Below are positions 1 to 64,000 of a DNA stretch of 64,000 nucleotides, piece by piece. How positions within the stretch are numbered: position 1 is the stretch's first letter; each line of letters begins with the position of its first letter. The stretch comes from Nitrospira sp. (GTDB lineage Bacteria > Nitrospirota > Nitrospiria > Nitrospirales > Nitrospiraceae). A model generated the notes under the pieces. The model saw only the letters and a program-made list of their open reading frames with translations, searched no databases and was not told where the DNA came from. Both the position numbers and the translations under genes were made by a program. The stretch covers positions 3,080,001 to 3,144,000 of the forward strand of contig CP126123.1 in NCBI GenBank assembly GCA_030123605.1, in the 5' to 3' direction.

Positions 1-301
1 CGTCCACATACCTGCTTCCACCCTCGCGAGCTGACCTGTTTCGACTGCTCGGTCATGTGAAGCGAGCCGTCTCAAATGCGTGAACAGCGGTTCGAGAAGA
101 CCTTCTCAGAACCTCTATTCTCTTAGCCGACTGCGTCACAGGCATTCCTTCTGGACGCCTCCATTTTTATGCCGTCTTAACGCGCGAGGGGCCCGGCTTA
201 ACACCGTTCTGATGCCCTGCTTGATACGCTTCCAGCATACGAAGATACGTTGAATTCGAAGACGGCATATCCATAGTAACTCAAAAACGAAGGAGCCATT
301 G
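1..301. other. Non-coding leader upstream of first porin
   Basis: No credible gene is visible in either strand; the short open frames here have no ribosome binding site and no recognisable protein pattern. The segment presumably carries the promoter of the porin that starts at 302. Its only notable content is two regulator-like boxes described separately at 164-212. Confidence 0.6.
164..212 (+). promoter_or_regulatory. Candidate KdpE/OmpR-type boxes upstream of porin 1
   Basis: TTTTTA (164-169) is followed 11 bp later by TCTTAA (175-180). A second stretch, TTAACACCGTTCTGA (198-212), resembles the segment TTTACACCGTTTTTA in front of kdpF (1731-1745). OmpR-family regulators such as KdpE typically bind two hexamers spaced 11 bp, about one helical turn. 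The match to the kdpF region suggests co-regulation of porin 1 with kdp, but it is degenerate and this is inference. Confidence 0.3.
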
Positions 302-1720
302 ATGCTGCTGGTTGTACTGAGCTTGCTGTTGGGAATGGCCGGACTCCTGTGGATCTTGGTGCTCGCCGTCATGCAAGCGGATCGGCAAATCGATAGGAAG
401 GACTTGCGAGAGGCGAATCAGGCCATTGTGGAGGCACCTCCTTGTGAAGCAAAGGCCACATACGCAGAAGTAGGTGCACAGGAAGGAAGGGCCGCGGTCA
501 TGACGTCGACGCTCTGGTGGATGACGAGAGCAACAGTACTCACCGTGGGGACGATGGCACCTCCGGCGCTCGGGCAAGACATCGTCGGTCCCGCAAGTGA
601 GGGGCAGTCGATGAATAGTGCACCGTCGGACTCGGTGGAACAGGAAAAGAGTCAGCCACCGCCGTGGCACTATGGCGGATTCGTCGACTTGGGCTATTCG
701 CTCGACTTCAACTTTCCGGAAAACCATGTGTTCCGCAATCGCGGGACCACGCCGCGTGTGAATGAGCTCGACATCAATATGGCGGGAGCCTATGTCAGGA
801 AAGATCCGTCCGAGCAGTCGCGCTGGGGGACGGAATTGCTGGTGCAAGGCGGAATGGATGCCAAGGATTTCGGATTCGGAGTCAATTTGCCCAAGGTGCA
901 AGGCTCCGATGCCTTGCGCCATTTCGGTCGCGCGAATGTGTCCTATCTCGCCCCGGTCGGGAACGGCGTGACCCTTCAAGCGGGACTCTTCAATAGCTTC
1001 ATTGGGTACGAGTCGCTCTACGCCAAGGACAATGTGAACTACACACGCGCTTGGATCGCCGATTATTCTCCATACCTGATGTTCGGGGCCAATGCCGTGT
1101 ATCCCTTCAACGAGCAATGGACCGGGGCGGTCTTCGTGATCAACGAGTACTTCCATCTCCAAAACTCGAACAATCTTCCGAGTTATGGCGCCCAGGTCGC
1201 CTACAAACCCAGTGGATCCTGGACGTTTAAGGAAACGATCTATTATGGACCGGATCAATCACACACTGCACTGGAGTTTTGGCGATCCTTTTCGGACTCC
1301 ATCGTGGAATGGAAGGTGACTGACGACGTGACCATTGCGGGCGACTACCAGATTGGGACGCAGAAAAATGCGACGGCTGCGGGCAACCCACGACAGTTTT
1401 ACATGGGGGCGACCATTCCGGTGCGGTGGCATATCGGCGGGCCATGGACGGTGGCGGTGAGGCCGGAGTTTTACTGGGACCGGAACGGTCTCATGACCGG
1501 CGCGGAGCAGTTGGTCAAAGCGGTTACCACGACGACTGAATACAAGGTGCCCTACAAATGGACCAACATGATCATGCGGCTGGAATATCGCTACGACGAG
1601 TCCAGGGGAGCGGGGGGAGGATTTTTCAAGGGCAACGAAATAGCACCAGGAGTCATCGGCTTGACGCCGGCTCAACACCTGCTGATCTTCGGTCTGATCT
1701 GGACGCTCGATTCACCATAG
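302..1720 (+). CDS. BBP2-type outer-membrane beta-barrel porin (paralogue 1)
   Basis: A 472-residue protein resembling the putative beta-barrel porin-2 (BBP2, OmpL-like) family, expected to be an outer-membrane channel. It aligns along its whole barrel with the protein at 14049-15305, sharing blocks such as NVSYLAPVG, GYESLYAKDN, RPEFYWDRNG, PYKWTN and the ending GLTPAQHLL...WTLDSP. The ATG at 302 has a good AAGGAG site 6 nt upstream. That start adds about 66 residues with one hydrophobic segment (residues 1-23) before a second signal-like segment beginning at ATG 500 (MTSTLWWMTRATVLTVG...PPALGQ). ATG 500 has only a weak GGAAGG further upstream. Either a membrane-anchored extension or a mis-assigned start is possible. 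It stands 165 bp before the kdp genes in the same direction. Confidence 0.8.
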   Translation: MLLVVLSLLLGMAGLLWILVLAVMQADRQIDRKDLREANQAIVEAPPCEAKATYAEVGAQEGRAAVMTSTLWWMTRATVLTVGTMAPPALGQDIVGPASEGQSMNSAPSDSVEQEKSQPPPWHYGGFVDLGYSLDFNFPENHVFRNRGTTPRVNELDINMAGAYVRKDPSEQSRWGTELLVQGGMDAKDFGFGVNLPKVQGSDALRHFGRANVSYLAPVGNGVTLQAGLFNSFIGYESLYAKDNVNYTRAWIADYSPYLMFGANAVYPFNEQWTGAVFVINEYFHLQNSNNLPSYGAQVAYKPSGSWTFKETIYYGPDQSHTALEFWRSFSDSIVEWKVTDDVTIAGDYQIGTQKNATAAGNPRQFYMGATIPVRWHIGGPWTVAVRPEFYWDRNGLMTGAEQLVKAVTTTTEYKVPYKWTNMIMRLEYRYDESRGAGGGFFKGNEIAPGVIGLTPAQHLLIFGLIWTLDSP

Positions 1721-1727
1721 GGCAGTG

Positions 1728-1745
1728 GTTTTTACACCGTTTTTA
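1728..1745 (+). promoter_or_regulatory. Candidate KdpE operator (11-bp direct repeat)
   Basis: GTTTTTA occurs at 1728-1734 and again at 1739-1745, exactly 11 bp apart, reading GTTTTTACACCGTTTTTA. The E. coli KdpE site upstream of kdpFABC is, as I recall it, TTTATA-N5-TTTACA with the same 11-bp period and a TTTACACC block; TTTTTACACC is present here. The site lies just after the porin stop codon and upstream of the small peptide and kdpF genes, and kdpE is encoded in the same cluster. Confidence 0.5.
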
Positions 1746-1885
1746 TTTTCTACGCGATACCTTGAGCATGAAGTGGCAGGGAGGAGGACATGAGCAGGAG
1801 GTGTGGGACGGTCGTCTGTACCCTGCTCATGTGTTCCGTGCGGATCGGTCCACATCAGGGTGTCCTTCCCGTAAGGAGCAGTCAC

Positions 1886-1966
1886 ATGGATCTCATCTAC
1901 TTGGCAATCGTCGCGGCGTTTTTCCTGTTGTCCGGCTTGCTCATCTCGGCGCTGGATCGGCTCTAG
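1886..1966 (+). CDS. 26-residue single-span membrane peptide upstream of kdpF
   Basis: The frame encodes MDLIYLAIVAAFFLLSGLLI then SALDRL, one hydrophobic helix with a short charged tail. The start has AAGGAG 7 nt upstream. Very similar mini-proteins starting MDLIYL are, from memory, commonly found next to kdp genes in other bacteria and are annotated as potassium-transport-associated. An in-frame upstream ATG at 1790, also preceded by GGAGGA, could give a 58-residue form. The stop codon TAG directly abuts a palindromic repeat (1967-2090). A role as an accessory Kdp subunit is inferred from location only. Confidence 0.6.
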   Translation: MDLIYLAIVAAFFLLSGLLISALDRL

Positions 1967-2090
1967 CAGGATGCGGAAAACGTCCGCCAGCGGTGTTCTC
2001 GCATCACTCAGAGGCTCACCGTACGGCACGAGTACGATTCGCCTCTTCGTTCGCTGCGGCCTTGCTGGACGGCCCTTTTGCGCATCCTGC
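1967..2090 (+). repeat. Palindromic intergenic element, copy R1
   Basis: An imperfect inverted repeat of 124 bp. The left arm starts CAGGATGCGGAAAACGTCCG and the right arm ends GCCCTTTTGCGCATCCTG; the reverse complement of the right arm (CAGGATGCGCAAAAGGGC) mirrors the left. The centre carries GTACGGCACGAGTAC, itself palindromic. It follows the stop codon TAG (1964-1966) with no gap. No transposase is present, so it is a non-autonomous REP/MITE-like element or an RNA hairpin. Related copies are at 12920, 15307, 17638 and 56256. Confidence 0.75.
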
Positions 2091-2150
2091 GGGCGATTCT
2101 GACGCGCGCCGGCCCGTGTGCGAAACACGACGTATGACGCAATAATCGAG

Positions 2151-2168
2151 TTTTTCCGCAGCCTGCTA
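2151..2168 (-). repeat. Single terminal arm of the palindromic element
   Basis: The plus strand reads TTTTTCCGCAGCCTGCTA. On the minus strand this is TAGCAGGCTGCGGAAAAA, the same start as the full elements including the TAG trinucleotide. Only the outer arm is present, 60 bp after copy R1 and 14 bp before the kdpF start. Confidence 0.55.
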
Positions 2169-2182
2169 AAAGGAGTGTGGCC

Positions 2183-2272
2183 ATGAATGCGATGTATGTG
2201 CTGGGCGCAGTGTTGTCGTTGGGGTTGTTGGGGTATCTCATGATCGCGTTGTTGAAAGCGGAGTGGTTCTGA
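2183..2272 (+). CDS. kdpF: KdpF, small stabilising subunit of K+-ATPase
   Basis: A 29-residue hydrophobic peptide (MNAMYVLGAVLSLGLLGYLM followed by IALLKAEWF), the usual size for KdpF, which sits in the inner membrane and stabilises the KdpFABC potassium pump. AAGGAG precedes the ATG by 7 nt (2169-2175). Its TGA overlaps the kdpA ATG in the arrangement CTGATGA (2270-2274), indicating translational coupling. Position directly before kdpA supports the call more than sequence, which is poorly conserved in this family. Confidence 0.8.
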   Translation: MNAMYVLGAVLSLGLLGYLMIALLKAEWF

Positions 2273-4077
2273 TGACGACGAACGGGTGGGCTCAAATCGG
2301 ACTCTTCTTTTTCGTCCTGGTGGCGCTGGTCAAACCATTGGGTTGGTACATGGCCCGTGTCCACACGGGTCAGGCCTGCGGAGTGGACCGGGTGATGGGA
2401 CCATTCGAACGCCTGATCTATCGTGTCTGCGGCGTGCGCGCAACCGAGGGCATGAATTGGAAGACCTATGCGGGGGCCATGTTGTCGTTCAATGTCATGG
2501 GGCTGGTCGCACTCTATGCATTGCAGCGGCTGCAGGGAGTTCTGCCGGTGAACCCGGCGAGTTTCGGAGCCGTGGCCCCCGATCTTGCGTTCAATACCGC
2601 CGCAAGCTTCGTCACCAATACGAACTGGCAGGCGTACGCCGGCGAGGCGACCGTAAGTTATCTCACGCAAATACTCGGCATGACGGTACAGAACTTCGTC
2701 TCTGCCGCGACGGGCATGGCTCTGTTGATCGCGTTGATTCGCGGCCTCGCGGGACGGACCGTAGAAACCATCGGCAATTTTTGGGTCGATCTGACCCGCA
2801 GCACCCTCTATATCCTGTTGCCGTTGTCGATGGTTCTCGCGGTGCTGCTTGTCTCGCAGGGAACGGTTCAGACGTTCGGGTCTTCGCACCAGACCGCTCT
2901 CCTTCAGGCCATGAGCTACGACAAACCGGTGACCGATGCCGCAGGCCAGCCGGTGTTGAACGAAGAGGGCGTCGCCAAGACCGAATCGACAACCGTGAGC
3001 GAGCAAGTATTGGCTGTAGGACCGGCTGCGTCACAAGTGGCCATCAAGCACCTGGGGACCAACGGCGGCGGATTCTTTAACGCCAATGCTGCGCATCCGT
3101 ATGAAAGTCCAACACCGCTGACCGATTTCCTGTTGATTCTGGCCGAAGCCCTGATCGCCGCGTCTCTGACCTACACGTTCGGCAAGATGGTCGGCGACAC
3201 GCGACAAGGGTGGGCCATTCTTGCTGCGATGGTGAGCGTGCTCATCGTGTTCATTCTTGGGGCCTATTGGGCCGAGTCGGCGGGAAATCCGCGCATCGCC
3301 GCGCTGAGTGTGGAGCAGACATCCGGAAGTGCACAGCCCGGCGGCAATATGGAAGGGAAGGAAGTGCGTTTCGGCGTCGCGCGGTCAGCGCTCTTTGCCA
3401 CGGTGACGACGGCAACCTCTACCGGGGCTGTCGATGCGATGCACGATTCTCTGACGCCGCTGGGTGGATTGGTACCGTTGTTCATGATGCAATTCGGTGA
3501 GGTGATTCTCGGCGGGGTCGGCTCGGGTCTCTACGGCATGTTGGTTTTCGCCATCATCGCGGTGTTCATTGCCGGCCTCATGGTCGGTCGGACTCCGGAA
3601 TACCTCGGGAAAAAGATCGAGATCTATGACATGAAGATGGCCGCGCTGCTGATCCTCATCATGCCCATCATCGTGTTGGGACTTACGGCGGTGGCGGTCA
3701 TGACCGAGTCCGGTACAACGTCCGTGTTGAATCCGGGCCCTCATGGCTTCAGCGAAATTCTGTATGCCTATACGTCCCAGGGCAACAACAACGGCAGCGC
3801 CTTCGGAGGCCTGAACGCAAACACGCCGTTCTATAACCTGACCGGTGGCCTGGCGATGCTGGTCTCCAGATTCTGGTTGGCGATTCCGACGTTGGCGCTC
3901 GCCGGCTCGCTGGCGCGTAAAAAGATTGTGCCGGCTGGTTTGGGCACGCTCCCGACTCACCGGTCGCTCTTTGTGGGGTTGTTGGTCGGGGTCGTGATCA
4001 TGGTCGGGGCCCTGACATTCGTTCCGGCTCTGGCGTTGGGGCCGGTGGTGGAACACTTGATGATGGTCGCTCGGTAA
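2272..4077 (+). CDS. kdpA: KdpA, K+-selective pore subunit of K+-ATPase (copy 1)
   Basis: A 601-residue polytopic inner-membrane protein that binds and conducts potassium in the ATP-driven KdpFABC pump, induced at low external K+. The selectivity-filter regions are intact: NTNWQ in the first quarter, GTNGGGFFN near residue 262, GGVGSG, and NNNGSAFGGLN near residue 505. The ATG at 2272 overlaps the kdpF stop; a GTG nine bases further upstream also lies in frame but would overlap kdpF more. The gene is followed 23 bp later by kdpB. A second full-length kdpA is present at 8280. Confidence 0.96.
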   Translation: MTTNGWAQIGLFFFVLVALVKPLGWYMARVHTGQACGVDRVMGPFERLIYRVCGVRATEGMNWKTYAGAMLSFNVMGLVALYALQRLQGVLPVNPASFGAVAPDLAFNTAASFVTNTNWQAYAGEATVSYLTQILGMTVQNFVSAATGMALLIALIRGLAGRTVETIGNFWVDLTRSTLYILLPLSMVLAVLLVSQGTVQTFGSSHQTALLQAMSYDKPVTDAAGQPVLNEEGVAKTESTTVSEQVLAVGPAASQVAIKHLGTNGGGFFNANAAHPYESPTPLTDFLLILAEALIAASLTYTFGKMVGDTRQGWAILAAMVSVLIVFILGAYWAESAGNPRIAALSVEQTSGSAQPGGNMEGKEVRFGVARSALFATVTTATSTGAVDAMHDSLTPLGGLVPLFMMQFGEVILGGVGSGLYGMLVFAIIAVFIAGLMVGRTPEYLGKKIEIYDMKMAALLILIMPIIVLGLTAVAVMTESGTTSVLNPGPHGFSEILYAYTSQGNNNGSAFGGLNANTPFYNLTGGLAMLVSRFWLAIPTLALAGSLARKKIVPAGLGTLPTHRSLFVGLLVGVVIMVGALTFVPALALGPVVEHLMMVAR

Positions 4078-4100
4078 TCTGAACCAGCAGAGGGATTCAT

Positions 4101-6212
4101 ATGACGACATCGACGAAAGCCAGACCGCTCTTCGACCCACCGCTTGTTCGGCAGGCGATGCTGGACGCGCTGCGAAAATTGGCCCCTCGAATTCAGATCC
4201 GCAATCCCGTCATGTTCGTCGTCTTCGTGGGGAGCCTCTTCACGTCGCTGCTGTTCCTCCAGGCGTTGTTTGGGACAGGCGAGGCGCCGACATGGTTTAT
4301 CCTGGCTATCTCGCTGTGGCTCTGGTTCACCGTGCTCTTCGCCAACTTTTCCGAAGCGATCGCCGAAGGAAGAGGCAAGGCTCAGGCCGACTCCCTTCGG
4401 AGGGCCAGGACGGAATTGACCGCCAAGCGGTTGGGAAAACCGACCGCCGGGGGAGACTGCCTGGCGGTGCCTGCCGCAATCGGTAGGCCGGGCGAAGTCT
4501 ATGCTCTCGTCCCGGCCAGTCTGCTCAAGAAAGGCGATATCGTGCTGGTCGAGGCCGGCGATTATATTCCCAGCGATGGCGATGTGATCACGGGAATTGC
4601 CTCCGTCAATGAAAGCGCGGTGACGGGCGAAAGCGCGCCGGTGATTCGGGAGAGCGGCGACCGGAGCGCGGTGACGGGCGGCACGCGGGTGCTGTCGGAT
4701 TGGCTTGTGGTGCGGATCACCGCCAGTGCCGGTGAAACCTTCCTCGACCGGATGATCGCCATGGTCGAGGGCGCCAGGCGTCAAAAGACGCCGAATGAAA
4801 TCGCGCTCAATATTTTGCTGGCGGCCCTCACGATCGTCTTTTTGCTGGCCACCGTGACCTTGCTGCCCTTTTCTCTCTATGCCGTGCATGCCACAGGACA
4901 GGGGACGCCGATTACCGTGACCGTGCTGGTGGCCCTGCTCGTCTGCCTCATCCCGACCACGATCGGCGCGCTGTTATCCGCCATCGGCATCGCGGGTATG
5001 GACCGCATGGTTCAAGCGAACGTGATTGCCATGTCGGGGAAAGCCGTCGAAGCGGCGGGCGATGTCGATGTGTTGCTCCTCGATAAAACCGGCACGATCA
5101 CATTGGGCAACCGGCAAGCCACGGCGTTCATTCCGGCGGGGGGTGTACAGGACGCATCTGTCGCCGATGCGGCGCAGCTGGCCTCCCTTGCCGATGAGAC
5201 GCCGGAAGGCCGCAGCATCGTGATTTTAGCCAAGGAGCGGTATGGCCTCAGAGGGCGTGATATCCATGCGATGGGCGCCACGTTCCTGCCGTTCACGGCG
5301 CAAACGAGAATGAGCGGTGTCGACTTCGACGGGCGACAGATCAGGAAGGGCTCGGCGGATGCCATCGAACACTATGTCAGCAACCTGGGCGGATCGTTTC
5401 CCCAGGCTGTGCGACATGCGGTCGAGTCGATCGCCATGCAAGGCGGGACTCCCCTCGTTGTGGCCGAAGGGAAGACGGTGCTCGGAGTGATTCATTTGAA
5501 AGATGTGGTGAAGGGCGGTATCAAGGAACGGTTTGCCGAGTTGCGCCGCATGGGCATCAAAACAATGATGATCACCGGGGACAACCAGAAAACGGCGGCC
5601 GCGATCGCGGCGGAGGCCGGCGTGGATGACTTTCTTGCTCAAGCTACGCCCGAGGCCAAATTGAAATTGATCCGTGATCTTCAAGCGGAAGGCCGGCTTG
5701 TGGCCATGACGGGTGACGGCACCAATGATGCGCCCGCGCTGGCGCAGGCCGATGTGGCGGTCGCCATGAATACCGGCACGCAGGCCGCAAAGGAAGCGGG
5801 CAATCTGGTCGATTTGGATTCCAATCCCACCAAACTGATCGAGATCGTCGAAATCGGCAAACAGCTCCTCATGACGCGGGGCGCGCTCACGACCTTCAGC
5901 ATCGCCAACGACATCGCCAAGTATTTCGCGATCATTCCGGCCGCGTTTGCCGGCACCTATCCGGTTCTAGGCGCCTTGAACGTGATGGGGCTGGCAACGC
6001 CGGAAAGCGCCGTCTTGTCGGCCGTGATTTTTAATGCGCTCGTCATCATCGCCTTGATCCCCCTGGCGCTTCGAGGGGTCGCGTTCAGGCCGATCGAAGC
6101 CTCCGTGCTGCTGCGTCACAATGTTCTGGTGTACGGACTGGGAGGAATCATCGCTCCCTTCATCGGCATCAAGCTGATTGACCTGATCCTGGTTGCCCTG
6201 GGATTGGTCTGA
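4101..6212 (+). CDS. kdpB: KdpB, P-type ATPase subunit of K+ pump
   Basis: A 703-residue catalytic subunit that hydrolyses ATP to drive K+ uptake through KdpA. The phosphorylation motif DKTGTIT begins at Asp328. TGES (dephosphorylation loop) lies near residue 180, and the hinge motif [20 protein letters not shown] lies at about residue 536. It is slightly longer than the roughly 680 residues usual for KdpB, with the extra length at the N terminus. AGAGGG upstream of the ATG serves as ribosome binding site. It lies between kdpA and kdpC in the standard operon order. Confidence 0.97.
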
Positions 6213-6222
6213 GGAGATGACT

Positions 6223-6792
6223 ATGGCCGCTCATATTCGACCTGCGCTGATGGTATGGTTCATCCTGACGATCCTGACCGGCGTGGCCTATCCGCTGGCC
6301 GTGACAGGAATCGCTCAGCTGCTGTTCCCGCATCAGGCCAACGGGAGTCTGATCTATCAAGACGGCAAGCCGATCGGCTCTACGCTGATCGGCCAACCCT
6401 TCGATGATCCCAAGTATTTCTGGGGACGCCCTTCCGCGACGGCCCCGTTTCCCTATAATGCCGCCGCCTCATCCGGTTCGAATCTCGGTCCCACCAATCC
6501 CGCGCTGATCGAGGCCGTGAGCACGCGAGTGGCCGCCTTGAAGGCGGCGGATCCCGGCAACGACGCGCCTGTTCCCGTGGACCTCGTGACCGCCTCAGGG
6601 AGCGGACTGGATCCGCATATCAGCCCCGCAGCGGCCGAGTACCAAGTGCGTCGTGTCGCTCGTGCGCGAGGGAAAGAGGAAGCCTTCGTGAGGACAGTGG
6701 TCAGTCAGCATACGGAGGGGCGTCAACTTGGGATGCTCGGAGAACGCCGGGTCAATGTGCTGGCGTTGAACCTTGCATTGGACGGCTTTTAG
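6223..6792 (+). CDS. kdpC: KdpC, accessory subunit of K+ pump
   Basis: A 189-residue protein with one N-terminal membrane helix and an outward domain; KdpC stabilises the KdpB-KdpA complex. Family blocks visible are [58 protein letters not shown] and [11 protein letters not shown]. The ATG at 6223 has GGAG 6 nt upstream; an ATG two codons earlier lies too close to that site. It closes the classical kdpFABC unit. Confidence 0.96.
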
Positions 6793-6866
6793 CAGTCGCA
6801 GGCAGCTCGGTGCCGGGAATCGGCGTGGCCGGGTAGAGGCCTGAGAGGTCATTCTGGAAGGACGTC

Positions 6867-7784
6867 ATGATCGAGATCGTTGGGAAGACCAACATCGACT
6901 TCATGGGCAAGCGTACCCTCGTCTTTGCCTGTTCCGGCATCCTCATCCTGTTGGGGTTGGTGGCGCTTGTTCAGATTGCTCGAGGGGTGGCGAATCTGAG
7001 CATTGATTTTTCAGGCGGAGCGTCCGTGCAGGTCAAATTCGACAAGCCAGTGGAAATCGACGCCGTTCGGCTGGCACTCGAAACCAATGGATTGCACCAG
7101 GCAGAACTGCAGGAGTTTGTCGGCACGAACAAGATCCTCGTCAGGGTGAAGACCTCCAACACGATGGAGGAACAGGTGGCCGATCGCATCGTTGCCGCCT
7201 TCAACAGGGAATTCCCGGGCAACGGATTGACGATGGAATCCAGCATGGTCATCGGTCCCATCATCGGGGCACAGCTCAGGCAGGACGCACTGATTGCGAT
7301 CCTGGTTTCGATGGCAGGAATAGTACTGTACGTTTCGGCGCGATTCGAAATGCGGTTTGGCGTCGCCGCCGCCCTGGCCATGACGCACGACGTGCTTGTC
7401 GTCTTGGGATTGTTTTGTCTGTTGGATAAAGAAATTACCTTGTTGGTGGTCACTGCGTTGCTGACGTTGGCGGGCTATTCTCTTACCGACAAAGTGGTCG
7501 TATTCGATCGGATTCGAGAGAACCTGCAAGCCCGCCGCAGGGAAAGTGCGACGATGATTATCAACGACAGCATCAATCAGGTACTGAGCCGTACCATCGT
7601 CACCAGCCTGACCGTTGTTGTGGTGCTGATTCCACTCGCAGTGACTGGAGGCGAAGTGTTGCATGACTTCTCGCTCGCCCTTCTCTGGGGCATCATCATC
7701 GGTACCTATTCCTCAATTTTTGTGGCCAGCCCGTTGCTGCTCCTGTTGCCGGGAAGAGTCAGTGCCTTGCTTACGCGGCCTTGA
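6867..7784 (+). CDS. secF: SecF-like protein without SecD partner
   Basis: A 305-residue homologue of the Sec translocon accessory subunit SecF, which uses the proton gradient to pull exported proteins into the periplasm. Visible are an N-terminal helix, the periplasmic block SIDFSGGASVQVKF, GPIIGAQLRQDA, and the membrane motif TDKVVVFDRIREN, followed by three more helices. The canonical motif has a small or polar residue where this protein has Lys (usually D-T-x-V-V-F-D-R). AAGGAC lies 5 nt before the start. No secD is adjacent, and the gene sits 74 bp after kdpC inside the potassium locus, so it is probably a paralogue of the main secDF pair. Confidence 0.88.
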   Translation: MIEIVGKTNIDFMGKRTLVFACSGILILLGLVALVQIARGVANLSIDFSGGASVQVKFDKPVEIDAVRLALETNGLHQAELQEFVGTNKILVRVKTSNTMEEQVADRIVAAFNREFPGNGLTMESSMVIGPIIGAQLRQDALIAILVSMAGIVLYVSARFEMRFGVAAALAMTHDVLVVLGLFCLLDKEITLLVVTALLTLAGYSLTDKVVVFDRIRENLQARRRESATMIINDSINQVLSRTIVTSLTVVVVLIPLAVTGGEVLHDFSLALLWGIIIGTYSSIFVASPLLLLLPGRVSALLTRP

Positions 7785-7813
7785 CTGAACGGATGGGCTC
7801 GAAGGAGGTCCTC

Positions 7814-8254
7814 GTGAAACGCAACGGTTTGCATCAGGCCGGACCGCAGCTCTATTACAAGTCATTGGCCAGGCGTTGGACATTTCTGCAAGTCTTGGGT
7901 GCGGTATTCGTGCTGTTGGCTTGCACAGTGGATTGGGCGCCTCCGGACGATCCTGCGCTTCCCCACCCTCGCCCCCTGCTCCTGATGATTGGCCTACTTG
8001 TCGTTGTGACCGGTCGAGCCATGAGGGGAGTCGCAAGTTCAACATTGTCCGGACAACCGGCCGGTGCAGACTGTGACGACTCCACAGGATCGCATGACCA
8101 TGCAAGCCGCCGTGTATGGATGAGGTGGGCGAGAGATGGTGGTGTCGCGCACTCAACTGAATGCCACCGAACGCCCATACGGGAGGGAGTGCATCTTTTC
8201 CGGCAGGATCTCAGGCATTGCGGCCCCGGGGTTTATCTAATGGTTTCAGGTTGA
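7814..8254 (+). CDS. Small two-helix membrane protein, unknown
   Basis: A 146-residue protein with two hydrophobic segments, roughly residues 22-40 (TFLQVLGAVFVLLACTVDW) and 57-71 (LLLMIGLLVVVTGRA), then a hydrophilic Cys/His-containing tail. The GTG start is chosen because AAGGAGG lies 5 nt upstream; a TTG at 7781 overlapping the secF stop is also in frame. I do not recognise a family. Its place between secF and the second kdpA suggests co-transcription with them. The C-terminal 60 residues look less convincing than the membrane part. Confidence 0.5.
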   Translation: MKRNGLHQAGPQLYYKSLARRWTFLQVLGAVFVLLACTVDWAPPDDPALPHPRPLLLMIGLLVVVTGRAMRGVASSTLSGQPAGADCDDSTGSHDHASRRVWMRWARDGGVAHSTECHRTPIREGVHLFRQDLRHCGPGVYLMVSG

Positions 8255-8279
8255 AAGAGGGAGGACGCTCTCACCACAT

Positions 8280-10085
8280 ATGACACCGAATGGGCTCTTC
8301 CAAATCGGACTCTTCTTCCTCGTTCTGCTCGCGTCGGTGAAGCCCCTTGGTTGGTACATGGCTCTGGTCTATGAAGGTAGGCCGACTCCGCTCGATCCTG
8401 TGCTTGGCCCGATAGAGCGAGCTATTTATCGGCTCGGCGCGATACGAGCCACTGAGGAGATGGACTGGAAAGTGTACAGCGCGGCCATGTTGCTGTTCAG
8501 CGCGGCCAGCGTGTTCTCGCTGTACCTGTTGCAACGTCTACAAGCGGTTCTCCCCCTTAATCCTCACGGGTTTGAGTCGGTCCCCGCGGATCTGGCTTTC
8601 AACACCGCGATCAGTTATGTCACGAACACCAACTGGCAGGCCTACACCGCTGAATCCACGATGAGTCATTTGAACGGTCTGTTGGGGATGACCGTGCAGA
8701 ACTTTGCGGCGGCGGCCACCGGAATGGCTTGCCTGGTTGCGCTCATTCGGGGATTTGCCCGCCGCCACAGCGAGAGTATCGGCAACTTTTGGGTCGATCT
8801 CGTTCGCAGCACGCTCTACATTTTGTTGCCGATCGCATTCGTCTCCGCCCTCATTCTCATATCTGAGGGGGCGGTGCAGACGCTTGATGGGACGCGGCGG
8901 GTGACGTTGCTTCAGCCGGTCGCCTACGATCGTCCGGTAACGGATGCCACTGGCCAGCCGGTTGCGGATGCGGCGGGTCGGCCACAGACCGAGCCGATCA
9001 CGATCGTCGAGCAGATCCTCGCGGTCGGCCCCGCCGCCACTCAAGTCATCAGCCGGGATATTGGGACGTCGGGAGGCGGATTTTTCAACGTCAATTCGGC
9101 GCATCCCTTTGAGAGTCCCACGCCGCTGAGCGATCTACTCCTGCTGCTCTTGCAGACCATGCTTGCAGCCGCCTTCACCTATACGTTTGGAACGATGGTG
9201 GGAGATACGCGGCAGGGCTGGGCGATTCTTACCGCTATGGTGATTGTGCTGGGAGGGGGCGTCCTTTTCGCCTATCAGGCAGAGGTGGCCGGAAACCCGG
9301 GTTTTGCAGTGCTTGGTGTGGACCAGGCTGCCGGCGAACCACAACCGGGCGGCAACATGGAGGGGAAAGAGCTCCGTTTTGGGGTCGCGCGTACCGCGTT
9401 GGTTGCCGCCGTCACGACGGGGTCATCGACGGGAGCTGCGAACGGGATGCACGATTCTTTGACTCCTCTCGGCGGCTTGGTCGCACTCGTCATGATGCAA
9501 TGCGGCGAAGTGCTGTTGGGAGGCGTGGGCACAGGATTAGCCGGCATGCTGGTCTTGGTGATCATCGCCGTCTTTGTGGCAGGGCTGATGATCGGGCGCA
9601 CGCCGGAATATCTTGGCAAACCCATCGAGGCGTATGACATCAAGATGGTGTCGGTCATCATGTTGGCCATGCCGACGGTGGTGTTGGGTTTCACTGCGTT
9701 GGCAGTGGTCACGGAGGGAGGTACGAGCGCTATCTTTAACCCAGGTCCACACGGGTTCAGTGAAGTGCTGTATGCCTATACTTCGATGGGAAACAATAAC
9801 GGCAGCACGTTCGGCGGGTTGAATGCCAACACGCCGTTTTACAATGTGACCGGTGGCATCGCGATGCTCATCGGCCGCTTCTGGCTGGCCGTTCCTACCT
9901 TAGCATTGGCTGGTTCGCTGGCGAGAAAAACGCTGAGGCCGTCGGGAAGCGGGAATATGCCCACTCATACCCCGGTGTTTGTCGTGTTGCTGATTATGAT
10001 TGTGATCCTGGTCGGCGTACTCGCCTTTCTTCCCGGCCTCGCCTTGGGGCCGATTGTTGAGCATATGCTCATGATGGCCCCGTAA
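8280..10085 (+). CDS. kdpA: KdpA paralogue (copy 2), no accompanying kdpB/kdpC
   Basis: A second full-length KdpA of 601 residues, identical in length to copy 1 and alignable throughout. It keeps the filter motifs: NTNWQ, GTSGGGFFN near residue 262, GGVGTG and NNNGSTFGGLN. Differences are conservative, such as NVNSAHPFESP in place of NANAAHPYESP, so it does not look decayed. It lacks its own kdpF, kdpB and kdpC and is followed by kdpD. It may be an alternative pore subunit for the single KdpB/KdpC, or a stand-alone channel; both are inference. Confidence 0.93.
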   Translation: MTPNGLFQIGLFFLVLLASVKPLGWYMALVYEGRPTPLDPVLGPIERAIYRLGAIRATEEMDWKVYSAAMLLFSAASVFSLYLLQRLQAVLPLNPHGFESVPADLAFNTAISYVTNTNWQAYTAESTMSHLNGLLGMTVQNFAAAATGMACLVALIRGFARRHSESIGNFWVDLVRSTLYILLPIAFVSALILISEGAVQTLDGTRRVTLLQPVAYDRPVTDATGQPVADAAGRPQTEPITIVEQILAVGPAATQVISRDIGTSGGGFFNVNSAHPFESPTPLSDLLLLLLQTMLAAAFTYTFGTMVGDTRQGWAILTAMVIVLGGGVLFAYQAEVAGNPGFAVLGVDQAAGEPQPGGNMEGKELRFGVARTALVAAVTTGSSTGAANGMHDSLTPLGGLVALVMMQCGEVLLGGVGTGLAGMLVLVIIAVFVAGLMIGRTPEYLGKPIEAYDIKMVSVIMLAMPTVVLGFTALAVVTEGGTSAIFNPGPHGFSEVLYAYTSMGNNNGSTFGGLNANTPFYNVTGGIAMLIGRFWLAVPTLALAGSLARKTLRPSGSGNMPTHTPVFVVLLIMIVILVGVLAFLPGLALGPIVEHMLMMAP

Positions 10086-10089
10086 GCGC

Positions 10090-10142
10090 AGCCTCTGGAC
10101 GATGCGAGAACGCCGCTGGCGGACGTTTTCCGCATCCTGTTA
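10090..10142 (-). repeat. Inverted single arm of the palindromic element, copy R2
   Basis: Read on the minus strand the segment begins TAACAGGATGCGGAAAACGT and continues GCCAGCGGCGTTCTCGCATC, matching the left arm of R1 and R3. The right arm is missing. It lies 4 bp after the stop codon of the second kdpA, here with its TAA end pointing away from that gene. Confidence 0.65.
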
Positions 10143-10210
10143 GAATCCGTTCGGCCGGTCTTGAGCCATATCGTTCTCCGTCAGCAGATCCTCATTGTTT
10201 CAGGAGTGCC

Positions 10211-12919
10211 ATGGATACCCAGCGGCCGGATCCCGATGCGTTGCTGAGGCGCGTGCAGGCTGACGAAGCCGATCAGGCGCGCGGCAAACTGAAAGTTTTT
10301 TTCGGTGCGACTGCAGGGGTCGGGAAAACCTATGCCATGTTGCAAGCGGCCCATGAACAGTTACGCGACGGCATCGACGTGATGATCGGTTGGGTTGAGA
10401 CTCACGGTCGGGCCGAAACGGAAGCGCTGGTTCATGGATTGCCGGCTGTTGCTCCCAGGGAAGTGGCCTATGGAGGATCCAAGCTGCGTGATTTCGACCT
10501 CGACGCCGCCCTGTCGCGTCGGCCGCAGCTCCTGTTAATGGACGAATTGGCGCATACGAATGCCCCGGGTTCCAGGCATCCCAAGCGGTGGCAGGATGTG
10601 AGGGAACTCCTGCAAGCGGGCATCAACGTGTTTACGACCGTGAATGTGCAGCACCTCGAAGCCCTAAACGATGCCGTCGCTCAGATCACCGGCATACGCG
10701 TGAGTGAGACCGTACCGGATTCCATCCTCGAACAGGCCGACGATGTCGAATTGGTGGATCTTCCACCGGACGATCTGCTGCAACGGCTTAAAGACGGCAA
10801 GGTCTACATGCCGGAGCAGGTGCAGCATGCCCTCAAACATTTCTTTCGGAAGGGTAACCTGATCGCGCTGCGCGAGATGGCGTTGCGTCGAACAGCCGAG
10901 CGGGTCGATCAACAAATGGAGGTCTACCGCCGGGACCATGCCGTCGTCGCCACCTGGCCTGCCGCGGAAACCATCTTGGTCTGCGTGAACCTGAAATCCC
11001 GAGGGCCGATGTTGGTTCGCGCGGCCAGGAAGATGGCTGCCGGGCTTCATGCCAGGTGGATCGCCGTCTATGTGCAGACGTCCAAGCATCTGCGCTTGCC
11101 CGATCTCGATCGGAGTCAAGGTGTGGACACCCTACGGTTGGCCGAGCGCATGGGGGCGGAAACGACGACGTTGACCGGAGACGACGTGAGCGCGCAGCTG
11201 CTGGCCTATGCCCGAAGCCGCAACGTCACCAAGATTATCCTCGGAAAGCCGCTCCGGTCTCGTTGGAAAGAATGGCTGTTCGGGTCAGTCGTGGACGATC
11301 TCATTCGCGGCAGCGGGGACATCGATATTTATGTCATGAGCGGTGAAGCCGGTGCCGGGAAGCCCCTGGTGGCGGGACTGCTGCAACGGACCAGCGAACG
11401 GCGGAACTACGGGTATGCCTTGGGGGTCGTGCTGGCTTGCACAGCCTTGAGTTGGGGCATGTCTCCGTACTTCGGTCAGGCCAACCTGATCATGGTGTAT
11501 CTGTTTGGAGTCGCCGTCATCGCCACGCGGTGGGGGCGAGGGCCCTCGGCATTGGCCTCATTGATGAGTGTCGCCGCCTTTGATTTCTTCTTTATTCCCC
11601 CCTATTATTCGTTCGCCGTTTCCGATGTGCAATACCTGCTGACCTTTGCGGTTATGCTCGTGGTGGCGCTTCTGATCACGCGACTCGCATCCGCCAAAAG
11701 CCGGCAGGCCGAGGCGGCCTTGATTCGTGAGCAACGAACCGCCGCGCTCTACGCCATGAGCAGAGAATTGATCACTCAGCGTGGGGTGGACATGCTGGCT
11801 TCTGTGGCGTCCCGCCATATTCATGACGAATTCCGTTGCCAGGTGGCGGTGTTTCTCCCTGATCGGGACGGGCGGGTGCATCTCCATCGGGGTGAGGCGC
11901 TGCATTTCGACCTGGACCCCAAGGAGTCTGGCATTTCCCAATGGGTCTTCGACCATAAAGAGCCTGCCGGTCACGGCACCGATACGCTTTCCGGCTCTCA
12001 CTCACTGTATCTGCCGTTGTTAGGGGCCCATGGCGCGGTCGGTGTCCTGGCGGTGCGATCGGCAAGGCCGGCCGAATTGCTCGATCCGGAACAACTGCAT
12101 CTACTCGAGACCTTCGCGAACCAGATGGCATCAGCGTTGGAACGCGCACGATTGGCAGAGGAAACACAAGAAGCACACGTGCAGGCTGAAACAGAGCGCA
12201 TGCGCAACGCAGTGCTGAGCTCGGTCTCCCATGATCTGCGGACGCCGTTGGCCACGATTGTCGGCGCGAGCAGTGCGTTGCTGAGCACCGCCCGCCCGTT
12301 ATCCAGTGATAGTCAGCAGGAACTGGTCAGGTCCATTAGCGATGAAGCGGGTCGACTGGATCGGTTGCTGAAGAATCTCCTCGATATGACCAGGCTGGAA
12401 GCAGGAGCCATGCAGCTGCGCAAGGAATGGCATGCGCTGGATGAAGTGGTCGGTACGGCATTGGCCCGCGTGAAATCGCGCATCGCGACGCATCCGGTGT
12501 CGACCACATTCCCGGACGATCTTCCTCTGGTGCTCGTGGACGGCGTCTTGATCGAACAAGTGCTGATCAATTTGTTGGAAAATGCCGTGAAATATTCTCC
12601 TCCGGCCTCACCCATCAAGGTGACAGCCCTGGTGAAGGATGGGATGGTTGTGACGGAAGTTGCGGATCGAGGGCCCGGTATTCCGCAAGGAGAAGAGCGG
12701 CGGATCTTCGAAAAATTTTATCGGCTCCATCCCGATCGGGAGGGTGGCGTCGGGTTGGGACTGACGATCTGCCAGGGGATTGTCGAGTCCCATGGCGGAC
12801 GCATTTGGGTGGACGCCCGCCATGGCGGCGGATCGAATTTTCGCTTTACGCTCCCGATCGCGCCCAATCGGCCGACGGTCGAACCGGAAATCAACGAGCA
12901 CGACCGCGCAGTCACCTAA
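10211..12919 (+). CDS. kdpD: KdpD, sensor histidine kinase for K+ limitation
   Basis: A 902-residue inner-membrane sensor kinase that phosphorylates KdpE when K+ is scarce. The N-terminal KdpD domain has Walker A GATAGVGKT at residues 32-40 and the block LMDELAHTNAPGSRH. A USP-like domain follows (LVCVNLKSRGPMLVRAARKM). Four membrane helices lie around residues 400-495, then a GAF-like region, and a kinase core with H-box SVSHDLRTPL (His674), N-box LLENAVKYS, DRGPGIP and GLGLTICQGI. AGGAG lies 5 nt before the ATG. The stop TAA directly abuts palindromic copy R3. Confidence 0.96.
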   Translation: MDTQRPDPDALLRRVQADEADQARGKLKVFFGATAGVGKTYAMLQAAHEQLRDGIDVMIGWVETHGRAETEALVHGLPAVAPREVAYGGSKLRDFDLDAALSRRPQLLLMDELAHTNAPGSRHPKRWQDVRELLQAGINVFTTVNVQHLEALNDAVAQITGIRVSETVPDSILEQADDVELVDLPPDDLLQRLKDGKVYMPEQVQHALKHFFRKGNLIALREMALRRTAERVDQQMEVYRRDHAVVATWPAAETILVCVNLKSRGPMLVRAARKMAAGLHARWIAVYVQTSKHLRLPDLDRSQGVDTLRLAERMGAETTTLTGDDVSAQLLAYARSRNVTKIILGKPLRSRWKEWLFGSVVDDLIRGSGDIDIYVMSGEAGAGKPLVAGLLQRTSERRNYGYALGVVLACTALSWGMSPYFGQANLIMVYLFGVAVIATRWGRGPSALASLMSVAAFDFFFIPPYYSFAVSDVQYLLTFAVMLVVALLITRLASAKSRQAEAALIREQRTAALYAMSRELITQRGVDMLASVASRHIHDEFRCQVAVFLPDRDGRVHLHRGEALHFDLDPKESGISQWVFDHKEPAGHGTDTLSGSHSLYLPLLGAHGAVGVLAVRSARPAELLDPEQLHLLETFANQMASALERARLAEETQEAHVQAETERMRNAVLSSVSHDLRTPLATIVGASSALLSTARPLSSDSQQELVRSISDEAGRLDRLLKNLLDMTRLEAGAMQLRKEWHALDEVVGTALARVKSRIATHPVSTTFPDDLPLVLVDGVLIEQVLINLLENAVKYSPPASPIKVTALVKDGMVVTEVADRGPGIPQGEERRIFEKFYRLHPDREGGVGLGLTICQGIVESHGGRIWVDARHGGGSNFRFTLPIAPNRPTVEPEINEHDRAVT

Positions 12920-13151
12920 CAGGATGCGGAAAGCGTCCGCCAGCGGCGTTCTCGCATCGCTCAGCGGCTCAACGTACGGCCTGGGTGAACGCCTGTTCCC
13001 ACGGGCGGTGGATGGGTGAGCACGGTCTACGATTCGCCTCCAAGGCACAGCCGGTTCACCGTCTCGCCGGCGTCCACAGACATGGCGCTCATGATGTTTC
13101 GCGCCGTGGATCTCGCTGCGGCCGTGCCGGACGGCCTGTTTGTGCATCCTG
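12920..13151 (+). repeat. Expanded palindromic intergenic element, copy R3
   Basis: The left arm CAGGATGCGGAAAGCGTCCG starts immediately after the kdpD stop TAA. The right arm ends GCCTGTTTGTGCATCCTG at 13151. The spacing between arms is about 110 bp longer than in R1, although the central words GTACGGC and ACGATTCGCCTC are both kept, so extra sequence seems inserted between them. It fills most of the kdpD-kdpE gap; the remaining roughly 90 bp hold nothing recognisable apart from the kdpE start. Confidence 0.65.
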
Positions 13152-13243
13152 CACGGCTGTGCAGCGTCGTCTCACACCGCGTATTTGTGGTGGCGACAGG
13201 GCTCAACATGAGTGTTCCCGCAATCGGCTAGGATTCGCCGCAC

Positions 13244-13951
13244 ATGCCATCCGCCACGACCCATGAGGTGACGGTACTGCTCATCGAAGATGAAGCCGAA
13301 ATTCGGCGATTTCTTCGCGCGACACTCCCGCCCTATGGCTATCGGCTCTACGAGGCGACCAGCGGTGCGGAAGGGTTGGCGCAAGCCTCAGCTCGGAATC
13401 CCGATATGATCTTGCTTGATCTCGGTCTTCCCGATATGAACGGCAGTGCGGTGATCGGGAAAATTCGTGCCTGGTCGAACCTGCCGATCATCGTGCTCTC
13501 CGCACGAGACCAAGAACACGTCAAAGTGGAGGCCTTCGATCTTGGCGCGGATGATTATGTGACGAAACCCTTTGGTGTGGAGGAGTTACTGGCCCGCATG
13601 CGCGCGGCCTTGCGGCATGCCCATCGCCCGGAGGGGAGCGCGGTCGAGACGGTCTGCACGTTCGGCACTCTGAGCGTGGATGTGGGCCGAAGGCAGGTGT
13701 TCGTCTCAGGAACGGAGATTCATCTCACGCCGATTGAGTATAAATTGCTGACGACGCTTGTCCGCTATGCCGGGAAAGTGGTGACCCATCGTCAGTTGCT
13801 CAAAGAAGTGTGGGGGCCTCTCCACGTAGAGGAAGGACACTATTTGCGTGTGTATATGCGTCAACTGAGGAATAAGATTGAAGCCAATCCCGCTCAGCCG
13901 CGTCATTTGGTGACGGAACTGGGTGTCGGGTATCGTCTTCGGGTGGAGTGA
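13244..13951 (+). CDS. kdpE: KdpE, response regulator of kdp
   Basis: A 235-residue OmpR/PhoB-family regulator that activates kdp transcription when phosphorylated by KdpD. The receiver domain keeps the acidic pair (Glu15-Asp16), phosphoacceptor Asp59 in LLDLGLPDMNG and Lys108 in TKPFG. The C-terminal winged helix includes LTPIEYKLLTTLVRYAGKVV, QLLKEVWG and YMRQLRNKIE. AGGA precedes the ATG by about 10 nt. Unlike most genomes, kdpD and kdpE are separated by more than 300 bp, largely taken up by a repeat element. Confidence 0.95.
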   Translation: MPSATTHEVTVLLIEDEAEIRRFLRATLPPYGYRLYEATSGAEGLAQASARNPDMILLDLGLPDMNGSAVIGKIRAWSNLPIIVLSARDQEHVKVEAFDLGADDYVTKPFGVEELLARMRAALRHAHRPEGSAVETVCTFGTLSVDVGRRQVFVSGTEIHLTPIEYKLLTTLVRYAGKVVTHRQLLKEVWGPLHVEEGHYLRVYMRQLRNKIEANPAQPRHLVTELGVGYRLRVE

Positions 13952-13971
13952 ATATTCCCCGCCGCCGGTTG

Positions 13972-13989
13972 TGACATTCCTCTGACATT
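13972..13989. promoter_or_regulatory. Pho-box-like / OmpR-family direct repeat
   Basis: TGACATT occurs at 13972-13978 and 13983-13989, exactly 11 bp apart. On the minus strand this reads TGTCA-N6-TGTCA, the core spacing of PhoB boxes (CTGTCAT repeats). It lies 20 bp after kdpE and about 60-125 bp before the two candidate starts of porin 2. Either PhoB or another OmpR-family regulator, possibly KdpE, could bind; no -10/-35 pair is obvious nearby. Confidence 0.45.
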
Positions 13990-14048
13990 TCCATAGCCGA
14001 CGGTCATCCTGCTTTGAATGGAATGGGATAGAGCTGGACCTCTGAGAA

Positions 14049-15305
14049 GTGCATGTCCTGGCGGGCGACGAACATGAGAGGAAACCGGCTATTCCTTCCT
14101 GCAGCGACATCAACGTGGCGATCAAGATTCTCCTTTCCGGTCCGTTGATCCGTCTTGGGGCGGCGGTGTGTGTCTGGATGTTCATCGGACCGGCCCATGC
14201 GACTGAACCGAACATCAGGCTCGATGCCACTCCGGCAGCCGAGACCGATCTCTGGCAGTACGGCGCCTACCTCGATCTCGGATATGTGGTCAACTTCGAT
14301 TTTCCCGAGAATCATCTCTGGCGCAGTCGCTCGACGGCGGCGCGGCATAACGAGTTCGCGCCGAACATGGCGTTGGCCTATGTCCGCAAGGAGATGACGG
14401 AAGCATCGCGCTGGGGCATGGAGTTCGGCGTGCAAGGCGGCTACGATTCCCAACGGTTTGCCTTCCTGCAGGGGGAGCGGGAGGTCGGGGGGGCGGATAC
14501 GCTCCGTCACTTCCATCGCGCGAACGTGTCGTATCTCGCGCCGGTCGGGAAGGGTCTCACGATCACCGCGGGATTGTTCAACAGTCTGATCGGCTACGAA
14601 TCGCTCTATGCCAAGGACAACGCGACCTACACCCGTTCATGGCTCGCAGACAATACGCCCTACATGATGTTCGGGGTGAACGCAAAATATCCCGTCAACG
14701 ACGACCTGACGGTCACGGCCTTCGTGATCAACGGGTACTACCACCTATCGAATCCGAACGACCAGCCGAGTTACGGCGGGCAATGGGCGTACAGAGCCAC
14801 TCCACGGCTGACGCTGACTCAAACGTTGTACGGGGGGCCGGATCAAACCGACAGCGCGCTGGAGTTCTGGCGGTTCTACGCGAACCATATCGTTGAATGG
14901 AAAGGCGACGACCTGACGCTGGCCTTGTCCTACGATATCGGGACTGAGAATATGGCCGGGCGTCCTGGCAATCCGAGGACGTTCGTCACGGGCGGGAATA
15001 TCGTCGCGCGGTGGCATGTGACTGGGCCTTGGACTGTTGCCCTACGGCCGGAATTCTATTGGGATCGCAATGGCCGTTGGACCGGGGCGGAGCAGTTCGT
15101 GAAGGCGGTGACCTCGACGGTCGAGTACAAGATCCCCTATAAATGGACCAACACGAGGGTGAGGCTTGAGCACCGGTGGGACGAATCCACGGGGGCGGAC
15201 GGGGGATTTTTTACCAGAAGGGAGATCCAACCGGGCGTGATCGGCTTGACACCGAACCAGCATCTGCTGTTGCTCGGAATCCTGTGGACCTTCGACAGTC
15301 GGTGA
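14049..15305 (+). CDS. BBP2-type outer-membrane beta-barrel porin (paralogue 2)
   Basis: A 418-residue outer-membrane porin clearly paralogous to the one at 302-1720, with matching blocks such as DLGY, FPENHLW, RANVSYLAPVGKG, GYESLYAKDN, PYMMFGVNAKYP, RPEFYWDRNGRWTGAEQ and PYKWTN. The signal peptide is residues 23-51 (VAIKILLSGPLIRLG ... GPAHA), which suggests the real start is the in-frame GTG at 14115; the ATG at 14049 has GAGAAG nearby but gives a 22-residue hydrophilic lead. The pair of porins brackets the kdp locus and may provide outer-membrane entry for the pumped ion, which is inference. Confidence 0.82.
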   Translation: MHVLAGDEHERKPAIPSCSDINVAIKILLSGPLIRLGAAVCVWMFIGPAHATEPNIRLDATPAAETDLWQYGAYLDLGYVVNFDFPENHLWRSRSTAARHNEFAPNMALAYVRKEMTEASRWGMEFGVQGGYDSQRFAFLQGEREVGGADTLRHFHRANVSYLAPVGKGLTITAGLFNSLIGYESLYAKDNATYTRSWLADNTPYMMFGVNAKYPVNDDLTVTAFVINGYYHLSNPNDQPSYGGQWAYRATPRLTLTQTLYGGPDQTDSALEFWRFYANHIVEWKGDDLTLALSYDIGTENMAGRPGNPRTFVTGGNIVARWHVTGPWTVALRPEFYWDRNGRWTGAEQFVKAVTSTVEYKIPYKWTNTRVRLEHRWDESTGADGGFFTRREIQPGVIGLTPNQHLLLLGILWTFDSR

Positions 15306-15306
15306 C

Positions 15307-15426
15307 CGGGCACTGAACATGGCTTCGGGCTTCGTCCCGCTTCGCCCAAGCCTTCGACGTACTGCGGGAGTACGCCTCAGCCTCTCGCTCGCTGCGGCCT
15401 CGCCCGACAGCCATTTTGAGTGCCCG
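15307..15426 (+). repeat. Palindromic intergenic element, copy R5
   Basis: A 120-bp inverted repeat starting one base after the porin 2 stop codon. The ends are CGGGCACTGAACATGGCTTC and CCATTTTGAGTGCCCG, whose reverse complement CGGGCACTCAAAATGG mirrors the start. The centre contains GACGTACTGCGGGAGTACG. It is diverged from R1 in sequence but has the same size, the same central GTAC...GTAC word, and the same position after a stop. It also reaches to within 10 bp of the convergent lipoprotein gene. Confidence 0.65.
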
Positions 15427-15435
15427 CGCCGCAGC

Positions 15436-16167
15436 TCAGTTGAGAACTCGTTGCTTCTCCCTCACCAGCCGCAGCAGGTCGGCCACTTCTTTCCCGAACC
15501 GTTCCAAAGCCACGTCCTTGGCTTCGGCGATCGCAGCCCTGTCTTCCAGCGACGGGGCCGGGCCGATGAGCGTGGTTTCCCCCTCAGCGGTTTGCGTGCC
15601 GTAGAGGTAGCCGGTCCGGACATCCCACAGGGTACCCTCCATCATGAACAACGCATGGCTTTCTGTGCCGTGGGCGAAGTAGGTGCCGATGCCGGTGGCG
15701 TACCACCAGGCGTGGTCATTGTTGTACCGTTCGACCGCGGAGGCTCCGTCGATGACGAGGATCGCGTCGGCATTGTAGCGGGCTGCCGCCAGGCGGATGT
15801 CGCGAAAAGTCGTGCCTTGTACCGTGGAATTGGCAAGGAGGAAACTCTGTCGGAGTATGCCCTCTTCCTGTACCGGGGCGAGCGCCCGTTGCAGGCGATC
15901 GGCGTCCGCACTGACCCAGTCCACTTTCCGCAGCGCCGGTCGGCTGGGGAAATCCTTGTGTTTGAAGTAGATGGCCAGGCGATAGGGTGTCGGCAGGTGC
16001 GCCTGCAGCGCCATGGTGGCGGTAATGTCTTGAGCGGTGACGACGTCGGGATTTTCATGAAACGATTCCTGCAGGGCTTGGCGGTTGAGACCGCGGCTGC
16101 CGCCGCAGGCAGACAGGTTCAGCAGGATGAGGCCCATCAGCAGAATGGGTACCAGGACCGTTCTCAT
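15436..16167 (-). CDS. Lipoprotein of unknown function
   Basis: A 243-residue predicted lipoprotein. The ATG at 16167 has GGAGGA about 5 nt upstream and starts a signal peptide MRTVLVPILLMGLILLNLSA followed by the lipobox cysteine. The mature part has alternating strands and helices, with blocks such as YRLAIYFKHKDFP, RYNADAILVIDGAS and GTLWDVRTGYLYGTQ, reminiscent of small envelope lipoproteins that assemble in the periplasm. I do not recognise a named family. It is 13 bp downstream of the dehydrogenase gene at 16181 on the same strand and probably forms an operon with it. Confidence 0.8.
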   Translation of the reverse strand: MRTVLVPILLMGLILLNLSACGGSRGLNRQALQESFHENPDVVTAQDITATMALQAHLPTPYRLAIYFKHKDFPSRPALRKVDWVSADADRLQRALAPVQEEGILRQSFLLANSTVQGTTFRDIRLAAARYNADAILVIDGASAVERYNNDHAWWYATGIGTYFAHGTESHALFMMEGTLWDVRTGYLYGTQTAEGETTLIGPAPSLEDRAAIAEAKDVALERFGKEVADLLRLVREKQRVLN

Positions 16168-16180
16168 GCGACTCCTCCGA

Positions 16181-17131
16181 TCATGACGGGGCCTGAGAAT
16201 CGGAAAGGTCGTTTTGGGAGAGATCTTCGAGCGCCAGCATGAGGGCATGGGTGCCGGAGCGGCCATGGCCGAGCGCCTGGACTTTCTGATAGAGCTGATA
16301 TACCAAGGTCAGACCCGGCAGGGTCAGATGACGCCGTCGGGCTTCCTCCAGCGCGATGCTCATATCTTTCACGAAGTGGTCTGCGAAAAAGCCGGGATCG
16401 AAATTCCTGGCCAAGATGCGCGGGGCGAGGTTCTCCAGCGTCCAACAGGCGGCGGCGCCGCCGCGAATCGATTCCAGCATGCGTGACAAATCGAGTCCGG
16501 CCTTGTACCCGTACAGCAGACTTTCGCAGACGCCGACCATGGTGCCGGCGATGACGATCTGGTTGCACAACTTCGTATGTTGGCCTGTGCCGGGGCCGCC
16601 TTGATGGACGATATGTTTCCCCAGACATTCGAGCAGCGGCATGATGGCTTGGACGGCGTTCGTCGCGCCACCGACCATGATGGAAAGGGTAGCCTGGCGC
16701 GCTCCGACGTCTCCGCCGGAAACCGGCGCATCGACGGCAAAGGCTCTGCGGGTTCGGGCTGCCTGGGCGATCTCCTGCGCGAGGGCCGGCTCGGTGGTGG
16801 TCATGTCGATCAGGACCATGCCGGGCCGAGCGGCGGCCAGGATACCATGAGCACCGAAATAGACCTCGCGGACATCGGCGGGAAATCCCACCATGGTCAC
16901 GACCACGTCTGTCTGTTCTGCCACCGCAGCGGGAGAGTCGGCCCAGGTTCCTCCGTTGGCAAGAATCGGGGAAGCCTTGCTGCGGTGACGTGTGTAGAGC
17001 GTCAAACGATATTTGGCGTTCTGGAGATGGCGGCACATGGGCACTCCCATGACACCGGTGCCGATCCAGCCCACACGGGTGTCAGCGGGTGCGACGAGAC
17101 GGGAGACGGAACCTGAAAGCAGATCGTGCAT
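16181..17131 (-). CDS. Beta-hydroxyacid dehydrogenase (HIBADH/GLYR family)
   Basis: A 316-residue NAD(P)-dependent oxidoreductase related to 3-hydroxyisobutyrate dehydrogenase and tartronate semialdehyde reductase. The Rossmann motif GWIGTGVMG lies at residues 21-29. The substrate-binding block DAPVSGGDVGARQATLSIMV and the catalytic lysine in GQHTKLCNQ (about residue 190) are present. The substrate cannot be told from sequence; succinic semialdehyde or glyoxylate reductases of the GLYR1 group are the closest alternatives. It lies 3 bp after the gene at 17135, so it is likely co-transcribed. Confidence 0.9.
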   Translation of the reverse strand: MHDLLSGSVSRLVAPADTRVGWIGTGVMGVPMCRHLQNAKYRLTLYTRHRSKASPILANGGTWADSPAAVAEQTDVVVTMVGFPADVREVYFGAHGILAAARPGMVLIDMTTTEPALAQEIAQAARTRRAFAVDAPVSGGDVGARQATLSIMVGGATNAVQAIMPLLECLGKHIVHQGGPGTGQHTKLCNQIVIAGTMVGVCESLLYGYKAGLDLSRMLESIRGGAAACWTLENLAPRILARNFDPGFFADHFVKDMSIALEEARRRHLTLPGLTLVYQLYQKVQALGHGRSGTHALMLALEDLSQNDLSDSQAPS

Positions 17132-17134
17132 GGT

Positions 17135-17632
17135 CTATTCGGCCAACGGGGTGATGCGGGTCGCAATCGCCTGCACGATTCCTTCTTGGTCCACCGCGAT
17201 CTTTCCTCCTTTGAAACTCAGCGCATACCCTCCGTGGCTGGGGGCTTGCACGGTGGCATCCACCGAGACGCGCGCTCCGTCTTCGACATCGGGGTCCTTC
17301 ACCATCGGCACCCCGCAGAGCCCCGGCACCGCGACAGGTAGGGTAGCAGTGTCGTCCTCCAACCCAAAGAGATACCCGCCGTAACAGGTGGATCCGGCCG
17401 GGATTTCGTAGGGGTCGAGCGGCTGGACGTTGCGCACGGTTCCGCGGATGGTGACCTGCCGCAGATGAAAAACCGAGGGATCGGCCATGATCTCCTGCAC
17501 GGTCGTCGTTTCTTGAGCTGAGAGGAACGAACTGCTCACGCTCAAGTCGAGTGTCGTGCCGATCATACAGCACAGCAGCCATGCCCGTACGCCGTGCCTG
17601 TGCTGTGAGGAGTCGGCCCGCATCGAGCGCAT
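17135..17632 (-). CDS. Secreted small protein, OB-fold-like, unknown
   Basis: A 165-residue protein with an N-terminal signal-like segment (roughly residues 15-40) ending near FLSAQ, then a compact beta-rich domain. The block VTIRGTVRNVQPLDPYEIPA and later YLFGLEDDTATLPVAVPGLC resemble periplasmic OB-fold proteins in which a reaction to small ligands is not known. It has two Cys near YGG and PGLCGVP that could form a disulfide. It is the first gene of the minus-strand operon running through 16181 to 15436. Confidence 0.7.
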   Translation of the reverse strand: MRSMRADSSQHRHGVRAWLLCCMIGTTLDLSVSSSFLSAQETTTVQEIMADPSVFHLRQVTIRGTVRNVQPLDPYEIPAGSTCYGGYLFGLEDDTATLPVAVPGLCGVPMVKDPDVEDGARVSVDATVQAPSHGGYALSFKGGKIAVDQEGIVQAIATRITPLAE

Positions 17633-17637
17633 TCTAT

Positions 17638-17772
17638 CAGGATGTTAAAAAAGTCCGCCAGCGGGGTTCTCGCATCGCTCAAAGCTCACCGTCTGCACGG
17701 GGTTGTGAGATCGTCCGTGACCCTTCGTGATGCCGACGTTCACGGGTACTCGAAAGGTTTTTCAACAGCCTG
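17638..17772 (+). repeat. Palindromic intergenic element, copy R4
   Basis: The left arm begins CAGGATGTTAAAAAAGTCCG and continues GCCAGCGGGGTTCTCGCATC; the right end is GGTTTTTCAACAGCCTG, reverse complement CAGGCTGTTGAAAAACC. Length is 135 bp and the centre is rearranged compared with R1. It lies in the divergent gap between the gene at 17135 (minus) and the peptidase at 17934 (plus), so this copy is upstream of genes on both sides rather than behind a stop codon. Confidence 0.65.
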
Positions 17773-17835
17773 CTCGCATTCTTTGTGTCGGCCATCATCG
17801 TCGTCCTGCGCTTTCTCTCAAGGAACCGACTGAGT

Positions 17836-17841
17836 ATAATC
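17836..17841 (+). promoter_or_regulatory. Candidate -10 box for the M20 peptidase gene
   Basis: A perfect TATAAT lies 92 bp before the ATG at 17934. The region 17 bp upstream (TTCTCT) is a poor -35, so an activator or a suboptimal promoter would be needed. Confidence 0.4.
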
Positions 17842-17933
17842 GCCGAACGAAGCGAGTGTTGAATCATGAATCCTGAGTTATGCATTGCAGGACTTCGGTC
17901 GGATTCGGAGACAACGATCGGAGAGGAGCGGAG

Positions 17934-19301
17934 ATGAACGAAGCGGACCTGTTGGATTCGTATATCAGTGATGTCCGTCCACGGTATGAAGAAATGCTGG
18001 GGCAGGCGGTGGAGATTCCGTCGATCAGCATGGACCCTCGACATGCCCAGGACATTCGGCGCATGGCCGAGTTGGCGGCACAGTATCTGCGGCACGCCGG
18101 CGCGGAAGCACAGGTCGTGGAGACGCCGGGATATCCGGTGGTCACCGGGGGATGGATGAACAATCCGAACTATCCGACCGTGACCATCTATAACCATATG
18201 GATGTGCAGCCGGCCCAGGAGCCGGAGTGGAAGCAGGCGCCGTTTGCCTTTCAGAAGGACCACGGCATCTACCGCGGACGCGGGGCTACGGACGACAAGG
18301 GGCCGGCCCTTGCGGCCCTGTTCGGCGCGCGTTATGCGGTCGAGCAGGGGGTACCGATCAATGTGCGATTTCTCTGGGAGTTGGAGGAAGAAAACGGCAG
18401 TCCGAGTTTCGCGGCGGCCATCAAGAACCGTACGGCGATTCCACGGCCGGATTCGGTGCTGATCTCGGATACGATCTGGATTTCCAAGGACCGGCCTGCC
18501 ATGCCCTATGGGTTGCGGGGTCTGCTCGGCGTGCGACTCGTCCTGCGCACCGGCGATAAGGATGCTCACTCCGGCGTGACCGGCGGGGCGGCCCGCAATC
18601 CCTTGGCTGAGTTGATGGATCTCGTCCATGCCTGTGTGGATGCGAAAACCGGCAAGGTGAAGATTCCCGGGTTCTATCAAGATGTGGTGGAGCCGACGAA
18701 GGCAGAGATCAAGAGTTTCCTCAAGTCGGGTTTCCAGGTGAGCCGGTTCAAGCAAGCCTATGGGTTCAAGACGCTTCGGACGCAGGATCCGGCCGAAGTC
18801 ATGCGCCGCATTTGGGCTGCGCCGACCTTCGAAGTGCACGGCCTCGTCGGCGGCTATCACGGGCCGGGGGTGAAGACGGTGGTCCCGGGGCATGGGGAAC
18901 TCAAAGTCAGCATGAGGCTCGTGCCGAATCAGACTCCCGAGAAGGCCTTCGCGCTGTTCAAGCAATACGTCGCCAAGCTGAACCCCTCCGTGACGGTCGA
19001 ACGTGAGGGAATGCTGCAGCCGTTCCGTGGAACCTTCGATGGTCCCTATGTCGAGGCGGTGAAGCGGGCGGTGAAGGCGGGGTTCGGTAAGGAGCCGGCG
19101 TTTATCCGTGAAGGTGGTTCGATCGGCGCGGTGGTCACCATGCAGAAGGTCTGGAATGTTCCGATACTGTTCATGGGCCTGAGTTTGCCCGAACACGGCT
19201 ACCACGCGCCGAACGAGTATTTCGACTGGGGGCAAGCTTCCGGCGGCATGAAGGCCTTCGTGCATTACTTGGGAGAGGTGGCGAACATGGAGAAGGAATA
19301 G
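17934..19301 (+). CDS. M20 family metallopeptidase (dipeptidase type)
   Basis: A 455-residue zinc-dependent cytoplasmic peptidase of the M20/CNDP-like group that cleaves dipeptides or short peptides. Metal ligands are recognisable: His88 and Asp90 in YNHMDVQPA, the Asp of RGATDDKG, the Glu pair in LEEENGS, and the final His in HGYHAPNEYF. The dimerisation insert includes DKDAHSGVTGG. Length is typical. The ATG has GAGGAG about 7 nt upstream; an in-frame ATG at 17880 lacks such a site. The gene stands alone. Confidence 0.9.
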   Translation: MNEADLLDSYISDVRPRYEEMLGQAVEIPSISMDPRHAQDIRRMAELAAQYLRHAGAEAQVVETPGYPVVTGGWMNNPNYPTVTIYNHMDVQPAQEPEWKQAPFAFQKDHGIYRGRGATDDKGPALAALFGARYAVEQGVPINVRFLWELEEENGSPSFAAAIKNRTAIPRPDSVLISDTIWISKDRPAMPYGLRGLLGVRLVLRTGDKDAHSGVTGGAARNPLAELMDLVHACVDAKTGKVKIPGFYQDVVEPTKAEIKSFLKSGFQVSRFKQAYGFKTLRTQDPAEVMRRIWAAPTFEVHGLVGGYHGPGVKTVVPGHGELKVSMRLVPNQTPEKAFALFKQYVAKLNPSVTVEREGMLQPFRGTFDGPYVEAVKRAVKAGFGKEPAFIREGGSIGAVVTMQKVWNVPILFMGLSLPEHGYHAPNEYFDWGQASGGMKAFVHYLGEVANMEKE

Positions 19302-19754
19302 AGTGGTCTGCAGAGACCAACGTCCTCGAACATGGCAGAGAAACACGCCCCGGTGAGCCCGCCGGCCGCAGGCTGGTCGCAGCAGTGGATCGGCGCTTGC
19401 AGGAGAAGCGCTCATGAATAATGTGGGCTAGGACCCTGTCCGCAGCAAGGCGGAGGGGGAATTCCTGGATGTCAGACCAGGGGGGCGCGTCCGGTGGTAT
19501 TGTGTGAGCGCCGGGCCGAACCACGTGTCCGCGGTGCGTCCGATCGTCGAACCTCGGGATGACGTGTGGGAAGGCAGTAATCCTGCCAATCTACGCTCGG
19601 GGTGCAGATGCAGCTCATTCCGTCGGCGGGAGTCGCCATTTTCGAATTGCGCCACCGGCGAGTGACCGGGCTCCCCGAGGCTACCCGGCCTGTCTCCGCC
19701 TCCTGCTGTGTATGTTGACGTGGGACGGCAGGTGGAGCTCAGCATGCACGCTGA
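19302..19754. other. Gene-poor interval
   Basis: About 450 bp between convergent genes. I see no convincing protein; open frames lack start signals. The stretch has several GC-rich inverted repeats (for example around CGGGCTCCCCGAGGCTACCCGG at about 19668-19690), so a structured RNA is possible, but it does not match SRP RNA, RNase P RNA, tmRNA or 6S core motifs that I can recall. Confidence 0.4.
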
Positions 19755-19785
19755 AGCAAAAAACGCGTTTTTCCGCAACCTGTTA
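19755..19785 (-). repeat. Single arm of palindromic element with hairpin, copy R7
   Basis: On the minus strand the segment reads TAACAGGTTGCGGAAAAACG, so the stop codon TAA of the alcohol dehydrogenase gene is fused to the CAGG start of the element. It then forms a perfect palindrome AAAAACGCGTTTTT (19759-19772) that might act as a weak terminator. The second arm is not visible in the following 450 bp. Confidence 0.55.
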
Positions 19786-20829
19786 GGCGAGGGAGCCCAT
19801 GTCAATGACGAATCGATACCGCACGTCGCTGCGGACGAGGCGGTCGTAGGCGTCATTGACTTGCTGGATGGGTATGACTTCGACGTCCGCGCCGATCTTG
19901 TGTTTGGCGCAGAAATTGAGCATGTCTTGTGTCTCTCGAATCCCGCCGATCAACGAGCCCACGAGGCGTCGTCGCCTGAGAATCAAGGGAAAGGCTTCCA
20001 GTTGAGCAGGGCGGTCCGGCGCGCCGACGAGGATCATCGTGCCGTCGGTCCTGAGCAATTCCAGATAGGCATTCAAGTCATGGGGCGCCGAGACGGTGTC
20101 CAGGATACAATCAAATCGCTTGTCTAATTGAGTAAAGGTTTCCGGCTTCGCGGTTGAATAGAAGGCCTGCGCGCCCAGTCGTTTCGCATCGGCCGCTTTC
20201 TTGTCGGAATGGCTGAGGACCGTCACGTGGGCGCCGAGAGCCTTGCCGATCTTCACGGCCATGTGTCCCAGACCTCCTAGTCCGACCACCGCCAACCGAT
20301 GGTTCTTTCCCACGCGCCAATGCCGGAGCGGAGAGTAGGTCGTAATGCCGGCGCACAGGAGCGGCGCGGCTTCCTCTGGGCGCAACCGTTCGGGAATCCG
20401 GACGACGTAACGTTGATCCACGACGATTTTGGTGGAATAGCCGCCATAGGTGGGCGTCTCGCCGTCTTTTTCTTTCCCGTTGTAAGTGAAGGCGATATGG
20501 CCTTCGCAATATTGTTCCAGGCCCTTCTTGCATTGAGGGCATGTCCGGCAGGAGTCGACGAAGCAGCCCACCCCCACCATGTGGCCGACCACGAATCGCG
20601 TGACGGAGGAGCCGACCTTCGCGACCGTCCCGACGATTTCATGCCCCGGCACCATGGGAAACAGCGAGCCGCCCCATTCGTCCCGCGCCTGGTGGACATC
20701 CGAATGGCAAATGCCGCAGTAACGGATGTCGATGAGCACATCCTGCCGGCCCACCTTGCGACGCGAAAAGGTGAACGGCACCAGCGGGGTCGTCGCGCTC
20801 ATCGCTGCATACCCTCGGACGTCGATCAT
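19783..20829 (-). CDS. Zinc-dependent NADP alcohol dehydrogenase, YahK/CAD-like
   Basis: A 348-residue medium-chain dehydrogenase/reductase that most resembles YahK-type aldehyde reductases and cinnamyl alcohol dehydrogenases. The catalytic zinc site CGICHSDVH, the block GHEIVGTVAKVG and the structural zinc cysteines in CRTCPQCKKGLEQYC are intact. The nucleotide motif GLGGLGHMAVKIG is followed by HSDKK, a lysine/serine pattern suggesting NADP preference. The start ATG 20829 matches the family; a second ATG nine codons in is possible. It appears monocistronic, and its stop codon runs into repeat arm R7. Confidence 0.93.
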   Translation of the reverse strand: MIDVRGYAAMSATTPLVPFTFSRRKVGRQDVLIDIRYCGICHSDVHQARDEWGGSLFPMVPGHEIVGTVAKVGSSVTRFVVGHMVGVGCFVDSCRTCPQCKKGLEQYCEGHIAFTYNGKEKDGETPTYGGYSTKIVVDQRYVVRIPERLRPEEAAPLLCAGITTYSPLRHWRVGKNHRLAVVGLGGLGHMAVKIGKALGAHVTVLSHSDKKAADAKRLGAQAFYSTAKPETFTQLDKRFDCILDTVSAPHDLNAYLELLRTDGTMILVGAPDRPAQLEAFPLILRRRRLVGSLIGGIRETQDMLNFCAKHKIGADVEVIPIQQVNDAYDRLVRSDVRYRFVIDMGSLA

Positions 20830-20904
20830 AAGACAGGTCCTTCTTGTAACGGCCTTCTGATAGCGCTTACAGGGCCTGCCTGTCAGCCCCTCTCTCTGTT
20901 ATGG

Positions 20905-22626
20905 TCAGGTGCGTGGCCCCGAGGTGGAGGCGAGGATCGGCTGGAATATCGGATCGGCGTCGAGCACGGCCTTGAGTAATTCCGTGTGCATGAAGTAGCG
21001 CCAGATCTCATCCGTCTTGCCGGGCACTTCATCGAACCAGCGTTTGGCTTCGGTGAGATGATGGAGCATCTTCGCTTTGTCCCCGTAGTTCGGGAAAAAG
21101 ATCATGCTGTAGGCCATCGCATACTCAGCCAAGAACTTGTCGAGCGGCAGTTCGGCTTCTGCCAAAGAGGCTTCGGCATCGGCGTAGGCACGGGGGGTCT
21201 CGGGATCGTGCAGAATTCGGTTCCACGACACTTTGTTGATGCGGGACCAAGCCAACTGAAGCAGCGCTTCCGCCTTCGGGGTCTTCCGGCTGTCGGGAAT
21301 ATCCTTCACCAAGGCCTCGAAGGTCTCGACCATTGGGGTTTGGTCGTTGTTCCAGCGGTACGCGACGCCGAGCCGAAAACGGTTGTCGAGCTGTTCCGGC
21401 CTGACTGTGACCAGGGTTTGGAGGGCCGGGATCAATCGATAGAGGAAGTCGGCGGGCGTCGGCTGGGAAAGGCCTCCCATCTCCATCCCGTTCGAGAGGT
21501 CCATGCGGGCTCCTTGTGCATAGATGTTCCAATAGAACTCGTCGACCACGACACCCAGCGCCGGATCCTTCACGTTCAGTTGATGGTTGCTCCGACCCTC
21601 ACGCAAAAGCACGCTGTAGAGGTGGCGAGTCAGGACCGTGAGAGCGTCGGGCTGTTTCGGATCGATGAGCAGCACCCGATTGAGCAAGGCGACTCGGTCG
21701 CGCAGGTCGGGAAAGCTGGCGGCGCGGGCGGCGGCTGCGGTCAAGGTACCCGGTTGGTCGTCCGGCCCCCACCATACCAAGGAGTCCGGGAGCGCGCGGC
21801 TGGCTTCCGTGGCGAACGGAATTTTGTCCGTCGCCATCCCTGGTGCTTCCGGTTGTGAGGCGACGGACAGGTTGAACACGGCGGCGTCGCCGGGGAATCC
21901 ATGTTGTTTCAGCCCGGTGAACACGACCCATTGGGTGGTGACGGACTTCAACGCCCGTCGCGGGCGTTTGATCGTATTGGTCCATTTGACGTTTCCGGCG
22001 GCGTAGGTGACCGGCGACAAGAGGGGATCATGGTATTGCACGGATAGCTGGACCAGTGTTGCCGGAACACCGACCACTTTGCCGGTAGTCGTGAGGCGGA
22101 ACGAACCGGTTGGAATGGGTCGGCTGTTGAGCACCGTTACCTGAAGGCCGCTTCCCGGAGGCGAAACCCCCAGCAGGTCCATGACGAATGCAGAGGCCGG
22201 AGCGCTCGGCAGGTCGTCTCCGAAGAAGACCAGCGGCCCGGTGCTCGGCCATATGATGTCCATCGCGATATCCGACCGTTTCAGCATCGGTGCATGGGCT
22301 GCAGTCAAGGTTTGCCAACAGGATTCGTAGGAGGGGTCGGTAGCCGGAGCGAATTGTTTGACCTTCGTCGGTGAGGTCGTGACGAAACGGTACTGGCAGG
22401 CAAAGTCCAATTGTCCGGTGGTGACGCGATCACCGTGAGCGATCGCGTCGGCATACCGCAAGGCGGTCTGCACGGCCGGCGGATGCTTGGGGGCGGCGGC
22501 CGGCTTGTGTCCCTTTCCTCCGGCGGCCACTGCCGATGCCGCGGTTCCGGTCCAGATACCCACAGAAAGAGCAAGGGTCATGACGGCAATCGTCTGTCGC
22601 CGATGGAACAGGTTCCCGCGGATCAT
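20905..22626 (-). CDS. Large secreted protein of unknown function
   Basis: A 573-residue exported protein. The ATG at 22626 is preceded by GGAGGG and starts a signal peptide ending near AVAAGGKG; an upstream in-frame ATG at 22659 lacks a binding site. A Pro/Ala/Lys-rich linker follows, then a long mixed domain. The C-terminal half is helical, with patterns like DALTVLTRHLYSVLLREGR and KAEALLQLAWSRINKV that look like TPR-type repeats. I do not recognise a family. It lies 87 bp downstream of the cytochrome gene on the same strand and may be part of that sigma-linked group. Confidence 0.75.
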   Translation of the reverse strand: MIRGNLFHRRQTIAVMTLALSVGIWTGTAASAVAAGGKGHKPAAAPKHPPAVQTALRYADAIAHGDRVTTGQLDFACQYRFVTTSPTKVKQFAPATDPSYESCWQTLTAAHAPMLKRSDIAMDIIWPSTGPLVFFGDDLPSAPASAFVMDLLGVSPPGSGLQVTVLNSRPIPTGSFRLTTTGKVVGVPATLVQLSVQYHDPLLSPVTYAAGNVKWTNTIKRPRRALKSVTTQWVVFTGLKQHGFPGDAAVFNLSVASQPEAPGMATDKIPFATEASRALPDSLVWWGPDDQPGTLTAAAARAASFPDLRDRVALLNRVLLIDPKQPDALTVLTRHLYSVLLREGRSNHQLNVKDPALGVVVDEFYWNIYAQGARMDLSNGMEMGGLSQPTPADFLYRLIPALQTLVTVRPEQLDNRFRLGVAYRWNNDQTPMVETFEALVKDIPDSRKTPKAEALLQLAWSRINKVSWNRILHDPETPRAYADAEASLAEAELPLDKFLAEYAMAYSMIFFPNYGDKAKMLHHLTEAKRWFDEVPGKTDEIWRYFMHTELLKAVLDADPIFQPILASTSGPRT

Positions 22627-22713
22627 GCGAACGCCCTCCGATAACGGTAAGAATCCCACTGTACCATGCGACTCTTTTCAGACGAAAGAGGGACGATCGA
22701 TTCAGGGATGGGT

Positions 22714-23184
22714 TTATGGGGTCGGGGGCGACGGGGTTGCGGGACGGGTAAAGCGGATCAACGAACGAATGTATCGGAGCACGGCCTGTTGGTCCTCGTT
22801 CGACAGCCGGTCTTGCCATGCCGACATGGCGGTGTGAGGTTTCCCCTGTGCGATGGTGCGCAGCAATTCTTTATCCGTTTTGGCGGAGGTTGCGGCGGAA
22901 ACGAGGTTGCCCGGTCGAGGTGAGAGAAACGGGGCCTTGACACCGTCGCCCTTACCGGCCGCACCGTGGCAATCCATGCAGTGTTCGAGATAGATGGCCT
23001 GGCCGCGATCAAGCGGTTCGGAGGGCTGGGCCAACAACAATCCGGCTCCGCTGCAGACCGACAGTAGGCCGAGAAACAGACCGTCTGACAGGCGGGTAAT
23101 TCGCCGAGCAGCCCGTGTCAGGGGTCTGTGGAAAACAAGACTTCGCTCATCGGGTGGTTCCGGTTTCTTGGCGGCCGTCGCCAT
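22714..23184 (-). CDS. Membrane-anchored monohaem cytochrome c
   Basis: A 156-residue class I cytochrome c, an electron carrier tethered to the periplasmic side of the inner membrane. The N terminus has one hydrophobic anchor (SDGLFLGLLSVCSGAGLLLA). The haem site is CMDCH in YLEHCMDCHGAAGKGDG, and the likely axial Met lies in GKPHTAMSAW. The C terminus (QAVLRYIRSLIRF) is the usual last helix. An alternative GTG at 23208 overlaps the stop of the anti-sigma gene as GTGA, which would couple the two genes. Confidence 0.88.
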   Translation of the reverse strand: MATAAKKPEPPDERSLVFHRPLTRAARRITRLSDGLFLGLLSVCSGAGLLLAQPSEPLDRGQAIYLEHCMDCHGAAGKGDGVKAPFLSPRPGNLVSAATSAKTDKELLRTIAQGKPHTAMSAWQDRLSNEDQQAVLRYIRSLIRFTRPATPSPPTP

Positions 23185-23204
23185 ATCCGAGGACTCGTGA
23201 CCGG

Positions 23205-23504
23205 TCACGCCGATGCTGCGGCCTTCAAGATCTGGCTGCGGAGCACTGCACGGTCTTTGGCAGAGAGAGAGGGGGATGGCCGGTGTTGGCAGAGTTGGAC
23301 GGTTTGGCGCAAGGAATCGAGAAAGACTTCGCAATTCGGGCAATCACCGAGGTGGGTGCGGATCTCTCGGCAGATGTCGCCGGACAGTTCGTCGTCCAAA
23401 TAGGCAGACAACCGTTCGAGAATCTTCACGCAATGTCGTTTGCCGTGCTGTTGGTGAGGGGTCGGCTTGCGGGTGCCGGGATATGTGCGTACTCGATCCG
23501 CCAT
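23205..23504 (-). CDS. Zinc-finger anti-sigma factor
   Basis: A 99-residue protein with the ZAS motif: His, three residues, then CxxC in HLGDCPNC, preceded by the helix LERLSAYLDDELSGDICREI. Such proteins bind and hold an ECF sigma factor, often releasing it on redox or envelope stress. No membrane segment is present, so it acts in the cytoplasm. AAGGA lies 6 nt before the ATG. It follows the sigma gene by 18 bp and precedes the cytochrome gene, an arrangement that suggests redox-responsive control. Confidence 0.88.
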   Translation of the reverse strand: MADRVRTYPGTRKPTPHQQHGKRHCVKILERLSAYLDDELSGDICREIRTHLGDCPNCEVFLDSLRQTVQLCQHRPSPSLSAKDRAVLRSQILKAAASA

Positions 23505-23522
23505 AGAGGTCCTTCTGCCTGA

Positions 23523-24197
23523 CTATACCAAACTCTTGGAGCTTCGTGGGGTCTCTCGGTTGAATTCTCCCGCGACGCCCTTGGCGCTGAGTTCTTTTCT
23601 GACAAAGAGTCGAGCTCGATGCAGTCGAGATTTCACCGCGCGCTCGTTCAACCCCACGATGCTCCCCACTTCTTTGGCGCTCAACCCTTCCATATCGCGG
23701 AGGACCAAGACCATGCGGTATTTGCGCGGCAACTTTGCGATGGCGCGATCCAAAATCTGGCGCAGCTCCTTGTTCTCAAGGGCTTCCTGCGGGCTGAGGC
23801 CCTCCATCGGAATTTGCAAGGTGAACTCGCCTTCCGAGGTCGGAACGAATTCCTCCAAAGACAACTCACGCTCCGGTTCACCCTTGCGCTTTCGGCGCAT
23901 CCGCAGGCAGGCATGGGAGGCGATGGCATAGAGCCAGGTCGAGACCTGTGCATCCCCTCGAAACCGGTCGTAGGCCCGATAGGCATTGAGAAACGTCTCC
24001 TGGACCAGGTCCTTGGCCGCTTCGGCCTCGCCGCACAGGCGGTAGGCGAATCGGTACATGACATCCACATGGTCGCGGTAGAGTTGGTCGAATGGGCTGG
24101 AAACCGAGGAGGAAGGAGCGGAAGCCTTGCCGTATTGAGGCCGGATGTTCTTCCGTGATGCCATATGCGGGGGCGAGTCTACGGGGGGGCGTTCCAT
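23523..24197 (-). CDS. ECF RNA polymerase sigma factor (RpoE-like)
   Basis: A 224-residue group 4 sigma factor. Region 2 is seen in FDQLYRDHVDVMYRFAYRLC and DLVQETFLNAYRAYDRF, then STWLYAIASHACLR. Region 4 is seen in LPRKYRMVLVLRDMEGLSAK and SRLHRARLFVRKEL. The N-terminal 30 residues are low in structure, so an ATG at 24164 might be used instead; neither start has a strong ribosome binding site. The partner anti-sigma gene follows at once. Target promoters cannot be read from this window. Confidence 0.92.
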   Translation of the reverse strand: MERPPVDSPPHMASRKNIRPQYGKASAPSSSVSSPFDQLYRDHVDVMYRFAYRLCGEAEAAKDLVQETFLNAYRAYDRFRGDAQVSTWLYAIASHACLRMRRKRKGEPERELSLEEFVPTSEGEFTLQIPMEGLSPQEALENKELRQILDRAIAKLPRKYRMVLVLRDMEGLSAKEVGSIVGLNERAVKSRLHRARLFVRKELSAKGVAGEFNRETPRSSKSLV

Positions 24198-24239
24198 CCT
24201 GTCAAGCGAATGGTACGGCGACGCCGTTGAGGTCGGCGG

Positions 24240-25262
24240 TCAGTTGACGCGCCGGATATCAATGAGGGCGCCCTGCTGATCGAGTTCGACCGTGATCGGC
24301 ATGCCTTCCTTCAGGGCGGCAAGGGAGGCAGGCCGTTGCGTGAGGGGAACGGACTGTTCGCCTTCCGGCGTCTGCAGGGTGAGCCGGTCGTGCTCGGCCG
24401 AGGCATAGGTGAGAGGACCGGAGAGGAACCGGCGCGAAGGGGTCGTGAGGCCGTCTTGATACAGATCGATGGCGACGTACCGCTCTTGTATCCAGACCGA
24501 CATTTCCTGCCCCACCTTGGCGTTCCGCACCCCGGTTTTTCCACTGACGGTCACGATGCCGAGGGGTGTTTTCAGGAAGACATAATTCGACTTCAGTTTC
24601 GAGACCGTTCCGTTCACCAGCAGGCGCACTTCTGCAGGCGTCCGTGGAATTTGATTCACCTGAAGATCGAATTGCACGTCATGGAGGCCACGGACTGCGC
24701 CGGATCCATCGACTTCGACGGTGAAGGGAAGGTGGTCCGGGCGACCGGAAATTTTGGTTTCGAACGCACCGAGCGTAAACGATTGTTCGCCGTCCGGAGT
24801 CCAGAGGGTCACCGCTTTCTTCTCGGGGGAAGAGAAGTTGGGCATGCCGGTCACATAGCGATGGACCAAGGTTCCGGCTCCCTTCTCACGGATATCAATG
24901 ACCGTGGTGGATCCATGGATCCAGAGCGTGATTTTTTGCGAACCGCGAATGTCGCGGAGGGTGGTCTTGGAACTGAGCGACAGAGGGCCGATCGGGGTTT
25001 GTAGGAAGACGATGCCGGGTTTGGATCTCCAGATCGAACCGGAAAGTTGTACGGAAGGAGAAATGGGAGCTGCGACAGGCTCTGCTGTCTCTTCCGGTGC
25101 AGCCGGCTCATTCGGTTCGGTAGCAGCCGGAGCCGGTTCGGCGGCGGGTGTGGCGGTCTCTGCCCAGGTGGAGGGCGCGAAGGAAGTCAAGAAGTGGAGG
25201 GCGATGACAATGACGCTCTGGAAAAAGCGAGACGATACTGCAGGGTTGATCATAGTGCTCAT
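24240..25262 (-). CDS. Secreted protein with two tandem homologous domains
   Basis: A 340-residue exported protein of unknown function. ATG 25262 or 25253 starts a signal peptide ending near STWAE. An Ala/Pro/Glu-rich linker of about 30 residues follows, then two related beta-rich units of roughly 120 residues each. They match in order: SGSIWRSKPGIVFLQTPIGP against NGTVSKLKSNYVFLKTPLGI, VTLWTPDGEQSFTL against LTLQTPEGEQSVPL, and FTVEVDGSGAVRGL against ITVELDQQGALIDI. The repeat shows internal duplication. Start codons further upstream give an N terminus without a clear signal sequence. Confidence 0.78.
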   Translation of the reverse strand: MSTMINPAVSSRFFQSVIVIALHFLTSFAPSTWAETATPAAEPAPAATEPNEPAAPEETAEPVAAPISPSVQLSGSIWRSKPGIVFLQTPIGPLSLSSKTTLRDIRGSQKITLWIHGSTTVIDIREKGAGTLVHRYVTGMPNFSSPEKKAVTLWTPDGEQSFTLGAFETKISGRPDHLPFTVEVDGSGAVRGLHDVQFDLQVNQIPRTPAEVRLLVNGTVSKLKSNYVFLKTPLGIVTVSGKTGVRNAKVGQEMSVWIQERYVAIDLYQDGLTTPSRRFLSGPLTYASAEHDRLTLQTPEGEQSVPLTQRPASLAALKEGMPITVELDQQGALIDIRRVN

Positions 25263-25451
25263 TGAACCATCGTGATCGGAACTGACTCCCATCGATTGAA
25301 TGGAAACAACACCTGTTTCGTCCAGAGAACCAAATCGCGCGTGGCGTACAACGTCTCCTGTGCGAATAACATGCTGTCCAGGATGAGTCAAGTTGAAAGG
25401 CCTTCCACATCTGGAACGCGTCGTCGCGAAGGAAATGGAACAGGAGAGGTG

Positions 25452-25844
25452 TTACGACGGCGAGGCCTCCGAAGGTTGCTGAAGCACCAGCAGGATGCGT
25501 GACTGTTGGCGTCTTGTCCGGTCAGGCATTCCGAACCCGCGCAGCAGTACCATGCCGTCCACCGACCGGACCGGCCGGTGGACCACGAATTGACTCCAGT
25601 CTTCGGCGGCGATGTGTTTCTCCACACCGGCCAGGACATCGTGAAACAGGTCCATGAGCGGTGGGGGCAGCACCGACGAGACCTGCTGAGGTCGGGGCGG
25701 CCTTTCCTCAAACCTGCGCACGAAGTCGAGCGCCGAGTCATCGATGTGCAGAATCCGACCGGTCATTGAGAGGACGATGACACCGGTGCCGGTCGAGGGG
25801 GTGGAGATGGTTTGGGCGGCAAGTTGTGTTTGGCTGCTGAACAT
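25452..25844 (-). CDS. Single PAS-like domain protein
   Basis: A 130-residue cytoplasmic protein whose pattern GVIVLSMTGRILHIDDSALD, then LMDLFHDVLAGVEKHI, then VLLRGFGMPDRTRRQQSRIL, follows the strand-helix-strand order of a PAS sensor domain. There is no output domain, so it would act by interacting with another protein. GGGGAAG lies upstream of the ATG. It is a lone gene between the secreted duplicate-domain protein and der. The function is unknown and the PAS assignment is by fold pattern only. Confidence 0.6.
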   Translation of the reverse strand: MFSSQTQLAAQTISTPSTGTGVIVLSMTGRILHIDDSALDFVRRFEERPPRPQQVSSVLPPPLMDLFHDVLAGVEKHIAAEDWSQFVVHRPVRSVDGMVLLRGFGMPDRTRRQQSRILLVLQQPSEASPS

Positions 25845-26093
25845 GAGGTTGCTTCCCCCTTGCTGAGGGTTCGGTGCGGAATGGCTGTGTCGGTCTGAGT
25901 CACCATTTCATGGATCGAACGGCCGGTGTCGTGAACACCCGCGAAGAATATAGCAAGATGCGAGCCACCGCCTGGTGGAAAGGCTGAAGAAGAATTCTAA
26001 GGAATTTTCACTGAAGGGAGGACGGGGTCCCGGCAGGGGCGAGGGAAAATGTAGTCGATTGTGTCGAACGCGTCTCTCTTCGGCAAGGGCGCC

Positions 26094-27470
26094 TCACTTT
26101 TTTCGCACCATCAGACGAAGAGGCGTTCCTGAAAAACGATATTCCTTCCTGATTTGGTTTTCGAGATAACGGAGATAGACCGGTGTCATGTCTTCAGGAT
26201 GCCCCACAAACAGGGCAAATGCGGGAGGGCGTGTCGCAACCTGCGTCACAAAGGCCGACTTGCTCGCCTTGGTCGGCTTGCCTTTCCGGACCGGCAAGGG
26301 ATGTTCTTCAAGCAGCGATTGGAAGAACTGATTCAGCGTGCCGGTCGGTACCCGTTTGCAGAATGAGAAATAGACCTGGTCGATCAATGCAAAGAAGCCG
26401 CGGAGAAAATCCTGCTCCAGCGCCGAGATGAACAGGACCGGCGCCCAGGCCAAGAAGGGAAAGCGGCGCTCCAGGTCTTCCTTGTAGGCCTCACGTGCCT
26501 GCACATCATCGTCCTTGAGGTCCCATTTGTTCACGACGAGGATGCAGGCACGCCCTTGCTTGAGGATGAGGCCTGCGATCTTGGTGTCCTGCTCGGTGAC
26601 GCCTTCCACTGCATCGAGGAGGAGGACCGCCACATCCGAACGACCGATGGCGCGCAGCGATCGAGCCACGCTGTAGCCCTCGATGCCACGTTCGACGCGA
26701 CCCCTGCGGCGGATTCCGGCCGTATCGGTCAACACATAGCGCCGGTCCTTGAAGGTGGCCATCGAGTCCACCGGATCGCGGGTCGTGCCGGGCAGGTCGC
26801 TCACGACGACGCGCGTTTCGCCGAGGACCGAGTTGACCAGGGTGGACTTGCCGACATTCGGACGGCCTACGATGGCGATGCGCGGGATGTCGGTCGGTTG
26901 CTCGGACTCGGGAACGTCTGCCATGTGGGTGAACAGGTCATCCAGCAACTCGGCGACACCGATGCCGTGTTCGGCCGACAGGGGGTAGAGCTGTTCCTGT
27001 CCCAGCCGGTAGAAGTCGGCGATCAGCGGATCGGCTTTCGGCGTATCGATCTTGTTGATGACGAAAAAAACGGGTTTGTCGGTTCCGCGCAACGTGTGGA
27101 CGACCTCTTCGTCCGGCGGTGTGAGCCCTGCCCGGCCGTCGAGGACGAGGACCAGAATATCGGCTTCGGCGATGGCGAGTTGGGACTGTTGCCGGATCAA
27201 GGCGAGCATGCCTTCGTGGGCCGTCGGGTCGAGCCCGCCAGTATCGACCAGGCGGAAGTGCCTGTTGCGGTAGGCGGTATCGGCGTAATTCCGGTCCCTG
27301 GTCACACCCGGCACATCGTCCACGATCGCGGCTCTGGTGCCGAGAATCCGGTTGAACAGTGTGGACTTGCCGACATTGGGCCGCCCGATGATGGCCACGA
27401 TCGGCAGTCTGGCGCCATCAGGGGTAAACAGTGGGGTGACAGGCCCCTGTATCGGTTTCGCGCGTGGCAT
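26094..27470 (-). CDS. der: Ribosome biogenesis GTPase Der (EngA)
   Basis: A 458-residue protein with two tandem GTPase domains and a KH-like C-terminal domain, needed for maturation of the 50S subunit. G1 motifs are GRPNVGKSTLFN and GRPNVGKSTLVN. G3 motifs are DTGG and DTAG, and G4 motifs NKID and NKWD; all are intact. The C terminus ends RLMVRKK. The chosen ATG (27470) gives MPRAKPIQGPVTPLF before the first G domain; an ATG 15 codons earlier is less likely. It is transcribed divergently from the HAD gene at 27557. Confidence 0.96.
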   Translation of the reverse strand: MPRAKPIQGPVTPLFTPDGARLPIVAIIGRPNVGKSTLFNRILGTRAAIVDDVPGVTRDRNYADTAYRNRHFRLVDTGGLDPTAHEGMLALIRQQSQLAIAEADILVLVLDGRAGLTPPDEEVVHTLRGTDKPVFFVINKIDTPKADPLIADFYRLGQEQLYPLSAEHGIGVAELLDDLFTHMADVPESEQPTDIPRIAIVGRPNVGKSTLVNSVLGETRVVVSDLPGTTRDPVDSMATFKDRRYVLTDTAGIRRRGRVERGIEGYSVARSLRAIGRSDVAVLLLDAVEGVTEQDTKIAGLILKQGRACILVVNKWDLKDDDVQAREAYKEDLERRFPFLAWAPVLFISALEQDFLRGFFALIDQVYFSFCKRVPTGTLNQFFQSLLEEHPLPVRKGKPTKASKSAFVTQVATRPPAFALFVGHPEDMTPVYLRYLENQIRKEYRFSGTPLRLMVRKK

Positions 27471-27556
27471 GGTGCAACTCGCTTCGGACCGTAGCATAGA
27501 GATTTCACGGAACACAACGCCTCGTCTTGGCCGCCGATCTCCGTTATACTGCCGTC

Positions 27557-28243
27557 ATGAACGAGAGCCATTCTGGAAATGGGTCGCACCGGGTCGATTG
27601 GAGCCGGATCGACGACGTGTTGCTCGATATGGACGGGACGTTGCTCGATCGCCACTTCGACAACTTCTTTTTCGAAGAGGAACTGCCCAGGCGGTATGCG
27701 GTGAAACATGCGCTTTCCGTCGAAGAGGCCCGTGCTCGGCTGATGACCATGTATCGTTCTGTAGAAGGAGAATTGGCCTGGACCGACTTGCACTATTGGA
27801 CGCAACGGGTGGAAATCGATGTGGTGGCGCTGCATCGCGAATTCGACCATATGATCGGCTTTCTTCCCGATGCGGAAGCGTTCCTGTCGGCTTTGCGCCG
27901 GTTGGGCAAGCGGGTGACGATTCTGACGAACGCCCATCGGGCCGGGGTCGAGGTCAAAACGGCGAAGACCGGCCTGGACCGGCAGGTCGATCGTATCGTG
28001 GACGCGTTTGAAGTGGGATGGCTCAAAATGCGGGCGGAGTATTGGCCGAGCTGCCGGCGGTTGGTCGGATTCGACCCGGCGCGCGCGCTTTACATCGACG
28101 ACGACGAGCAATGTCTGGCTGCTGCCGAACAGTTCGGGATCGGCAGAATCTTTCATCGTTCAAAGTCGAGTTCCCAGGCCTCTGCGATCCCTTCCGAGCG
28201 GTTTCCTTCCATTGAGAGTTTCCAGGCGATCCTGCCCGACTAA
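27557..28243 (+). CDS. HAD hydrolase, GMP/IMP nucleotidase (YrfG-like)
   Basis: A 228-residue haloacid dehalogenase-type phosphatase. Motif I is LLDMDGTLLDRHFDNFFFEE, motif II ILTNAH, and motif IV DDDEQ; the stretch after motif I and LPRRYA is characteristic of YrfG-type nucleotidases that hydrolyse GMP and IMP. The ATG at 27557 has no ribosome binding site but follows TATACT (27545-27550) by 6 nt, so the mRNA may be leaderless. An upstream TTG/ATG in frame at 27527 overlaps that box. It stands alone, divergent from der. Confidence 0.85.
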   Translation: MNESHSGNGSHRVDWSRIDDVLLDMDGTLLDRHFDNFFFEEELPRRYAVKHALSVEEARARLMTMYRSVEGELAWTDLHYWTQRVEIDVVALHREFDHMIGFLPDAEAFLSALRRLGKRVTILTNAHRAGVEVKTAKTGLDRQVDRIVDAFEVGWLKMRAEYWPSCRRLVGFDPARALYIDDDEQCLAAAEQFGIGRIFHRSKSSSQASAIPSERFPSIESFQAILPD

Positions 28244-28285
28244 TCGATACCTGTGAAATCACGCCTGCGAACAAGCGGTGCCGGT

Positions 28286-28366
28286 TTAGGTCGCGGGATC
28301 GAGCAGGTCGCGTAGTTTTTTGGCCAACTCAGCGGGTAGGAACGGTTTCTGAATGAAGCCGGCATC
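28286..28366 (-). pseudogene. Remnant of a response-regulator receiver domain
   Basis: On the minus strand the frame reads DAGFIQKPFLPAELAKKLRD, then LLDPAT and a stop. This is the end of a receiver domain: the conserved Lys-Pro-Phe, followed by the last helix. It matches the C terminus of many hybrid histidine kinases or stand-alone regulators. A TGA interrupts the frame just one codon upstream (28367-28369) and no further receiver motif is seen before it, so only about 27 codons survive. It is probably what is left of a deleted signalling gene. Confidence 0.6.
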
Positions 28367-28449
28367 TCATTCACTCCCATGTTGGGTTTACCCATGCATC
28401 TGTTTGGGCTGACGGAGGAGGGTGGGTGTAGAAAAATGCCGGGAGGGAT

Positions 28450-29088
28450 TCAATTGTGCGACCGATCCCTTCGGTTGGGAACAGCGGATCCGCGATACAT
28501 CTCTCCTCCGATCCGCGGCACCCCCGGCAATCTGTATCGATCCAGCTGATCAATGGCCATTTCTGCTTGCGTCACGATGTGGTCGATGCGTCGATTGAGG
28601 TTGCAGCCGCAGGCGAAGATATTCTGCAGTGGATTAAGGCGATCCTGCCATCGGGCGGTCGTCGCGTCGTCGCTCCGTCCATGTTCGAGGAAGAACAGGT
28701 GGCCTTCCGGTTTCAGGACCCGCCGCACGTCCCGTAACGCCGCCACCGGATCGGGAATCGTGCAGAGGGTGAAGGTGCTCACGGCGCAGTCGAATGTGGC
28801 GTCGTCATAGGGCAATCGCTCCGCGCTCACATGCTGGATATGGACCGGGAAGGGCGTCTCTGCCGTTCGACTCGCCACTCGATGCGGCAACAGCCGTGCG
28901 GGATCGACCGTGTGCAGTGCGGTGACCGTTCGAGGATAGTAGGGTAGGTTCAGCCCGGTGCCGAAGCCGATCTCCAGGACGGTCCCCTGCGCCTGGGCGA
29001 GCAATCGTTGCCGCTCGGATCGGAACCGTTCGCCACGCATCACCCAATCCATGAGTTGCGGGAAAATGTAGGTGGCATACCACATCAC
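28450..29088 (-). CDS. Class I SAM-dependent methyltransferase
   Basis: A 212-residue methyltransferase with motif I VLEIGFGTGLNLPYYP, acidic motif HTVDPA, and motif with DCAVSTFTLCTIPD followed by VLKPEGHLFFLEHG, the usual Methyltransf_11 layout. The block CGCNLNRRIDH is like METTL7-type proteins that methylate small thiols or lipids; the substrate is unknown here. It starts MMWYATYIFPQLMDWVM, an amphipathic segment that may touch the membrane. The last 20 residues look poorly conserved. It is transcribed away from leuS. Confidence 0.88.
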   Translation of the reverse strand: MMWYATYIFPQLMDWVMRGERFRSERQRLLAQAQGTVLEIGFGTGLNLPYYPRTVTALHTVDPARLLPHRVASRTAETPFPVHIQHVSAERLPYDDATFDCAVSTFTLCTIPDPVAALRDVRRVLKPEGHLFFLEHGRSDDATTARWQDRLNPLQNIFACGCNLNRRIDHIVTQAEMAIDQLDRYRLPGVPRIGGEMYRGSAVPNRRDRSHN

Positions 29089-29229
29089 GGACCTGTGAAC
29101 CGAGAGGCTGCGCGCGGTGAAACGTCTGCCGATGGACGTCCGAATAGCGTTTGGGTCATTTCATCTGAAGTCGAATCCATGATCAAGAGACAATAGGCTT
29201 CGGTCGAATCGGTTCGTCCTGTCTCGTCC

Positions 29230-29258
29230 TTGTCGCTCCATACGGCGTATGCTAAAGT
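29230..29258 (+). promoter_or_regulatory. Candidate sigma-70 promoter of leuS-lptE-holA
   Basis: TTGTCG (29230-29235), a 17-bp spacer, then TAAAGT (29253-29258). A transcript would start about 45 nt before the leuS ATG. Matches are 4 of 6 in both boxes. Confidence 0.4.
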
Positions 29259-29312
29259 CGTCCGTTCTTCAAATTGAGTGTAACCCATTGCCGAACATCT
29301 GAATACAGGACA

Positions 29313-31748
29313 ATGAGCAAGACCTACGATCACCTGGCAATCGAGGCGAAATGGCAGGCCTATTGGGAGGCACAGCGTCCCTTTCGGGCGACGGACGATC
29401 CCACCAAGCCCAAGTTCTACTGCCTCGACATGTTTCCCTACCCCTCCGGGTCCGGTCTGCATGTCGGGCATTTGGAAGGCTATACGGCCACGGACATCGT
29501 CTCCCGCTATAAACGGATGCGCGGCTTCAATGTGCTGCATCCCATGGGGTGGGATGCTTTCGGGCTGCCGGCCGAACAATATGCCGTCAAAACCGGCGTG
29601 CACCCAGCGATCACGACCGCGCAGAACGTCGCGACCTTCAAGCGCCAGATGAAACGGGCCGGTCTCTCCTACGATTGGGAGCGCGAACTCAGCACGACGG
29701 ATCAGGACTACTACCGCTGGACCCAGTGGATCTTTCTCCAGCTTTTCAAGCGGGGCCTTGCCTATGTGGCCGAAGTGCCGGTCAATTGGTGCCCGGCATT
29801 GGGGACCGTGCTGGCCAACGAAGAAATCGTGGACGGCAAGAGCGAAGTCGGAGGGTTCGACGTCGTTCGCAAGCCGATGAAACAATGGGTGTTGAAGATT
29901 ACCGCCTATGCGGAACGCTTGCTCGACGATCTCACCCTGGTCGAATGGCCGACCAGCACCCTGGAGATGCAAAAGAACTGGATCGGTCGGTCGATCGGGG
30001 CCGAAGTCGACTTTCCCCTGGCCGATGCTCGCGGCAATCTCCGTGTGTTCACGACCCGCCCCGATACGCTCTTCGGCGCGACCTACATGGTCCTGGCGCC
30101 GGAACATCCGCTCGTGGACGTGGTGACGACTCCGTCGCAGCGGCAGCAGGTGGTGGAATATCGTGAGGCGGCAGCCCGCAAGAGCGACCTTCAACGTCAG
30201 GAACTGGAAAAGGAGAAGACCGGCGTGTTCACCGGCGGCTATGCCGTCAATCCCGTGAATCAGGAACGCCTGCCGATCTGGATCGCCGATTACGTGCTCA
30301 TGAGTTACGGCACCGGAGCCATTATGGCGGTGCCGGCCCATGATGAGCGCGACTGGACCTTTGCCATGCAGTACCGGCTGCCGATCAGGGAAGTGATTCA
30401 AGGCGGCGATATCCAGCAGGCGGCCTTCATCGAAACGGAACGCGGCAAAGTGGTGAACTCGACGACGCCGGATGGGTCGTTCTCGATCGACAGCCTCCTG
30501 CCTGCCGAGGCTATCCCCAAGATCACGACCTGGCTCGAAACCAAGGGTCGCGGCAAGAAGACCATCAACTACAAGTTGCGTGATTGGCTCTTTGCCCGGC
30601 AGCGTTACTGGGGAGAGCCCTTTCCGATCCTGTGGGTCGATGGAGAGCCACGGCCCTTGCCGGAAGAGCAGTTGCCGCTCACCCTGCCCGAGACGAAGAA
30701 CTTCAAGCCTTCCGGGACCGGCGAAAGCCCGTTGGCCAACCTCGACGAATGGTTGGAGACCATTGATCCAGCCAGCGGTAAACCGGCGCGGCGGGAAACG
30801 AACACGATGCCGCAGTGGGCCGGGTCTTGCTGGTATTACCTGCGCTTCATCGATCCTAACAATACCGGGCGGTTGGTCGATCCGGCTAAGGAACGCTACT
30901 GGATGCCGGTGGATCTCTATATCGGCGGGAGCGAACATGCGGTGTTACACCTGCTCTATAGCCGGTTCTGGCATAAGGTCCTGTTCGATGCGGGCGTGGT
31001 CAGCACGCCGGAACCGTTCAAGAAGCTGGTGCATCAAGGGATCGTGTTGGGGGAAGACAACCAGAAGATGTCGAAGTCGCGCGGCAACGTCGTGAACCCG
31101 GATGAGATGATCGACCAGTTCGGAGCCGACGCAGTGCGGCTCTATGAGATGTTCATGGGGCCGCTGGAGGCGATGAAGCCCTGGAGCAGCCGCGGCGTCG
31201 AAGGCATCACGCGATTCCTCGATCGGGTCTGGCGCCTGGTGGTCGGCGAAGACGGAATCGTGAGTTCTGCGATCACCGAGGCGGAGCCGAACCTCGAGCA
31301 ACGGCGGCTGCTCCATGTCACCATCAAAAAAATCACCGAGGATGTCGAGGCGTTGCGCTTCAATACGGCGATCTCCCAGATGATGGTGTTCACGAACGAG
31401 ATGACCAGGCTGGAGCAGCGACCGCGGGGACTGTTGGAGCAGTTCGTCCTGCTGCTGTCGCCGTTCGCGCCGCACCTGAGTGAAGAGTTGTGGGAGCGGC
31501 TCGGGCAACGACCGAGTGTCGGGCAACAACCATGGCCGCAGTTCGATCCGGCTCTGGTAATCAGCGACCGGCTGACGATTCCGATCCAGGTCAACGGAAA
31601 GCTCCGCGGAAAGTTGGAGGTCGATGCCGGGACCTCGCGCGACCAACTGGAATCCGTGGCCCGGCAGGAAGTTGCCGAATGGATGCAGGGGAAAGAGCCG
31701 AAGAAGGTCATTTATGTGGAGAAGAAGCTGATCAATTTCGTGGTGTGA
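29313..31748 (+). CDS. leuS: Leucyl-tRNA synthetase
   Basis: An 811-residue class I aminoacyl-tRNA synthetase that charges tRNA-Leu. The HIGH-type motif is HVGH in [16 protein letters not shown], and KMSKS appears as KMSKSRGN near residue 585. The editing domain (CP1) spans the middle, with the threonine-rich stretch [13 protein letters not shown] and [19 protein letters not shown] lies upstream of ATG 29313; an earlier in-frame start lacks it. The gene opens a run with lptE (4 bp gap) and holA, a conserved order in many bacteria. Confidence 0.97.
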
Positions 31749-31752
31749 GGCT

Positions 31753-32388
31753 GTGCGCCAGTACCTGTTACCTTGTGTCCTTTGTTTTGCGACACTGAAT
31801 GTCGCCGCTTGCGGCTATCAGTTTCGCGTGCAGGGGGACGGCCCGACGGTGGGCGGTGCGTCGGAAGCGGCTGCCAAGCGTCCACAGGCACCGCGGCTGG
31901 CGATTCTTCCCATCACCAACACGACCTATGAACCGAATTTCGAGGTCAAGCTGGCCAATTACCTGCGTCGTGAGTTTTCGTCGGGAGCCGGTGCGGAAAT
32001 CGTAGGCCCCTCTGCCGGAGCCGATCTCTATCTGTCCGGGCAGATCATGCAGATTTCATTGCCGACCTTGAGCTTCGATCGGACCACGACGTTCGAAAGC
32101 CGCGTGGAAATGCTCGTGAGTGTGAGAATTGACGATGCGAAAACAAGAAGGCTCGTCTGGTCCCAGGTTTCCAAGGGCACGTCGGAGTTTTTCCTGACGC
32201 AAGACCTGCAGTTCAATCGTGTCCTGCAGAACCGGGCGTTGGAGCAGGCTGGCCGTTTCATCGCGGAGGATTTGGCCTCGCGATTCCTGATGTTTCTGGA
32301 TACCGGCGAATTGGAGAAGGCGCTGAAACGCCCGATCAAGGCGGATGCAGTTCCAGCCGGCGATGTACAACCGGGCGCGGCGCGATAG
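31753..32388 (+). CDS. lptE: LPS-assembly lipoprotein LptE
   Basis: A 211-residue lipoprotein that plugs the LptD barrel and helps insert lipopolysaccharide in the outer membrane. The GTG at 31753 starts a signal peptide ending at the lipobox NVAAC, followed by GYQFRV, the classic LptE beginning. Later blocks RLAILPITNTTYEPNFEVKL, LSGQIMQISLPTLSFD and RLVWSQVSKGTSEFFLTQD fit the family. It lies between leuS and holA as in many Gram-negatives. Confidence 0.9.
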   Translation: MRQYLLPCVLCFATLNVAACGYQFRVQGDGPTVGGASEAAAKRPQAPRLAILPITNTTYEPNFEVKLANYLRREFSSGAGAEIVGPSAGADLYLSGQIMQISLPTLSFDRTTTFESRVEMLVSVRIDDAKTRRLVWSQVSKGTSEFFLTQDLQFNRVLQNRALEQAGRFIAEDLASRFLMFLDTGELEKALKRPIKADAVPAGDVQPGAAR

Positions 32389-32409
32389 TCGTCTCTTGAG
32401 CCTACACGG

Positions 32410-33522
32410 ATGAGCCTGTCGATCACCAGCATGGAGTTGTCACAGTCCCTTGCGCGTGCGGGGATGATGCCGCTCTACGCGGTCGTCGGTGAGGAGGATT
32501 ATCTCCGTGACCGATCCGTTGCCGCCCTTCGAGAGGCCGCGTTGGGGGCAGAGTCGGAGAGTGGGTTCAACTATGATGTTTTTTATGGCGACGATGCCTC
32601 GGTGGAGGATGTCCTGGCCTGCGCGGCGGAGATTCCCGTGTTCGCCGTGAGGCGCGTCGTCGTGTATAAGTCCCTGGAGAAACTCACGGCGCGTGAAGGC
32701 GACAAGCTCGTAGCCTATCTGACGGCTCCGAACGACACGACGACCCTGATCGTCTCGAGCGCCAAGCTGGACGGCCGATTCAAGTGGACGCAGACCCTGA
32801 CGAAACGGGCCGTGACCGTGAACTGCGCGCCGTTGCGCGATGCGCAGCTCGCGGCCTGGATTCGTCAGGAAGCGGCAGCACTGGGGCTGCAAATTCACGA
32901 GGAGGCCGTTCAGCTACTCAAGGATGTGGGAAACGAATCGCTCTACGCAGTGCGGAGAGAGTTTGAAAAGCTCGCCTCGTATGTGCCATCTGGCAAGCAG
33001 GTGCAGCCGGCGGATGTGGAAGCGCTGCGTGGGACCGAGCCCGGTGCCTCGGTGTTCGATCTCATGAACGCCATCGGAGCGCATGATCACGGGCGGGCGT
33101 TACGGATTCTTGCGAGAAACCTGGAGAACGGAGAGGCCCCGTTGCGTATCCTCGGGGCTTTGGTTTGGCAATATCGCCGACTGTGGAAAATGAAGGAGCA
33201 GGTCAGGTCAGGCGGTCGGGAAGGCGACGCGGCCCGCACCTTTCGAATGGATCCCACTCGGGTGCGGGGATTTCTCGAGACCTTCACGGACGCCCACCTG
33301 ACACAGGCCTTTCACTGGTTTATGGAAACCGATTCGAAACTCAAGGGGGGCAGTGGGAGTGCTCCTGTTCGCGTGATGGAAGATGTACTGTTTCGACTCT
33401 GCGGTAGGCCGTCGAAGCAAGAGCCGAGGGCGGAGCCGGAGAGAGCGACCGCACCGGTCCCGCGGTCATCAGGTTCGAGACCGGTGTCGAATGTCAGAAC
33501 GGTTACGCGTGGGAGGCGGTAA
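32410..33522 (+). CDS. holA: DNA polymerase III subunit delta
   Basis: A 370-residue clamp-loader subunit that opens the beta sliding clamp. The N-terminal block LYAVVGEEDYLRDRSVAALR and the pattern FAVRRVVVYKSLEKL match HolA; mid-protein ISLYAVRREFEKLASY-like sequence (NESLYAVRREFEKLASYV) and EPGASVFDLMNAIGAHDHGR are also typical. The C terminus has a low-complexity charged tail. Its last 20 bases overlap the 3' end of the convergent rpsT gene. Confidence 0.92.
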   Translation: MSLSITSMELSQSLARAGMMPLYAVVGEEDYLRDRSVAALREAALGAESESGFNYDVFYGDDASVEDVLACAAEIPVFAVRRVVVYKSLEKLTAREGDKLVAYLTAPNDTTTLIVSSAKLDGRFKWTQTLTKRAVTVNCAPLRDAQLAAWIRQEAAALGLQIHEEAVQLLKDVGNESLYAVRREFEKLASYVPSGKQVQPADVEALRGTEPGASVFDLMNAIGAHDHGRALRILARNLENGEAPLRILGALVWQYRRLWKMKEQVRSGGREGDAARTFRMDPTRVRGFLETFTDAHLTQAFHWFMETDSKLKGGSGSAPVRVMEDVLFRLCGRPSKQEPRAEPERATAPVPRSSGSRPVSNVRTVTRGRR

Positions 33523-33781
33523 GGGCGTTCACGTGCAGGGTGAGTCTGGATACGCGGCGCGACGCCGTATTCGGTTTCAAGACGCCCTTGGTGACCGCTT
33601 TGCTCAGGGCTGCGGTGGCTTCCCGCAAGGTGGCCTTCGCCTCGTCCGGCTTCTTGGCAGCGATGGCATCCTGAACCTTGCGGAGGACGCTTCGAACCGA
33701 ACTGAGTGTGGCACGGTTACGCAAGCGGCGCTTCTCGGATTGACGGGCACGGCGAATCGTGGATTTGTGGACAACAGGCAT
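33503..33781 (-). CDS. rpsT: 30S ribosomal protein S20
   Basis: A 92-residue, lysine/arginine-rich helical protein of the small subunit. The start MPVVHKSTIRRARQSEKRRL and the later KGVLKPNTASRRVSRLTLHV are diagnostic of S20. AGGAG lies 7 nt before the ATG. Its stop codon overlaps holA tail to tail by 20 bp, so neither gene has an intergenic terminator. Confidence 0.95.
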   Translation of the reverse strand: MPVVHKSTIRRARQSEKRRLRNRATLSSVRSVLRKVQDAIAAKKPDEAKATLREATAALSKAVTKGVLKPNTASRRVSRLTLHVNALTASHA

Positions 33782-33896
33782 ACGGATTCTCCTACGTTCA
33801 AAGCTTGAGTTTGTAACATAGGATGAGAAGAGAGGTCAAGGAGACCGAAAGGAGTCGGCAGCGCTTCCGGGGAGACTCGGTGGTCGAGGCCAAAAT

Positions 33897-34616
33897 ATGA
33901 TGGCGCGGATCGATGCGAGAGATCGTCTGATCGTGGCGTTGGATGTCCCCTCTGCGGCGGAGGCTGAAGCGCTGGTCGATCGGATGGGAGAGCAGGTGCG
34001 ATTTGTGAAGGTCGGCTTGGAATTGTACACGGTGGCGGGACCGGACATCGTGCAAGTGATGGTTGACCGAGGGAAGCGTGTTTTTCTGGATCTCAAATTT
34101 TTGGACATTGAAGAAACCGTCCGCCGGGCGACGGCTCGGGTCGCCGCCATGGGCGCGACCTTCCTGACTGTCCATGCGAACAGAAAGGCCTTGATCGCGG
34201 CGGTCCAGGGGCGGGGTCAGTCCGCTCTCAAGTTGTTGGCCGTGACGGTGCTCACCAATTTCGATGGACAGGATTTGCGTGACATGGGGATTCAGCGGAC
34301 CGTTCAGGATTTGGTCACGGCCCGAGCGGCGCTGGCGGCCGAGGTGGGCTGCGACGGGGTGGTGGCCTCCGGGGAAGAGCCGCAGGCCATCCGTGCCAAG
34401 GTCGGGCCGAACCTGACCATCGTCACGCCGGGAGTCAGACCGGCGGGTAAGGGAATAGACGACCATGCTCGGGTCACGACGCCGACGCAAACCATCGCGG
34501 CCGGTGCAGATTACCTCGTGATCGGGCGTCCCATTCGAGACGCGCAAGATCCTTCCGCCGCCGTCGCCGCCATTTTGGCGGAAATGCAAGCCGCGTTCGA
34601 TACCCGCGGGAACTGA
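33897..34616 (+). CDS. pyrF: Orotidine 5'-phosphate decarboxylase
   Basis: A 239-residue TIM-barrel enzyme that makes UMP. Strand 1 RLIVALDVPS, VKVGLELYT and the catalytic stretch DLKFLDIEETV are present; the catalytic Asp-Lys-x-x-Asp pattern is kept, while the common FHDIPNT form is replaced by FLDIEET. The phosphate-binding ending TPGVRPAG and DYLVIGRPI are typical. The two adjacent ATG codons (33897 and 33900) are equivalent. It stands upstream of tRNA-His. Confidence 0.94.
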   Translation: MMARIDARDRLIVALDVPSAAEAEALVDRMGEQVRFVKVGLELYTVAGPDIVQVMVDRGKRVFLDLKFLDIEETVRRATARVAAMGATFLTVHANRKALIAAVQGRGQSALKLLAVTVLTNFDGQDLRDMGIQRTVQDLVTARAALAAEVGCDGVVASGEEPQAIRAKVGPNLTIVTPGVRPAGKGIDDHARVTTPTQTIAAGADYLVIGRPIRDAQDPSAAVAAILAEMQAAFDTRGN

Positions 34617-34729
34617 AGCCATGCCTCGTGAAACGTCTCTCGCGAGATGAAAGACGGCAGACAAGAGGCGACCCGCCGTCCGGCGAACGACGCTTCATGT
34701 AATGACACCTCACAGGAATTCGGTGATGG

Positions 34730-34759
34730 TTGCGAGCATTCTCCGTGGTTTGTTAAGAT
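34730..34759 (+). promoter_or_regulatory. Candidate promoter of tRNA-His
   Basis: TTGCGA (34730-34735), an 18-bp spacer, then TAAGAT (34754-34759). Transcription would start roughly 20 bp before the mature tRNA end. Confidence 0.4.
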
Positions 34760-34784
34760 GCCGCTTCGTTGCGTGCTCCGGTGT

Positions 34785-34862
34785 GGTGGGTGTAGCTCAG
34801 CTGGTTAGAGCGCCGGATTGTGGATCCGGAGGTCGCGGGTTCGAAACCCGTCACTCACCCCA
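34785..34862 (+). tRNA. tRNA-His (anticodon GTG)
   Basis: A full cloverleaf can be drawn. The acceptor stem GTGGGTG (34786-34792) pairs with CACTCAC (34852-34858). The extra G at 34785 pairs with discriminator C (34859), the identity mark of tRNA-His. The anticodon stem CCGGA/TCCGG encloses TTGTGGA with anticodon GTG, and the T arm contains GGGTTCGAAACCC. CCA (34860-34862) is encoded in the DNA. Confidence 0.97.
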
Positions 34863-34899
34863 ACGCTCGTGTGTATGAATAGCTCGAGTGGGGTGAGAT

Positions 34900-35271
34900 A
34901 TGACCGGTGGCGGCAAGGAAACCTCTTCGTTCACACCACATCATTCGTTGCTCCCTCGCACAAGATTTCACTTGCGGTCGTTCCGCCGTTTCCCCGTCCG
35001 TTGTTCCCTGTATTACTCCAGTGATGAATTCCAAGGAACCGGCACAGCCTGGAATCTGTCGCTCAACGGATGGCGGGTGGATGGGACACAGCCGGTCGAG
35101 CCCGGCTTGGTCCTCACTCTCTGTGTCTTTCTTCCTGGCCAGTACCCCACCGTCTTCATCGATCGCGCGATCGTGCGTTGGTCGCGAGGGCAGGAATTCG
35201 GCATCGAAGTCGGTTCGATCAAGACTGATGAGCAGGCTCGGCTTGAACAGTTTGTGACGTCTCTCGTTTGA
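34900..35271 (+). CDS. PilZ-domain protein 1
   Basis: A 123-residue protein whose core FRRFPVRCSLYYSSDEFQGT and NLSLNGWRVDG follow the PilZ pattern: an arginine pair near the start of the domain and [DN]xSxxG about 25 residues later. PilZ domains bind cyclic di-GMP and pass the signal to motility, secretion or polysaccharide systems. The first 25 residues look unstructured, and the start may be internal. It is the first of three PilZ genes in a row, with the next starting 159 bp downstream. Confidence 0.75.
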   Translation: MTGGGKETSSFTPHHSLLPRTRFHLRSFRRFPVRCSLYYSSDEFQGTGTAWNLSLNGWRVDGTQPVEPGLVLTLCVFLPGQYPTVFIDRAIVRWSRGQEFGIEVGSIKTDEQARLEQFVTSLV

Positions 35272-35429
35272 CCCTATCCCTCTCCGGTTGTATTCGTCCC
35301 GTTTCTGTCTGTTCCTGTTCGGCGGCTGCGGTGAGAAACGGAATATCCTTTGCCATCTCTTCCGGCATGAGTAGACTAGACCGTAGTCGAGGCCGGAGTC
35401 CCGCGATACGAAGCTTCCTTGCACGAATC

Positions 35430-35774
35430 ATGGCCAAACCACTGAAAGCCCGCTCGCATTCCCGGGTGCCCGTGAGCTGTTTCCTCTATTACCTCGGGGA
35501 AGGCCTTGTCGGAACCGGCAAGGTTTGTGACCTTTCCGTGAAGGGCTGGCGGATTGAAGGAGACAAGCCGGTCTCAGTCGGTGCGACCCTCACGCTGCGT
35601 GTTTTCTTGCCGGATCAGCCCAAGGCCATCGATATCGAAGGGGTGACGGTGCAGTGGGTAAAAGATCGTGCATTCGGTCTCGAGACCGTGAAGATGAGTG
35701 CTACCGCGGAAGCGCGTATTCACAAGTTTGTTGAATCGATGCTCAAAGCAGCGGGTTCTTCTCGCGTCGCCTGA
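35430..35774 (+). CDS. PilZ-domain protein 2
   Basis: A 114-residue PilZ protein closely resembling its upstream neighbour: SHSRVPVSCFLYYLGEGLVG, DLSVKGWRIEGDKPVSVGAT and LRVFLPDQPKAIDIEGVTVQ. The motif DxSxxG is intact; the arginine pair is represented by RSHSR. Translation from ATG 35430 lacks a strong ribosome binding site, and a longer frame begins before the previous gene's stop. Paralogy with proteins 1 and 3 shows tandem duplication. Confidence 0.78.
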   Translation: MAKPLKARSHSRVPVSCFLYYLGEGLVGTGKVCDLSVKGWRIEGDKPVSVGATLTLRVFLPDQPKAIDIEGVTVQWVKDRAFGLETVKMSATAEARIHKFVESMLKAAGSSRVA

Positions 35775-35973
35775 TCTGCGAGTTCTCCTTCCTCATGTTC
35801 GATCCTGTCCGGTCTCCTCGTTTCACCTGATTTTGACCGGCTCCTTTCGCAGAAAACCGGCTATCCTCGAAGCGTGTCGCGGAGCCATCATCGGAGATCC
35901 CCCCCGCTTTCGAGGACTACCAGACCATCCGTTGTTTTTCATATTCTGCCGAGGCGTTTGCTCGGAGGAATGG

Positions 35974-36339
35974 ATGGAGTCACAGAATCGCCCGCGGTTT
36001 ATCGTCGAGTGTACCGGATCACGTTCCGAAGACGGTCTGTTGGTCTGGAACGGCCGGATGCTTGATCTCTCGATTCCGGGATGGTCGCGCACAGGGCTCA
36101 AGGGATTGCAAGCGGGGGACCTGCTTCAGCTGCATCTGCATATTCCCGGGCAGCAAAAACCTCTCTCCGTGCGGTTGGCGACTATCCGATGGACGAGTGA
36201 GTCACGTTTCGGGGTCGATCCCATCCTGATGGACGCCGACGACCAGCTTCGCTTGAATGCCTTCGTCAGCGCCAATGCAACGACTCCCTCTTTCAGCAGC
36301 GACCGCAAAGAACAGATCGTGATTTCAGACCCCGACTGA
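35974..36339 (+). CDS. PilZ-like protein 3
   Basis: A 121-residue protein with the same layout: QNRPRFIVECTGSRSEDGLL, MLDLSIPGWSRTGLKGLQAG and LHIPGQQKPLSVRLATIRWT. The DxSxxG motif is present (DLSIPG), while the arginine motif is reduced to RPR, so cyclic di-GMP binding is less certain than in the two upstream copies. GGAGG lies 6 nt before the ATG. The short tail is low in structure. Confidence 0.72.
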   Translation: MESQNRPRFIVECTGSRSEDGLLVWNGRMLDLSIPGWSRTGLKGLQAGDLLQLHLHIPGQQKPLSVRLATIRWTSESRFGVDPILMDADDQLRLNAFVSANATTPSFSSDRKEQIVISDPD

Positions 36340-36569
36340 CCGTTTCGGTACCTCCTCCGTTCGACCGCGTCACCGTCCGCATTGAGACTCCAGACTGCCG
36401 GACACGGCCCCCTGAAACAGACATCGTCGCTCCGGGATTGCTTGACATCGTCGAGCGATATGGTGTCTCTTACTTTGAGGGACATTGTCGCACCCATCGG
36501 CCTTTCGCCGGCCCAGTTCGCGCCCATGTTTGACGGGTCACGAGGGTGGAGGCCTGTAAGAGTGAATGT

Positions 36570-37871
36570 ATGACGCCTGGTTCCAATCTTTCTCCCGCGG
36601 TCCATACTACGCCGTTGACTCCTGAAACCGAAGCGCAGGTCGATCAATTCGCCCACACGGACATCCTGGTCGGTATTCCCAGTTTCAACAATGTCGAAAC
36701 GATCGGCCATGTCGTCAAGGCAGTCAGTGCCGGCCTGGCCAAATACTTTCCGCAGGCCCGCGCAGTCTTGGTGAATTCGGACGGCGGCTCGACGGACGGC
36801 ACGCAGCAGGTCGTGGCGCAGGCCGTGGTCGATCTCAAGACGCTGTTCATCGGCGACCAGCAGAGTTCGCTTCACAAGATCATCACGCCCTATCACGGCA
36901 TTCCCGGCAAGGGAAGCGCGTTTCGCACCATCTTTGAAATCGCGCGCCGGTTGAAAGCGAAGGCCTGTGCCGTCGTGGATTCGGATCTGCGGAGCATCAC
37001 TCCGGAATGGATCGAACTGCTGGTGAGTCCGGTGTTCGAACAGGGGTTCGACTATGTCGCGCCCTACTATTTGCGCCATAAATACGATGGGACCATCACA
37101 AACAGTATCGTGTATCCGCTGACGCGAACCCTGTACGGCCATCGAATCAGACAGCCCATCGGCGGAGATTTCGGATTTTCCGGCCACTTGGCCCAGCACT
37201 ATTTGGACAAGCATGTGTGGGAATCGGAAGTGGCCAAGTTCGGTATCGACATCTGGATGACGACGGAGGCGATTGCCAGCGGAGCTCGGGTTTGTCAAAG
37301 TTTTTTGGGAGCGAAGATCCACAACCCCAAGGATCCGGCGGCGGACCTGTCCGCGATGCTGGTCCAGGTGCTGGGCGCGGTCTTCGCGCTGATGGAAGAC
37401 CACTATGCCGTCTGGGCCAAAATGGAAGGCTCGAACGTGGTGCCGTTATTCGGATTTCAGTACGAAGTGGGGGTCGAACCGGTCAACGTCAACGTCGATC
37501 GCATGATCAGCACCTTTCGACAGGGCCTAAGCGATCTGGGCTCGATTTGGGATCAGATTCTCGCTCCCGGGACCAGACAGAGCCTCCTGCCGCTGGGGAC
37601 CTGTTCGTTGCAGGATTTTCGCATCGCCGACAGTCTGTGGGCGCGGGTCGTCTATGATGCCGCCGTGGCCTATCGCAATCGCGTGCTGCCGCTCGATCAC
37701 GTGTTGAAGGCGTTCACCCCCTTGTACTTGGGGCGGACCGCCTCGTTCGTGTTGGATACGCAGGGCCTCACCTCGACCGAGGCCGAGGGGCGTATCGAAG
37801 CGCTTTGTCAGGCATTTGAAAAGGACAAGTCCTATCTGGTGGCGCGGTGGAATGAGCCCCATGCCAGCTGA
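36570..37871 (+). CDS. GT-A glycosyltransferase, GpgS-like
   Basis: A 433-residue cytoplasmic glycosyltransferase of the GT2/GT81-like fold. The nucleotide-sugar site is seen in ILVGIPSFNNVETIGHVV, NSDGGSTDGTQ, GIPGKGSAFRTIFEIA and the metal-binding VVDSDLRSITPEW. The PGKGxA motif is typical of glucosyl-3-phosphoglycerate synthases and dolichol-phosphate-type transferases. The phosphatase expected for a glycosyl-3-phosphoglycerate product is encoded 1.1 kb downstream (38963-39787), so a role in making glucosyl- or mannosylglycerate is plausible but unproven. A GTG at 36546 is an alternative start. Confidence 0.8.
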   Translation: MTPGSNLSPAVHTTPLTPETEAQVDQFAHTDILVGIPSFNNVETIGHVVKAVSAGLAKYFPQARAVLVNSDGGSTDGTQQVVAQAVVDLKTLFIGDQQSSLHKIITPYHGIPGKGSAFRTIFEIARRLKAKACAVVDSDLRSITPEWIELLVSPVFEQGFDYVAPYYLRHKYDGTITNSIVYPLTRTLYGHRIRQPIGGDFGFSGHLAQHYLDKHVWESEVAKFGIDIWMTTEAIASGARVCQSFLGAKIHNPKDPAADLSAMLVQVLGAVFALMEDHYAVWAKMEGSNVVPLFGFQYEVGVEPVNVNVDRMISTFRQGLSDLGSIWDQILAPGTRQSLLPLGTCSLQDFRIADSLWARVVYDAAVAYRNRVLPLDHVLKAFTPLYLGRTASFVLDTQGLTSTEAEGRIEALCQAFEKDKSYLVARWNEPHAS

Positions 37872-37927
37872 TGTGCGCCGCCCGATCCATCTGAAGGCGG
37901 CTGCGGCACAGGCCGGAGGAGGGAAGC

Positions 37928-38635
37928 ATGAAAGAATTTTTTGAAAAGGGCCTACTCGACCCCCTGGAGTTGATGGCGAGGCAGGTGCTGGCGGTGTTGC
38001 CCAGCGTTCTGGCGATGTCCATCATTTTCTTTGCCGGCCTGGTGGTGGCCTGGACCGCCAGCCAGGCGCTTGAGCGGTTGTTGCGGGTGGTAGGGCTAGA
38101 CCGGCTCTTCGATCGATTGGGAGTCACGGGCGCGCTGCTGCGCGGCGGGGTCAAAACCGATCCGTCGCGGCTGGTCGGGCAAGCCGCCTATTGGTTGGTC
38201 ATGATTTTTGCGACTGTAGCCGCATTGGGTGCGCTGAATCTCCAGCCGATCAACGATTTTGCCAAGTCGTTCCTGGCCTATGTGCCGCACCTCGTGACGG
38301 CGGGACTCATTCTCGTCGCCGGCTGGTTGCTGTCGAATTTTGTCTCTCAGGCCGTCTTGATCGCCGCTGTGAATGCGGGGCTTCCCCCGGCACGGCTCGT
38401 GGCGACTTGTTCGCGTTGGGGGATTCAATTGTTGGCGGTCGCGATGGCGCTCGAACAACTCGGTATTGCGCAGAATATCGTGGTGGTGGGTTTCGGTATT
38501 ACGCTTGGGGGAATCGTCCTGGCAGGGGCGATTGCTTTCGGTTTGGGTGCCAAGGATTTGGCGAAAGAGTATCTCGAACGAGGGCTCTCGGTTCGTTCGC
38601 GAAACGGCGCGCCCGATGATTTGCGACATATGTGA
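37928..38635 (+). CDS. MscS-related membrane protein (TM-helix repeat type)
   Basis: A 235-residue inner-membrane protein with about five hydrophobic helices. The pattern GFGITLGGIVLAGAIAFGLG then AKDLAKEYLERGL resembles the pore helix of mechanosensitive MscS channels, but the beta domain and carboxy-terminal vestibule are absent. Such short proteins fall in the conserved TM-helix group often annotated as mechanosensitive ion channel-like. GGAGG precedes the ATG. It lies 56 bp after the glycosyltransferase in the same direction, consistent with an osmotic function. Confidence 0.78.
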   Translation: MKEFFEKGLLDPLELMARQVLAVLPSVLAMSIIFFAGLVVAWTASQALERLLRVVGLDRLFDRLGVTGALLRGGVKTDPSRLVGQAAYWLVMIFATVAALGALNLQPINDFAKSFLAYVPHLVTAGLILVAGWLLSNFVSQAVLIAAVNAGLPPARLVATCSRWGIQLLAVAMALEQLGIAQNIVVVGFGITLGGIVLAGAIAFGLGAKDLAKEYLERGLSVRSRNGAPDDLRHM

Positions 38636-38676
38636 TCAGGCGGATAGCGTCAGCCGCCGCGGTAAAGGACTATTGA

Positions 38677-38898
38677 ATGAGTAAAAAAATATCGGAAGTC
38701 GATGGGGACGGAAAATCGCGTCTCTGGCTGGGCGGAGAAGCCGCGGTGCCTCGATACCCGCAACGGCGTTCCTCTCCGTTCGTTTTCAACCGTTCGCTCC
38801 TCGGCCTCGTGGCGCTCGCCGTCGGTCTGGGGTTTACTGGTGGGCTCTTGGCGGGCCTTCAATGTTGTCGCCGTTCCGATTCTTCACCGCAGGGGTGA
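38677..38898 (+). CDS. Small single-span membrane protein
   Basis: A 73-residue protein with a charged N-terminal half and one helix (LLGLVALAVGLGFTGGLLAG) followed by LQCCRR. AAAGGA lies about 7 nt upstream of the ATG. It is 41 bp after the MscS-related gene and so is likely co-transcribed. No family is recognised; the paired Cys next to the helix may be lipid-modified or redox-active. Confidence 0.6.
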   Translation: MSKKISEVDGDGKSRLWLGGEAAVPRYPQRRSSPFVFNRSLLGLVALAVGLGFTGGLLAGLQCCRRSDSSPQG

Positions 38899-38962
38899 TC
38901 ATGCGCCGGTTGTTACGGTCTCGTTGGCACAAGATTGTTCGCGATTGTCTGCCTGCCGACCA

Positions 38963-39787
38963 TCAGAGGATCTGTAGAAGGTCGATGAGGCTTCGGTTCC
39001 ACCCGACCGGGCCGATCCCATCGGCACGGGTGAGATGTGGCAGGTGCACGTTCGGATCGTAGGAACGGTCCGGCTTCTGGACGAGGATGGGATAGTCCAC
39101 CGTTGCCAGGAGAGGGAGATCGTTGAGGCTGTCTCCAAGGCCGATGGTCGTCAAGGTGTGCCCTGCCGCATGCGCAAGCCGCCGATAATACTGCGCCAAC
39201 AGCTTGCCGGCAGTTCCCTTATCGTTCGATCCCATCAAGTGATAAAACCGCCCCCCTCTCGTACAACGCAGACCCTGCGTGTCCGCAGCTCGTAGCAGAT
39301 CACTCCAGGCGATCACCTGCTCCTCGATCATGAAGGGTTCATCATATTCCCGTTGTTTAGCCAAGAGGGCATCGACTGGAGACAGCCCCGTGAGCCTCGC
39401 GACCTCTTCGGCGGACAGATCTCCAAATCCTCGAAGCCTGCAACCAAGAACTTCTCCGATTTTTTTCAGCCCAGTCCGCAGCATGGCATAGGGTGTTCCG
39501 ATTTCAATGACCTGATAGTCCCCGTCGGTCATCGCGTGACCGACGGGAAAGGGAAAGTAGTCTTTTGGAATGAACAGAGCACCGCCGTTTTCCACGATAA
39601 AGGGATGGCGATTGTCAAGGCTGAGGCGGAGCGGTTCTATTTCGGAACGAGTCTTGCTCGACACCAAGATGAGCGGCACGTCCTTTTGTTGAATGGTCGC
39701 AAGGGCTTGCTCGGCAGCCTCGTAGGAATAGGTGATTGCGTCAAGCAAGCTTCCATCCAAATCCGTGAAGATGACGATACGACCCAT
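38963..39787 (-). CDS. Mannosyl-3-phosphoglycerate phosphatase family (HAD-IIB)
   Basis: A 274-residue HAD-superfamily phosphatase of the MpgP/YedP group. Motif I FTDLDGSLLD (Asp8, Asp10), motif II LVSSKTRSE, and motif IV GLGDSLNDLPLL are intact, and the block HPFIVENGGALFIP is typical of this group. It would remove phosphate from mannosyl- or glucosyl-3-phosphoglycerate to give the compatible solute. AAGGAG precedes the ATG by 12 nt. It is convergent with the glycosyltransferase operon and likely acts in the same pathway. Confidence 0.9.
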   Translation of the reverse strand: MGRIVIFTDLDGSLLDAITYSYEAAEQALATIQQKDVPLILVSSKTRSEIEPLRLSLDNRHPFIVENGGALFIPKDYFPFPVGHAMTDGDYQVIEIGTPYAMLRTGLKKIGEVLGCRLRGFGDLSAEEVARLTGLSPVDALLAKQREYDEPFMIEEQVIAWSDLLRAADTQGLRCTRGGRFYHLMGSNDKGTAGKLLAQYYRRLAHAAGHTLTTIGLGDSLNDLPLLATVDYPILVQKPDRSYDPNVHLPHLTRADGIGPVGWNRSLIDLLQIL

Positions 39788-40207
39788 GCGTGATGAGAAC
39801 TCCTTGGAAGTAGTATACGGAACTTGCCGCCGTGGATAAAACAGAGCACTGACGAATCGACCGTCCTTATTCTTTCGACCCCTCGACTACTGCGGCTTGT
39901 GAAGTCTGTTCCATGTTTGACGCAGAAAAATCCCAATCAAGGTCACATCCTGCCATGCCGAAAAGTATGTACACAGGACTCTGTCAAAATCCTGGCGATT
40001 GTCAGGAGCCAATTGAGTTTTGAATCGCGCACTCAAGCTGACTCATGGAAAAACCATACAATGGTTGCGGCATTTCACTTGCAGATAACAATGGTCTTTC
40101 TTCACCCAACGCGTTAGTTGACCGGCTTGAAAACGGCCAAAGACAACTCTCTATCGGTCAGATGGGGAGCGTCCAGCGAAAAGCCTGGAATCTGCTAAGG
40201 TTATACA
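39788..40207. other. AT-richer intergenic interval before the TPR gene
   Basis: About 420 bp separating divergent genes at 39787 and 40208, visibly richer in A/T than its surroundings. It carries an operator-like inverted repeat (40052-40066) and a 58-codon open frame (40045-40221) of uncertain reality. Nothing else is recognisable. Confidence 0.5.
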
Positions 40208-40221
40208 GTGCGATCCGATAA
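40045..40221 (+). CDS. Possible 58-residue peptide, doubtful
   Basis: An open frame of 58 codons (MEKPYNGCGISLADNNGLSS ... LSIGQMGSVQRKAWNLLRLY) that ends 14 nt inside the start of the big TPR gene. No ribosome binding site is visible. The sequence is plausible for a small basic protein, but it may be chance; overlapping the downstream start could imply coupling. Confidence 0.2.
   Translation: MEKPYNGCGISLADNNGLSSPNALVDRLENGQRQLSIGQMGSVQRKAWNLLRLYSAIR
40052..40066. promoter_or_regulatory. Inverted repeat AACCAT-ACA-ATGGTT
   Basis: A perfect 6-bp dyad with a 3-bp spacer, 142 bp upstream of the TPR gene start, in an AT-richer interval. Its geometry suits a dimeric repressor or activator; no matching copy was found elsewhere in the window. 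Confidence 0.3.
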
Positions 40222-43200
40222 GAAAATCCCCTTCAAATCCGACAAAAAAACACCGGCGAAGGTCCAGAAAAAGGGAGTCGTCGGTTATAACAAAAAGTCG
40301 GCCCTCCTCGAAGACGCCATCACACAAATGAACGCCGGCAAATACGGCCGTGCGTCCACCGTGCTGAAAGACCTGCTCGCGCTCGATCCACTCAATGCTG
40401 AGGCTCGCCGTCTTTTTGCTACCCTCCACCTTCGACTCGGCAGCCTCATGAGTGCCAGGGCGGCGTTCGAATCGCTGGCTCGCGAGGCCATGGAGCGGCA
40501 GGACTATTGGCTGGCGGAGTCGCTTCTGCGGGAATACCTGACAGCAGGACCTCGCTGCGTTCCCTTTTTGGAAATGTTAGGGCATGTGTACGAGGACAAG
40601 GGCGACGTTATGGCGGCGGTGGCGGAGTACGGCAAGGCGATCGAGGTGTTGCTGGAAGATCCGGACAGCGATAATCCGAACCGAGCCAGCGACCTCTTCG
40701 GCAAGATTCGTTCGCTTGCCCCAGGAAGTCCGGTCGCCTTCCGCTTCGCGGCCATGTTCGATACCGTGACGGGGCAAATGTTACAGGTTACCCCGCCGCC
40801 GTCGGAACATGAGTCATCGCCACTGCATTCGGCGCCTCCGGCAGACCATTCAGAGGCGGTCGCCATGCCATGGGAACAGGTGGGGACAGCATCGCCTGAC
40901 ACCCTGGCCGATAATCTGCCGGAACCGGAGCCTGCGACAGGGGATTTGTCCGAGAGGGTGGACGCAGGCGCTCCTCTTGTTTCGATCCAGTTGATCACGG
41001 AAGAGGTACGGCAAGAGGCCCTACCTGAACCGGCTGCGGCCAGGCCGTATGCTGATTCGTTTGCGGCATCTGAGCAGCAGACTTCCAGTGAGGGGAGGTT
41101 CTCTGCTGTCGCGACGATCTCGGCAGCGGCAGACAGTCCGATACCGACAACGGTCGAAGCAGCTTCTGCTGCTCCAGAGGAGGCCGATCTTTCCTCGCCT
41201 GTCGTGGAGGTTGTGTCTCCCACGCTCGAAGTGCTCGCGCAGGCGAGTGCCGATCCGATCACAGCACCGCCCGTGAGTCCGACCCCCATGCCCTGGGATC
41301 AAATTGAAGATGTGGTGGCTGAAATCCCCTCAGCGACAGACAGCCAGGGGGATGCCACAGCCGAGGCGGTTCCTGCTGCTCACGTTGAGACAGATCGGTT
41401 TTTGGAGCCGCTTGTAAAGGAATCGCAGCAGTCGATTGAAGTGCTTACGCAGGCGAACGCCCATCCAATCACAGAATCGCCCGAGAGCCCTGCGCCGATG
41501 CCCTGGGACCAAGTCGAAGAGGCGGTGACTGGGGTGCCGGCAATTGACCAGGCGAAGCGCGACATTGATGCGGTTGAGGTTGATAGGGTAGACGAGCCTT
41601 CCGCAACGGACCTTCCGATTGCCCAAGCGCCGGTGGCGCCGCCCATTGCACCGATCTCTTCAGAAATCACCTCGTCGGGGCTTACCTGGGAAGAAATCCT
41701 GGCGGCGGTCACGGCGATGCAAGCTTCGCCTCCGCCTACTCAGACTCTGTCGAACGCAGAGAACGGCCTCTCTTCCGAGGGCACTTTGCCTGAAGAGACA
41801 GCGGCTGCCGTGCCGTCTGCCGATTCCTCAGAGACCGGCTCTTTGTCGTTCACTGACCCGGTGACCGGTGCTTTCGAGATCTCAGTTGGAGATGCCCCGC
41901 CCCTTTCGGCCCCCATGCCTTGGGAGCAGGTGGAAATCGACAATGTGTCGATTCCACGACCGGACCCGGAACCGGAATTCGGATCGATCCCCTCCGGTTC
42001 TGCCGGGGGAGACTCCGGTCCCACAATGGTCCTGTCTGGTTTGCCGGAGAATCAGGAACCATTGTCCGGTACGGCGATTCCTCTAGATGTCATAGCAGCC
42101 GACAGCCCCGTTCATGTGGACGTACCCTCGACAACAGAGTTTCGCATCCTTTCTTCTGATGCTCCGGTCGAGCCGCGCGAGCAACCCATTCATATTCCTG
42201 TGGAGGCGATCACATCGGTCGAAGAGTCGGCGCCTGATGCCTCACCTGAAAGCGACCGACCTACCCTATCGACCATCGATCTGTCTGCGGAACGCCCGTT
42301 CCGGCTGGCCCTGGATGAACCGATGGCAGAATCAGGACGTGAGGAGCGCAGTGAGCCGCCTGTCGAAGTGCCGGCCGAATCTGCCATGACGGCAACCATA
42401 GAGGTGGCGCCGCCGGCCTTGGCACAGACAGTTGTACAGGGAAGCCAGGATTCCGTCGTTGAATCCGCAGAAACGGCGCTCGCGGAGCCGACTGTCCCGG
42501 TCGACCAACCAGTGATTCAGATTCCGAGCCATGAGTCGACGATTTCCATCACCGAGGAGACCGCTGTCGAGTCGTCGGTCTTTTCGGTTGCACCTGCTCT
42601 CCCGGCAGATCAATCGACTGTATCGGCCGAATCGGGTGAAGCTTCTCCGGCGGACGCTCCCTTGGAAGGGGCGCTCATGGCGTCGAGGCCGACGGTTTCG
42701 CCGGTGACGCAGAGTGTCTCTTCCGTGCCGGAAGCCATTGCCTGCGGTGTCGAAGGGCCTCAGCCTGACGAATCGGTGGCATCGGCCCATGTGTTACGGG
42801 TAGAGCCGGCCTTGCCTTTCGTCGAGTCTATACAGACCGCCCACGTTGTCCCGGCCGCTGAGGAGTTGACCGTGCCGGTCGAGCCGGTTCAGGTTGTCGA
42901 GGCGCAAGCGCCAGCTCCAATAGCGCAAGCGATACCCGAGCCTGCTGCGGATGGGAGCCTTCGGATTGTGTGGGACAACTCCCAATTGACCCCTGCTCCG
43001 AGGGCCTCAATCGGGAACATGCTGACGCGTTGGCTGAAGAAGCCTGCACCTGTCGCTTCCGCTGAAGTCGACTATCCGGCATCGCCTCTTGATGAACCGG
43101 CATTTCCTTCCGCCTCGTCCTTGGTCGATCCGCAGGAGGCGACGACGGTTGTTGTGGAGAGCCCTGAGGATCAACCGGGAAAGGCGAAGCCGGTTGCGGT

Positions 43201-44692
43201 GGAAGCCTCGCTTGTCCAGCCTAAGCCGCGCAAGCCGGCGGAAGGTCGAGACTTGCACCGTATCGGTCAGGCTGCAGTGTCCATCGTAAGCGCCGCCTGT
43301 TCGACGACACGCTCGCTGGTCATCTCGGTCCTGGCCCTGATCGGTCTTATGTTGGTCCTCATGGCCGGCGCCGTCGGTGGGATCGCCCTGACCTGGCTGG
43401 TCCTTGAAGAGCAACCCACCTCTGCCTATCACAACATGACGGCGGTCCCTCAACACACGTTGCAGGAGCCCGGCAAGAACGGCTACTTCCTCCTCCTCGG
43501 CTTCGGCGCTGCCACAACTCAGGACCCCCTGCAGGCTGGAATGGATGGACGAGCCGAAGCGGCCGATCGGTCATTCACCGACAACTGCCTGTTGAGGGTT
43601 GGAAACGGCTCAGGTGCGCAGCAGGGCGCGTCGGCCGAGGGGCTGGGCAAGTGGCTGAAAGGGGTCGATCCGGCTGCCCAGATGCGGATGTCGGCAACCG
43701 GTGTGAAGGCATGGGTGGCGCAGGCTGAGGTTTCCATGGATCGGTATCGGCAGTGGCTCACCATGCCGTTCGAGGATTGGGGGTATGGGCAACCGGTCAG
43801 TCCGAACTGCGGCTCGATCCTCCATGCCCATCGACTCTATGTGGCGGAAGGATTCGCGCAGGACGTGGAGGCGGGGATTGGGCGGCTCGAAACCGATCTT
43901 GGAGCGTGGCGGACGGTCTTAGGGCAGGCCAAGACCTTGCCTCTCAAAATGCTGGCCAGTGACGCGCTCAATGAGGATGTCGCCCTGTTGGGCGGGTTGC
44001 TCTTGCGACCGGATCTCGACGACAGGCTGGTGAGCCGCCTGGCCAAGCTCGCGCGACCTCTCGATCAGGCCGAGCAGTCGGTTCGTTGGCCGATGCAGAG
44101 TCGGCTTGTGCTGGCCGTCAAGACATTGGACGAGAGCCTGAAACGGGATCAGGCCGATAGTCGTCCGTTGTATGCGTCGATTGCCGCTGCTCTGCCTTTG
44201 CCGAGACAGCGCCTATTCAATGCCTATGCGGAATATTACGAGGCCGCCGGCAAGGCTGCGGCCGAAGGTCGGGTTGCGGACCTTCCGAAACAATCTCAGT
44301 TTGTCCGTACACCGCCGTACGGCTTGACCGACCTCTTCGTCGATCCTATCGAGAGCCTCGTCGGAATCGACCCGCTCCCGACTTGGGAGACCTACGCCGG
44401 TCGAGTGCTGGAAACGGATGCACGTTTGCGTCTGGCGTCCTTGCAAGCCTGGCTTCGCCGGACTCCACCGGAACAGGATCTGCTCACCAGGATTGCAAAG
44501 GCAGGACAAGGCCTGTACGACCCCTTTACGGGATTTCCGATGCTGGTCAATATGAAGAAGGGAGCCCTCTATAGTGTCGGAGCGGACCTCAAGGACAATG
44601 AAGCGCAAGAACGGTTCGATCTGGTGGTGCAGATTCCCCCGACCTCATGGCCTGCCGGCAAGCGGCCTGCCGATTCGAATAAAGCCAAGTAG
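40208..44692 (+). CDS. Giant TPR/linker/transmembrane protein with PMPW[DE]Q repeats
   Basis: A 1494-residue protein of unknown function. Residues 1-30 are lysine-rich. TPR-like helices span about 35-180 (DAITQMNAGKYGRASTVLKD). A low-complexity Ala/Pro/Glu/Ser/Val linker of some 800 residues follows, punctuated by a short motif: MPWEQV near 220, MPWDQI near 361, MPWDQV near 431, a diverged LTWEEI near 493, and MPWEQV near 570. One helix at about 1037-1061 crosses the inner membrane, and the last 430 residues are periplasmic. These end with DPFTGFPMLV and LYSVGADLKDN, like the C terminus of some type II pseudopilins. GTG start with TAAGG upstream. Confidence 0.85.
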   Translation: MRSDKKIPFKSDKKTPAKVQKKGVVGYNKKSALLEDAITQMNAGKYGRASTVLKDLLALDPLNAEARRLFATLHLRLGSLMSARAAFESLAREAMERQDYWLAESLLREYLTAGPRCVPFLEMLGHVYEDKGDVMAAVAEYGKAIEVLLEDPDSDNPNRASDLFGKIRSLAPGSPVAFRFAAMFDTVTGQMLQVTPPPSEHESSPLHSAPPADHSEAVAMPWEQVGTASPDTLADNLPEPEPATGDLSERVDAGAPLVSIQLITEEVRQEALPEPAAARPYADSFAASEQQTSSEGRFSAVATISAAADSPIPTTVEAASAAPEEADLSSPVVEVVSPTLEVLAQASADPITAPPVSPTPMPWDQIEDVVAEIPSATDSQGDATAEAVPAAHVETDRFLEPLVKESQQSIEVLTQANAHPITESPESPAPMPWDQVEEAVTGVPAIDQAKRDIDAVEVDRVDEPSATDLPIAQAPVAPPIAPISSEITSSGLTWEEILAAVTAMQASPPPTQTLSNAENGLSSEGTLPEETAAAVPSADSSETGSLSFTDPVTGAFEISVGDAPPLSAPMPWEQVEIDNVSIPRPDPEPEFGSIPSGSAGGDSGPTMVLSGLPENQEPLSGTAIPLDVIAADSPVHVDVPSTTEFRILSSDAPVEPREQPIHIPVEAITSVEESAPDASPESDRPTLSTIDLSAERPFRLALDEPMAESGREERSEPPVEVPAESAMTATIEVAPPALAQTVVQGSQDSVVESAETALAEPTVPVDQPVIQIPSHESTISITEETAVESSVFSVAPALPADQSTVSAESGEASPADAPLEGALMASRPTVSPVTQSVSSVPEAIACGVEGPQPDESVASAHVLRVEPALPFVESIQTAHVVPAAEELTVPVEPVQVVEAQAPAPIAQAIPEPAADGSLRIVWDNSQLTPAPRASIGNMLTRWLKKPAPVASAEVDYPASPLDEPAFPSASSLVDPQEATTVVVESPEDQPGKAKPVAVEASLVQPKPRKPAEGRDLHRIGQAAVSIVSAACSTTRSLVISVLALIGLMLVLMAGAVGGIALTWLVLEEQPTSAYHNMTAVPQHTLQEPGKNGYFLLLGFGAATTQDPLQAGMDGRAEAADRSFTDNCLLRVGNGSGAQQGASAEGLGKWLKGVDPAAQMRMSATGVKAWVAQAEVSMDRYRQWLTMPFEDWGYGQPVSPNCGSILHAHRLYVAEGFAQDVEAGIGRLETDLGAWRTVLGQAKTLPLKMLASDALNEDVALLGGLLLRPDLDDRLVSRLAKLARPLDQAEQSVRWPMQSRLVLAVKTLDESLKRDQADSRPLYASIAAALPLPRQRLFNAYAEYYEAAGKAAAEGRVADLPKQSQFVRTPPYGLTDLFVDPIESLVGIDPLPTWETYAGRVLETDARLRLASLQAWLRRTPPEQDLLTRIAKAGQGLYDPFTGFPMLVNMKKGALYSVGADLKDNEAQERFDLVVQIPPTSWPAGKRPADSNKAK

Positions 44693-45041
44693 CCCCTCCC
44701 GCGGAACCTTCTCCGGGTACTACGGTCAGAACCAACCTGATTTGAAGCTCCCTTCCCAAGGCAGGTCGCTGTTGTGGCGGCAGGTTTCGCGGTGTACCTG
44801 GATGGTTCGGTCAACCTGAGGGACGCCGTCGCGTTCTTCTCTATGAGAAGGGGTGGAACTCGTGCACTTCCTTGACGGTGAGGTCGAGCGGGTTGAAAAT
44901 CGGAACGTTGTCGGTCACCCTTCGGTTCGTCCAGCTCGTCAGGGTGGCCGAAATGGAACGCACCGTCATCGCAGAATCTGCGATTCAGCACCCAGCATGG
45001 ATCGGGACTTCACCGTCAGTCGAAGGTCGGCGGAGTAGGCG
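44693..45041. other. Intergenic interval before the second ECF sigma gene
   Basis: About 350 bp. A minus-strand open frame (44569-44991) extends over the end of the TPR gene but has no start signal and an implausible composition. No promoter pair or RNA is recognised. Confidence 0.4.
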
Positions 45042-45659
45042 GTGAGCGGGTGGCATCCCCATATCGCCGTTGATGGACAACCCGGCAGCCTTTGCCTGGG
45101 TGAGAGGGTAGGACCTCTGGATCAAACCCAGGCATTGGATCGATTCCTGGCAGGGATTGAACGGCGTGCGTTCCGCATGGCTCACATCGCCACGGGGAAT
45201 GAGGACGAGGCGCTGGACCTTGTGCAAGACGCCATGTTGAAACTGGTTCAACGGTATGGCGATCGGACTGAAGGGGAATGGGGACCGCTCTTTCACTGTA
45301 TTCTGCAGAGCCGCATTCGTGATTGGTACCGCCGGACCAGGGTGCGGAATCGTCTGCGGGAATTTTTCGGCGGCCCGCAGAGCGATGAAGAGGGGGAAGA
45401 TCCGCTGGAACAGATTCCCGATGTTGCCGCGGTGGCCCCGGATGAAGACCTGCAGCGCAAGCGTGCCTGTGCGGCGCTCGATGTCGCATTGCGCGCCCTT
45501 CCGTTGCGGCAACAGCAGGTCTTTCTCCTGCGTATCTGGGAGGAACTGGATGTGGCGCAAACGGCGCAGGCCATGGGCTGCTCGGAAGGCAGCGTGAAAA
45601 CCCATTTGTTTCGTGCTATCCAGGTCTTGAGAAAGCGATTGGGGGAGCATTGGCCATGA
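45042..45659 (+). CDS. ECF sigma factor
   Basis: A 205-residue RNA polymerase sigma factor. Region 2 is seen in FLAGIERRAFRMAHIATGNE and ALDLVQDAMLKLVQRYGDR, then FHCILQSRIRDWYRR. Region 4 is LRALPLRQQQVFLLRIWEEL, then VAQTAQAMGCSEGSVKTHLF, where SEGSVKTHL is the recognition helix. GTG start with GGAG upstream. Its TGA overlaps the ATG of the next gene (ATGA). In proteobacteria the same order, ECF sigma / DUF3619 / DUF3106, is common. Confidence 0.92.
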   Translation: MSGWHPHIAVDGQPGSLCLGERVGPLDQTQALDRFLAGIERRAFRMAHIATGNEDEALDLVQDAMLKLVQRYGDRTEGEWGPLFHCILQSRIRDWYRRTRVRNRLREFFGGPQSDEEGEDPLEQIPDVAAVAPDEDLQRKRACAALDVALRALPLRQQQVFLLRIWEELDVAQTAQAMGCSEGSVKTHLFRAIQVLRKRLGEHWP

Positions 45660-46015
45660 GTGAACGGTCGAACGAGCAGCTGGATGCGTTGGCGGCAGCG
45701 GCGAAACGTTTACTCGATCACAGTGTGCAGGATCTCGATCCAAAGACGGTGATGGTGCTGCAGCGCGCGCGGCGTCATGCGCTGGACCGGCCATCGCGCC
45801 GGCGACCTTGGCTCCTGTGGGCCGGTGGAGCGGCTTTGGCATCGATGGCTGCGCTGGCCCTCACGATATGGCTGTCACCCTCCGGCGGGGTGAACCATTC
45901 GCATCTCCTGCTGCTTGAAGATCTCGAACTGGTGCAATCGCCGGAAAATATCGAACTGTCGGAAGATCTTGAATTCTATGACTGGCTGGCCGACCGTCCC
46001 GCCGCGACCAGCTAG
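45656..46015 (+). CDS. DUF3619-like membrane protein, likely anti-sigma partner
   Basis: A 119-residue protein with an N-terminal cytoplasmic segment, one helix (LLWAGGAALASMAALALTIW) and an acidic outer tail ending in EDLEFYDWLADRPAATS. This layout matches DUF3619 proteins, which follow an ECF sigma gene and probably sequester it at the membrane. Translation starts at ATG 45656 within the sigma stop codon, which couples their amounts. Confidence 0.75.
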   Translation: MSERSNEQLDALAAAAKRLLDHSVQDLDPKTVMVLQRARRHALDRPSRRRPWLLWAGGAALASMAALALTIWLSPSGGVNHSHLLLLEDLELVQSPENIELSEDLEFYDWLADRPAATS

Positions 46016-46049
46016 GCACTTTCGTTGCGATGAGGATGCCGACCGGCCC

Positions 46050-46571
46050 ATGAAAATGCTCATTGTGTACCTGTTCGCGCTGGGATGTGGGGCGGCCTCT
46101 GCCTGGGCGCAAGGCGAGCAGGCCGGCGTGCCTTGGAGCCAATTGAGTCCCGGTGAGCAGCAGCTGCTGGAGCGTTTCAGCGACACCTGGGATCAGTTGC
46201 CGCCGCGTAAACAGGAGCGGTTGCGCAATGGGGCGCAACGTTGGGGAACGATGACCCCGGAGGAGCGGCAAGAGGCGAAGCAACGGTTCAAAGAATGGCG
46301 GACGTTATCGCCTGAGCAGCAGCAACAACTGCGTGAACGGTATCAGCGATTTCGCCAACTCCCGCCTGAGGAGCGCGAGTCGGTCAAGAATGCCAGGCGG
46401 TGGTTCAGGTCCTTACCGCCCGAACAGCGTCAGGCGTTGCGGGAAAAGTTTCAGAGCATGTCGCCCGAAGAACGTCGCGCGTACAAGAAGGAGCTTCGGC
46501 GTCGACATGACGGAAACGACGGTGTGACGGCGACACCAGGCGATCCGACGGGCCAGCCGCGACCCGATTGA
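46050..46571 (+). CDS. DUF3106-like secreted helical-repeat protein
   Basis: A 173-residue protein with a signal peptide (MLIVYLFALGCGAASAWA) and a mature region of repeated segments: WSQLSPGEQQLLERF, WDQLPPRKQERLRNGA, WGTMTPEERQEAKQRF, WRTLSPEQQQQLRERY, FRQLPPEERESVKNAR, FRSLPPEQRQALREKF, FQSMSPEERRAYKKEL. The roughly 16-residue unit has the form [WF]xxL[ST]PEx plus a helix. It would act in the periplasm, perhaps sensing or binding a partner for the sigma/anti-sigma pair just upstream. Confidence 0.85.
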   Translation: MKMLIVYLFALGCGAASAWAQGEQAGVPWSQLSPGEQQLLERFSDTWDQLPPRKQERLRNGAQRWGTMTPEERQEAKQRFKEWRTLSPEQQQQLRERYQRFRQLPPEERESVKNARRWFRSLPPEQRQALREKFQSMSPEERRAYKKELRRRHDGNDGVTATPGDPTGQPRPD

Positions 46572-46614
46572 TCCACATCCCCAAGCAAGGGAATCGACGG
46601 AACCGACAGGATCG

Positions 46615-47211
46615 TCATGGGTGCAACGACCGGATCGCATCCGCGATATCGCGGCTGACCCGAACCAGACCTCGGCTAAGGGCGGCCGCAAGCGCCTCAT
46701 AACTCGGATCGGCCACCGGTTCCTCCAGGCTCGATCGTCCGGTCTTGAATAGAGCCTCGCTTCCCGAACCCTGACGAATGGTCCAGAGGACATCGATTGA
46801 GACTCTGCTGCCGAGTGTGGATTCGAATCGTTGAACATCCACCGCCACGCGAGACTCCGCGTGGTCGCCGGCGCTCTGCGGATAGACGGCGACCTGCTTC
46901 GTTCCCAGCAGTCGGGACAGATTCTCGGCAAGGATCCTCGGGATTTCGCTCTGCAACGGTTCCGCCCACCGGTGTTCCTCCACCAACGTCACCCGATTGG
47001 GGCTGGTCCGTAACACGAATTGTGGACGTTCAATGACTTCGGGCAAGGTCACGGGCCCGACCGAAATGGAACGGTCGTCCTTGACGGGGGCGACGGGATC
47101 GAGTGAGGCTTCCGCGCTCAACGTGTAGAAATGGATCGGCGGCGAACTGCCGCATCCGGCAAGCCAGATGACCGCTGCGAGAAACGGAATTCGGCTGAGG
47201 TGACCGGTCAC
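46615..47211 (-). CDS. pqiC: PqiC-type ABC-transport auxiliary lipoprotein
   Basis: A 198-residue lipoprotein of the DUF330/PqiC family that docks the MCE tunnel of PqiB to the outer membrane. The signal peptide ends at the lipobox WLAGC followed by GSSPPIHFYTLS, the typical family opening. Blocks VGPVTLPEVIERPQFVLR and EHRWAEPLQSEIPRILAENL are present. It overlaps the pqiB stop by 4 bp and ends the pqi operon. Confidence 0.9.
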   Translation of the reverse strand: MTGHLSRIPFLAAVIWLAGCGSSPPIHFYTLSAEASLDPVAPVKDDRSISVGPVTLPEVIERPQFVLRTSPNRVTLVEEHRWAEPLQSEIPRILAENLSRLLGTKQVAVYPQSAGDHAESRVAVDVQRFESTLGSRVSIDVLWTIRQGSGSEALFKTGRSSLEEPVADPSYEALAAALSRGLVRVSRDIADAIRSLHP

Positions 47212-48848
47212 TTGTCGTTTCCTTTCCTCCCGCGAAGCAGCGACTCCGGATGCCGTTCGAGGTAATCCGTCAACGCCCGAAGCGACTGCGCGGTCCGGCT
47301 CATCTCTCGGAGCGTCTCACGCAGATCCTGCTGGATCGGCGCATCGGATCCGATGCTGCGCTCCGCCGCCTTGAGGGTCTTACGCAGGTCCTCCATGGTC
47401 GTTCTCGCCGCAGGCATGATATCCGTATCCAGCCGCTTGACGAGTTGGTTCGCGCTGTCCAGGGTGCGGTTCAGGGCTTGCAAGCTCTGTCGAATGTCGT
47501 TGCCGATTTGGTCCAACGGCACCTTTTCAAGTCTTCTGGCCAATCGCGAGAGTGTATCCTGCACTTCCGTCATCGAACCCACGACGGTCGGCAGGACGGG
47601 AGGCGTTCTCGTCCAATCGATCTGCTCCTTCGGCGCATCGGGGAAGAAATCTACGGCCACATAGAGTTGCCCTGTCAGGAGGTTGCCGATTCGGAGTTGG
47701 CCGCGTAATCCATGTTCGGCCAGCCTATCCCACCGCGCGCGGCGGGCGGCCGGGTCTGCGACGACGTGCGAACCGTCGGCGGCCATTGTCGCCAGGCGTG
47801 CGGGATAAATCGTCACCCCGACCGGGAAGCGATACTCGCCCTGCCGCTCGTCGAATTCTACGTGCATGGATTGGACTTCACCGACGACGATTCCGCGGAA
47901 TTCGACCGATGCGCCGATCGACAGGCCGCGGAGCGAATCTTTGAAATACATGACGGCGGGAATAGCCAGTGCGTCCGGAAGTTTCATCGCCTGAGAGCGA
48001 CTGGTGGCCAAAGCGAAGGTGTGGTTCTCCTCGACCGGCGGTACAGGCGAGGAACCAGGAGGAGCCTCGAAGGTAATCCCACCGATGAGAATGGAGGCGA
48101 GCGATTGCGTGGCCACTTTGAGTCCCGTCGCATCCAGTGCGACATCGATGCCGCTCGAATTCCAAAACCGCGTACTGGCCGTCACAAATTGGTCATAGGG
48201 GGCGTTGATGAAAACCTTCAGCATGACGGCCTTTCCGTCCTGATTGAGTTCATACGCCACCACACTGCCGACCTCGACCTGGCGGTAATACACCGGAGAG
48301 CCGATCCCCAGCGACCCCAGATCGTCGCTCACCAGGACGAACTGGCGGCCCGGGACATCCGTCGTGAACACCGGCGGCGTATCGAGGCCGGTGAATTGAC
48401 GCCGACGATTGTCGGATTTGCCGATATCAAGCCCGATGAAGGAGCCGGAGAACAACGTGCCGAGCCCCGAAACCTGGCCGCCGGACACCCGCGGGCGCAC
48501 GATCCAGAAGCGGCTGTCTTCGACCAGGTAGGGCTCGGCCTCTTTGACGAGCTCGGCGGTTGCCACGACGCGCTGGTGATCGTCGCTGAGTGTGACCTGT
48601 TTCACTTCGCCGACATCGACGTTCTTGTATTTGATTTTCGTTTTGCCGGCTTCAAGGCCCTCCGCCGTTTTGAAGGTGATCGTGATCGTGGGGCCGCGCT
48701 CCAGAATCCCCTTGACGACGAGCCATCCCCCGATCAACGCGGCCACGATCGGAACCACCCAGATGAATTGGAAGGACCAGCCGCGCCGGCCTTCGGCGAC
48801 GGCAGAGGGGAGATCGGCAAGGTCCGGTTCGTCGAGGGGTTTATTCAT
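47208..48848 (-). CDS. pqiB: PqiB, MCE-domain tunnel protein
   Basis: A 546-residue protein with one N-terminal membrane helix (FIWVVPIVAALIGGWLVVKG) and three MCE (MlaD) domains, seen as the repeated pattern ITITFKTAEGLEAGKTKIKY, FVLVSDDLGSLGIGSPVYYR and LRGLSIGASVEFRGIVVGEV. The C-terminal helices (DTLSRLARRLEKVPLDQIGN) form the needle of the lipid-transport tunnel. It probably moves phospholipids between membranes. It overlaps both neighbours. Confidence 0.93.
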   Translation of the reverse strand: MNKPLDEPDLADLPSAVAEGRRGWSFQFIWVVPIVAALIGGWLVVKGILERGPTITITFKTAEGLEAGKTKIKYKNVDVGEVKQVTLSDDHQRVVATAELVKEAEPYLVEDSRFWIVRPRVSGGQVSGLGTLFSGSFIGLDIGKSDNRRRQFTGLDTPPVFTTDVPGRQFVLVSDDLGSLGIGSPVYYRQVEVGSVVAYELNQDGKAVMLKVFINAPYDQFVTASTRFWNSSGIDVALDATGLKVATQSLASILIGGITFEAPPGSSPVPPVEENHTFALATSRSQAMKLPDALAIPAVMYFKDSLRGLSIGASVEFRGIVVGEVQSMHVEFDERQGEYRFPVGVTIYPARLATMAADGSHVVADPAARRARWDRLAEHGLRGQLRIGNLLTGQLYVAVDFFPDAPKEQIDWTRTPPVLPTVVGSMTEVQDTLSRLARRLEKVPLDQIGNDIRQSLQALNRTLDSANQLVKRLDTDIMPAARTTMEDLRKTLKAAERSIGSDAPIQQDLRETLREMSRTAQSLRALTDYLERHPESLLRGRKGNDK

Positions 48849-49470
48849 GGCGCGCCCGTTGCGGATCCCAGATCAAGCGGGGATCAAATGCCATGGTCGC
48901 CAACAGGGTCACGACCACGACGGCTCCGAAGGCCGCGGCGCCGGCGCCGGCGCGGATGGTGGTCAACGTGTGAAGATGAACCAGCGCCACCAACATCGCC
49001 ACGACGAAGATGTCCAGCATGGACCACCGGCCGACCGATTCCAGGACTCGGTATATGTTCGTTCGTTGCAGCGGATCCCACGTTGAGCAGCGCTGCACGG
49101 ACACCACCAGAACGGTCAACGTCACGAGCTTGGCACTAGGGATCAGGATGCTGGCGATAAAGACGATGACGGCCAGGTACCAAGACCCGGAGGTCCAGAG
49201 GTAGACGACTCCGCTCAAGATCGTATCCGACTGCACGCCGAACAGGGAATTGGTATGCATGATCGGCAGCAGGTTTGCCGGGATGAACAGGAGATAGCCG
49301 GTGATCAGCAGAGCCCAGGTTCGCGTGATGCTGTCGGGTTTCCGAGAGCGGAGATGCGAGCCGCAGCGGGAACACCGGCCTTCGTGAGCCTCCGGTGCCG
49401 ACTCGGTCAGCCGGTTGCACACATGGCAGGAGAGGAGTCCGAGCCGGCCCGCCGTCCTCGTGAAAGCCAT
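48841..49470 (-). CDS. pqiA: PqiA-like membrane protein, C-terminal half
   Basis: A 209-residue protein matching one half of PqiA/LetA, with a zinc ribbon (CHVCNRL ... GRCSRCGSHLR) and four membrane helices such as TWALLITGYLLFIPANLLPI. E. coli PqiA has both halves in one 400-residue chain; here they are separate genes. ATG 49470 gives a clean start before the zinc ribbon. It overlaps pqiB by 8 bp. Together with its neighbour it should form the inner-membrane part of the lipid transport system. Confidence 0.88.
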   Translation of the reverse strand: MAFTRTAGRLGLLSCHVCNRLTESAPEAHEGRCSRCGSHLRSRKPDSITRTWALLITGYLLFIPANLLPIMHTNSLFGVQSDTILSGVVYLWTSGSWYLAVIVFIASILIPSAKLVTLTVLVVSVQRCSTWDPLQRTNIYRVLESVGRWSMLDIFVVAMLVALVHLHTLTTIRAGAGAAAFGAVVVVTLLATMAFDPRLIWDPQRARHE

Positions 49471-49475
49471 CTTGG

Positions 49476-50078
49476 TCAACCGGTCGCTTTCGCCCACAGC
49501 TCCTCCGGATCGAACGACGCGGACGCGATGATCAACAGGGGGATCAGGCCGCCGAACGCCCAGAGCGCGATTCCCGCCTCCACGCGGGCGAGGTGTTCGA
49601 GCTTGACGAAGGCGACGAGGACCCCGAGCACAAACACTTCCGTCATGCTCCAAGGCCGGACGGTCTGCAAGAAACGGAGGATGGGAACGGTGTTTTCCGT
49701 CACGCGATTGAATTTCAAGGGGAGCAAGAGATAGATGAGCAGGGAAATCTCGATGGCCGGCGTCAACATCGCCGTGAAGCCGACGAGGAGCGCCACATCC
49801 TCCCGCCCCTCGACCCATAACGTACGGACGGCATCGTAGAGGCTGGCGGTCTGCCGATTGCCTTGTACCTCAAGCCCGACGATCGGGTAGGCATTCGCGA
49901 TCAGGAACAGCATCAATGCCGCAATGGTACAGGCCAGCGCTCGATCCGAACCGGGCGGGTAGTCCCTGTAGAGGATCGCACGGCAGCGCCGGCAACGGGC
50001 GCGCCCCCGTGGCGGAAGGGCGATTTTTCGTTGCAGTAAATCGCATTCGTGACAGGCGATGACCGGAAGAGTGACCAT
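49476..50078 (-). CDS. pqiA: PqiA-like membrane protein, N-terminal half
   Basis: A 200-residue counterpart of the gene at 48841: zinc ribbon CHECDLLQRKIALPPRGRAR with CRRC, then four helices including LACTIAALMLFLIANAYPIV. GGGGAGGAC precedes ATG 50078. It is the first gene of the four-gene pqi unit, with a 5-bp gap before the second half. The two halves share a pattern and come from an ancient duplication. Confidence 0.88.
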   Translation of the reverse strand: MVTLPVIACHECDLLQRKIALPPRGRARCRRCRAILYRDYPPGSDRALACTIAALMLFLIANAYPIVGLEVQGNRQTASLYDAVRTLWVEGREDVALLVGFTAMLTPAIEISLLIYLLLPLKFNRVTENTVPILRFLQTVRPWSMTEVFVLGVLVAFVKLEHLARVEAGIALWAFGGLIPLLIIASASFDPEELWAKATG

Positions 50079-50121
50079 GCGATCGTCCTCCCCGCCGCAC
50101 CCTACCGACTTGCCGTCCACC

Positions 50122-50637
50122 TCAATAAACCAAGGGAATCTGCTGAGCCAGCTCCGCTTTGAGGACGGCGCGAATTTTATTCTCGATCTGGATGTAGCGG
50201 GCGGTCTTGGTCGCCGGAAGCACCTTCCCGATCTTGTCCGCATAGGTCCGCTTGAGCTTCAGCTCCGCCTCTTCGAGCGATAACGCCTCGTTCAACAATT
50301 TCTTGGCCGTGTCGTTGGAAATCGTTCCCTTGCCCGCGTTGAACTCATCGGCGTAGCTCTTGATCGTCCTGTCGAGCCGTTGATTGAGCTGCTCCAATTC
50401 CTTTTGATAGGTTTCGTAGAGCGGCCAGAACTTCTTGGCTTCCGCGTCGCTCAAATCCATGTTGCTCGCGACCAACAGTTTCTTGTCGGCCTTCACCTTT
50501 TGAATGAAAATTTCCGTGGTTGAGTCGGTGCCGCTTCCGCCCGCCGCTCCGAGACCGGTGCCCGGGTCTGTGCCCTGCGCCATGGCAGGGGCGGCCATCA
50601 GAACCATTCCGGTCAGCAACGTCATCAAAACCTTCAT
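50122..50637 (-). CDS. Secreted helical protein, Spy/CpxP-like
   Basis: A 171-residue protein with a signal peptide (MKVLMTLLTGMVLMAAPAMA) and a glycine-rich linker, then a helical domain: LSDAEAKKFWPLYETYQKEL, LNEALSLEEAELKLKRTYAD and RYIQIENKIRAVLKAELAQ. This is the pattern of small periplasmic proteins with stress-chaperone-like helices. AAGGAG lies 7 nt before the ATG. It sits 43 bp upstream of the pqi operon on the same strand. Confidence 0.82.
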   Translation of the reverse strand: MKVLMTLLTGMVLMAAPAMAQGTDPGTGLGAAGGSGTDSTTEIFIQKVKADKKLLVASNMDLSDAEAKKFWPLYETYQKELEQLNQRLDRTIKSYADEFNAGKGTISNDTAKKLLNEALSLEEAELKLKRTYADKIGKVLPATKTARYIQIENKIRAVLKAELAQQIPLVY

Positions 50638-50715
50638 CGAACGTCTCCTTTTGGTTAAAGGTGTGATCGAAGCCATCGGAACCGTCCTCGATCGGGGAGC
50701 AGGCCCTGTTCGGAC

Positions 50716-51285
50716 TCAGCGCCCCTGTTTCTTGGGCGGATAGTCTTGGAAGGCCTTCGTGATGGCTTTGTTCCCGATCTCGATATTTTTTGCGGCCGTA
50801 TCTTCCAGCGCACCGACGATCGTCGCGCGCCATATCAGCTCGTTCTTGACCGGTTCCACCAGATCCAAAATCAAGGTGCCTTTTCGGTAGTCGTACGTCG
50901 TGACTCCGCCTCCGTATCCCGCTCCCCACCCGTACCCGCCTCGCCAAGCGCGGGCGCCGACGGCCGTTCCGCCACCCTCGATGCGCTGTGTTTCCTTCAC
51001 GCCGATCCAATAATGAACCGACAGGTCCGGGTGCTGATGCACCTCGACTTGGTGCAATCCCTTGCTCGTGAGTTCACGCACCACGGCCGCCTCCACCCGT
51101 TTGTACATCAACGAATTGTCGTAGAGCCCACCTTTTTCGGCCGCGACCAATCCGACGAAGGCGAAGGTCTTGAATCTGTCGAAATCCGCGGTGGGGTCGT
51201 GGTCGGTTTTCACATCGAACGTCGTGCAGGCAGACAGGCTGAATGCCATCACAAGCAACAGCCATTTTAATCGCCGGTAGTCCAT
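50716..51285 (-). CDS. DUF4136-type lipoprotein
   Basis: A 189-residue lipoprotein with lipobox SLSAC, then TTFDVKTDHDPTADFDRFKT, the signature of DUF4136 proteins. Later blocks VAAEKGGLYDNSLMYKRVEA and TTYDYRKGTLILDLVEPVKN fit the family, with a glycine-rich loop before them. GGAG precedes ATG 51285, so the longer frame starting at 51354 is less likely. Function unknown; probably in the periplasm near the outer membrane. Confidence 0.85.
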   Translation of the reverse strand: MDYRRLKWLLLVMAFSLSACTTFDVKTDHDPTADFDRFKTFAFVGLVAAEKGGLYDNSLMYKRVEAAVVRELTSKGLHQVEVHQHPDLSVHYWIGVKETQRIEGGGTAVGARAWRGGYGWGAGYGGGVTTYDYRKGTLILDLVEPVKNELIWRATIVGALEDTAAKNIEIGNKAITKAFQDYPPKKQGR

Positions 51286-51615
51286 CAGGCGCTCCATCGC
51301 CGACGGGAACGTATCATTTCTGCGATAGGTGTTTCCACACAAACTCGCGTCCATGCTTGTCGAATCGTCGATCGTCGGCAGGCGGCATGGCTTCGCCTGT
51401 CCGCTGTGCCGGTCGGTGGTGATCCCTGTCGAACTGCGGCACCCTCCCTGGGCGCGAATGCACTCGGCCCGTGAGGACCTTTCAGCGGAATCTCGATGGG
51501 TGCGGAACTGGTGATGAGGGGCCGGATGCCTTCGGGAAGGAGCAGGCCTGAGGTTCGGTCTGCCGGCGCGGAGGAAGCTTCACCGATGAGCGAGCTTCAG
51601 GCGGACCATCATGCT
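51286..51615. other. Intergenic interval
   Basis: About 330 bp between two minus-strand genes. A plus-strand open frame of 61 codons with a CPLC pair (51329-51514) has no ribosome binding site and is probably chance. No promoter or terminator is clear. Confidence 0.4.
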
Positions 51616-52617
51616 TCAGCGAGGGGCAGGAGACTCCCCTGTTGACAGACCGGTGTGGGTGGTCGGATCGGTTCCGTCCGCCCGCCGTTGGTCCTTCACG
51701 AAGACGCTGCCTTGCAGGCCTTTGGCGACTTTCTTCAGCTCCGAGGCGATCTTGCTGACATCGCCGGGGTGAGAGATCGTGCGCTCTTCGTTGGTGACGA
51801 CGGCGATGGAGAGGCTCATGATGGGGAACCGCTCGCGATTGCCGCGGCGATCGACGGAATCGATGCAACCCTTCTGCCGATCGTCCGGATCGTAGAAGTC
51901 CGGGATCACCAGATCGAAGCGTTTGATGAGGGTCCGGCAAATCGCATCGATGGTCGCGGGCGCGCTCATGAACACGAAGTCGTCCCCGCCCACATGGCCC
52001 ACGAATCCGTCCGTACCCGCCAATTCGCTGACCACCGTCGTGAGGATCCGGCAGGTGACGACCAGTACCTCGTCGCCGCGGGCATAGCCGTAGCGGTCGT
52101 TGAAGGATTTGAAGTTGTCGATGTCCAGGTACGCCAGGGCGAAGGGGGCCCGGCTGTCGATGCGCGCCGTTGTTTCATGGAGAATCGTGCTGTTGCCCGG
52201 CAGCCTGGTGAGCGGATTGGCATCCAGCGAGCGGGCCAGACGGTTGAGGCAGAGACGTACCCGCTGCGTGACTTCTTCGAGGCGATAGGGGACGGCGATG
52301 TAGTCGTCGACGCCGAGCTCCGCCCAGTCCGTGTCGTTGATCCTGATATCCCGCACCAGGATGATCAGCGGCAGCCGACCCAAGAAGGGATCGGCGCGTA
52401 GGTCGCTGGCCAAGCTGCCTGCCGAGCATCCGTTCGCGCCTTCCTCAGCCAGTATCAAACAGGGCGGATCATGCACCAGCTCATGGATCACCACGTTGTC
52501 GGCATTGGCGGCCACCACATTGAACCTCGAACGGCTGAGCCCTGCCGTCAACCGCTCGATTTCAGCCGGATCGCTGTGTAGGAGCAGGATACGGCGGTTG
52601 ACAGGAAACCTGCTCAT
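51616..52617 (-). CDS. Degenerate receiver-GGDEF diguanylate cyclase
   Basis: A 333-residue protein with an N-terminal receiver-like domain and a C-terminal GGDEF domain that would make cyclic di-GMP. The receiver lacks a phosphoacceptor: the usual DLxLP stretch is replaced by ILAEEGANG, so it is probably not phosphorylated. The GGDEF domain is LTRLPGNSTI, LAYLDIDNFKSFNDRYGYA and VGGDDFVFM, with GGDDF in the active-site turn, a variant still compatible with activity. Its ATG overlaps the stop of the HDOD gene by 4 bp. Confidence 0.88.
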   Translation of the reverse strand: MSRFPVNRRILLLHSDPAEIERLTAGLSRSRFNVVAANADNVVIHELVHDPPCLILAEEGANGCSAGSLASDLRADPFLGRLPLIILVRDIRINDTDWAELGVDDYIAVPYRLEEVTQRVRLCLNRLARSLDANPLTRLPGNSTILHETTARIDSRAPFALAYLDIDNFKSFNDRYGYARGDEVLVVTCRILTTVVSELAGTDGFVGHVGGDDFVFMSAPATIDAICRTLIKRFDLVIPDFYDPDDRQKGCIDSVDRRGNRERFPIMSLSIAVVTNEERTISHPGDVSKIASELKKVAKGLQGSVFVKDQRRADGTDPTTHTGLSTGESPAPR

Positions 52618-53450
52618 AAGTAGCCGTCGATGGTCTGGAATTCTTCCGTGGCTTTGGCGAGACAGTGTGCGAGGCTCTGTTTGTCCAAGCCGACCAGGTC
52701 CCAGGCCTCGTGGGACAGCGGAGGCACCAGGTCATCGCCGGGATTGCCGCAGGCGAGGCCCTTCACCAGCACGTCGGCGACGTGCACGATCGCGGTTTGG
52801 AGCGGCGCTTCCTGGGCTGCGGCAGGCCGGTGGTGATAGAGAATCGGTTCACGCAGGCCGGTCGGAAGATGCCAGGCTGCGGCCAGCCACCCGCCGACAT
52901 CCGCGTGCGTCACCTCGAAGAGTGTTTGCTCCGCTTCCATCAGAGAGCGGGAGGTCTGGTGAGCGGCCGCCGTGATCCGGGCGCCGACATCGGGCCATTT
53001 GACGTACAGGACCACCTTGCCGATGTCGTGCAGCAGGCCTGCGACAAAAACCTCCTCCGGGTTTTTCATCGCAGCCTTCGTCCCCAGGAGGTGTGCGGTG
53101 ATGGCGACGCCCAGCGAATGGCGCCAGAGCTGGTCCATGCCGGTGGCCTTCATCATGTCGAAGGCGGTCGCGCAGAGCGTCAGGCCCTTCACCACGTTCA
53201 ATCCCAACACGACCACGGCGTGGGCGACCGACCCGATGCGCGACGGGAATCCATAGAACGGAGAGTTGGCCAGCCGTAAGACCTTGGCGGACAGCACGTG
53301 ATCCTTTTCGATCAGGGCCCCGATGTCTTCTGCCGACACGTTGGGGCGGCCGATCATTGAGGCGAGTCTCTGGACGACATGAGGCAGGGTCGGCAATTCG
53401 CCGACCTGTTCGATCCGGCGCTGGAGATCGACCTTGGCGGGAGGGTTCAT
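52614..53450 (-). CDS. HDOD-domain signalling protein
   Basis: A 278-residue HDOD protein: LPTLPHVVQRLASMIGRPNV, IEKDHVLSAKVLRLANSPFY and the helix block VVVLGLNVVKGLTL are typical. The motif GLLHDIGKVVL resembles an HD site, although HDOD domains are usually non-catalytic and bind partners. It lies between the DUF3391-like gene and the GGDEF gene, with 4-bp overlaps on both sides, so the three are made together and probably interact in cyclic di-GMP signalling. Confidence 0.9.
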   Translation of the reverse strand: MNPPAKVDLQRRIEQVGELPTLPHVVQRLASMIGRPNVSAEDIGALIEKDHVLSAKVLRLANSPFYGFPSRIGSVAHAVVVLGLNVVKGLTLCATAFDMMKATGMDQLWRHSLGVAITAHLLGTKAAMKNPEEVFVAGLLHDIGKVVLYVKWPDVGARITAAAHQTSRSLMEAEQTLFEVTHADVGGWLAAAWHLPTGLREPILYHHRPAAAQEAPLQTAIVHVADVLVKGLACGNPGDDLVPPLSHEAWDLVGLDKQSLAHCLAKATEEFQTIDGYL

Positions 53451-53782
53451 GATGACGGCGTCTCGGACGGCCGGTCGCCGACCCCTTGGCTGTTCCGCAG
53501 GTGGAAACGGATCGCTTCCAAGATGAGGCGTTGGCGCGGATCGTCGTTCACCAGGCGAAAACGGTGATCGAGTTCCGCTTCCAGTTCGGCGAGGGTCTTG
53601 CCGCTCGCGTCGCCCGCCTCTCCCTCGACGAAGACGGAGGCCGTTCCCAGGTGCTGCAATCGCGAGAGGGTCGCCTCATCCAGTTCGGCGCCGGCAGCAA
53701 GGACCACAAGCCCGGCTGTGTTGATGATAGGTTTGGCGAGGACCATGCCGGGCGTGAGTTCTTCAAGCACCACTCGTCGCAT
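53447..53782 (-). CDS. Small DUF3391-like protein of the HDOD operon
   Basis: A 111-residue cytoplasmic protein. The opening LEELTPGMVLAKPIINTAGL and LSRLQHLGTASVFVEGEAGD match the N-terminal segment often found attached to HD-GYP or HDOD proteins, here encoded separately. The rest (AELEAELDHRFRLVNDDPRQ) is helical. It is the first gene of a three-gene operon whose members overlap by 4 bp each. Confidence 0.75.
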   Translation of the reverse strand: MRRVVLEELTPGMVLAKPIINTAGLVVLAAGAELDEATLSRLQHLGTASVFVEGEAGDASGKTLAELEAELDHRFRLVNDDPRQRLILEAIRFHLRNSQGVGDRPSETPSS

Positions 53783-53983
53783 GGGGCCTTCTCATTTCCG
53801 CGTGAAAGGTCCGAGGCGGCCTGTCGGATCGGCTCCATGGCCGCCGAGGCCTGTGCCGACCTGAAAAAGAGTAGGGGCGTTCGGTTGATCTCTATCGGCG
53901 GAAACGAGGCCGATCTTGAGCGGAGCGGATGGAACTACGCCGGACGGAAGGAGGCGTAATGGTCCACGGGATACAGGTGTGAC

Positions 53984-54012
53984 TTGACAGGGCCTGGGAC
54001 ATTCCACAGAAT
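53984..54012 (+). promoter_or_regulatory. Candidate promoter for the amidohydrolase gene
   Basis: A perfect -35 TTGACA (53984-53989), 17-bp spacer, then CAGAAT (54007-54012), 4 of 6 matches to TATAAT. Transcription would start near 54019, 20-35 bp before the candidate starts at 54042 and 54054. Confidence 0.45.
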
Positions 54013-54041
54013 CGTGTCCGTCATCAGGAGCCGGCGAATCG

Positions 54042-55523
54042 ATGGGGCGATCAATGCGCATGGAGAGCGGCAAAGACCTGAAGCGAGGGGTATTGTCCGC
54101 GTCACCCATTCCCACTCAAGTCGTGTCGAACGAAGAGTTCTCTCCGCATCCTCAGACAGAAGAACAGGCCCTGGTCGACCATCTGGTCCGCGAAGTCGCC
54201 GATCGGGCTGCCGCTTCCTTGGGAATGACGCGACGCGATTTTCTTCGCACGACCGGTGGGATGGCCGCGGCGTTCCTGGCCATGAACAGCGTGTTCGGCA
54301 CATTCTTCGACGTGCTGGAGGTCGAGACGGTTGAAGCGGCGGCGTTTACCGAGCGCACCGGCGAGCCCCCGTTCATCTTCGATGTACAAACGCATTATGT
54401 CGGGACCCACTATGATGCGGCCGGCACCGAGGAGCGGCGCAAGGGGGCGGTCACGAAACAGGCCCTGTTGTCGTTGCGCCGGCGGATACGGGATGCGGGA
54501 CTGAATCCTAAACTTTCCGCCGACCGCGGTACGATCGACGATCTGTCCTGGCGCAACTTCATCAAAGAAGTATTCCTGGACAGCGAGACCTCCATGGGAT
54601 TGATCAGCACCCCGCCGGGACCCTACCCCCAGGAGGCCGTCGTGCCCCCGAAGGAAATGGCTCACATCCGTGATGAAGTCAACCGCCTGGCCGGCTCGCA
54701 GCGGATGCTGGCGCACGGCTTGGCGACGCCGCAACTGGGTCTCAAGGATTTGGAGTTCATGGCAATGCAGGCTGAAACGCTCAAGGTGGATGCCTGGAAG
54801 TGTTACACGGGCTCCTGTCCGGTCGGGTTCGACCATGGCTGGTGGATGGATGACGAGACGATCGCCTATCCCATGCTGGAGCAGGCCCGGAAGCTCCACA
54901 TCCCGCGTGTCTGTGTGCATAAGGGCCTTCCGCTCGGCCCGGTTCCCGAGTACAACCATCCGCGCGATCTCATCAAGGCCGCCAAGGACTTTCCCGATCT
55001 GCAATTTTTGGTCTACCACTCCGGCCTGCTGACCTCGGCCTCGATCGATGAGACCTTTGCGAAGACCGGGGCCATTCCTTGGACGACGGAGTTTTGCCGG
55101 ATGAAACAGGCTGAGCCGTCCATTCAGAACATCCACATGGAGTTGGGCTCCACGTTCGGCCAGCTCGTGACGACCCATCCGGCGGTCTGCGCCCACCTGC
55201 TCGGGCAGATCATCGAGGCCTTTGGGGTGGACCATGTGTTGTGGGGGACCGATTCGATTTGGTCCGGCACGCCGCAGTGGCAAATCGAGGCCTTTCGCCG
55301 CTTTACCATCCCGGCCGAACTCATCGAGCGCTATCGGTATCACCCGCTGACGCGCGAGGTGAAGGAGAAAGTCTTCGGGTTGAACGCGGCGAAACTCTTC
55401 GGGGTCGATGTGGGTGCGACACGAAACGCCGTGCCGTCCGATTACCTGGGGCGCATTCGGATGAGTTATCGGGAAGAAGGCCCGGAACCGAGTCATCGTC
55501 TGTACGGATGGGTGGCTCCGTGA
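54042..55523 (+). CDS. Tat-exported amidohydrolase-type metal hydrolase
   Basis: A 493-residue protein of the amidohydrolase-2 superfamily. The twin-arginine motif TRRDFLRTTGG lies at residues 63-73 and is followed by AAFLAMNSVFG, while 62 residues precede it (TEEQALVDHLVREVADRAAA). Candidate metal ligands are in FDVQTHYVGTHYD and VLWGTDSIW, with VYHSG and the lysine in VDAWKCYTG between them. The substrate is unknown. Start codons at 54042, 54054 or 54225 are possible; homologues I remember carry the pre-Tat segment, so the long form is preferred. Confidence 0.85.
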   Translation: MGRSMRMESGKDLKRGVLSASPIPTQVVSNEEFSPHPQTEEQALVDHLVREVADRAAASLGMTRRDFLRTTGGMAAAFLAMNSVFGTFFDVLEVETVEAAAFTERTGEPPFIFDVQTHYVGTHYDAAGTEERRKGAVTKQALLSLRRRIRDAGLNPKLSADRGTIDDLSWRNFIKEVFLDSETSMGLISTPPGPYPQEAVVPPKEMAHIRDEVNRLAGSQRMLAHGLATPQLGLKDLEFMAMQAETLKVDAWKCYTGSCPVGFDHGWWMDDETIAYPMLEQARKLHIPRVCVHKGLPLGPVPEYNHPRDLIKAAKDFPDLQFLVYHSGLLTSASIDETFAKTGAIPWTTEFCRMKQAEPSIQNIHMELGSTFGQLVTTHPAVCAHLLGQIIEAFGVDHVLWGTDSIWSGTPQWQIEAFRRFTIPAELIERYRYHPLTREVKEKVFGLNAAKLFGVDVGATRNAVPSDYLGRIRMSYREEGPEPSHRLYGWVAP

Positions 55524-55571
55524 TGCTTCTCACGCCTCACCCTTTACGAGAGTCGCACAAAGGAGCATGGA

Positions 55572-56255
55572 ATGAAGAGCGAGATTCTCTACCCCGGCGC
55601 GTTCCCGATGGTGCGCGTCTATTTGAACGACGGTGAAACGGTCAAGGCCGAGTCCGGCGCGATGGTGGCGGCTTCGCCGACCATCGACATCGAAAGCAAG
55701 ATGGAGGGCGGCTTTTTGGGCGCCCTGTCGCGCAAGATGTTGAGCGGCGAGAAGTTTTTCTTTCAAACGCTGCGGGCCGGCCGGGGCGCGGGAGAGGTGC
55801 TGTTGGCACCGACGGTGCCGGGCGAAATCGTCGTGATGGATCTGGACGGCGTCAACGAATACATGGTGCAGAAGGACGGATTCCTGGCCGGGGCGGAGGG
55901 CGTGAAGATCGAGAGTAAGATGCAGAGCTTCACACGCGGCCTGCTGGGCGGAGAGGGATTTTTCATTTTGAAGATCAGCGGAACCGGGCAGCTCATTCTC
56001 AACAGTTTCGGCGCGGTGCACAAAATCGAGCTCGATCCGGACGAGGAATACATCGTCGATAACAGCCACCTGGTCGCCTGGACCGCCACCACGACGTATA
56101 ACATCGAGAAGGCGTCGTCCGGCTGGATCGCCAGCCTTACGTCCGGCGAAGGGCTCGTCTGCCGTTTCCGCGGGCCCGGTGTCGTCTATATTCAGAGCCG
56201 CAATCCGGGAAGTTTTGGGGCGTGGATTCGTCAATTCATCCCCGTCTCCGAGTAG
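55572..56255 (+). CDS. AIM24 / TIGR00266 family protein
   Basis: A 227-residue protein made of beta repeats, matching the AIM24 family. Blocks ETVKAESGAMVAASPTIDIE, GGFLGALSRKMLSGEKFFFQ and GLLGGEGFFILKISGTGQLI are conserved. Function is unclear in bacteria; it is soluble and widespread. AAAGGAG precedes the ATG. The stop TAG (56253-56255) directly abuts palindromic element R6. Confidence 0.9.
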   Translation: MKSEILYPGAFPMVRVYLNDGETVKAESGAMVAASPTIDIESKMEGGFLGALSRKMLSGEKFFFQTLRAGRGAGEVLLAPTVPGEIVVMDLDGVNEYMVQKDGFLAGAEGVKIESKMQSFTRGLLGGEGFFILKISGTGQLILNSFGAVHKIELDPDEEYIVDNSHLVAWTATTTYNIEKASSGWIASLTSGEGLVCRFRGPGVVYIQSRNPGSFGAWIRQFIPVSE

Positions 56256-56377
56256 CGGGTGCTGAAAACGCCTGCCAACTTTGTTCTCGGCTCGAAAAAA
56301 TCCTCAACGTACCCCGGAGGGTACGCCTCCGGTTTTTTCTCGCCTGCGGCCTCGTTGGCCGCCGTTTTGAACACCCG
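56256..56377 (+). repeat. Palindromic intergenic element, copy R6
   Basis: A 122-bp inverted repeat with ends CGGGTGCTGAAAACGCCTGC and GGCCGCCGTTTTGAACACCCG, plus an inner CTCAACGTACCCCGGAGGGTACGC-type palindrome around 56312-56330. It follows the AIM24 stop codon without a gap and ends 21 bp before the M48 gene start, so it occupies the whole gap. It corresponds to R1 at most positions of the outer arm (TAGC-GGG-TGC-GAAAAC) but differs inside. Confidence 0.72.
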
Positions 56378-56398
56378 CGCGAGGAAACTTCAATACAG

Positions 56399-57532
56399 AT
56401 GACTCTCACTCCTAACGCTCTCTGTTTCGGTGACGGTCTGCCGGCGGCAGGGGCGCCTTGTGTCGTCACGCTGTCGGCCGAGGGGGTCAGCATGCGTTCG
56501 CCGGATGGGGCAGGGGGCGCGGATGAAACCGTGGCATTTTCCGCCCTGTCGGTGGCTGCAGGTGGGTTGGACCATGATCAGCTTGTGTTGTCCTGGGGAA
56601 GCGGCCTGTCGGCCCGCACACTCTATCTGAAAGATCCTGCGTTGATCGTCGCGTTCCGTCGCACCGCCCCGCTTGAATTGACGGCGCATTTGGAACGGGC
56701 GGCAGAACAGGTCCGGCGCGCGCGTCACGGCCATCGCTTGTGGTGGGGCGGTGCCGTGGGGCTCGTGGTCGCCTTCGGCCTGTTGCTCTGGCTTGGGTCG
56801 GACGTGATCGTCGAATGGGCGGTCGCCAGGATTCCCATCGAGTGGGAACAGAAACTCGGCGAGACGGTCTACCGGGATTTCCTGTCCAAGGAAACGGTGC
56901 TCAAAACAGGGCCGGCGGTCGGTGCCGTGGAGGAAATGACGCAGCGCCTGACGGCCAAGATTCCCGACAATCCCTATCACTTCAAAGTTTCAGTGGTGCA
57001 GAGTCCGGTCGTCAACGCCTTTGCGTTGCCGGGAGGCTACGTCGTCGTTTTCACCGGCCTGCTCAAGAAGGCGGAGAGCGGCGAAGAAGTCGCCGGGGTC
57101 TTGAGTCATGAGCTGAACCATGTGCTGCAACGGCACGGCATGGAGCGCATGGTCAAGATGCTGGGGTTGGCGGCGGTGGTCAGCATCGTCGCAGGAGACC
57201 AGCAGGGCCTGATCGGGCTGGCGCGGCAGTTGGGTTTGGAACTTGCGACGTTGAAGTTCGGTCGAGCACAGGAAACGGAGGCGGATGTGACCGGCATCAA
57301 GCTTTTGTCCGACGCGCGCATCGCGCCAGACGGGATGATACGGTTCTTCGAACGCCTCTCGGACAGCGACAAGGGGCGCGTGGAGCTGTTCTCCTCGCAT
57401 CCCATGAGCGCAGCCCGTGCGGAACGGCTGAAGGCGGAATTGGCGGCATTGCCTCAACGCAGCCCCGAGCCGTTCGGTTTCGAGTGGGCGGCGGTGCAGG
57501 AATCGCTGGCGGGGACCGAACCGAAACAATGA
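56399..57532 (+). CDS. M48 family metalloprotease, membrane-bound
   Basis: A 377-residue zinc protease. The active site HELNH (His237, Glu238, His241) and a third ligand Glu in AQETEADVTG are present. A membrane helix at about residue 120 (WWGGAVGLVVAFGLLLWLG) separates an N-terminal soluble domain from the protease. M48 enzymes such as BepA and HtpX act on envelope or membrane proteins. The ATG at 56399 is preferred over the frame starting at 56222, whose first 59 codons run through the R6 repeat. Confidence 0.88.
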   Translation: MTLTPNALCFGDGLPAAGAPCVVTLSAEGVSMRSPDGAGGADETVAFSALSVAAGGLDHDQLVLSWGSGLSARTLYLKDPALIVAFRRTAPLELTAHLERAAEQVRRARHGHRLWWGGAVGLVVAFGLLLWLGSDVIVEWAVARIPIEWEQKLGETVYRDFLSKETVLKTGPAVGAVEEMTQRLTAKIPDNPYHFKVSVVQSPVVNAFALPGGYVVVFTGLLKKAESGEEVAGVLSHELNHVLQRHGMERMVKMLGLAAVVSIVAGDQQGLIGLARQLGLELATLKFGRAQETEADVTGIKLLSDARIAPDGMIRFFERLSDSDKGRVELFSSHPMSAARAERLKAELAALPQRSPEPFGFEWAAVQESLAGTEPKQ

Positions 57533-57547
57533 GGCGGGGTCGGAAGG

Positions 57548-58033
57548 ATGCGCATCGAGGTGGTGTCGGATACGCATGGACTGTTCGATCGAGCGCTTCT
57601 CCGCCACTTTGCCGGGGTCGATCATATCCTGCACGCCGGAGACATCGGCAAGGGGGAGGTCATCGAGCAGTTGGAGCGGATCGCACCGGTGACGGCCGTC
57701 TCGGGCAACGTGGATGGATTCGAAGCAAGCGGTGTGCCGGTGGAGCAGGTGATCGAATTGGCGGGCCGGCGGATCGCCCTCTATCACCGTCTCTATGAAA
57801 AAGGAACACTGACGCGCGACGGCGCCGGATTGTTGGCGCGAACGAACCCAGTGATCTGTGTGTACGGGCACAGCCACCAGCCGAAGGCCGAATGGCGCGA
57901 AGGGGTGTTATTGTTCAATCCCGGTTCCGCTGGACCGAAGCGATTTCACCTTCCGCGTGCAGTCGGCCTGTTGTTGTTCCAGAATGAGACGATCGAACCG
58001 CGGCACATCCTGTTGAAAGACCGGGCGGAATGA
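57548..58033 (+). CDS. YfcE-type metallophosphoesterase
   Basis: A 161-residue calcineurin-like phosphoesterase. Metal motifs DTHG (near residue 8), HAGDIGKGE, SGNVDGF and GHSHQP are intact. The family hydrolyses phosphodiesters of unknown physiological kind. GGAAGG lies upstream of the ATG, and the gene follows the M48 stop by 15 bp. Confidence 0.9.
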   Translation: MRIEVVSDTHGLFDRALLRHFAGVDHILHAGDIGKGEVIEQLERIAPVTAVSGNVDGFEASGVPVEQVIELAGRRIALYHRLYEKGTLTRDGAGLLARTNPVICVYGHSHQPKAEWREGVLLFNPGSAGPKRFHLPRAVGLLLFQNETIEPRHILLKDRAE

Positions 58034-58090
58034 CCGGCGGGCTGGGTGTATTCGACTGGCACCGGAGCATGCCGCTTCATCGGAAGAAAG

Positions 58091-58119
58091 TTGACATTCT
58101 TACGTACTCTGAATATAGT
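58091..58119 (+). promoter_or_regulatory. Strong sigma-70 promoter of the TRL lipoprotein gene
   Basis: A perfect -35 TTGACA (58091-58096), 17-bp spacer, then TATAGT (58114-58119), 5 of 6 matches. Transcription would start near 58126, giving a leader of about 96 nt. It is the best sigma-70 match seen in the window. Confidence 0.75.
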
Positions 58120-58221
58120 GGCACCATCTTGAGCCGACATGCCTAAGAAATGTCCACAATTCCTCGCGACAATCCGTGTTTCTAGTCCGTTCAATCTCAA
58201 CCACACAGGGAGGATGTCTGT

Positions 58222-58563
58222 ATGAAACGTATCCTGATGTCATTGGGCATAGTTGCTTGTGCTGCGTCACTCTACGGATGTAGCGGTGTCGGGGGCTACT
58301 ACCAACCGGCCGGTCTCTTCCCCACCGGATGGATTTTCCATGAAACCACCTCGGGAAGCATTCTCAATGATAATGGCGCGACTCCGACCAAGACCGGAAA
58401 GTCTTGCGGGACGGGCGTCCTGGGTATGGTGGCCACCGGCGATACCAGTGTGGAAGCAGCTATGAACAACGGCGGCATCAAGAAGGTCGTGTACACCGAG
58501 CAGTACATCAAGTCGATCCTGGGTGTGTACGTGGAAGTGTGCACCGTCGCCAAGGGGAACTAG
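58222..58563 (+). CDS. TRL-family lipoprotein
   Basis: A 113-residue small lipoprotein. The signal peptide MKRILMSLGIVACAASLYG precedes the lipobox cysteine, then GYYQPAGLFPTGWIFHETTS, GKSCGTGVLGMVATGDTSVE and GIKKVVYTEQ, the pattern of TRL-like (TRL domain) proteins. Function unknown. GGGAGG lies 8 nt before the ATG. It has its own strong promoter and a strong terminator, so it is probably an abundant single-gene transcript. Confidence 0.88.
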   Translation: MKRILMSLGIVACAASLYGCSGVGGYYQPAGLFPTGWIFHETTSGSILNDNGATPTKTGKSCGTGVLGMVATGDTSVEAAMNNGGIKKVVYTEQYIKSILGVYVEVCTVAKGN

Positions 58564-58607
58564 TCTCGGAACGGAACCCCGTTCTCTTTTTGGAGAGGAA
58601 GGGAGGA

Positions 58608-58644
58608 GCGTGGATGGCGTCATTGCCATCCACGCTTTTTTTTT
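58608..58644 (+). terminator. Rho-independent terminator of the TRL gene
   Basis: A perfect 11-bp stem GCGTGGATGGC (58608-58618) and GCCATCCACGC (58625-58635) with loop GTCATT, followed by nine T residues (58636-58644). Confidence 0.92.
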
Positions 58645-58708
58645 CGCGTCTAGGCTTTCGAAGCAGACACCACTATGATCGACGACGCGAGAGGCTGACC
58701 GGTCGTGA

Positions 58709-59410
58709 ATGGGGATGAGATCTCGTTGCTTCATGAAACAGTGGACGTCCGGGGTGCGGAGATCGGTCAGGTTCCTCATTGCCGGTGCGTTGGTGGTGAG
58801 CCTGCACGGACATGGCCGAGTTCTGGGGCCATCGATTGCCGGCGCAGCGGACACGGCGGATGTCTATCTGAGCCTGTCGCTGGTGGGCGGAATTCCCGAT
58901 AATCGGGGATTGAACCTTGGGGGGCAGGAGGCGAAGAAAGTCACGTTACACGACAGTCTGGGCGGTGGGCTGAAGCTCGGAGTGTTTCCTCAATTCACTC
59001 ATCGGATCGTGGGTGTCGAGCTCGAGTACTTCGGCGCGACCGGCAGGCTGTCGGCGCTGACGGCCGGAAGCAACGGCGGGGCGGCCACCTCGGGGCTGAC
59101 CGTGACGAACAGCATGACCAATCTCGTCGTGAGAAAGCCGGGAGGAGCCTTCCACCCCTACGTCGGATTCGGGATCGGCTATTCCTCCGGGATTCTCCAT
59201 GGGGCCGATTTCCCGGGGCGGTCGAATAAAGATTTCGATTCGACCGCCGCATTCGCCTATCAAGTGATCGCGGGCCTCCAATATCATGTCAGCGGTCGGA
59301 CGTTTCTGTTTTCCGAGTACAAGCGGCTGACCACCAATTTCCACTGGAGCGACGCCTCGCTGGATTACCGCGCGCAGTACGTACTTGTCGGGATCGGCTG
59401 GAGTTTCTAA
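58709..59410 (+). CDS. Outer-membrane beta-barrel protein
   Basis: A 233-residue small barrel. A signal peptide (SVRFLIAGALVVSLHGHG) ends before ADTADVYLSLSLVGGIPD. Strand pairs with alternating hydrophobic residues follow, such as GAFHPYVGFGIGYSSGILHG and TFLFSEYKRLTTNFHW, and the last strand YVLVGIGWSF ends in Phe, as expected for BamA-assembled barrels. The start ATG 58733 is also in frame; neither has a clear ribosome binding site. Function unknown. Confidence 0.8.
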   Translation: MGMRSRCFMKQWTSGVRRSVRFLIAGALVVSLHGHGRVLGPSIAGAADTADVYLSLSLVGGIPDNRGLNLGGQEAKKVTLHDSLGGGLKLGVFPQFTHRIVGVELEYFGATGRLSALTAGSNGGAATSGLTVTNSMTNLVVRKPGGAFHPYVGFGIGYSSGILHGADFPGRSNKDFDSTAAFAYQVIAGLQYHVSGRTFLFSEYKRLTTNFHWSDASLDYRAQYVLVGIGWSF

Positions 59411-59426
59411 GAGCGCGAAATTTTTC

Positions 59427-59455
59427 TCTACACGAATCCTGTGGTTCGCTATAAT
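59427..59455 (+). promoter_or_regulatory. Candidate promoter of the DUF3015/DUF4105 genes
   Basis: TCTACA (59427-59432), 17-bp spacer, perfect TATAAT (59450-59455). Leader of about 59 nt to ATG 59521. Confidence 0.55.
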
Positions 59456-59520
59456 GCCGCAGGCCCCGGACGAACAACCGTCCGGGAGGAGTCATTCACT
59501 TGATGAACGGAGGAGGACTT

Positions 59521-60030
59521 ATGCTGAGGAAACTATTCGTGGTCTTGGGCGCCGTGATGGTTGCGTCTCAGGCAGGGTTGGCTATGGCGGCCAATCCCGA
59601 TACAGGACCGGGCTGCGGTCTCGGAAAACTGGCCTGGGCTGATTTCAAGAACCAGAAAAACATCGCACCGCAGGTCATGATGGCGACCACCAACGGTACC
59701 TTCGGCAGCAACACGTTCGGCATCAGCTCCGGGACCTCCGGCTGCACGAACGACGGACAGGTGTGGGCGGATCAAAAGACGACCATGTTCGCGCTGATGA
59801 ACTTTGAGAACTTGACCCAGGAAATGGCTCAGGGCAAGGGCGAGCACCTGGCTTCTCTGGCTTCTCTGATGGGGATTCCGGACGACCGGCATGCGGCGTT
59901 CTTTGCGTTGACCCAGGAGCGTTACACGGCTCTGGTCCAGGCAGGAGAAACCTCATCGGTGGCCTTGGTGAAGGCCCTGAACGATGCGGTTGCCAAGAAC
60001 CCTGTCCTCGCCCAAGTCGTCAGCCGCTGA
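59521..60030 (+). CDS. DUF3015-family secreted protein
   Basis: A 169-residue protein: a signal peptide (MLRKLFVVLGAVMVASQAGL ending near AMA), then GPGCGLGKLAWADFKNQKNI, TSGCTNDGQVWADQKTTMFA and an all-helical ending. The repeated Cys and the GLGKL block mark DUF3015, a family often found next to DUF4105 genes, as here. GGAGGAGG precedes the ATG. The in-frame ATG at 59500 lies within that site and is less likely. Confidence 0.88.
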   Translation: MLRKLFVVLGAVMVASQAGLAMAANPDTGPGCGLGKLAWADFKNQKNIAPQVMMATTNGTFGSNTFGISSGTSGCTNDGQVWADQKTTMFALMNFENLTQEMAQGKGEHLASLASLMGIPDDRHAAFFALTQERYTALVQAGETSSVALVKALNDAVAKNPVLAQVVSR

Positions 60031-60036
60031 CCTTTC

Positions 60037-61992
60037 ATGCCGGGGCTCCGGCCATCGGCCGGAGCCCTGTTCTTGCTTCTTCTTCCGATTGTGCACATTC
60101 TGCTCTTCCTGCTGGCCGGTCTTCTTGTGACCACCCCTGTCGAGGCTGAAGATTCGACCGTGCCCTACCTCCAGCAACTCATCGAGCAGACCCGTTCGGC
60201 TCGCCTCGCCGACCGGCGCGAATGGCATCTCCTGCTCCATTATCGCGCCAATCTGTTCGGAGGCTACACGAGCGAGCAGGACGACCCAGGGTTTTTCATG
60301 GCTCCGAACGGAAAGACCGATCCCCAAGCGGAACTCGATGCGACATTGACCCAATTTTTTTCTGCCGATCTTGTCGGTCGCTCCAAGCAATCGGCCCAAT
60401 GTGCGTTCGTCGCGCGCTATGCGTGGCTCAAGGAGCAATTGAATTTCGATCCGACCAAGCTCACGCCCATTCGCTGCGAACGATTCGAGCGCTGGATCGA
60501 AGAGTTTCATGCCCGCTCCGTGACGCTGGTGTTTCCGGCGGCCTTCATGAACAACCCTGCCTCCATGTTCGGCCACACGTTGTTACGGATCGATCAGGAA
60601 GGACAGACGGCGCAAACCCGCATCCTGGCCTATACCATCAACTATGCGGCGGATGTTCCGCCTGAAGAGGGCGTCGCCTATCCCGTACGCGGTATCTTCG
60701 GCGGCTACCGAGGGTATTTTTCGACCATTCCCTACTACCTCAAGGTCCAGGAGTACCGCGATATCGAAAACCGCGACATCTGGGAATATCGGCTGAACTT
60801 CGGTCAGGCGCAGATCAGGCGCTTGCTCATGCACTCCTGGGAACTCGGGAATGCCTCCTTTGATTATTTTTTCTTCAAGGAGAATTGTTCCTACCACCTG
60901 TTGTCGTTGTTGGAATATGCGGACCCGTCGTTGCACCTGACAGACCAATTCCTGTTCTGGACCGTTCCCGCCGACACGGTTCGTCTGCTCGCGGCCCAGC
61001 CGGGACTCGTGAGTGATATCGCATTCCGACCCTCGCGGGTGACGCTCATCCGGCGCAAACGTGAACATCTGTCGGAACCGGAACTTGAGTTGGTTGAGCG
61101 GGTGGCGCGTGATCCGTCGGTCGGACAGTCGGCAGAGGTTCGGAGTTTGCCGTTGGCGCGCCAGGCCTTCCTGTTGGATGTGGCGTCCGACTATGTCCGG
61201 TATCAAGGCGAGCGCGACGAGGCGAAGGCGGCGGTCTTCCGGGACCGCAACCGGCAGATTCTGACGGCGCGGAGTCTCTTGCGGATTCCTTCCGAAGATC
61301 TCCTGGTGCTCCCCTTCGCTCAGCAACCGGAACTGGGCCACAAGACCTCACGCGCGAGTCTGGGGGGCGGCTGGCGCAACAACGACACCTTCGAAGAGAT
61401 CACGATGCGGGCCGGGTACCATGACCTGCTCGATCCCGAGAGAGGCTATACGCCCGGCGCGCAAATCGAACTCGGTTCGATCAGTCTCCGGCACTATAAT
61501 CGAGCCGATCAGAGCAGGATCGAACGGGTGACCTTGGCGAATGTCTTGTCGCTGTCGCCGATGGACAGCCTGTTTCATGCGCCGTCTTGGAAGGTGAACG
61601 TCGGGATGCAGACAATCACCCATGGGGGGTGCCGGCTGTGCAGCAATTGGGTGTTCAACGGCGGTATCGGTGTTGCGACCGAAACGCATCTGCTCCGCCG
61701 CGAGGTGCTCTTTGCGTTCGCGGAGGTGGAGGGAAACTACAGCCGAGCCTATGAGGAACGCCACCGTGTCGGCGGCGGGGCATCGGCGGGCTTCTATGTC
61801 GACCTCGCCGAGCGCTGGAGGCTGTTGGCCACGGCAAGCTATCTGCGGTATGCATTGGGCGATCGATCCGACGACGTTCGCTGGTCGGTGGGGCAACGAT
61901 ACACCCTCGCGCAGAATTGGGCGCTTCGTGTGGAATACAACCACCGTGACCACGACAACGACCTGTTGTTCACGGTGCAGGCGTTTTTCTGA
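60037..61992 (+). CDS. DUF4105-domain exported protein with barrel-like C-terminus
   Basis: A 651-residue protein. The N-terminal half is a DUF4105 (papain/NlpC-related) domain: NPASMFGHTLLRID with the catalytic-type His and FKENCSYHLLSLLEYADP with the Cys. The second half ends in beta-strand-like repeats (LAERWRLLATASYLRY, YNHRDHDNDLLFTVQAFF), resembling an outer-membrane barrel. A signal segment covers residues 12-37. A GTG start at 60091 (MHILLFLLAGLLVTTPVEA) is an alternative, since a strong hairpin (60043-60067) lies just inside the ATG start. It is 6 bp from the DUF3015 gene. Confidence 0.86.
   Translation: MPGLRPSAGALFLLLLPIVHILLFLLAGLLVTTPVEAEDSTVPYLQQLIEQTRSARLADRREWHLLLHYRANLFGGYTSEQDDPGFFMAPNGKTDPQAELDATLTQFFSADLVGRSKQSAQCAFVARYAWLKEQLNFDPTKLTPIRCERFERWIEEFHARSVTLVFPAAFMNNPASMFGHTLLRIDQEGQTAQTRILAYTINYAADVPPEEGVAYPVRGIFGGYRGYFSTIPYYLKVQEYRDIENRDIWEYRLNFGQAQIRRLLMHSWELGNASFDYFFFKENCSYHLLSLLEYADPSLHLTDQFLFWTVPADTVRLLAAQPGLVSDIAFRPSRVTLIRRKREHLSEPELELVERVARDPSVGQSAEVRSLPLARQAFLLDVASDYVRYQGERDEAKAAVFRDRNRQILTARSLLRIPSEDLLVLPFAQQPELGHKTSRASLGGGWRNNDTFEEITMRAGYHDLLDPERGYTPGAQIELGSISLRHYNRADQSRIERVTLANVLSLSPMDSLFHAPSWKVNVGMQTITHGGCRLCSNWVFNGGIGVATETHLLRREVLFAFAEVEGNYSRAYEERHRVGGGASAGFYVDLAERWRLLATASYLRYALGDRSDDVRWSVGQRYTLAQNWALRVEYNHRDHDNDLLFTVQAFF
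60043..60067 (+). terminator. Perfect GC-rich hairpin at the start of the DUF4105 gene
   Basis: Stem GGGCTCCGGCC (60043-60053) pairs perfectly with GGCCGGAGCCC (60057-60067) around loop ATC, followed by TGTTCTTGCTTCTTC. It lies 13 bp after the DUF3015 stop and inside the coding frame if the ATG at 60037 is used. It could act as a terminator/attenuator with a weak U-tract, or simply stabilise the upstream mRNA. Confidence 0.5.
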
Positions 61993-62006
61993 CCGGCAAG
62001 GATGCC

Positions 62007-62768
62007 ATGAGCCTGCTCGATCAATTCTTCGTCTACCATCCCCATCCCTGGGAGGAGCGTGATTGGTCTGCCGTCAGCGGCCTGCCGTTGGAAGAGGTGT
62101 GGTTTCAAGCTGCCGACGGTACGAAGTTGTTCGGGTGGTATGCGGAGCGATCTGCGACCTCTGCGGTCCTGCTCTGGTGTCACGGCAATGCCGGCAATAT
62201 GATCCATCGATTGGAGAATCTTCGCGAATTGTATCGGCTCGGGTTGTCGGTCTTTCTGTTCGACTATCGAGGGTATGGGAAGAGTCAGGGGCGGCCCTCG
62301 GAAGACGGGCTCTACCAGGATGCGCAGGGAGCCTATGATTACCTCACGTCGGTTCGCCGGATCAGGCCGGAACGGGTGGTGATCTTCGGCCGGTCGTTGG
62401 GTGGCGCCGTCGCCGGAGAACTGGCGACACAACGGCCTGCCGTGGGTCTGCTGCTGGAGTCCTGCTTCCCCTCGATCGAAGCGGTGGCGCGCCGGCACTA
62501 CATGGGGTTGCCGCTGCATTGGTTGTTGGGCGCGGCCTTCAGATTGGAGGACCGGTTGCCGCACCTCTCTCTGCCCAAGCTGTTCATCCATGGAGATCGC
62601 GACGACATCATCCCGATCGAGTTGGGTCAGGAGGCCTTTGCCGCGGCGAAGGATCCGAAGGAATTTTATGTCGTGGTCGGAGCCGACCACAACAATGTGA
62701 CTTCGGTGGGAGGGAGGGCCTACTTTACCAAATGGTCCGAATTCATCGCGTCCGTCCTCAGGCGGTAA
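62007..62768 (+). CDS. Alpha/beta hydrolase, BEM46/ABHD13-like
   Basis: A 253-residue serine hydrolase. The oxyanion loop is LLWCHGNAGNM, the nucleophile is Ser in GRSLGG, the acid is in HGDRDDIIP, and the final His is in GADHNN. The layout matches BEM46-type proteins, whose substrates are unknown. It follows the DUF4105 gene by 14 bp and may belong to that operon. Confidence 0.9.
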   Translation: MSLLDQFFVYHPHPWEERDWSAVSGLPLEEVWFQAADGTKLFGWYAERSATSAVLLWCHGNAGNMIHRLENLRELYRLGLSVFLFDYRGYGKSQGRPSEDGLYQDAQGAYDYLTSVRRIRPERVVIFGRSLGGAVAGELATQRPAVGLLLESCFPSIEAVARRHYMGLPLHWLLGAAFRLEDRLPHLSLPKLFIHGDRDDIIPIELGQEAFAAAKDPKEFYVVVGADHNNVTSVGGRAYFTKWSEFIASVLRR

Positions 62769-62998
62769 CGTCCGGCGCGAACCATGCGCCTTCTGCATTT
62801 TTTCTGTTCGCGATCATTTCTCTTGATAAGATGCATTGCGTATGGCGAGGCCGAGCCACCGCTCCTGGACCGGCGCGAGCCCAGGGGCCATCTGGCAGGA
62901 TAATCGGCAGTTCTGATACAGTGCGTTCGTTAGTCGTCGCGTGCGATCACGGCGGCGGAATGTAGTGAGGGACCACGGGAGCAGGATAAGGAGGAATG

Positions 62999-63976
62999 GT
63001 GCATCGGACAGCTATGACTGTGAGACGGTTCGTCGGGGTTGTCTATATGGTTGCAGTGATGATGATGGTGGGATGTGCCGGAGGGCCATCTCGCACCACG
63101 ATGAATTCCGATGTCGGGCTTGATTCTGACAGACAAGCCGATCATCGACAGGGTGGAACGGAACCCTTATCGGACGGAGCTGCACCGTCGGCCCCTCCGG
63201 TCCCGATGTCGGTGGCGAACAAGGAGGATTCGGCAGTTGCAACGGAACCGACCAAGGAGCCGGCTGCGGATCCGTTTTACGATCCCTTTGCGAAGAGTGA
63301 CGAACCGGCAGGGGGAGAGGAGTACGATCCCTGGGAACCGCTCAACACGAAAATATTTGAATTCAACCGGCAAGTGGATCGGTGGGCGCTCAAACCGGTC
63401 GCCCAAGGCTATAACGCGATCCTCCCCGACCCGCTCCAGATCGGCATCAGCAATTTTTTCTACAATCTTCGGTTCCCCCCACGATTCATCAATAATCTTG
63501 CGCAGGGGAAATTGCGGGGTGCGGGGACTGAATTCGGCCGGTTTCTGCTGAACAGCACCGTCGGGCTCGGCGGGTTTGTCGATGTGGCGAAGTATCTGGA
63601 CATCACGACCCCGGAAGAAGACACCGGACAGACCCTCGGGTATTACGGCGTGGGCCCTGGGCCCTATTTGGTCGTACCGTTCCTTCCACCCTTCACGTTG
63701 CGGGATTTTATCGGCTACTTCGGAGACATTGCCCTGAATCCCATCAACTGGATGGTGTTTCCCATCATCGAGGTGAACGGCATTCCTTCGTTGGTCGCCC
63801 ATCACAATCGCACGACGTCTTCCATCGCCCAGATCGGCGGCCGGGTCGAGGAAGTCTTGAATGAACGGTCGCTGAACTTAGAGAAATTTCAGGGGGTGGA
63901 GGAGGCGACGCTGGATCTCTACACGGCGGTCAAGAACGCCTATCTTCAGAAGCGGCGGAATCAGATCAGGGAATAG
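62999..63976 (+). CDS. mlaA: MlaA, outer-membrane lipid asymmetry lipoprotein
   Basis: A 325-residue lipoprotein with lipobox MMMVGCAGG. The first 100 residues are a low-complexity linker. Then the VacJ/MlaA core follows: YDPWEPLNTKIFEFNRQVDR, NFFYNLRFPPRFINNLAQGK, FGRFLLNSTVGLGGFVDVAK, EEDTGQTLGYYGVGPGPYLV and PFTLRDFIGYFGD. MlaA removes misplaced phospholipids from the outer leaflet. GTG 62999 fits the AAGGAGG site better than ATG 62996. It stands downstream of a 230-bp gap with no clear gene. Confidence 0.93.
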   Translation: MHRTAMTVRRFVGVVYMVAVMMMVGCAGGPSRTTMNSDVGLDSDRQADHRQGGTEPLSDGAAPSAPPVPMSVANKEDSAVATEPTKEPAADPFYDPFAKSDEPAGGEEYDPWEPLNTKIFEFNRQVDRWALKPVAQGYNAILPDPLQIGISNFFYNLRFPPRFINNLAQGKLRGAGTEFGRFLLNSTVGLGGFVDVAKYLDITTPEEDTGQTLGYYGVGPGPYLVVPFLPPFTLRDFIGYFGDIALNPINWMVFPIIEVNGIPSLVAHHNRTTSSIAQIGGRVEEVLNERSLNLEKFQGVEEATLDLYTAVKNAYLQKRRNQIRE

Positions 63977-64000
63977 ACCGGCTACGAGATGACTTTGAGT

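What the first reader, a model, noticed from the sequence alone, without database searches (positions are those of the whole stretch)
36570..39787. Candidate glycosylglycerate osmolyte module
A GT-A transferase with a GpgS-like PGKGxA motif, an MscS-related protein and an MpgP-family phosphatase lie together. Synthase plus phosphatase would make glucosyl- or mannosylglycerate, and a mechanosensitive protein nearby fits osmotic control. The transferase family differs from classical MpgS.
Basis: inference. Interest (0 to 1): 0.5.

Follow-up and report, generated by a model that had tools for sequence, protein, structure and literature searches.

The report
Osmolyte sugar-transferase paired with channel-like protein
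A Nitrospira genome carries a sugar-transferring enzyme, a stretch-channel-like membrane protein and a phosphatase that, with a fourth gene elsewhere, probably make and release a protective sugar-acid; the enzyme and the membrane protein travel together through several bacterial phyla, even where the enzyme has lost catalytic residues.

Summary
The three genes are real; "synthase plus phosphatase" is half right. The window transferase (GT) is probably not the glucosyl-3-phosphoglycerate synthase: a separate GpgS-type gene lies elsewhere in the genome, and all 86 sampled Nitrospirota genomes with the GT have a GpgS, fused to the GT in three. Four genomes outside that sample have the GT without a detectable GpgS. 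Classical MpgS is absent from all 198 genomes sampled. The GT has the whole fold of mannosylglycerate synthase (Z 34.5) and its catalytic residues. Its acceptor is undecided: glucosylglycerate or its phosphate (giving a di-glycosylglycerate), or D-glycerate. New is the partner. A truncated MscS-like protein accompanies the GT in 79 of 80 loci from several phyla; it has no recognisable MscS cytoplasmic domain and ends in a conserved peptide ([DE][DE]-hydrophobic-x-H-[LI]; His in 121 of 127). Seventeen diverged GT copies in trehalose-type clusters have lost the catalytic lysine (17 of 17) and second Asp (16 of 17), yet keep partner and tail and evolve under purifying selection. I read GT plus membrane protein as an osmolyte enzyme-valve unit, new in composition, in a known kind of pathway. 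Nothing biochemical was tested.

The parts
36546..37871 (+). GT-A fold glycosyltransferase (GT), distant relative of GT78 MgS and GT81 GpgS, presumed retaining; alternative start ATG at 36570
36903..36914 (+). PGKG, residues 120-123; K122 aligns with catalytic Lys114 of M. tuberculosis GpgS and Lys76 of MgS
   Evidence: alignment; roles from PMC2581804
36978..36986 (+). DSD (DxD motif), residues 145-147
   Evidence: role from PMC2581804
37074..37103 (+). RHKYDGTITN, residues 177-186; acceptor-loop region; T185 aligns with the carboxylate-binding Thr187 (GpgS) / Thr139 (MgS); no Arg at the GRVT position of GpgS-type enzymes
37401..37853 (+). C-terminal helical domain (residues 286-436); stays conserved in the catalytically dead copies
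37928..38635 (+). MscS-like membrane protein, 235 aa, PF05552 helices, no MscS beta domain recognised
38615..38632 (+). conserved C-terminal peptide DDLRHM of the MscS-like protein
38963..39787 (-). HAD-IIB phosphatase of the MPGP family (presumed GpgP-like)

Best explanation
The window holds the GT-plus-valve half of a glucosylglycerate-type osmolyte pathway. Proposed steps: (1) a GpgS-type enzyme coded elsewhere in the genome joins NDP-glucose and 3-phosphoglycerate to glucosyl-3-phosphoglycerate (inferred from family). (2) The window GT transfers a further sugar, most likely glucose from ADP-glucose, to that product or its dephosphorylated form, giving a di-glycosylglycerate (inferred; acceptor and donor not shown). 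(3) The MPGP-family phosphatase removes the phosphate (inferred from family). (4) The truncated MscS-like protein, held to the GT by its C-terminal peptide, releases the solute or couples membrane tension to synthesis (inferred). Shown by sequence or model: the genes, the intact catalytic residues, the predicted fold, the co-occurrence with GpgS and phosphatase, the near-constant GT/MscS-like pairing and the conserved tail.
For: Of 198 Nitrospirota genomes, 86 have the GT; all 86 have a GpgS match (three of them as a fusion), 82 the phosphatase, 86 the MscS-like protein. Three genomes have GpgS without the GT; none of the 198 has the GT without GpgS. GpgS::GT fusion: the N-domain of L042 scores 374.5 bits for GpgS PRK13915 (cut-off 262); L041 and L043 are 90% and 76% identical to it there. 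Operons PPase-GlyK-GT-MSC-GpgS in Betaproteobacteria (L147, L153, L169, L179). Two GlgC-like genes directly upstream of GT-MSC in L175, L182, L192 suggest ADP-glucose. Catalytic residues intact. AlphaFold model pLDDT 87, Z 34.5 to MgS over 355 residues. MpgS absent. MscS-like protein in 79 of 80 loci, median gap 14 bp. Antiporter-like neighbours or fusions.
Against: Four genomes outside the 198 have the GT and MscS-like gene but no detectable GpgS: L152 and L165 (Zixibacteria), L177 (deltaproteobacterial MAG) and L174 (a Nitrospirae MAG); the first three also have the phosphatase, and L165 and L177 glycerate kinase. Completeness of these genomes is not known. R177, D181 and T185 resemble MgS, whose acceptor is free D-glycerate. 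In the window genome GpgS is not beside the GT. The phosphatase evolves much faster (dN/dS 0.16-0.20) than the GT (0.02-0.05) or MSC (0.01). GlyK could equally mean that D-glycerate is a substrate. No biochemical or metabolite evidence exists here.
Confidence: 0.5

Rival explanations
1. The GT is a one-step glucosylglycerate synthase (Ggs type): ADP-glucose + D-glycerate -> glucosylglycerate, running beside GpgS plus phosphatase. Two paper titles report both a GpgS/GpgP route and a single-step route in Persephonella marina; that its ggs gene sits in one operon with gpgS and gpgP is my recollection.
For: Fold and acceptor-loop residues are closest to MgS, which uses D-glycerate; GlgC-like neighbours; GlyK neighbours show glycerate metabolism; the two titles are in a reference list; genomes with GT and no detectable GpgS exist.
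Against: A second full route would be expected without GpgS more often; 86 of 86 sampled Nitrospirota genomes keep both. The Ggs sequence could not be reached, so homology is untested.
Confidence: 0.3
2. The GT itself makes a sugar-3-phosphoglycerate that the phosphatase dephosphorylates.
For: Catalytic set shared with GpgS; GT plus phosphatase without detectable GpgS in G203, G210, G216.
Against: A GpgS is present wherever the GT is in the 198 sampled genomes; the Arg of the GRVT motif shared by both GpgS types is Thr183 here; GpgS score far below cut-off. The three genomes also hold another intact member of the GT family.
Confidence: 0.15
3. The GT/MSC pair is first of all a regulator or gated pore: the GT body acts as the cytoplasmic part of a channel that lost its own, and catalysis is dispensable. 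This does not exclude the other readings.
For: 17 diverged copies lost the catalytic Lys (17 of 17) and second Asp (16 of 17) but keep the MSC and its tail and stay under purifying selection.
Against: In the window lineage the catalytic residues are conserved and dN/dS is 0.02-0.05, so catalysis matters there. No interaction has been shown.
Confidence: 0.25
4. The genes build a glycerate-primed polysaccharide, as in mycobacterial methylglucose lipopolysaccharide, rather than a free osmolyte.
For: GlgE, TreS and maltokinase neighbours in some relatives.
Against: The recurrent neighbours are a phosphatase, glycerate kinase, antiporter-like genes and a channel-like protein. The methyltransferase and acyltransferase genes of that pathway were not searched for.
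Confidence: 0.07

Closest known systems
Mannosylglycerate synthase MgS, GT78 (Rhodothermus marinus, 2BO4/2BO7/2Y4J)
   Same: whole-length fold (Z 34.5, 355 residues), catalytic Lys, DxD, Asp and Met positions, His position (role recalled), acceptor-loop R/D/T
   Different: 18% identity; works with GpgS and a phosphatase nearby; paired with an MscS-like protein; donor and acceptor unknown
GpgS, GT81 (mycobacterial type) and GpgS_Meth type
   Same: GT-A core, PGKG, DxD; same gene clusters; mycobacterial-type domain fused to it in three genomes
   Different: score 50.7 against cut-off 262; MgS-like C-domain that the mycobacterial type lacks; no Arg at the GRVT position; only residues 117-283 align with the Nitrospirota GpgS profile
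Glucosylglycerate synthase Ggs of Persephonella marina (EC 2.4.1.268)
   Same: recalled: operon with gpgS and gpgP, ADP-glucose donor
   Different: sequence not available here; no MscS-like partner known to me
MggA/MggB route to mannosylglucosylglycerate (Petrotoga, Rhodopirellula)
   Same: recalled: second GT acts on the GpgS product before dephosphorylation
   Different: mannose donor there; sequences not compared
MscS channels beside ectoine gene clusters (Czech 2022, cited in PMC13342039)
   Same: osmolyte genes with an MscS-type protein for release on down-shock (passages)
   Different: here the protein is truncated, has a conserved C-terminal peptide and is tied to one enzyme
MPGP-family phosphatase (Thermus MpgP 3ZTW)
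   Same: 2.6e-43 to 3ZTW, family score over cut-off
   Different: no MpgS in the phylum sample; presumed substrate glucosyl-3-phosphoglycerate

Membership tests
GpgS (GT81) | NCBIfam equivalog score over curated cut-off | tested here: not met
   PRK13915 50.7 bits against 262; GpgS_Meth not listed at E <= 0.1
GpgS (GT81) | catalytic Lys, DxD, Thr of acceptor loop | tested here: met
   K122, D147 and T185 invariant and D145 nearly so in 52 aligned sequences
GpgS (GT81) | activity with 3-phosphoglycerate | not testable with these tools
   needs enzyme assay
MgS (GT78) | GT-A plus C-terminal helical domain over full length | tested here: met
   predicted model, Z 34.5, rmsd 3.6, 355 of 375 residues
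MgS (GT78) | Pfam MGS_GT match | tested here: inconclusive
   no match for the window protein; 23 of 52 aligned members match at E <= 0.01
MgS (GT78) | GDP-mannose + D-glycerate activity without phosphatase | not testable with these tools
   needs enzyme assay
MpgS (GT55) | PF09488 domain | tested here: not met
   0 of 198 genomes, window genome included; window GT matches only PF00535
Ggs (glucosylglycerate synthase) | homology to Persephonella Ggs | not tested
MPGP-family phosphatase | subfamily score over cut-off | tested here: met
   TIGR01486 235.7 against 164.75
MPGP-family phosphatase | MPG-phosphatase equivalog score over cut-off | tested here: not met
   TIGR02461 236.1 against 244.35
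MscS channel | TM helix family and msc score | tested here: met
   PF05552 58 bits against 22; NF033912 107.6 against 100
MscS channel | MscS beta/cytoplasmic domain | tested here: not met
   235 aa, no MscS beta-domain family among the Pfam matches; model all-helical; homologues away from the GT have frames of 278-405 codons
MscS channel | tension-gated conductance | not testable with these tools
   needs electrophysiology

The most novel reading that the evidence does not exclude
A glycosyltransferase serves as the cytoplasmic body of a stripped-down MscS-like valve. The membrane protein has lost its own cytoplasmic domain and binds the C-domain of the GT through a conserved C-terminal peptide, so that osmolyte synthesis and release are one device. 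In trehalose-type clusters the GT has become a catalytically dead pseudoenzyme that keeps only the sensing or gating role. In the live version the enzyme is the unassigned di-glycosylglycerate synthase of many soil and subsurface bacteria.
Probability: 0.22. Interest if true: 0.82.

Novelty: new variant of a known kind. Interest (0 to 1): 0.6.

Why it matters
Nitrospira are central nitrifiers, and the osmoadaptation section of a paper on one of them names trehalose, betaine and glutamate; the word glycerate does not occur in its main text (PMC7784846, passages). An enzyme tied to a channel-like protein, with dead copies that keep the tie, would make the link between osmolyte synthesis and release directly testable.

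Tried and rejected
Classical MpgS nearby or elsewhere: none in 198 genomes. The GT as the GpgS of this genome: disfavoured after a GpgS_Meth-type gene was found at G000:C1:224270-225499. Neighbours of that gene (L093): of 28 ORFs of 150 aa or more, seven were scanned; none is a known osmolyte gene except ProC of proline synthesis. Strict dependence of the GT on GpgS everywhere: rejected, as four of 24 named genomes tested (one of the four a Nitrospirae MAG) had no GpgS match; the best PRK13915-type hits, all below cut-off, in three of them turned out to be a third subfamily of the GT family, not GpgS. A plasmid hit in Halorussus (31%) sits beside a methyltransferase, not an osmolyte set. G125 phosphatase: next to ORFs that by eye look like a 4-alpha-glucanotransferase and a K+ channel; no synthase seen. 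Foldseek for the MscS-like model gave no match at E <= 0.001; MscS appears at E 1.9, probability 0.98, over 87 columns.

Papers: PMC2581804 read in abstract, two sections and passages; PMC3694870, PMC4555173, PMC2874817, PMC2674218, PMC3899277, PMC8950772, PMC7784846 and PMC13342039 in passages only; PMC11009771 in abstract, passages and one section. Fernandes 2007 and 2010, Cunha 2013 and Czech 2022 not read; only their references or titles seen, and details marked as recalled come from memory. The search for Nitrospira with glucosylglycerate found one paper, for Nitrospira with mannosylglycerate eight, for glucosylglycerate with mechanosensitive 16, of which 10 were listed. No title or abstract start in these listings describes the pairing; of all these papers I opened two (PMC11009771, PMC13342039). 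So 'not in print' rests on listings of an open-access library only.
Full report
WHAT IS THERE. The window lies at 3080001-3144000 of a single-contig 4.316 Mb genome. The nearest named GT relatives are Nitrospira (96%). Three ORFs match the finding: a 441-aa GT (36546-37871 +), a 235-aa MscS-like protein 56 bp downstream (37928-38635 +) and a convergent 274-aa MPGP-family phosphatase (38963-39787 -). The phosphatase matches Thermus MpgP 3ZTW at 2.6e-43. By simple dN/dS against congeners the GT (0.02-0.05, three pairs) and the MscS-like protein (0.011-0.012, two pairs) are far more constrained than the phosphatase (0.16-0.20, two pairs).

A SEPARATE GpgS EXISTS. In relatives the GT stands beside a second glycosyltransferase that matches GpgS_Meth (about 350 bits; its cut-off is 700, so it is a homologue, not a certified member). 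The window genome has one at 224270-225499, 80% identical to that of L067; that is 2.9 Mb from the GT along the contig, or 1.4 Mb if the contig is a circle. Over 198 Nitrospirota genomes, counting the GT orthologue (54% identity or more) in 86: GpgS in 86 of 86 (in G002 and G068 a partial match at a contig end), phosphatase in 82 of 86 (the four without it are 70-92% complete), MscS-like protein in 86 of 86. GpgS without the GT orthologue occurs in three genomes (G035, G112, G117), phosphatase without it in four (G021, G117, G119, G125). Relatedness was not corrected; by genus, all 44 GT genera have GpgS and 41 have the phosphatase. Three of the 86 (G006, G025, G034) show no separate GpgS_Meth-type gene; there a PRK13915-type GpgS domain lies in front of the GT in one ORF (over cut-off in L042, 374.5 against 262; the L041 and L043 domains are 90% and 76% identical to it). 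So two different GpgS types have been joined with the same GT. MpgS (PF09488) is in none of the 198; the same search found it in Thermus among the control genomes.

WIDER NEIGHBOURHOOD. In these 80 loci the MscS-like protein is present in 79, GpgS in 49, phosphatase in 45, glycerate 2-kinase in 12. In the one without it, L167, the held DNA stops 204 bases after the GT match. The computed GT-to-MSC gap has a median of 14 bp and is 100 bp or less in 75 of 79, overlaps included; one value, -699, is not sensible and was not resolved. In L177 a transposase-like ORF lies between two pieces of the MSC. Betaproteobacteria carry PPase-GlyK-GT-MSC-GpgS. Three loci have two GlgC-like genes just upstream of GT-MSC; of these only the pair of L175 was scanned, and it is below the glgC equivalog cut-offs. 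Antiporter-like genes recur, and in L059 one is fused to the phosphatase. Of 24 of these genomes without GpgS near the GT, 20 have one elsewhere; L152, L165, L174 and L177 do not. L174 is a Nitrospirae MAG, so the 86 of 86 above is a statement about the sample, not about the whole phylum. L152, L165 and L177 have GT, MSC and phosphatase (L165 and L177 also GlyK); each of these three genomes also has a further, intact GT-family member. Their completeness is not known.

FOLD AND ACTIVE SITE. The AlphaFold model has pLDDT 87.2 and pTM 0.86. It aligns to mannosylglycerate synthase over the whole length (Z 34.5, rmsd 3.6, 355 residues, 18% identity) and to GpgS mainly over the GT-A core (Z 20.1, 223 residues); profile search agrees (1.7e-6 and 2.6e-4). 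K122, D145/D147, D235 and M271 fall on positions described for MgS and GpgS, H259 on MgS His217 (role recalled). The acceptor loop RHKYDGTITN keeps the Thr that binds the carboxylate in both enzymes but has Thr183 where both GpgS types have the Arg of GRVT. That this Arg binds the phosphate of 3-phosphoglycerate, and that the MgS residues matching R177 and D181 bind D-glycerate, is recalled. This leans towards an acceptor other than 3-phosphoglycerate, and towards something MgS-like. That is why D-glycerate (Ggs) stays a serious rival.

THE PARTNER AND THE DEAD COPIES. The MscS-like protein keeps the PF05552 helices but stops soon after the last, pore-like helix. Its final residues follow [DE][DE]-hydrophobic-x-H-[LI]; His stands second from the end in 121 of 127 distinct proteins, after a variable linker; the six others have Tyr (three) or Pro (three). 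As a contrast I took 13 of the 24 weaker matches (23-32% identical; none within 30 kb of a GT match; frames of 278-405 codons counted from the preceding stop): 0 of 13 have that His (14 rows, one gene twice). A second, 30% copy in L049, 3 kb from a GT copy, lacks it too. These controls are more distant, so the contrast is suggestive. One search lists 20 genomes with a diverged GT copy (38-47%). Seventeen of these copies lie beside TreS (TreT in 16, GlgE and/or maltokinase in 13); in 17 of 17 K122 is lost and in 16 of 17 the second Asp of DxD. Of the other three, L060 and L079 are intact and no MSC was matched beside them, and L049 has lost both motifs and has an MSC. In the 17, MSC follows in 17 of 17 with the tail His intact, dN/dS is 0.07-0.16 in seven pairs, and mean identity of the C-domain is higher in the dead copies than in 40 of the 52 live sequences (0.57 against 0.49) while that of the catalytic part falls (0.50 against 0.78) and that of the N part too (0.42 against 0.66) (the two sets differ in taxonomic breadth, so only the reversal is telling). 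Sixteen form one clade (100/99); L059 falls elsewhere, on a long branch, so a second loss is possible but not shown. In the KSB1 locus L154 a live GT stands with both GpgS and GlgE/TreS/Mak. MscS-type genes in ectoine clusters are a published precedent for channel genes beside osmolyte genes (PMC13342039).

VERDICT. The module is a glycosylglycerate osmolyte set with good genomic support (about 0.75 by my judgement). The exact reaction of the GT is open: second sugar on the GpgS product (favoured), one-step Ggs, or direct 3-PG synthase. The GT/MscS-like unit with its tail peptide and dead copies is the part for which I found no description in the searches named under Tried and rejected.

Noticed in passing
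window 34900-36339 +: Three ORFs in tandem with PilZ domains (third below Pfam's cut-off) just upstream of the GT, next to tRNA-His; in other genera GpgS often takes this place.
   Followed up: no
L073-L078, L059, L204-L213: Diverged, catalytically dead GT copies between TreT or TreS and the MscS-like protein, under purifying selection.
   Followed up: partly
L059:14578-16728 -: Phosphatase fused to a K+/H+ antiporter-like domain, in a genome (G119) without a GpgS match.
   Followed up: no
L177:4351-6726 + and 8624-9545 +: ORF holding glycerate kinase and phosphatase regions together, and transposase-like ORFs lying between the two pieces of the MscS-like gene.
   Followed up: no
L095:6668-9520: GpgS-MSC-phosphatase set without the GT, in a genome (G145) that also has the four-gene set; the MSC keeps the tail motif.
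   Followed up: no
L196, L197, L198: Third subfamily of the GT family with intact catalytic residues in genomes where no GpgS was found.
   Followed up: no
window 40208-44692 +: 1494-aa protein with N-terminal TPR repeats and, by eye, a long low-complexity middle, downstream of the phosphatase.
   Followed up: no
L164: GT of a Nitrospirae MAG groups with betaproteobacterial GTs, suggesting horizontal transfer or mis-binning.
   Followed up: no
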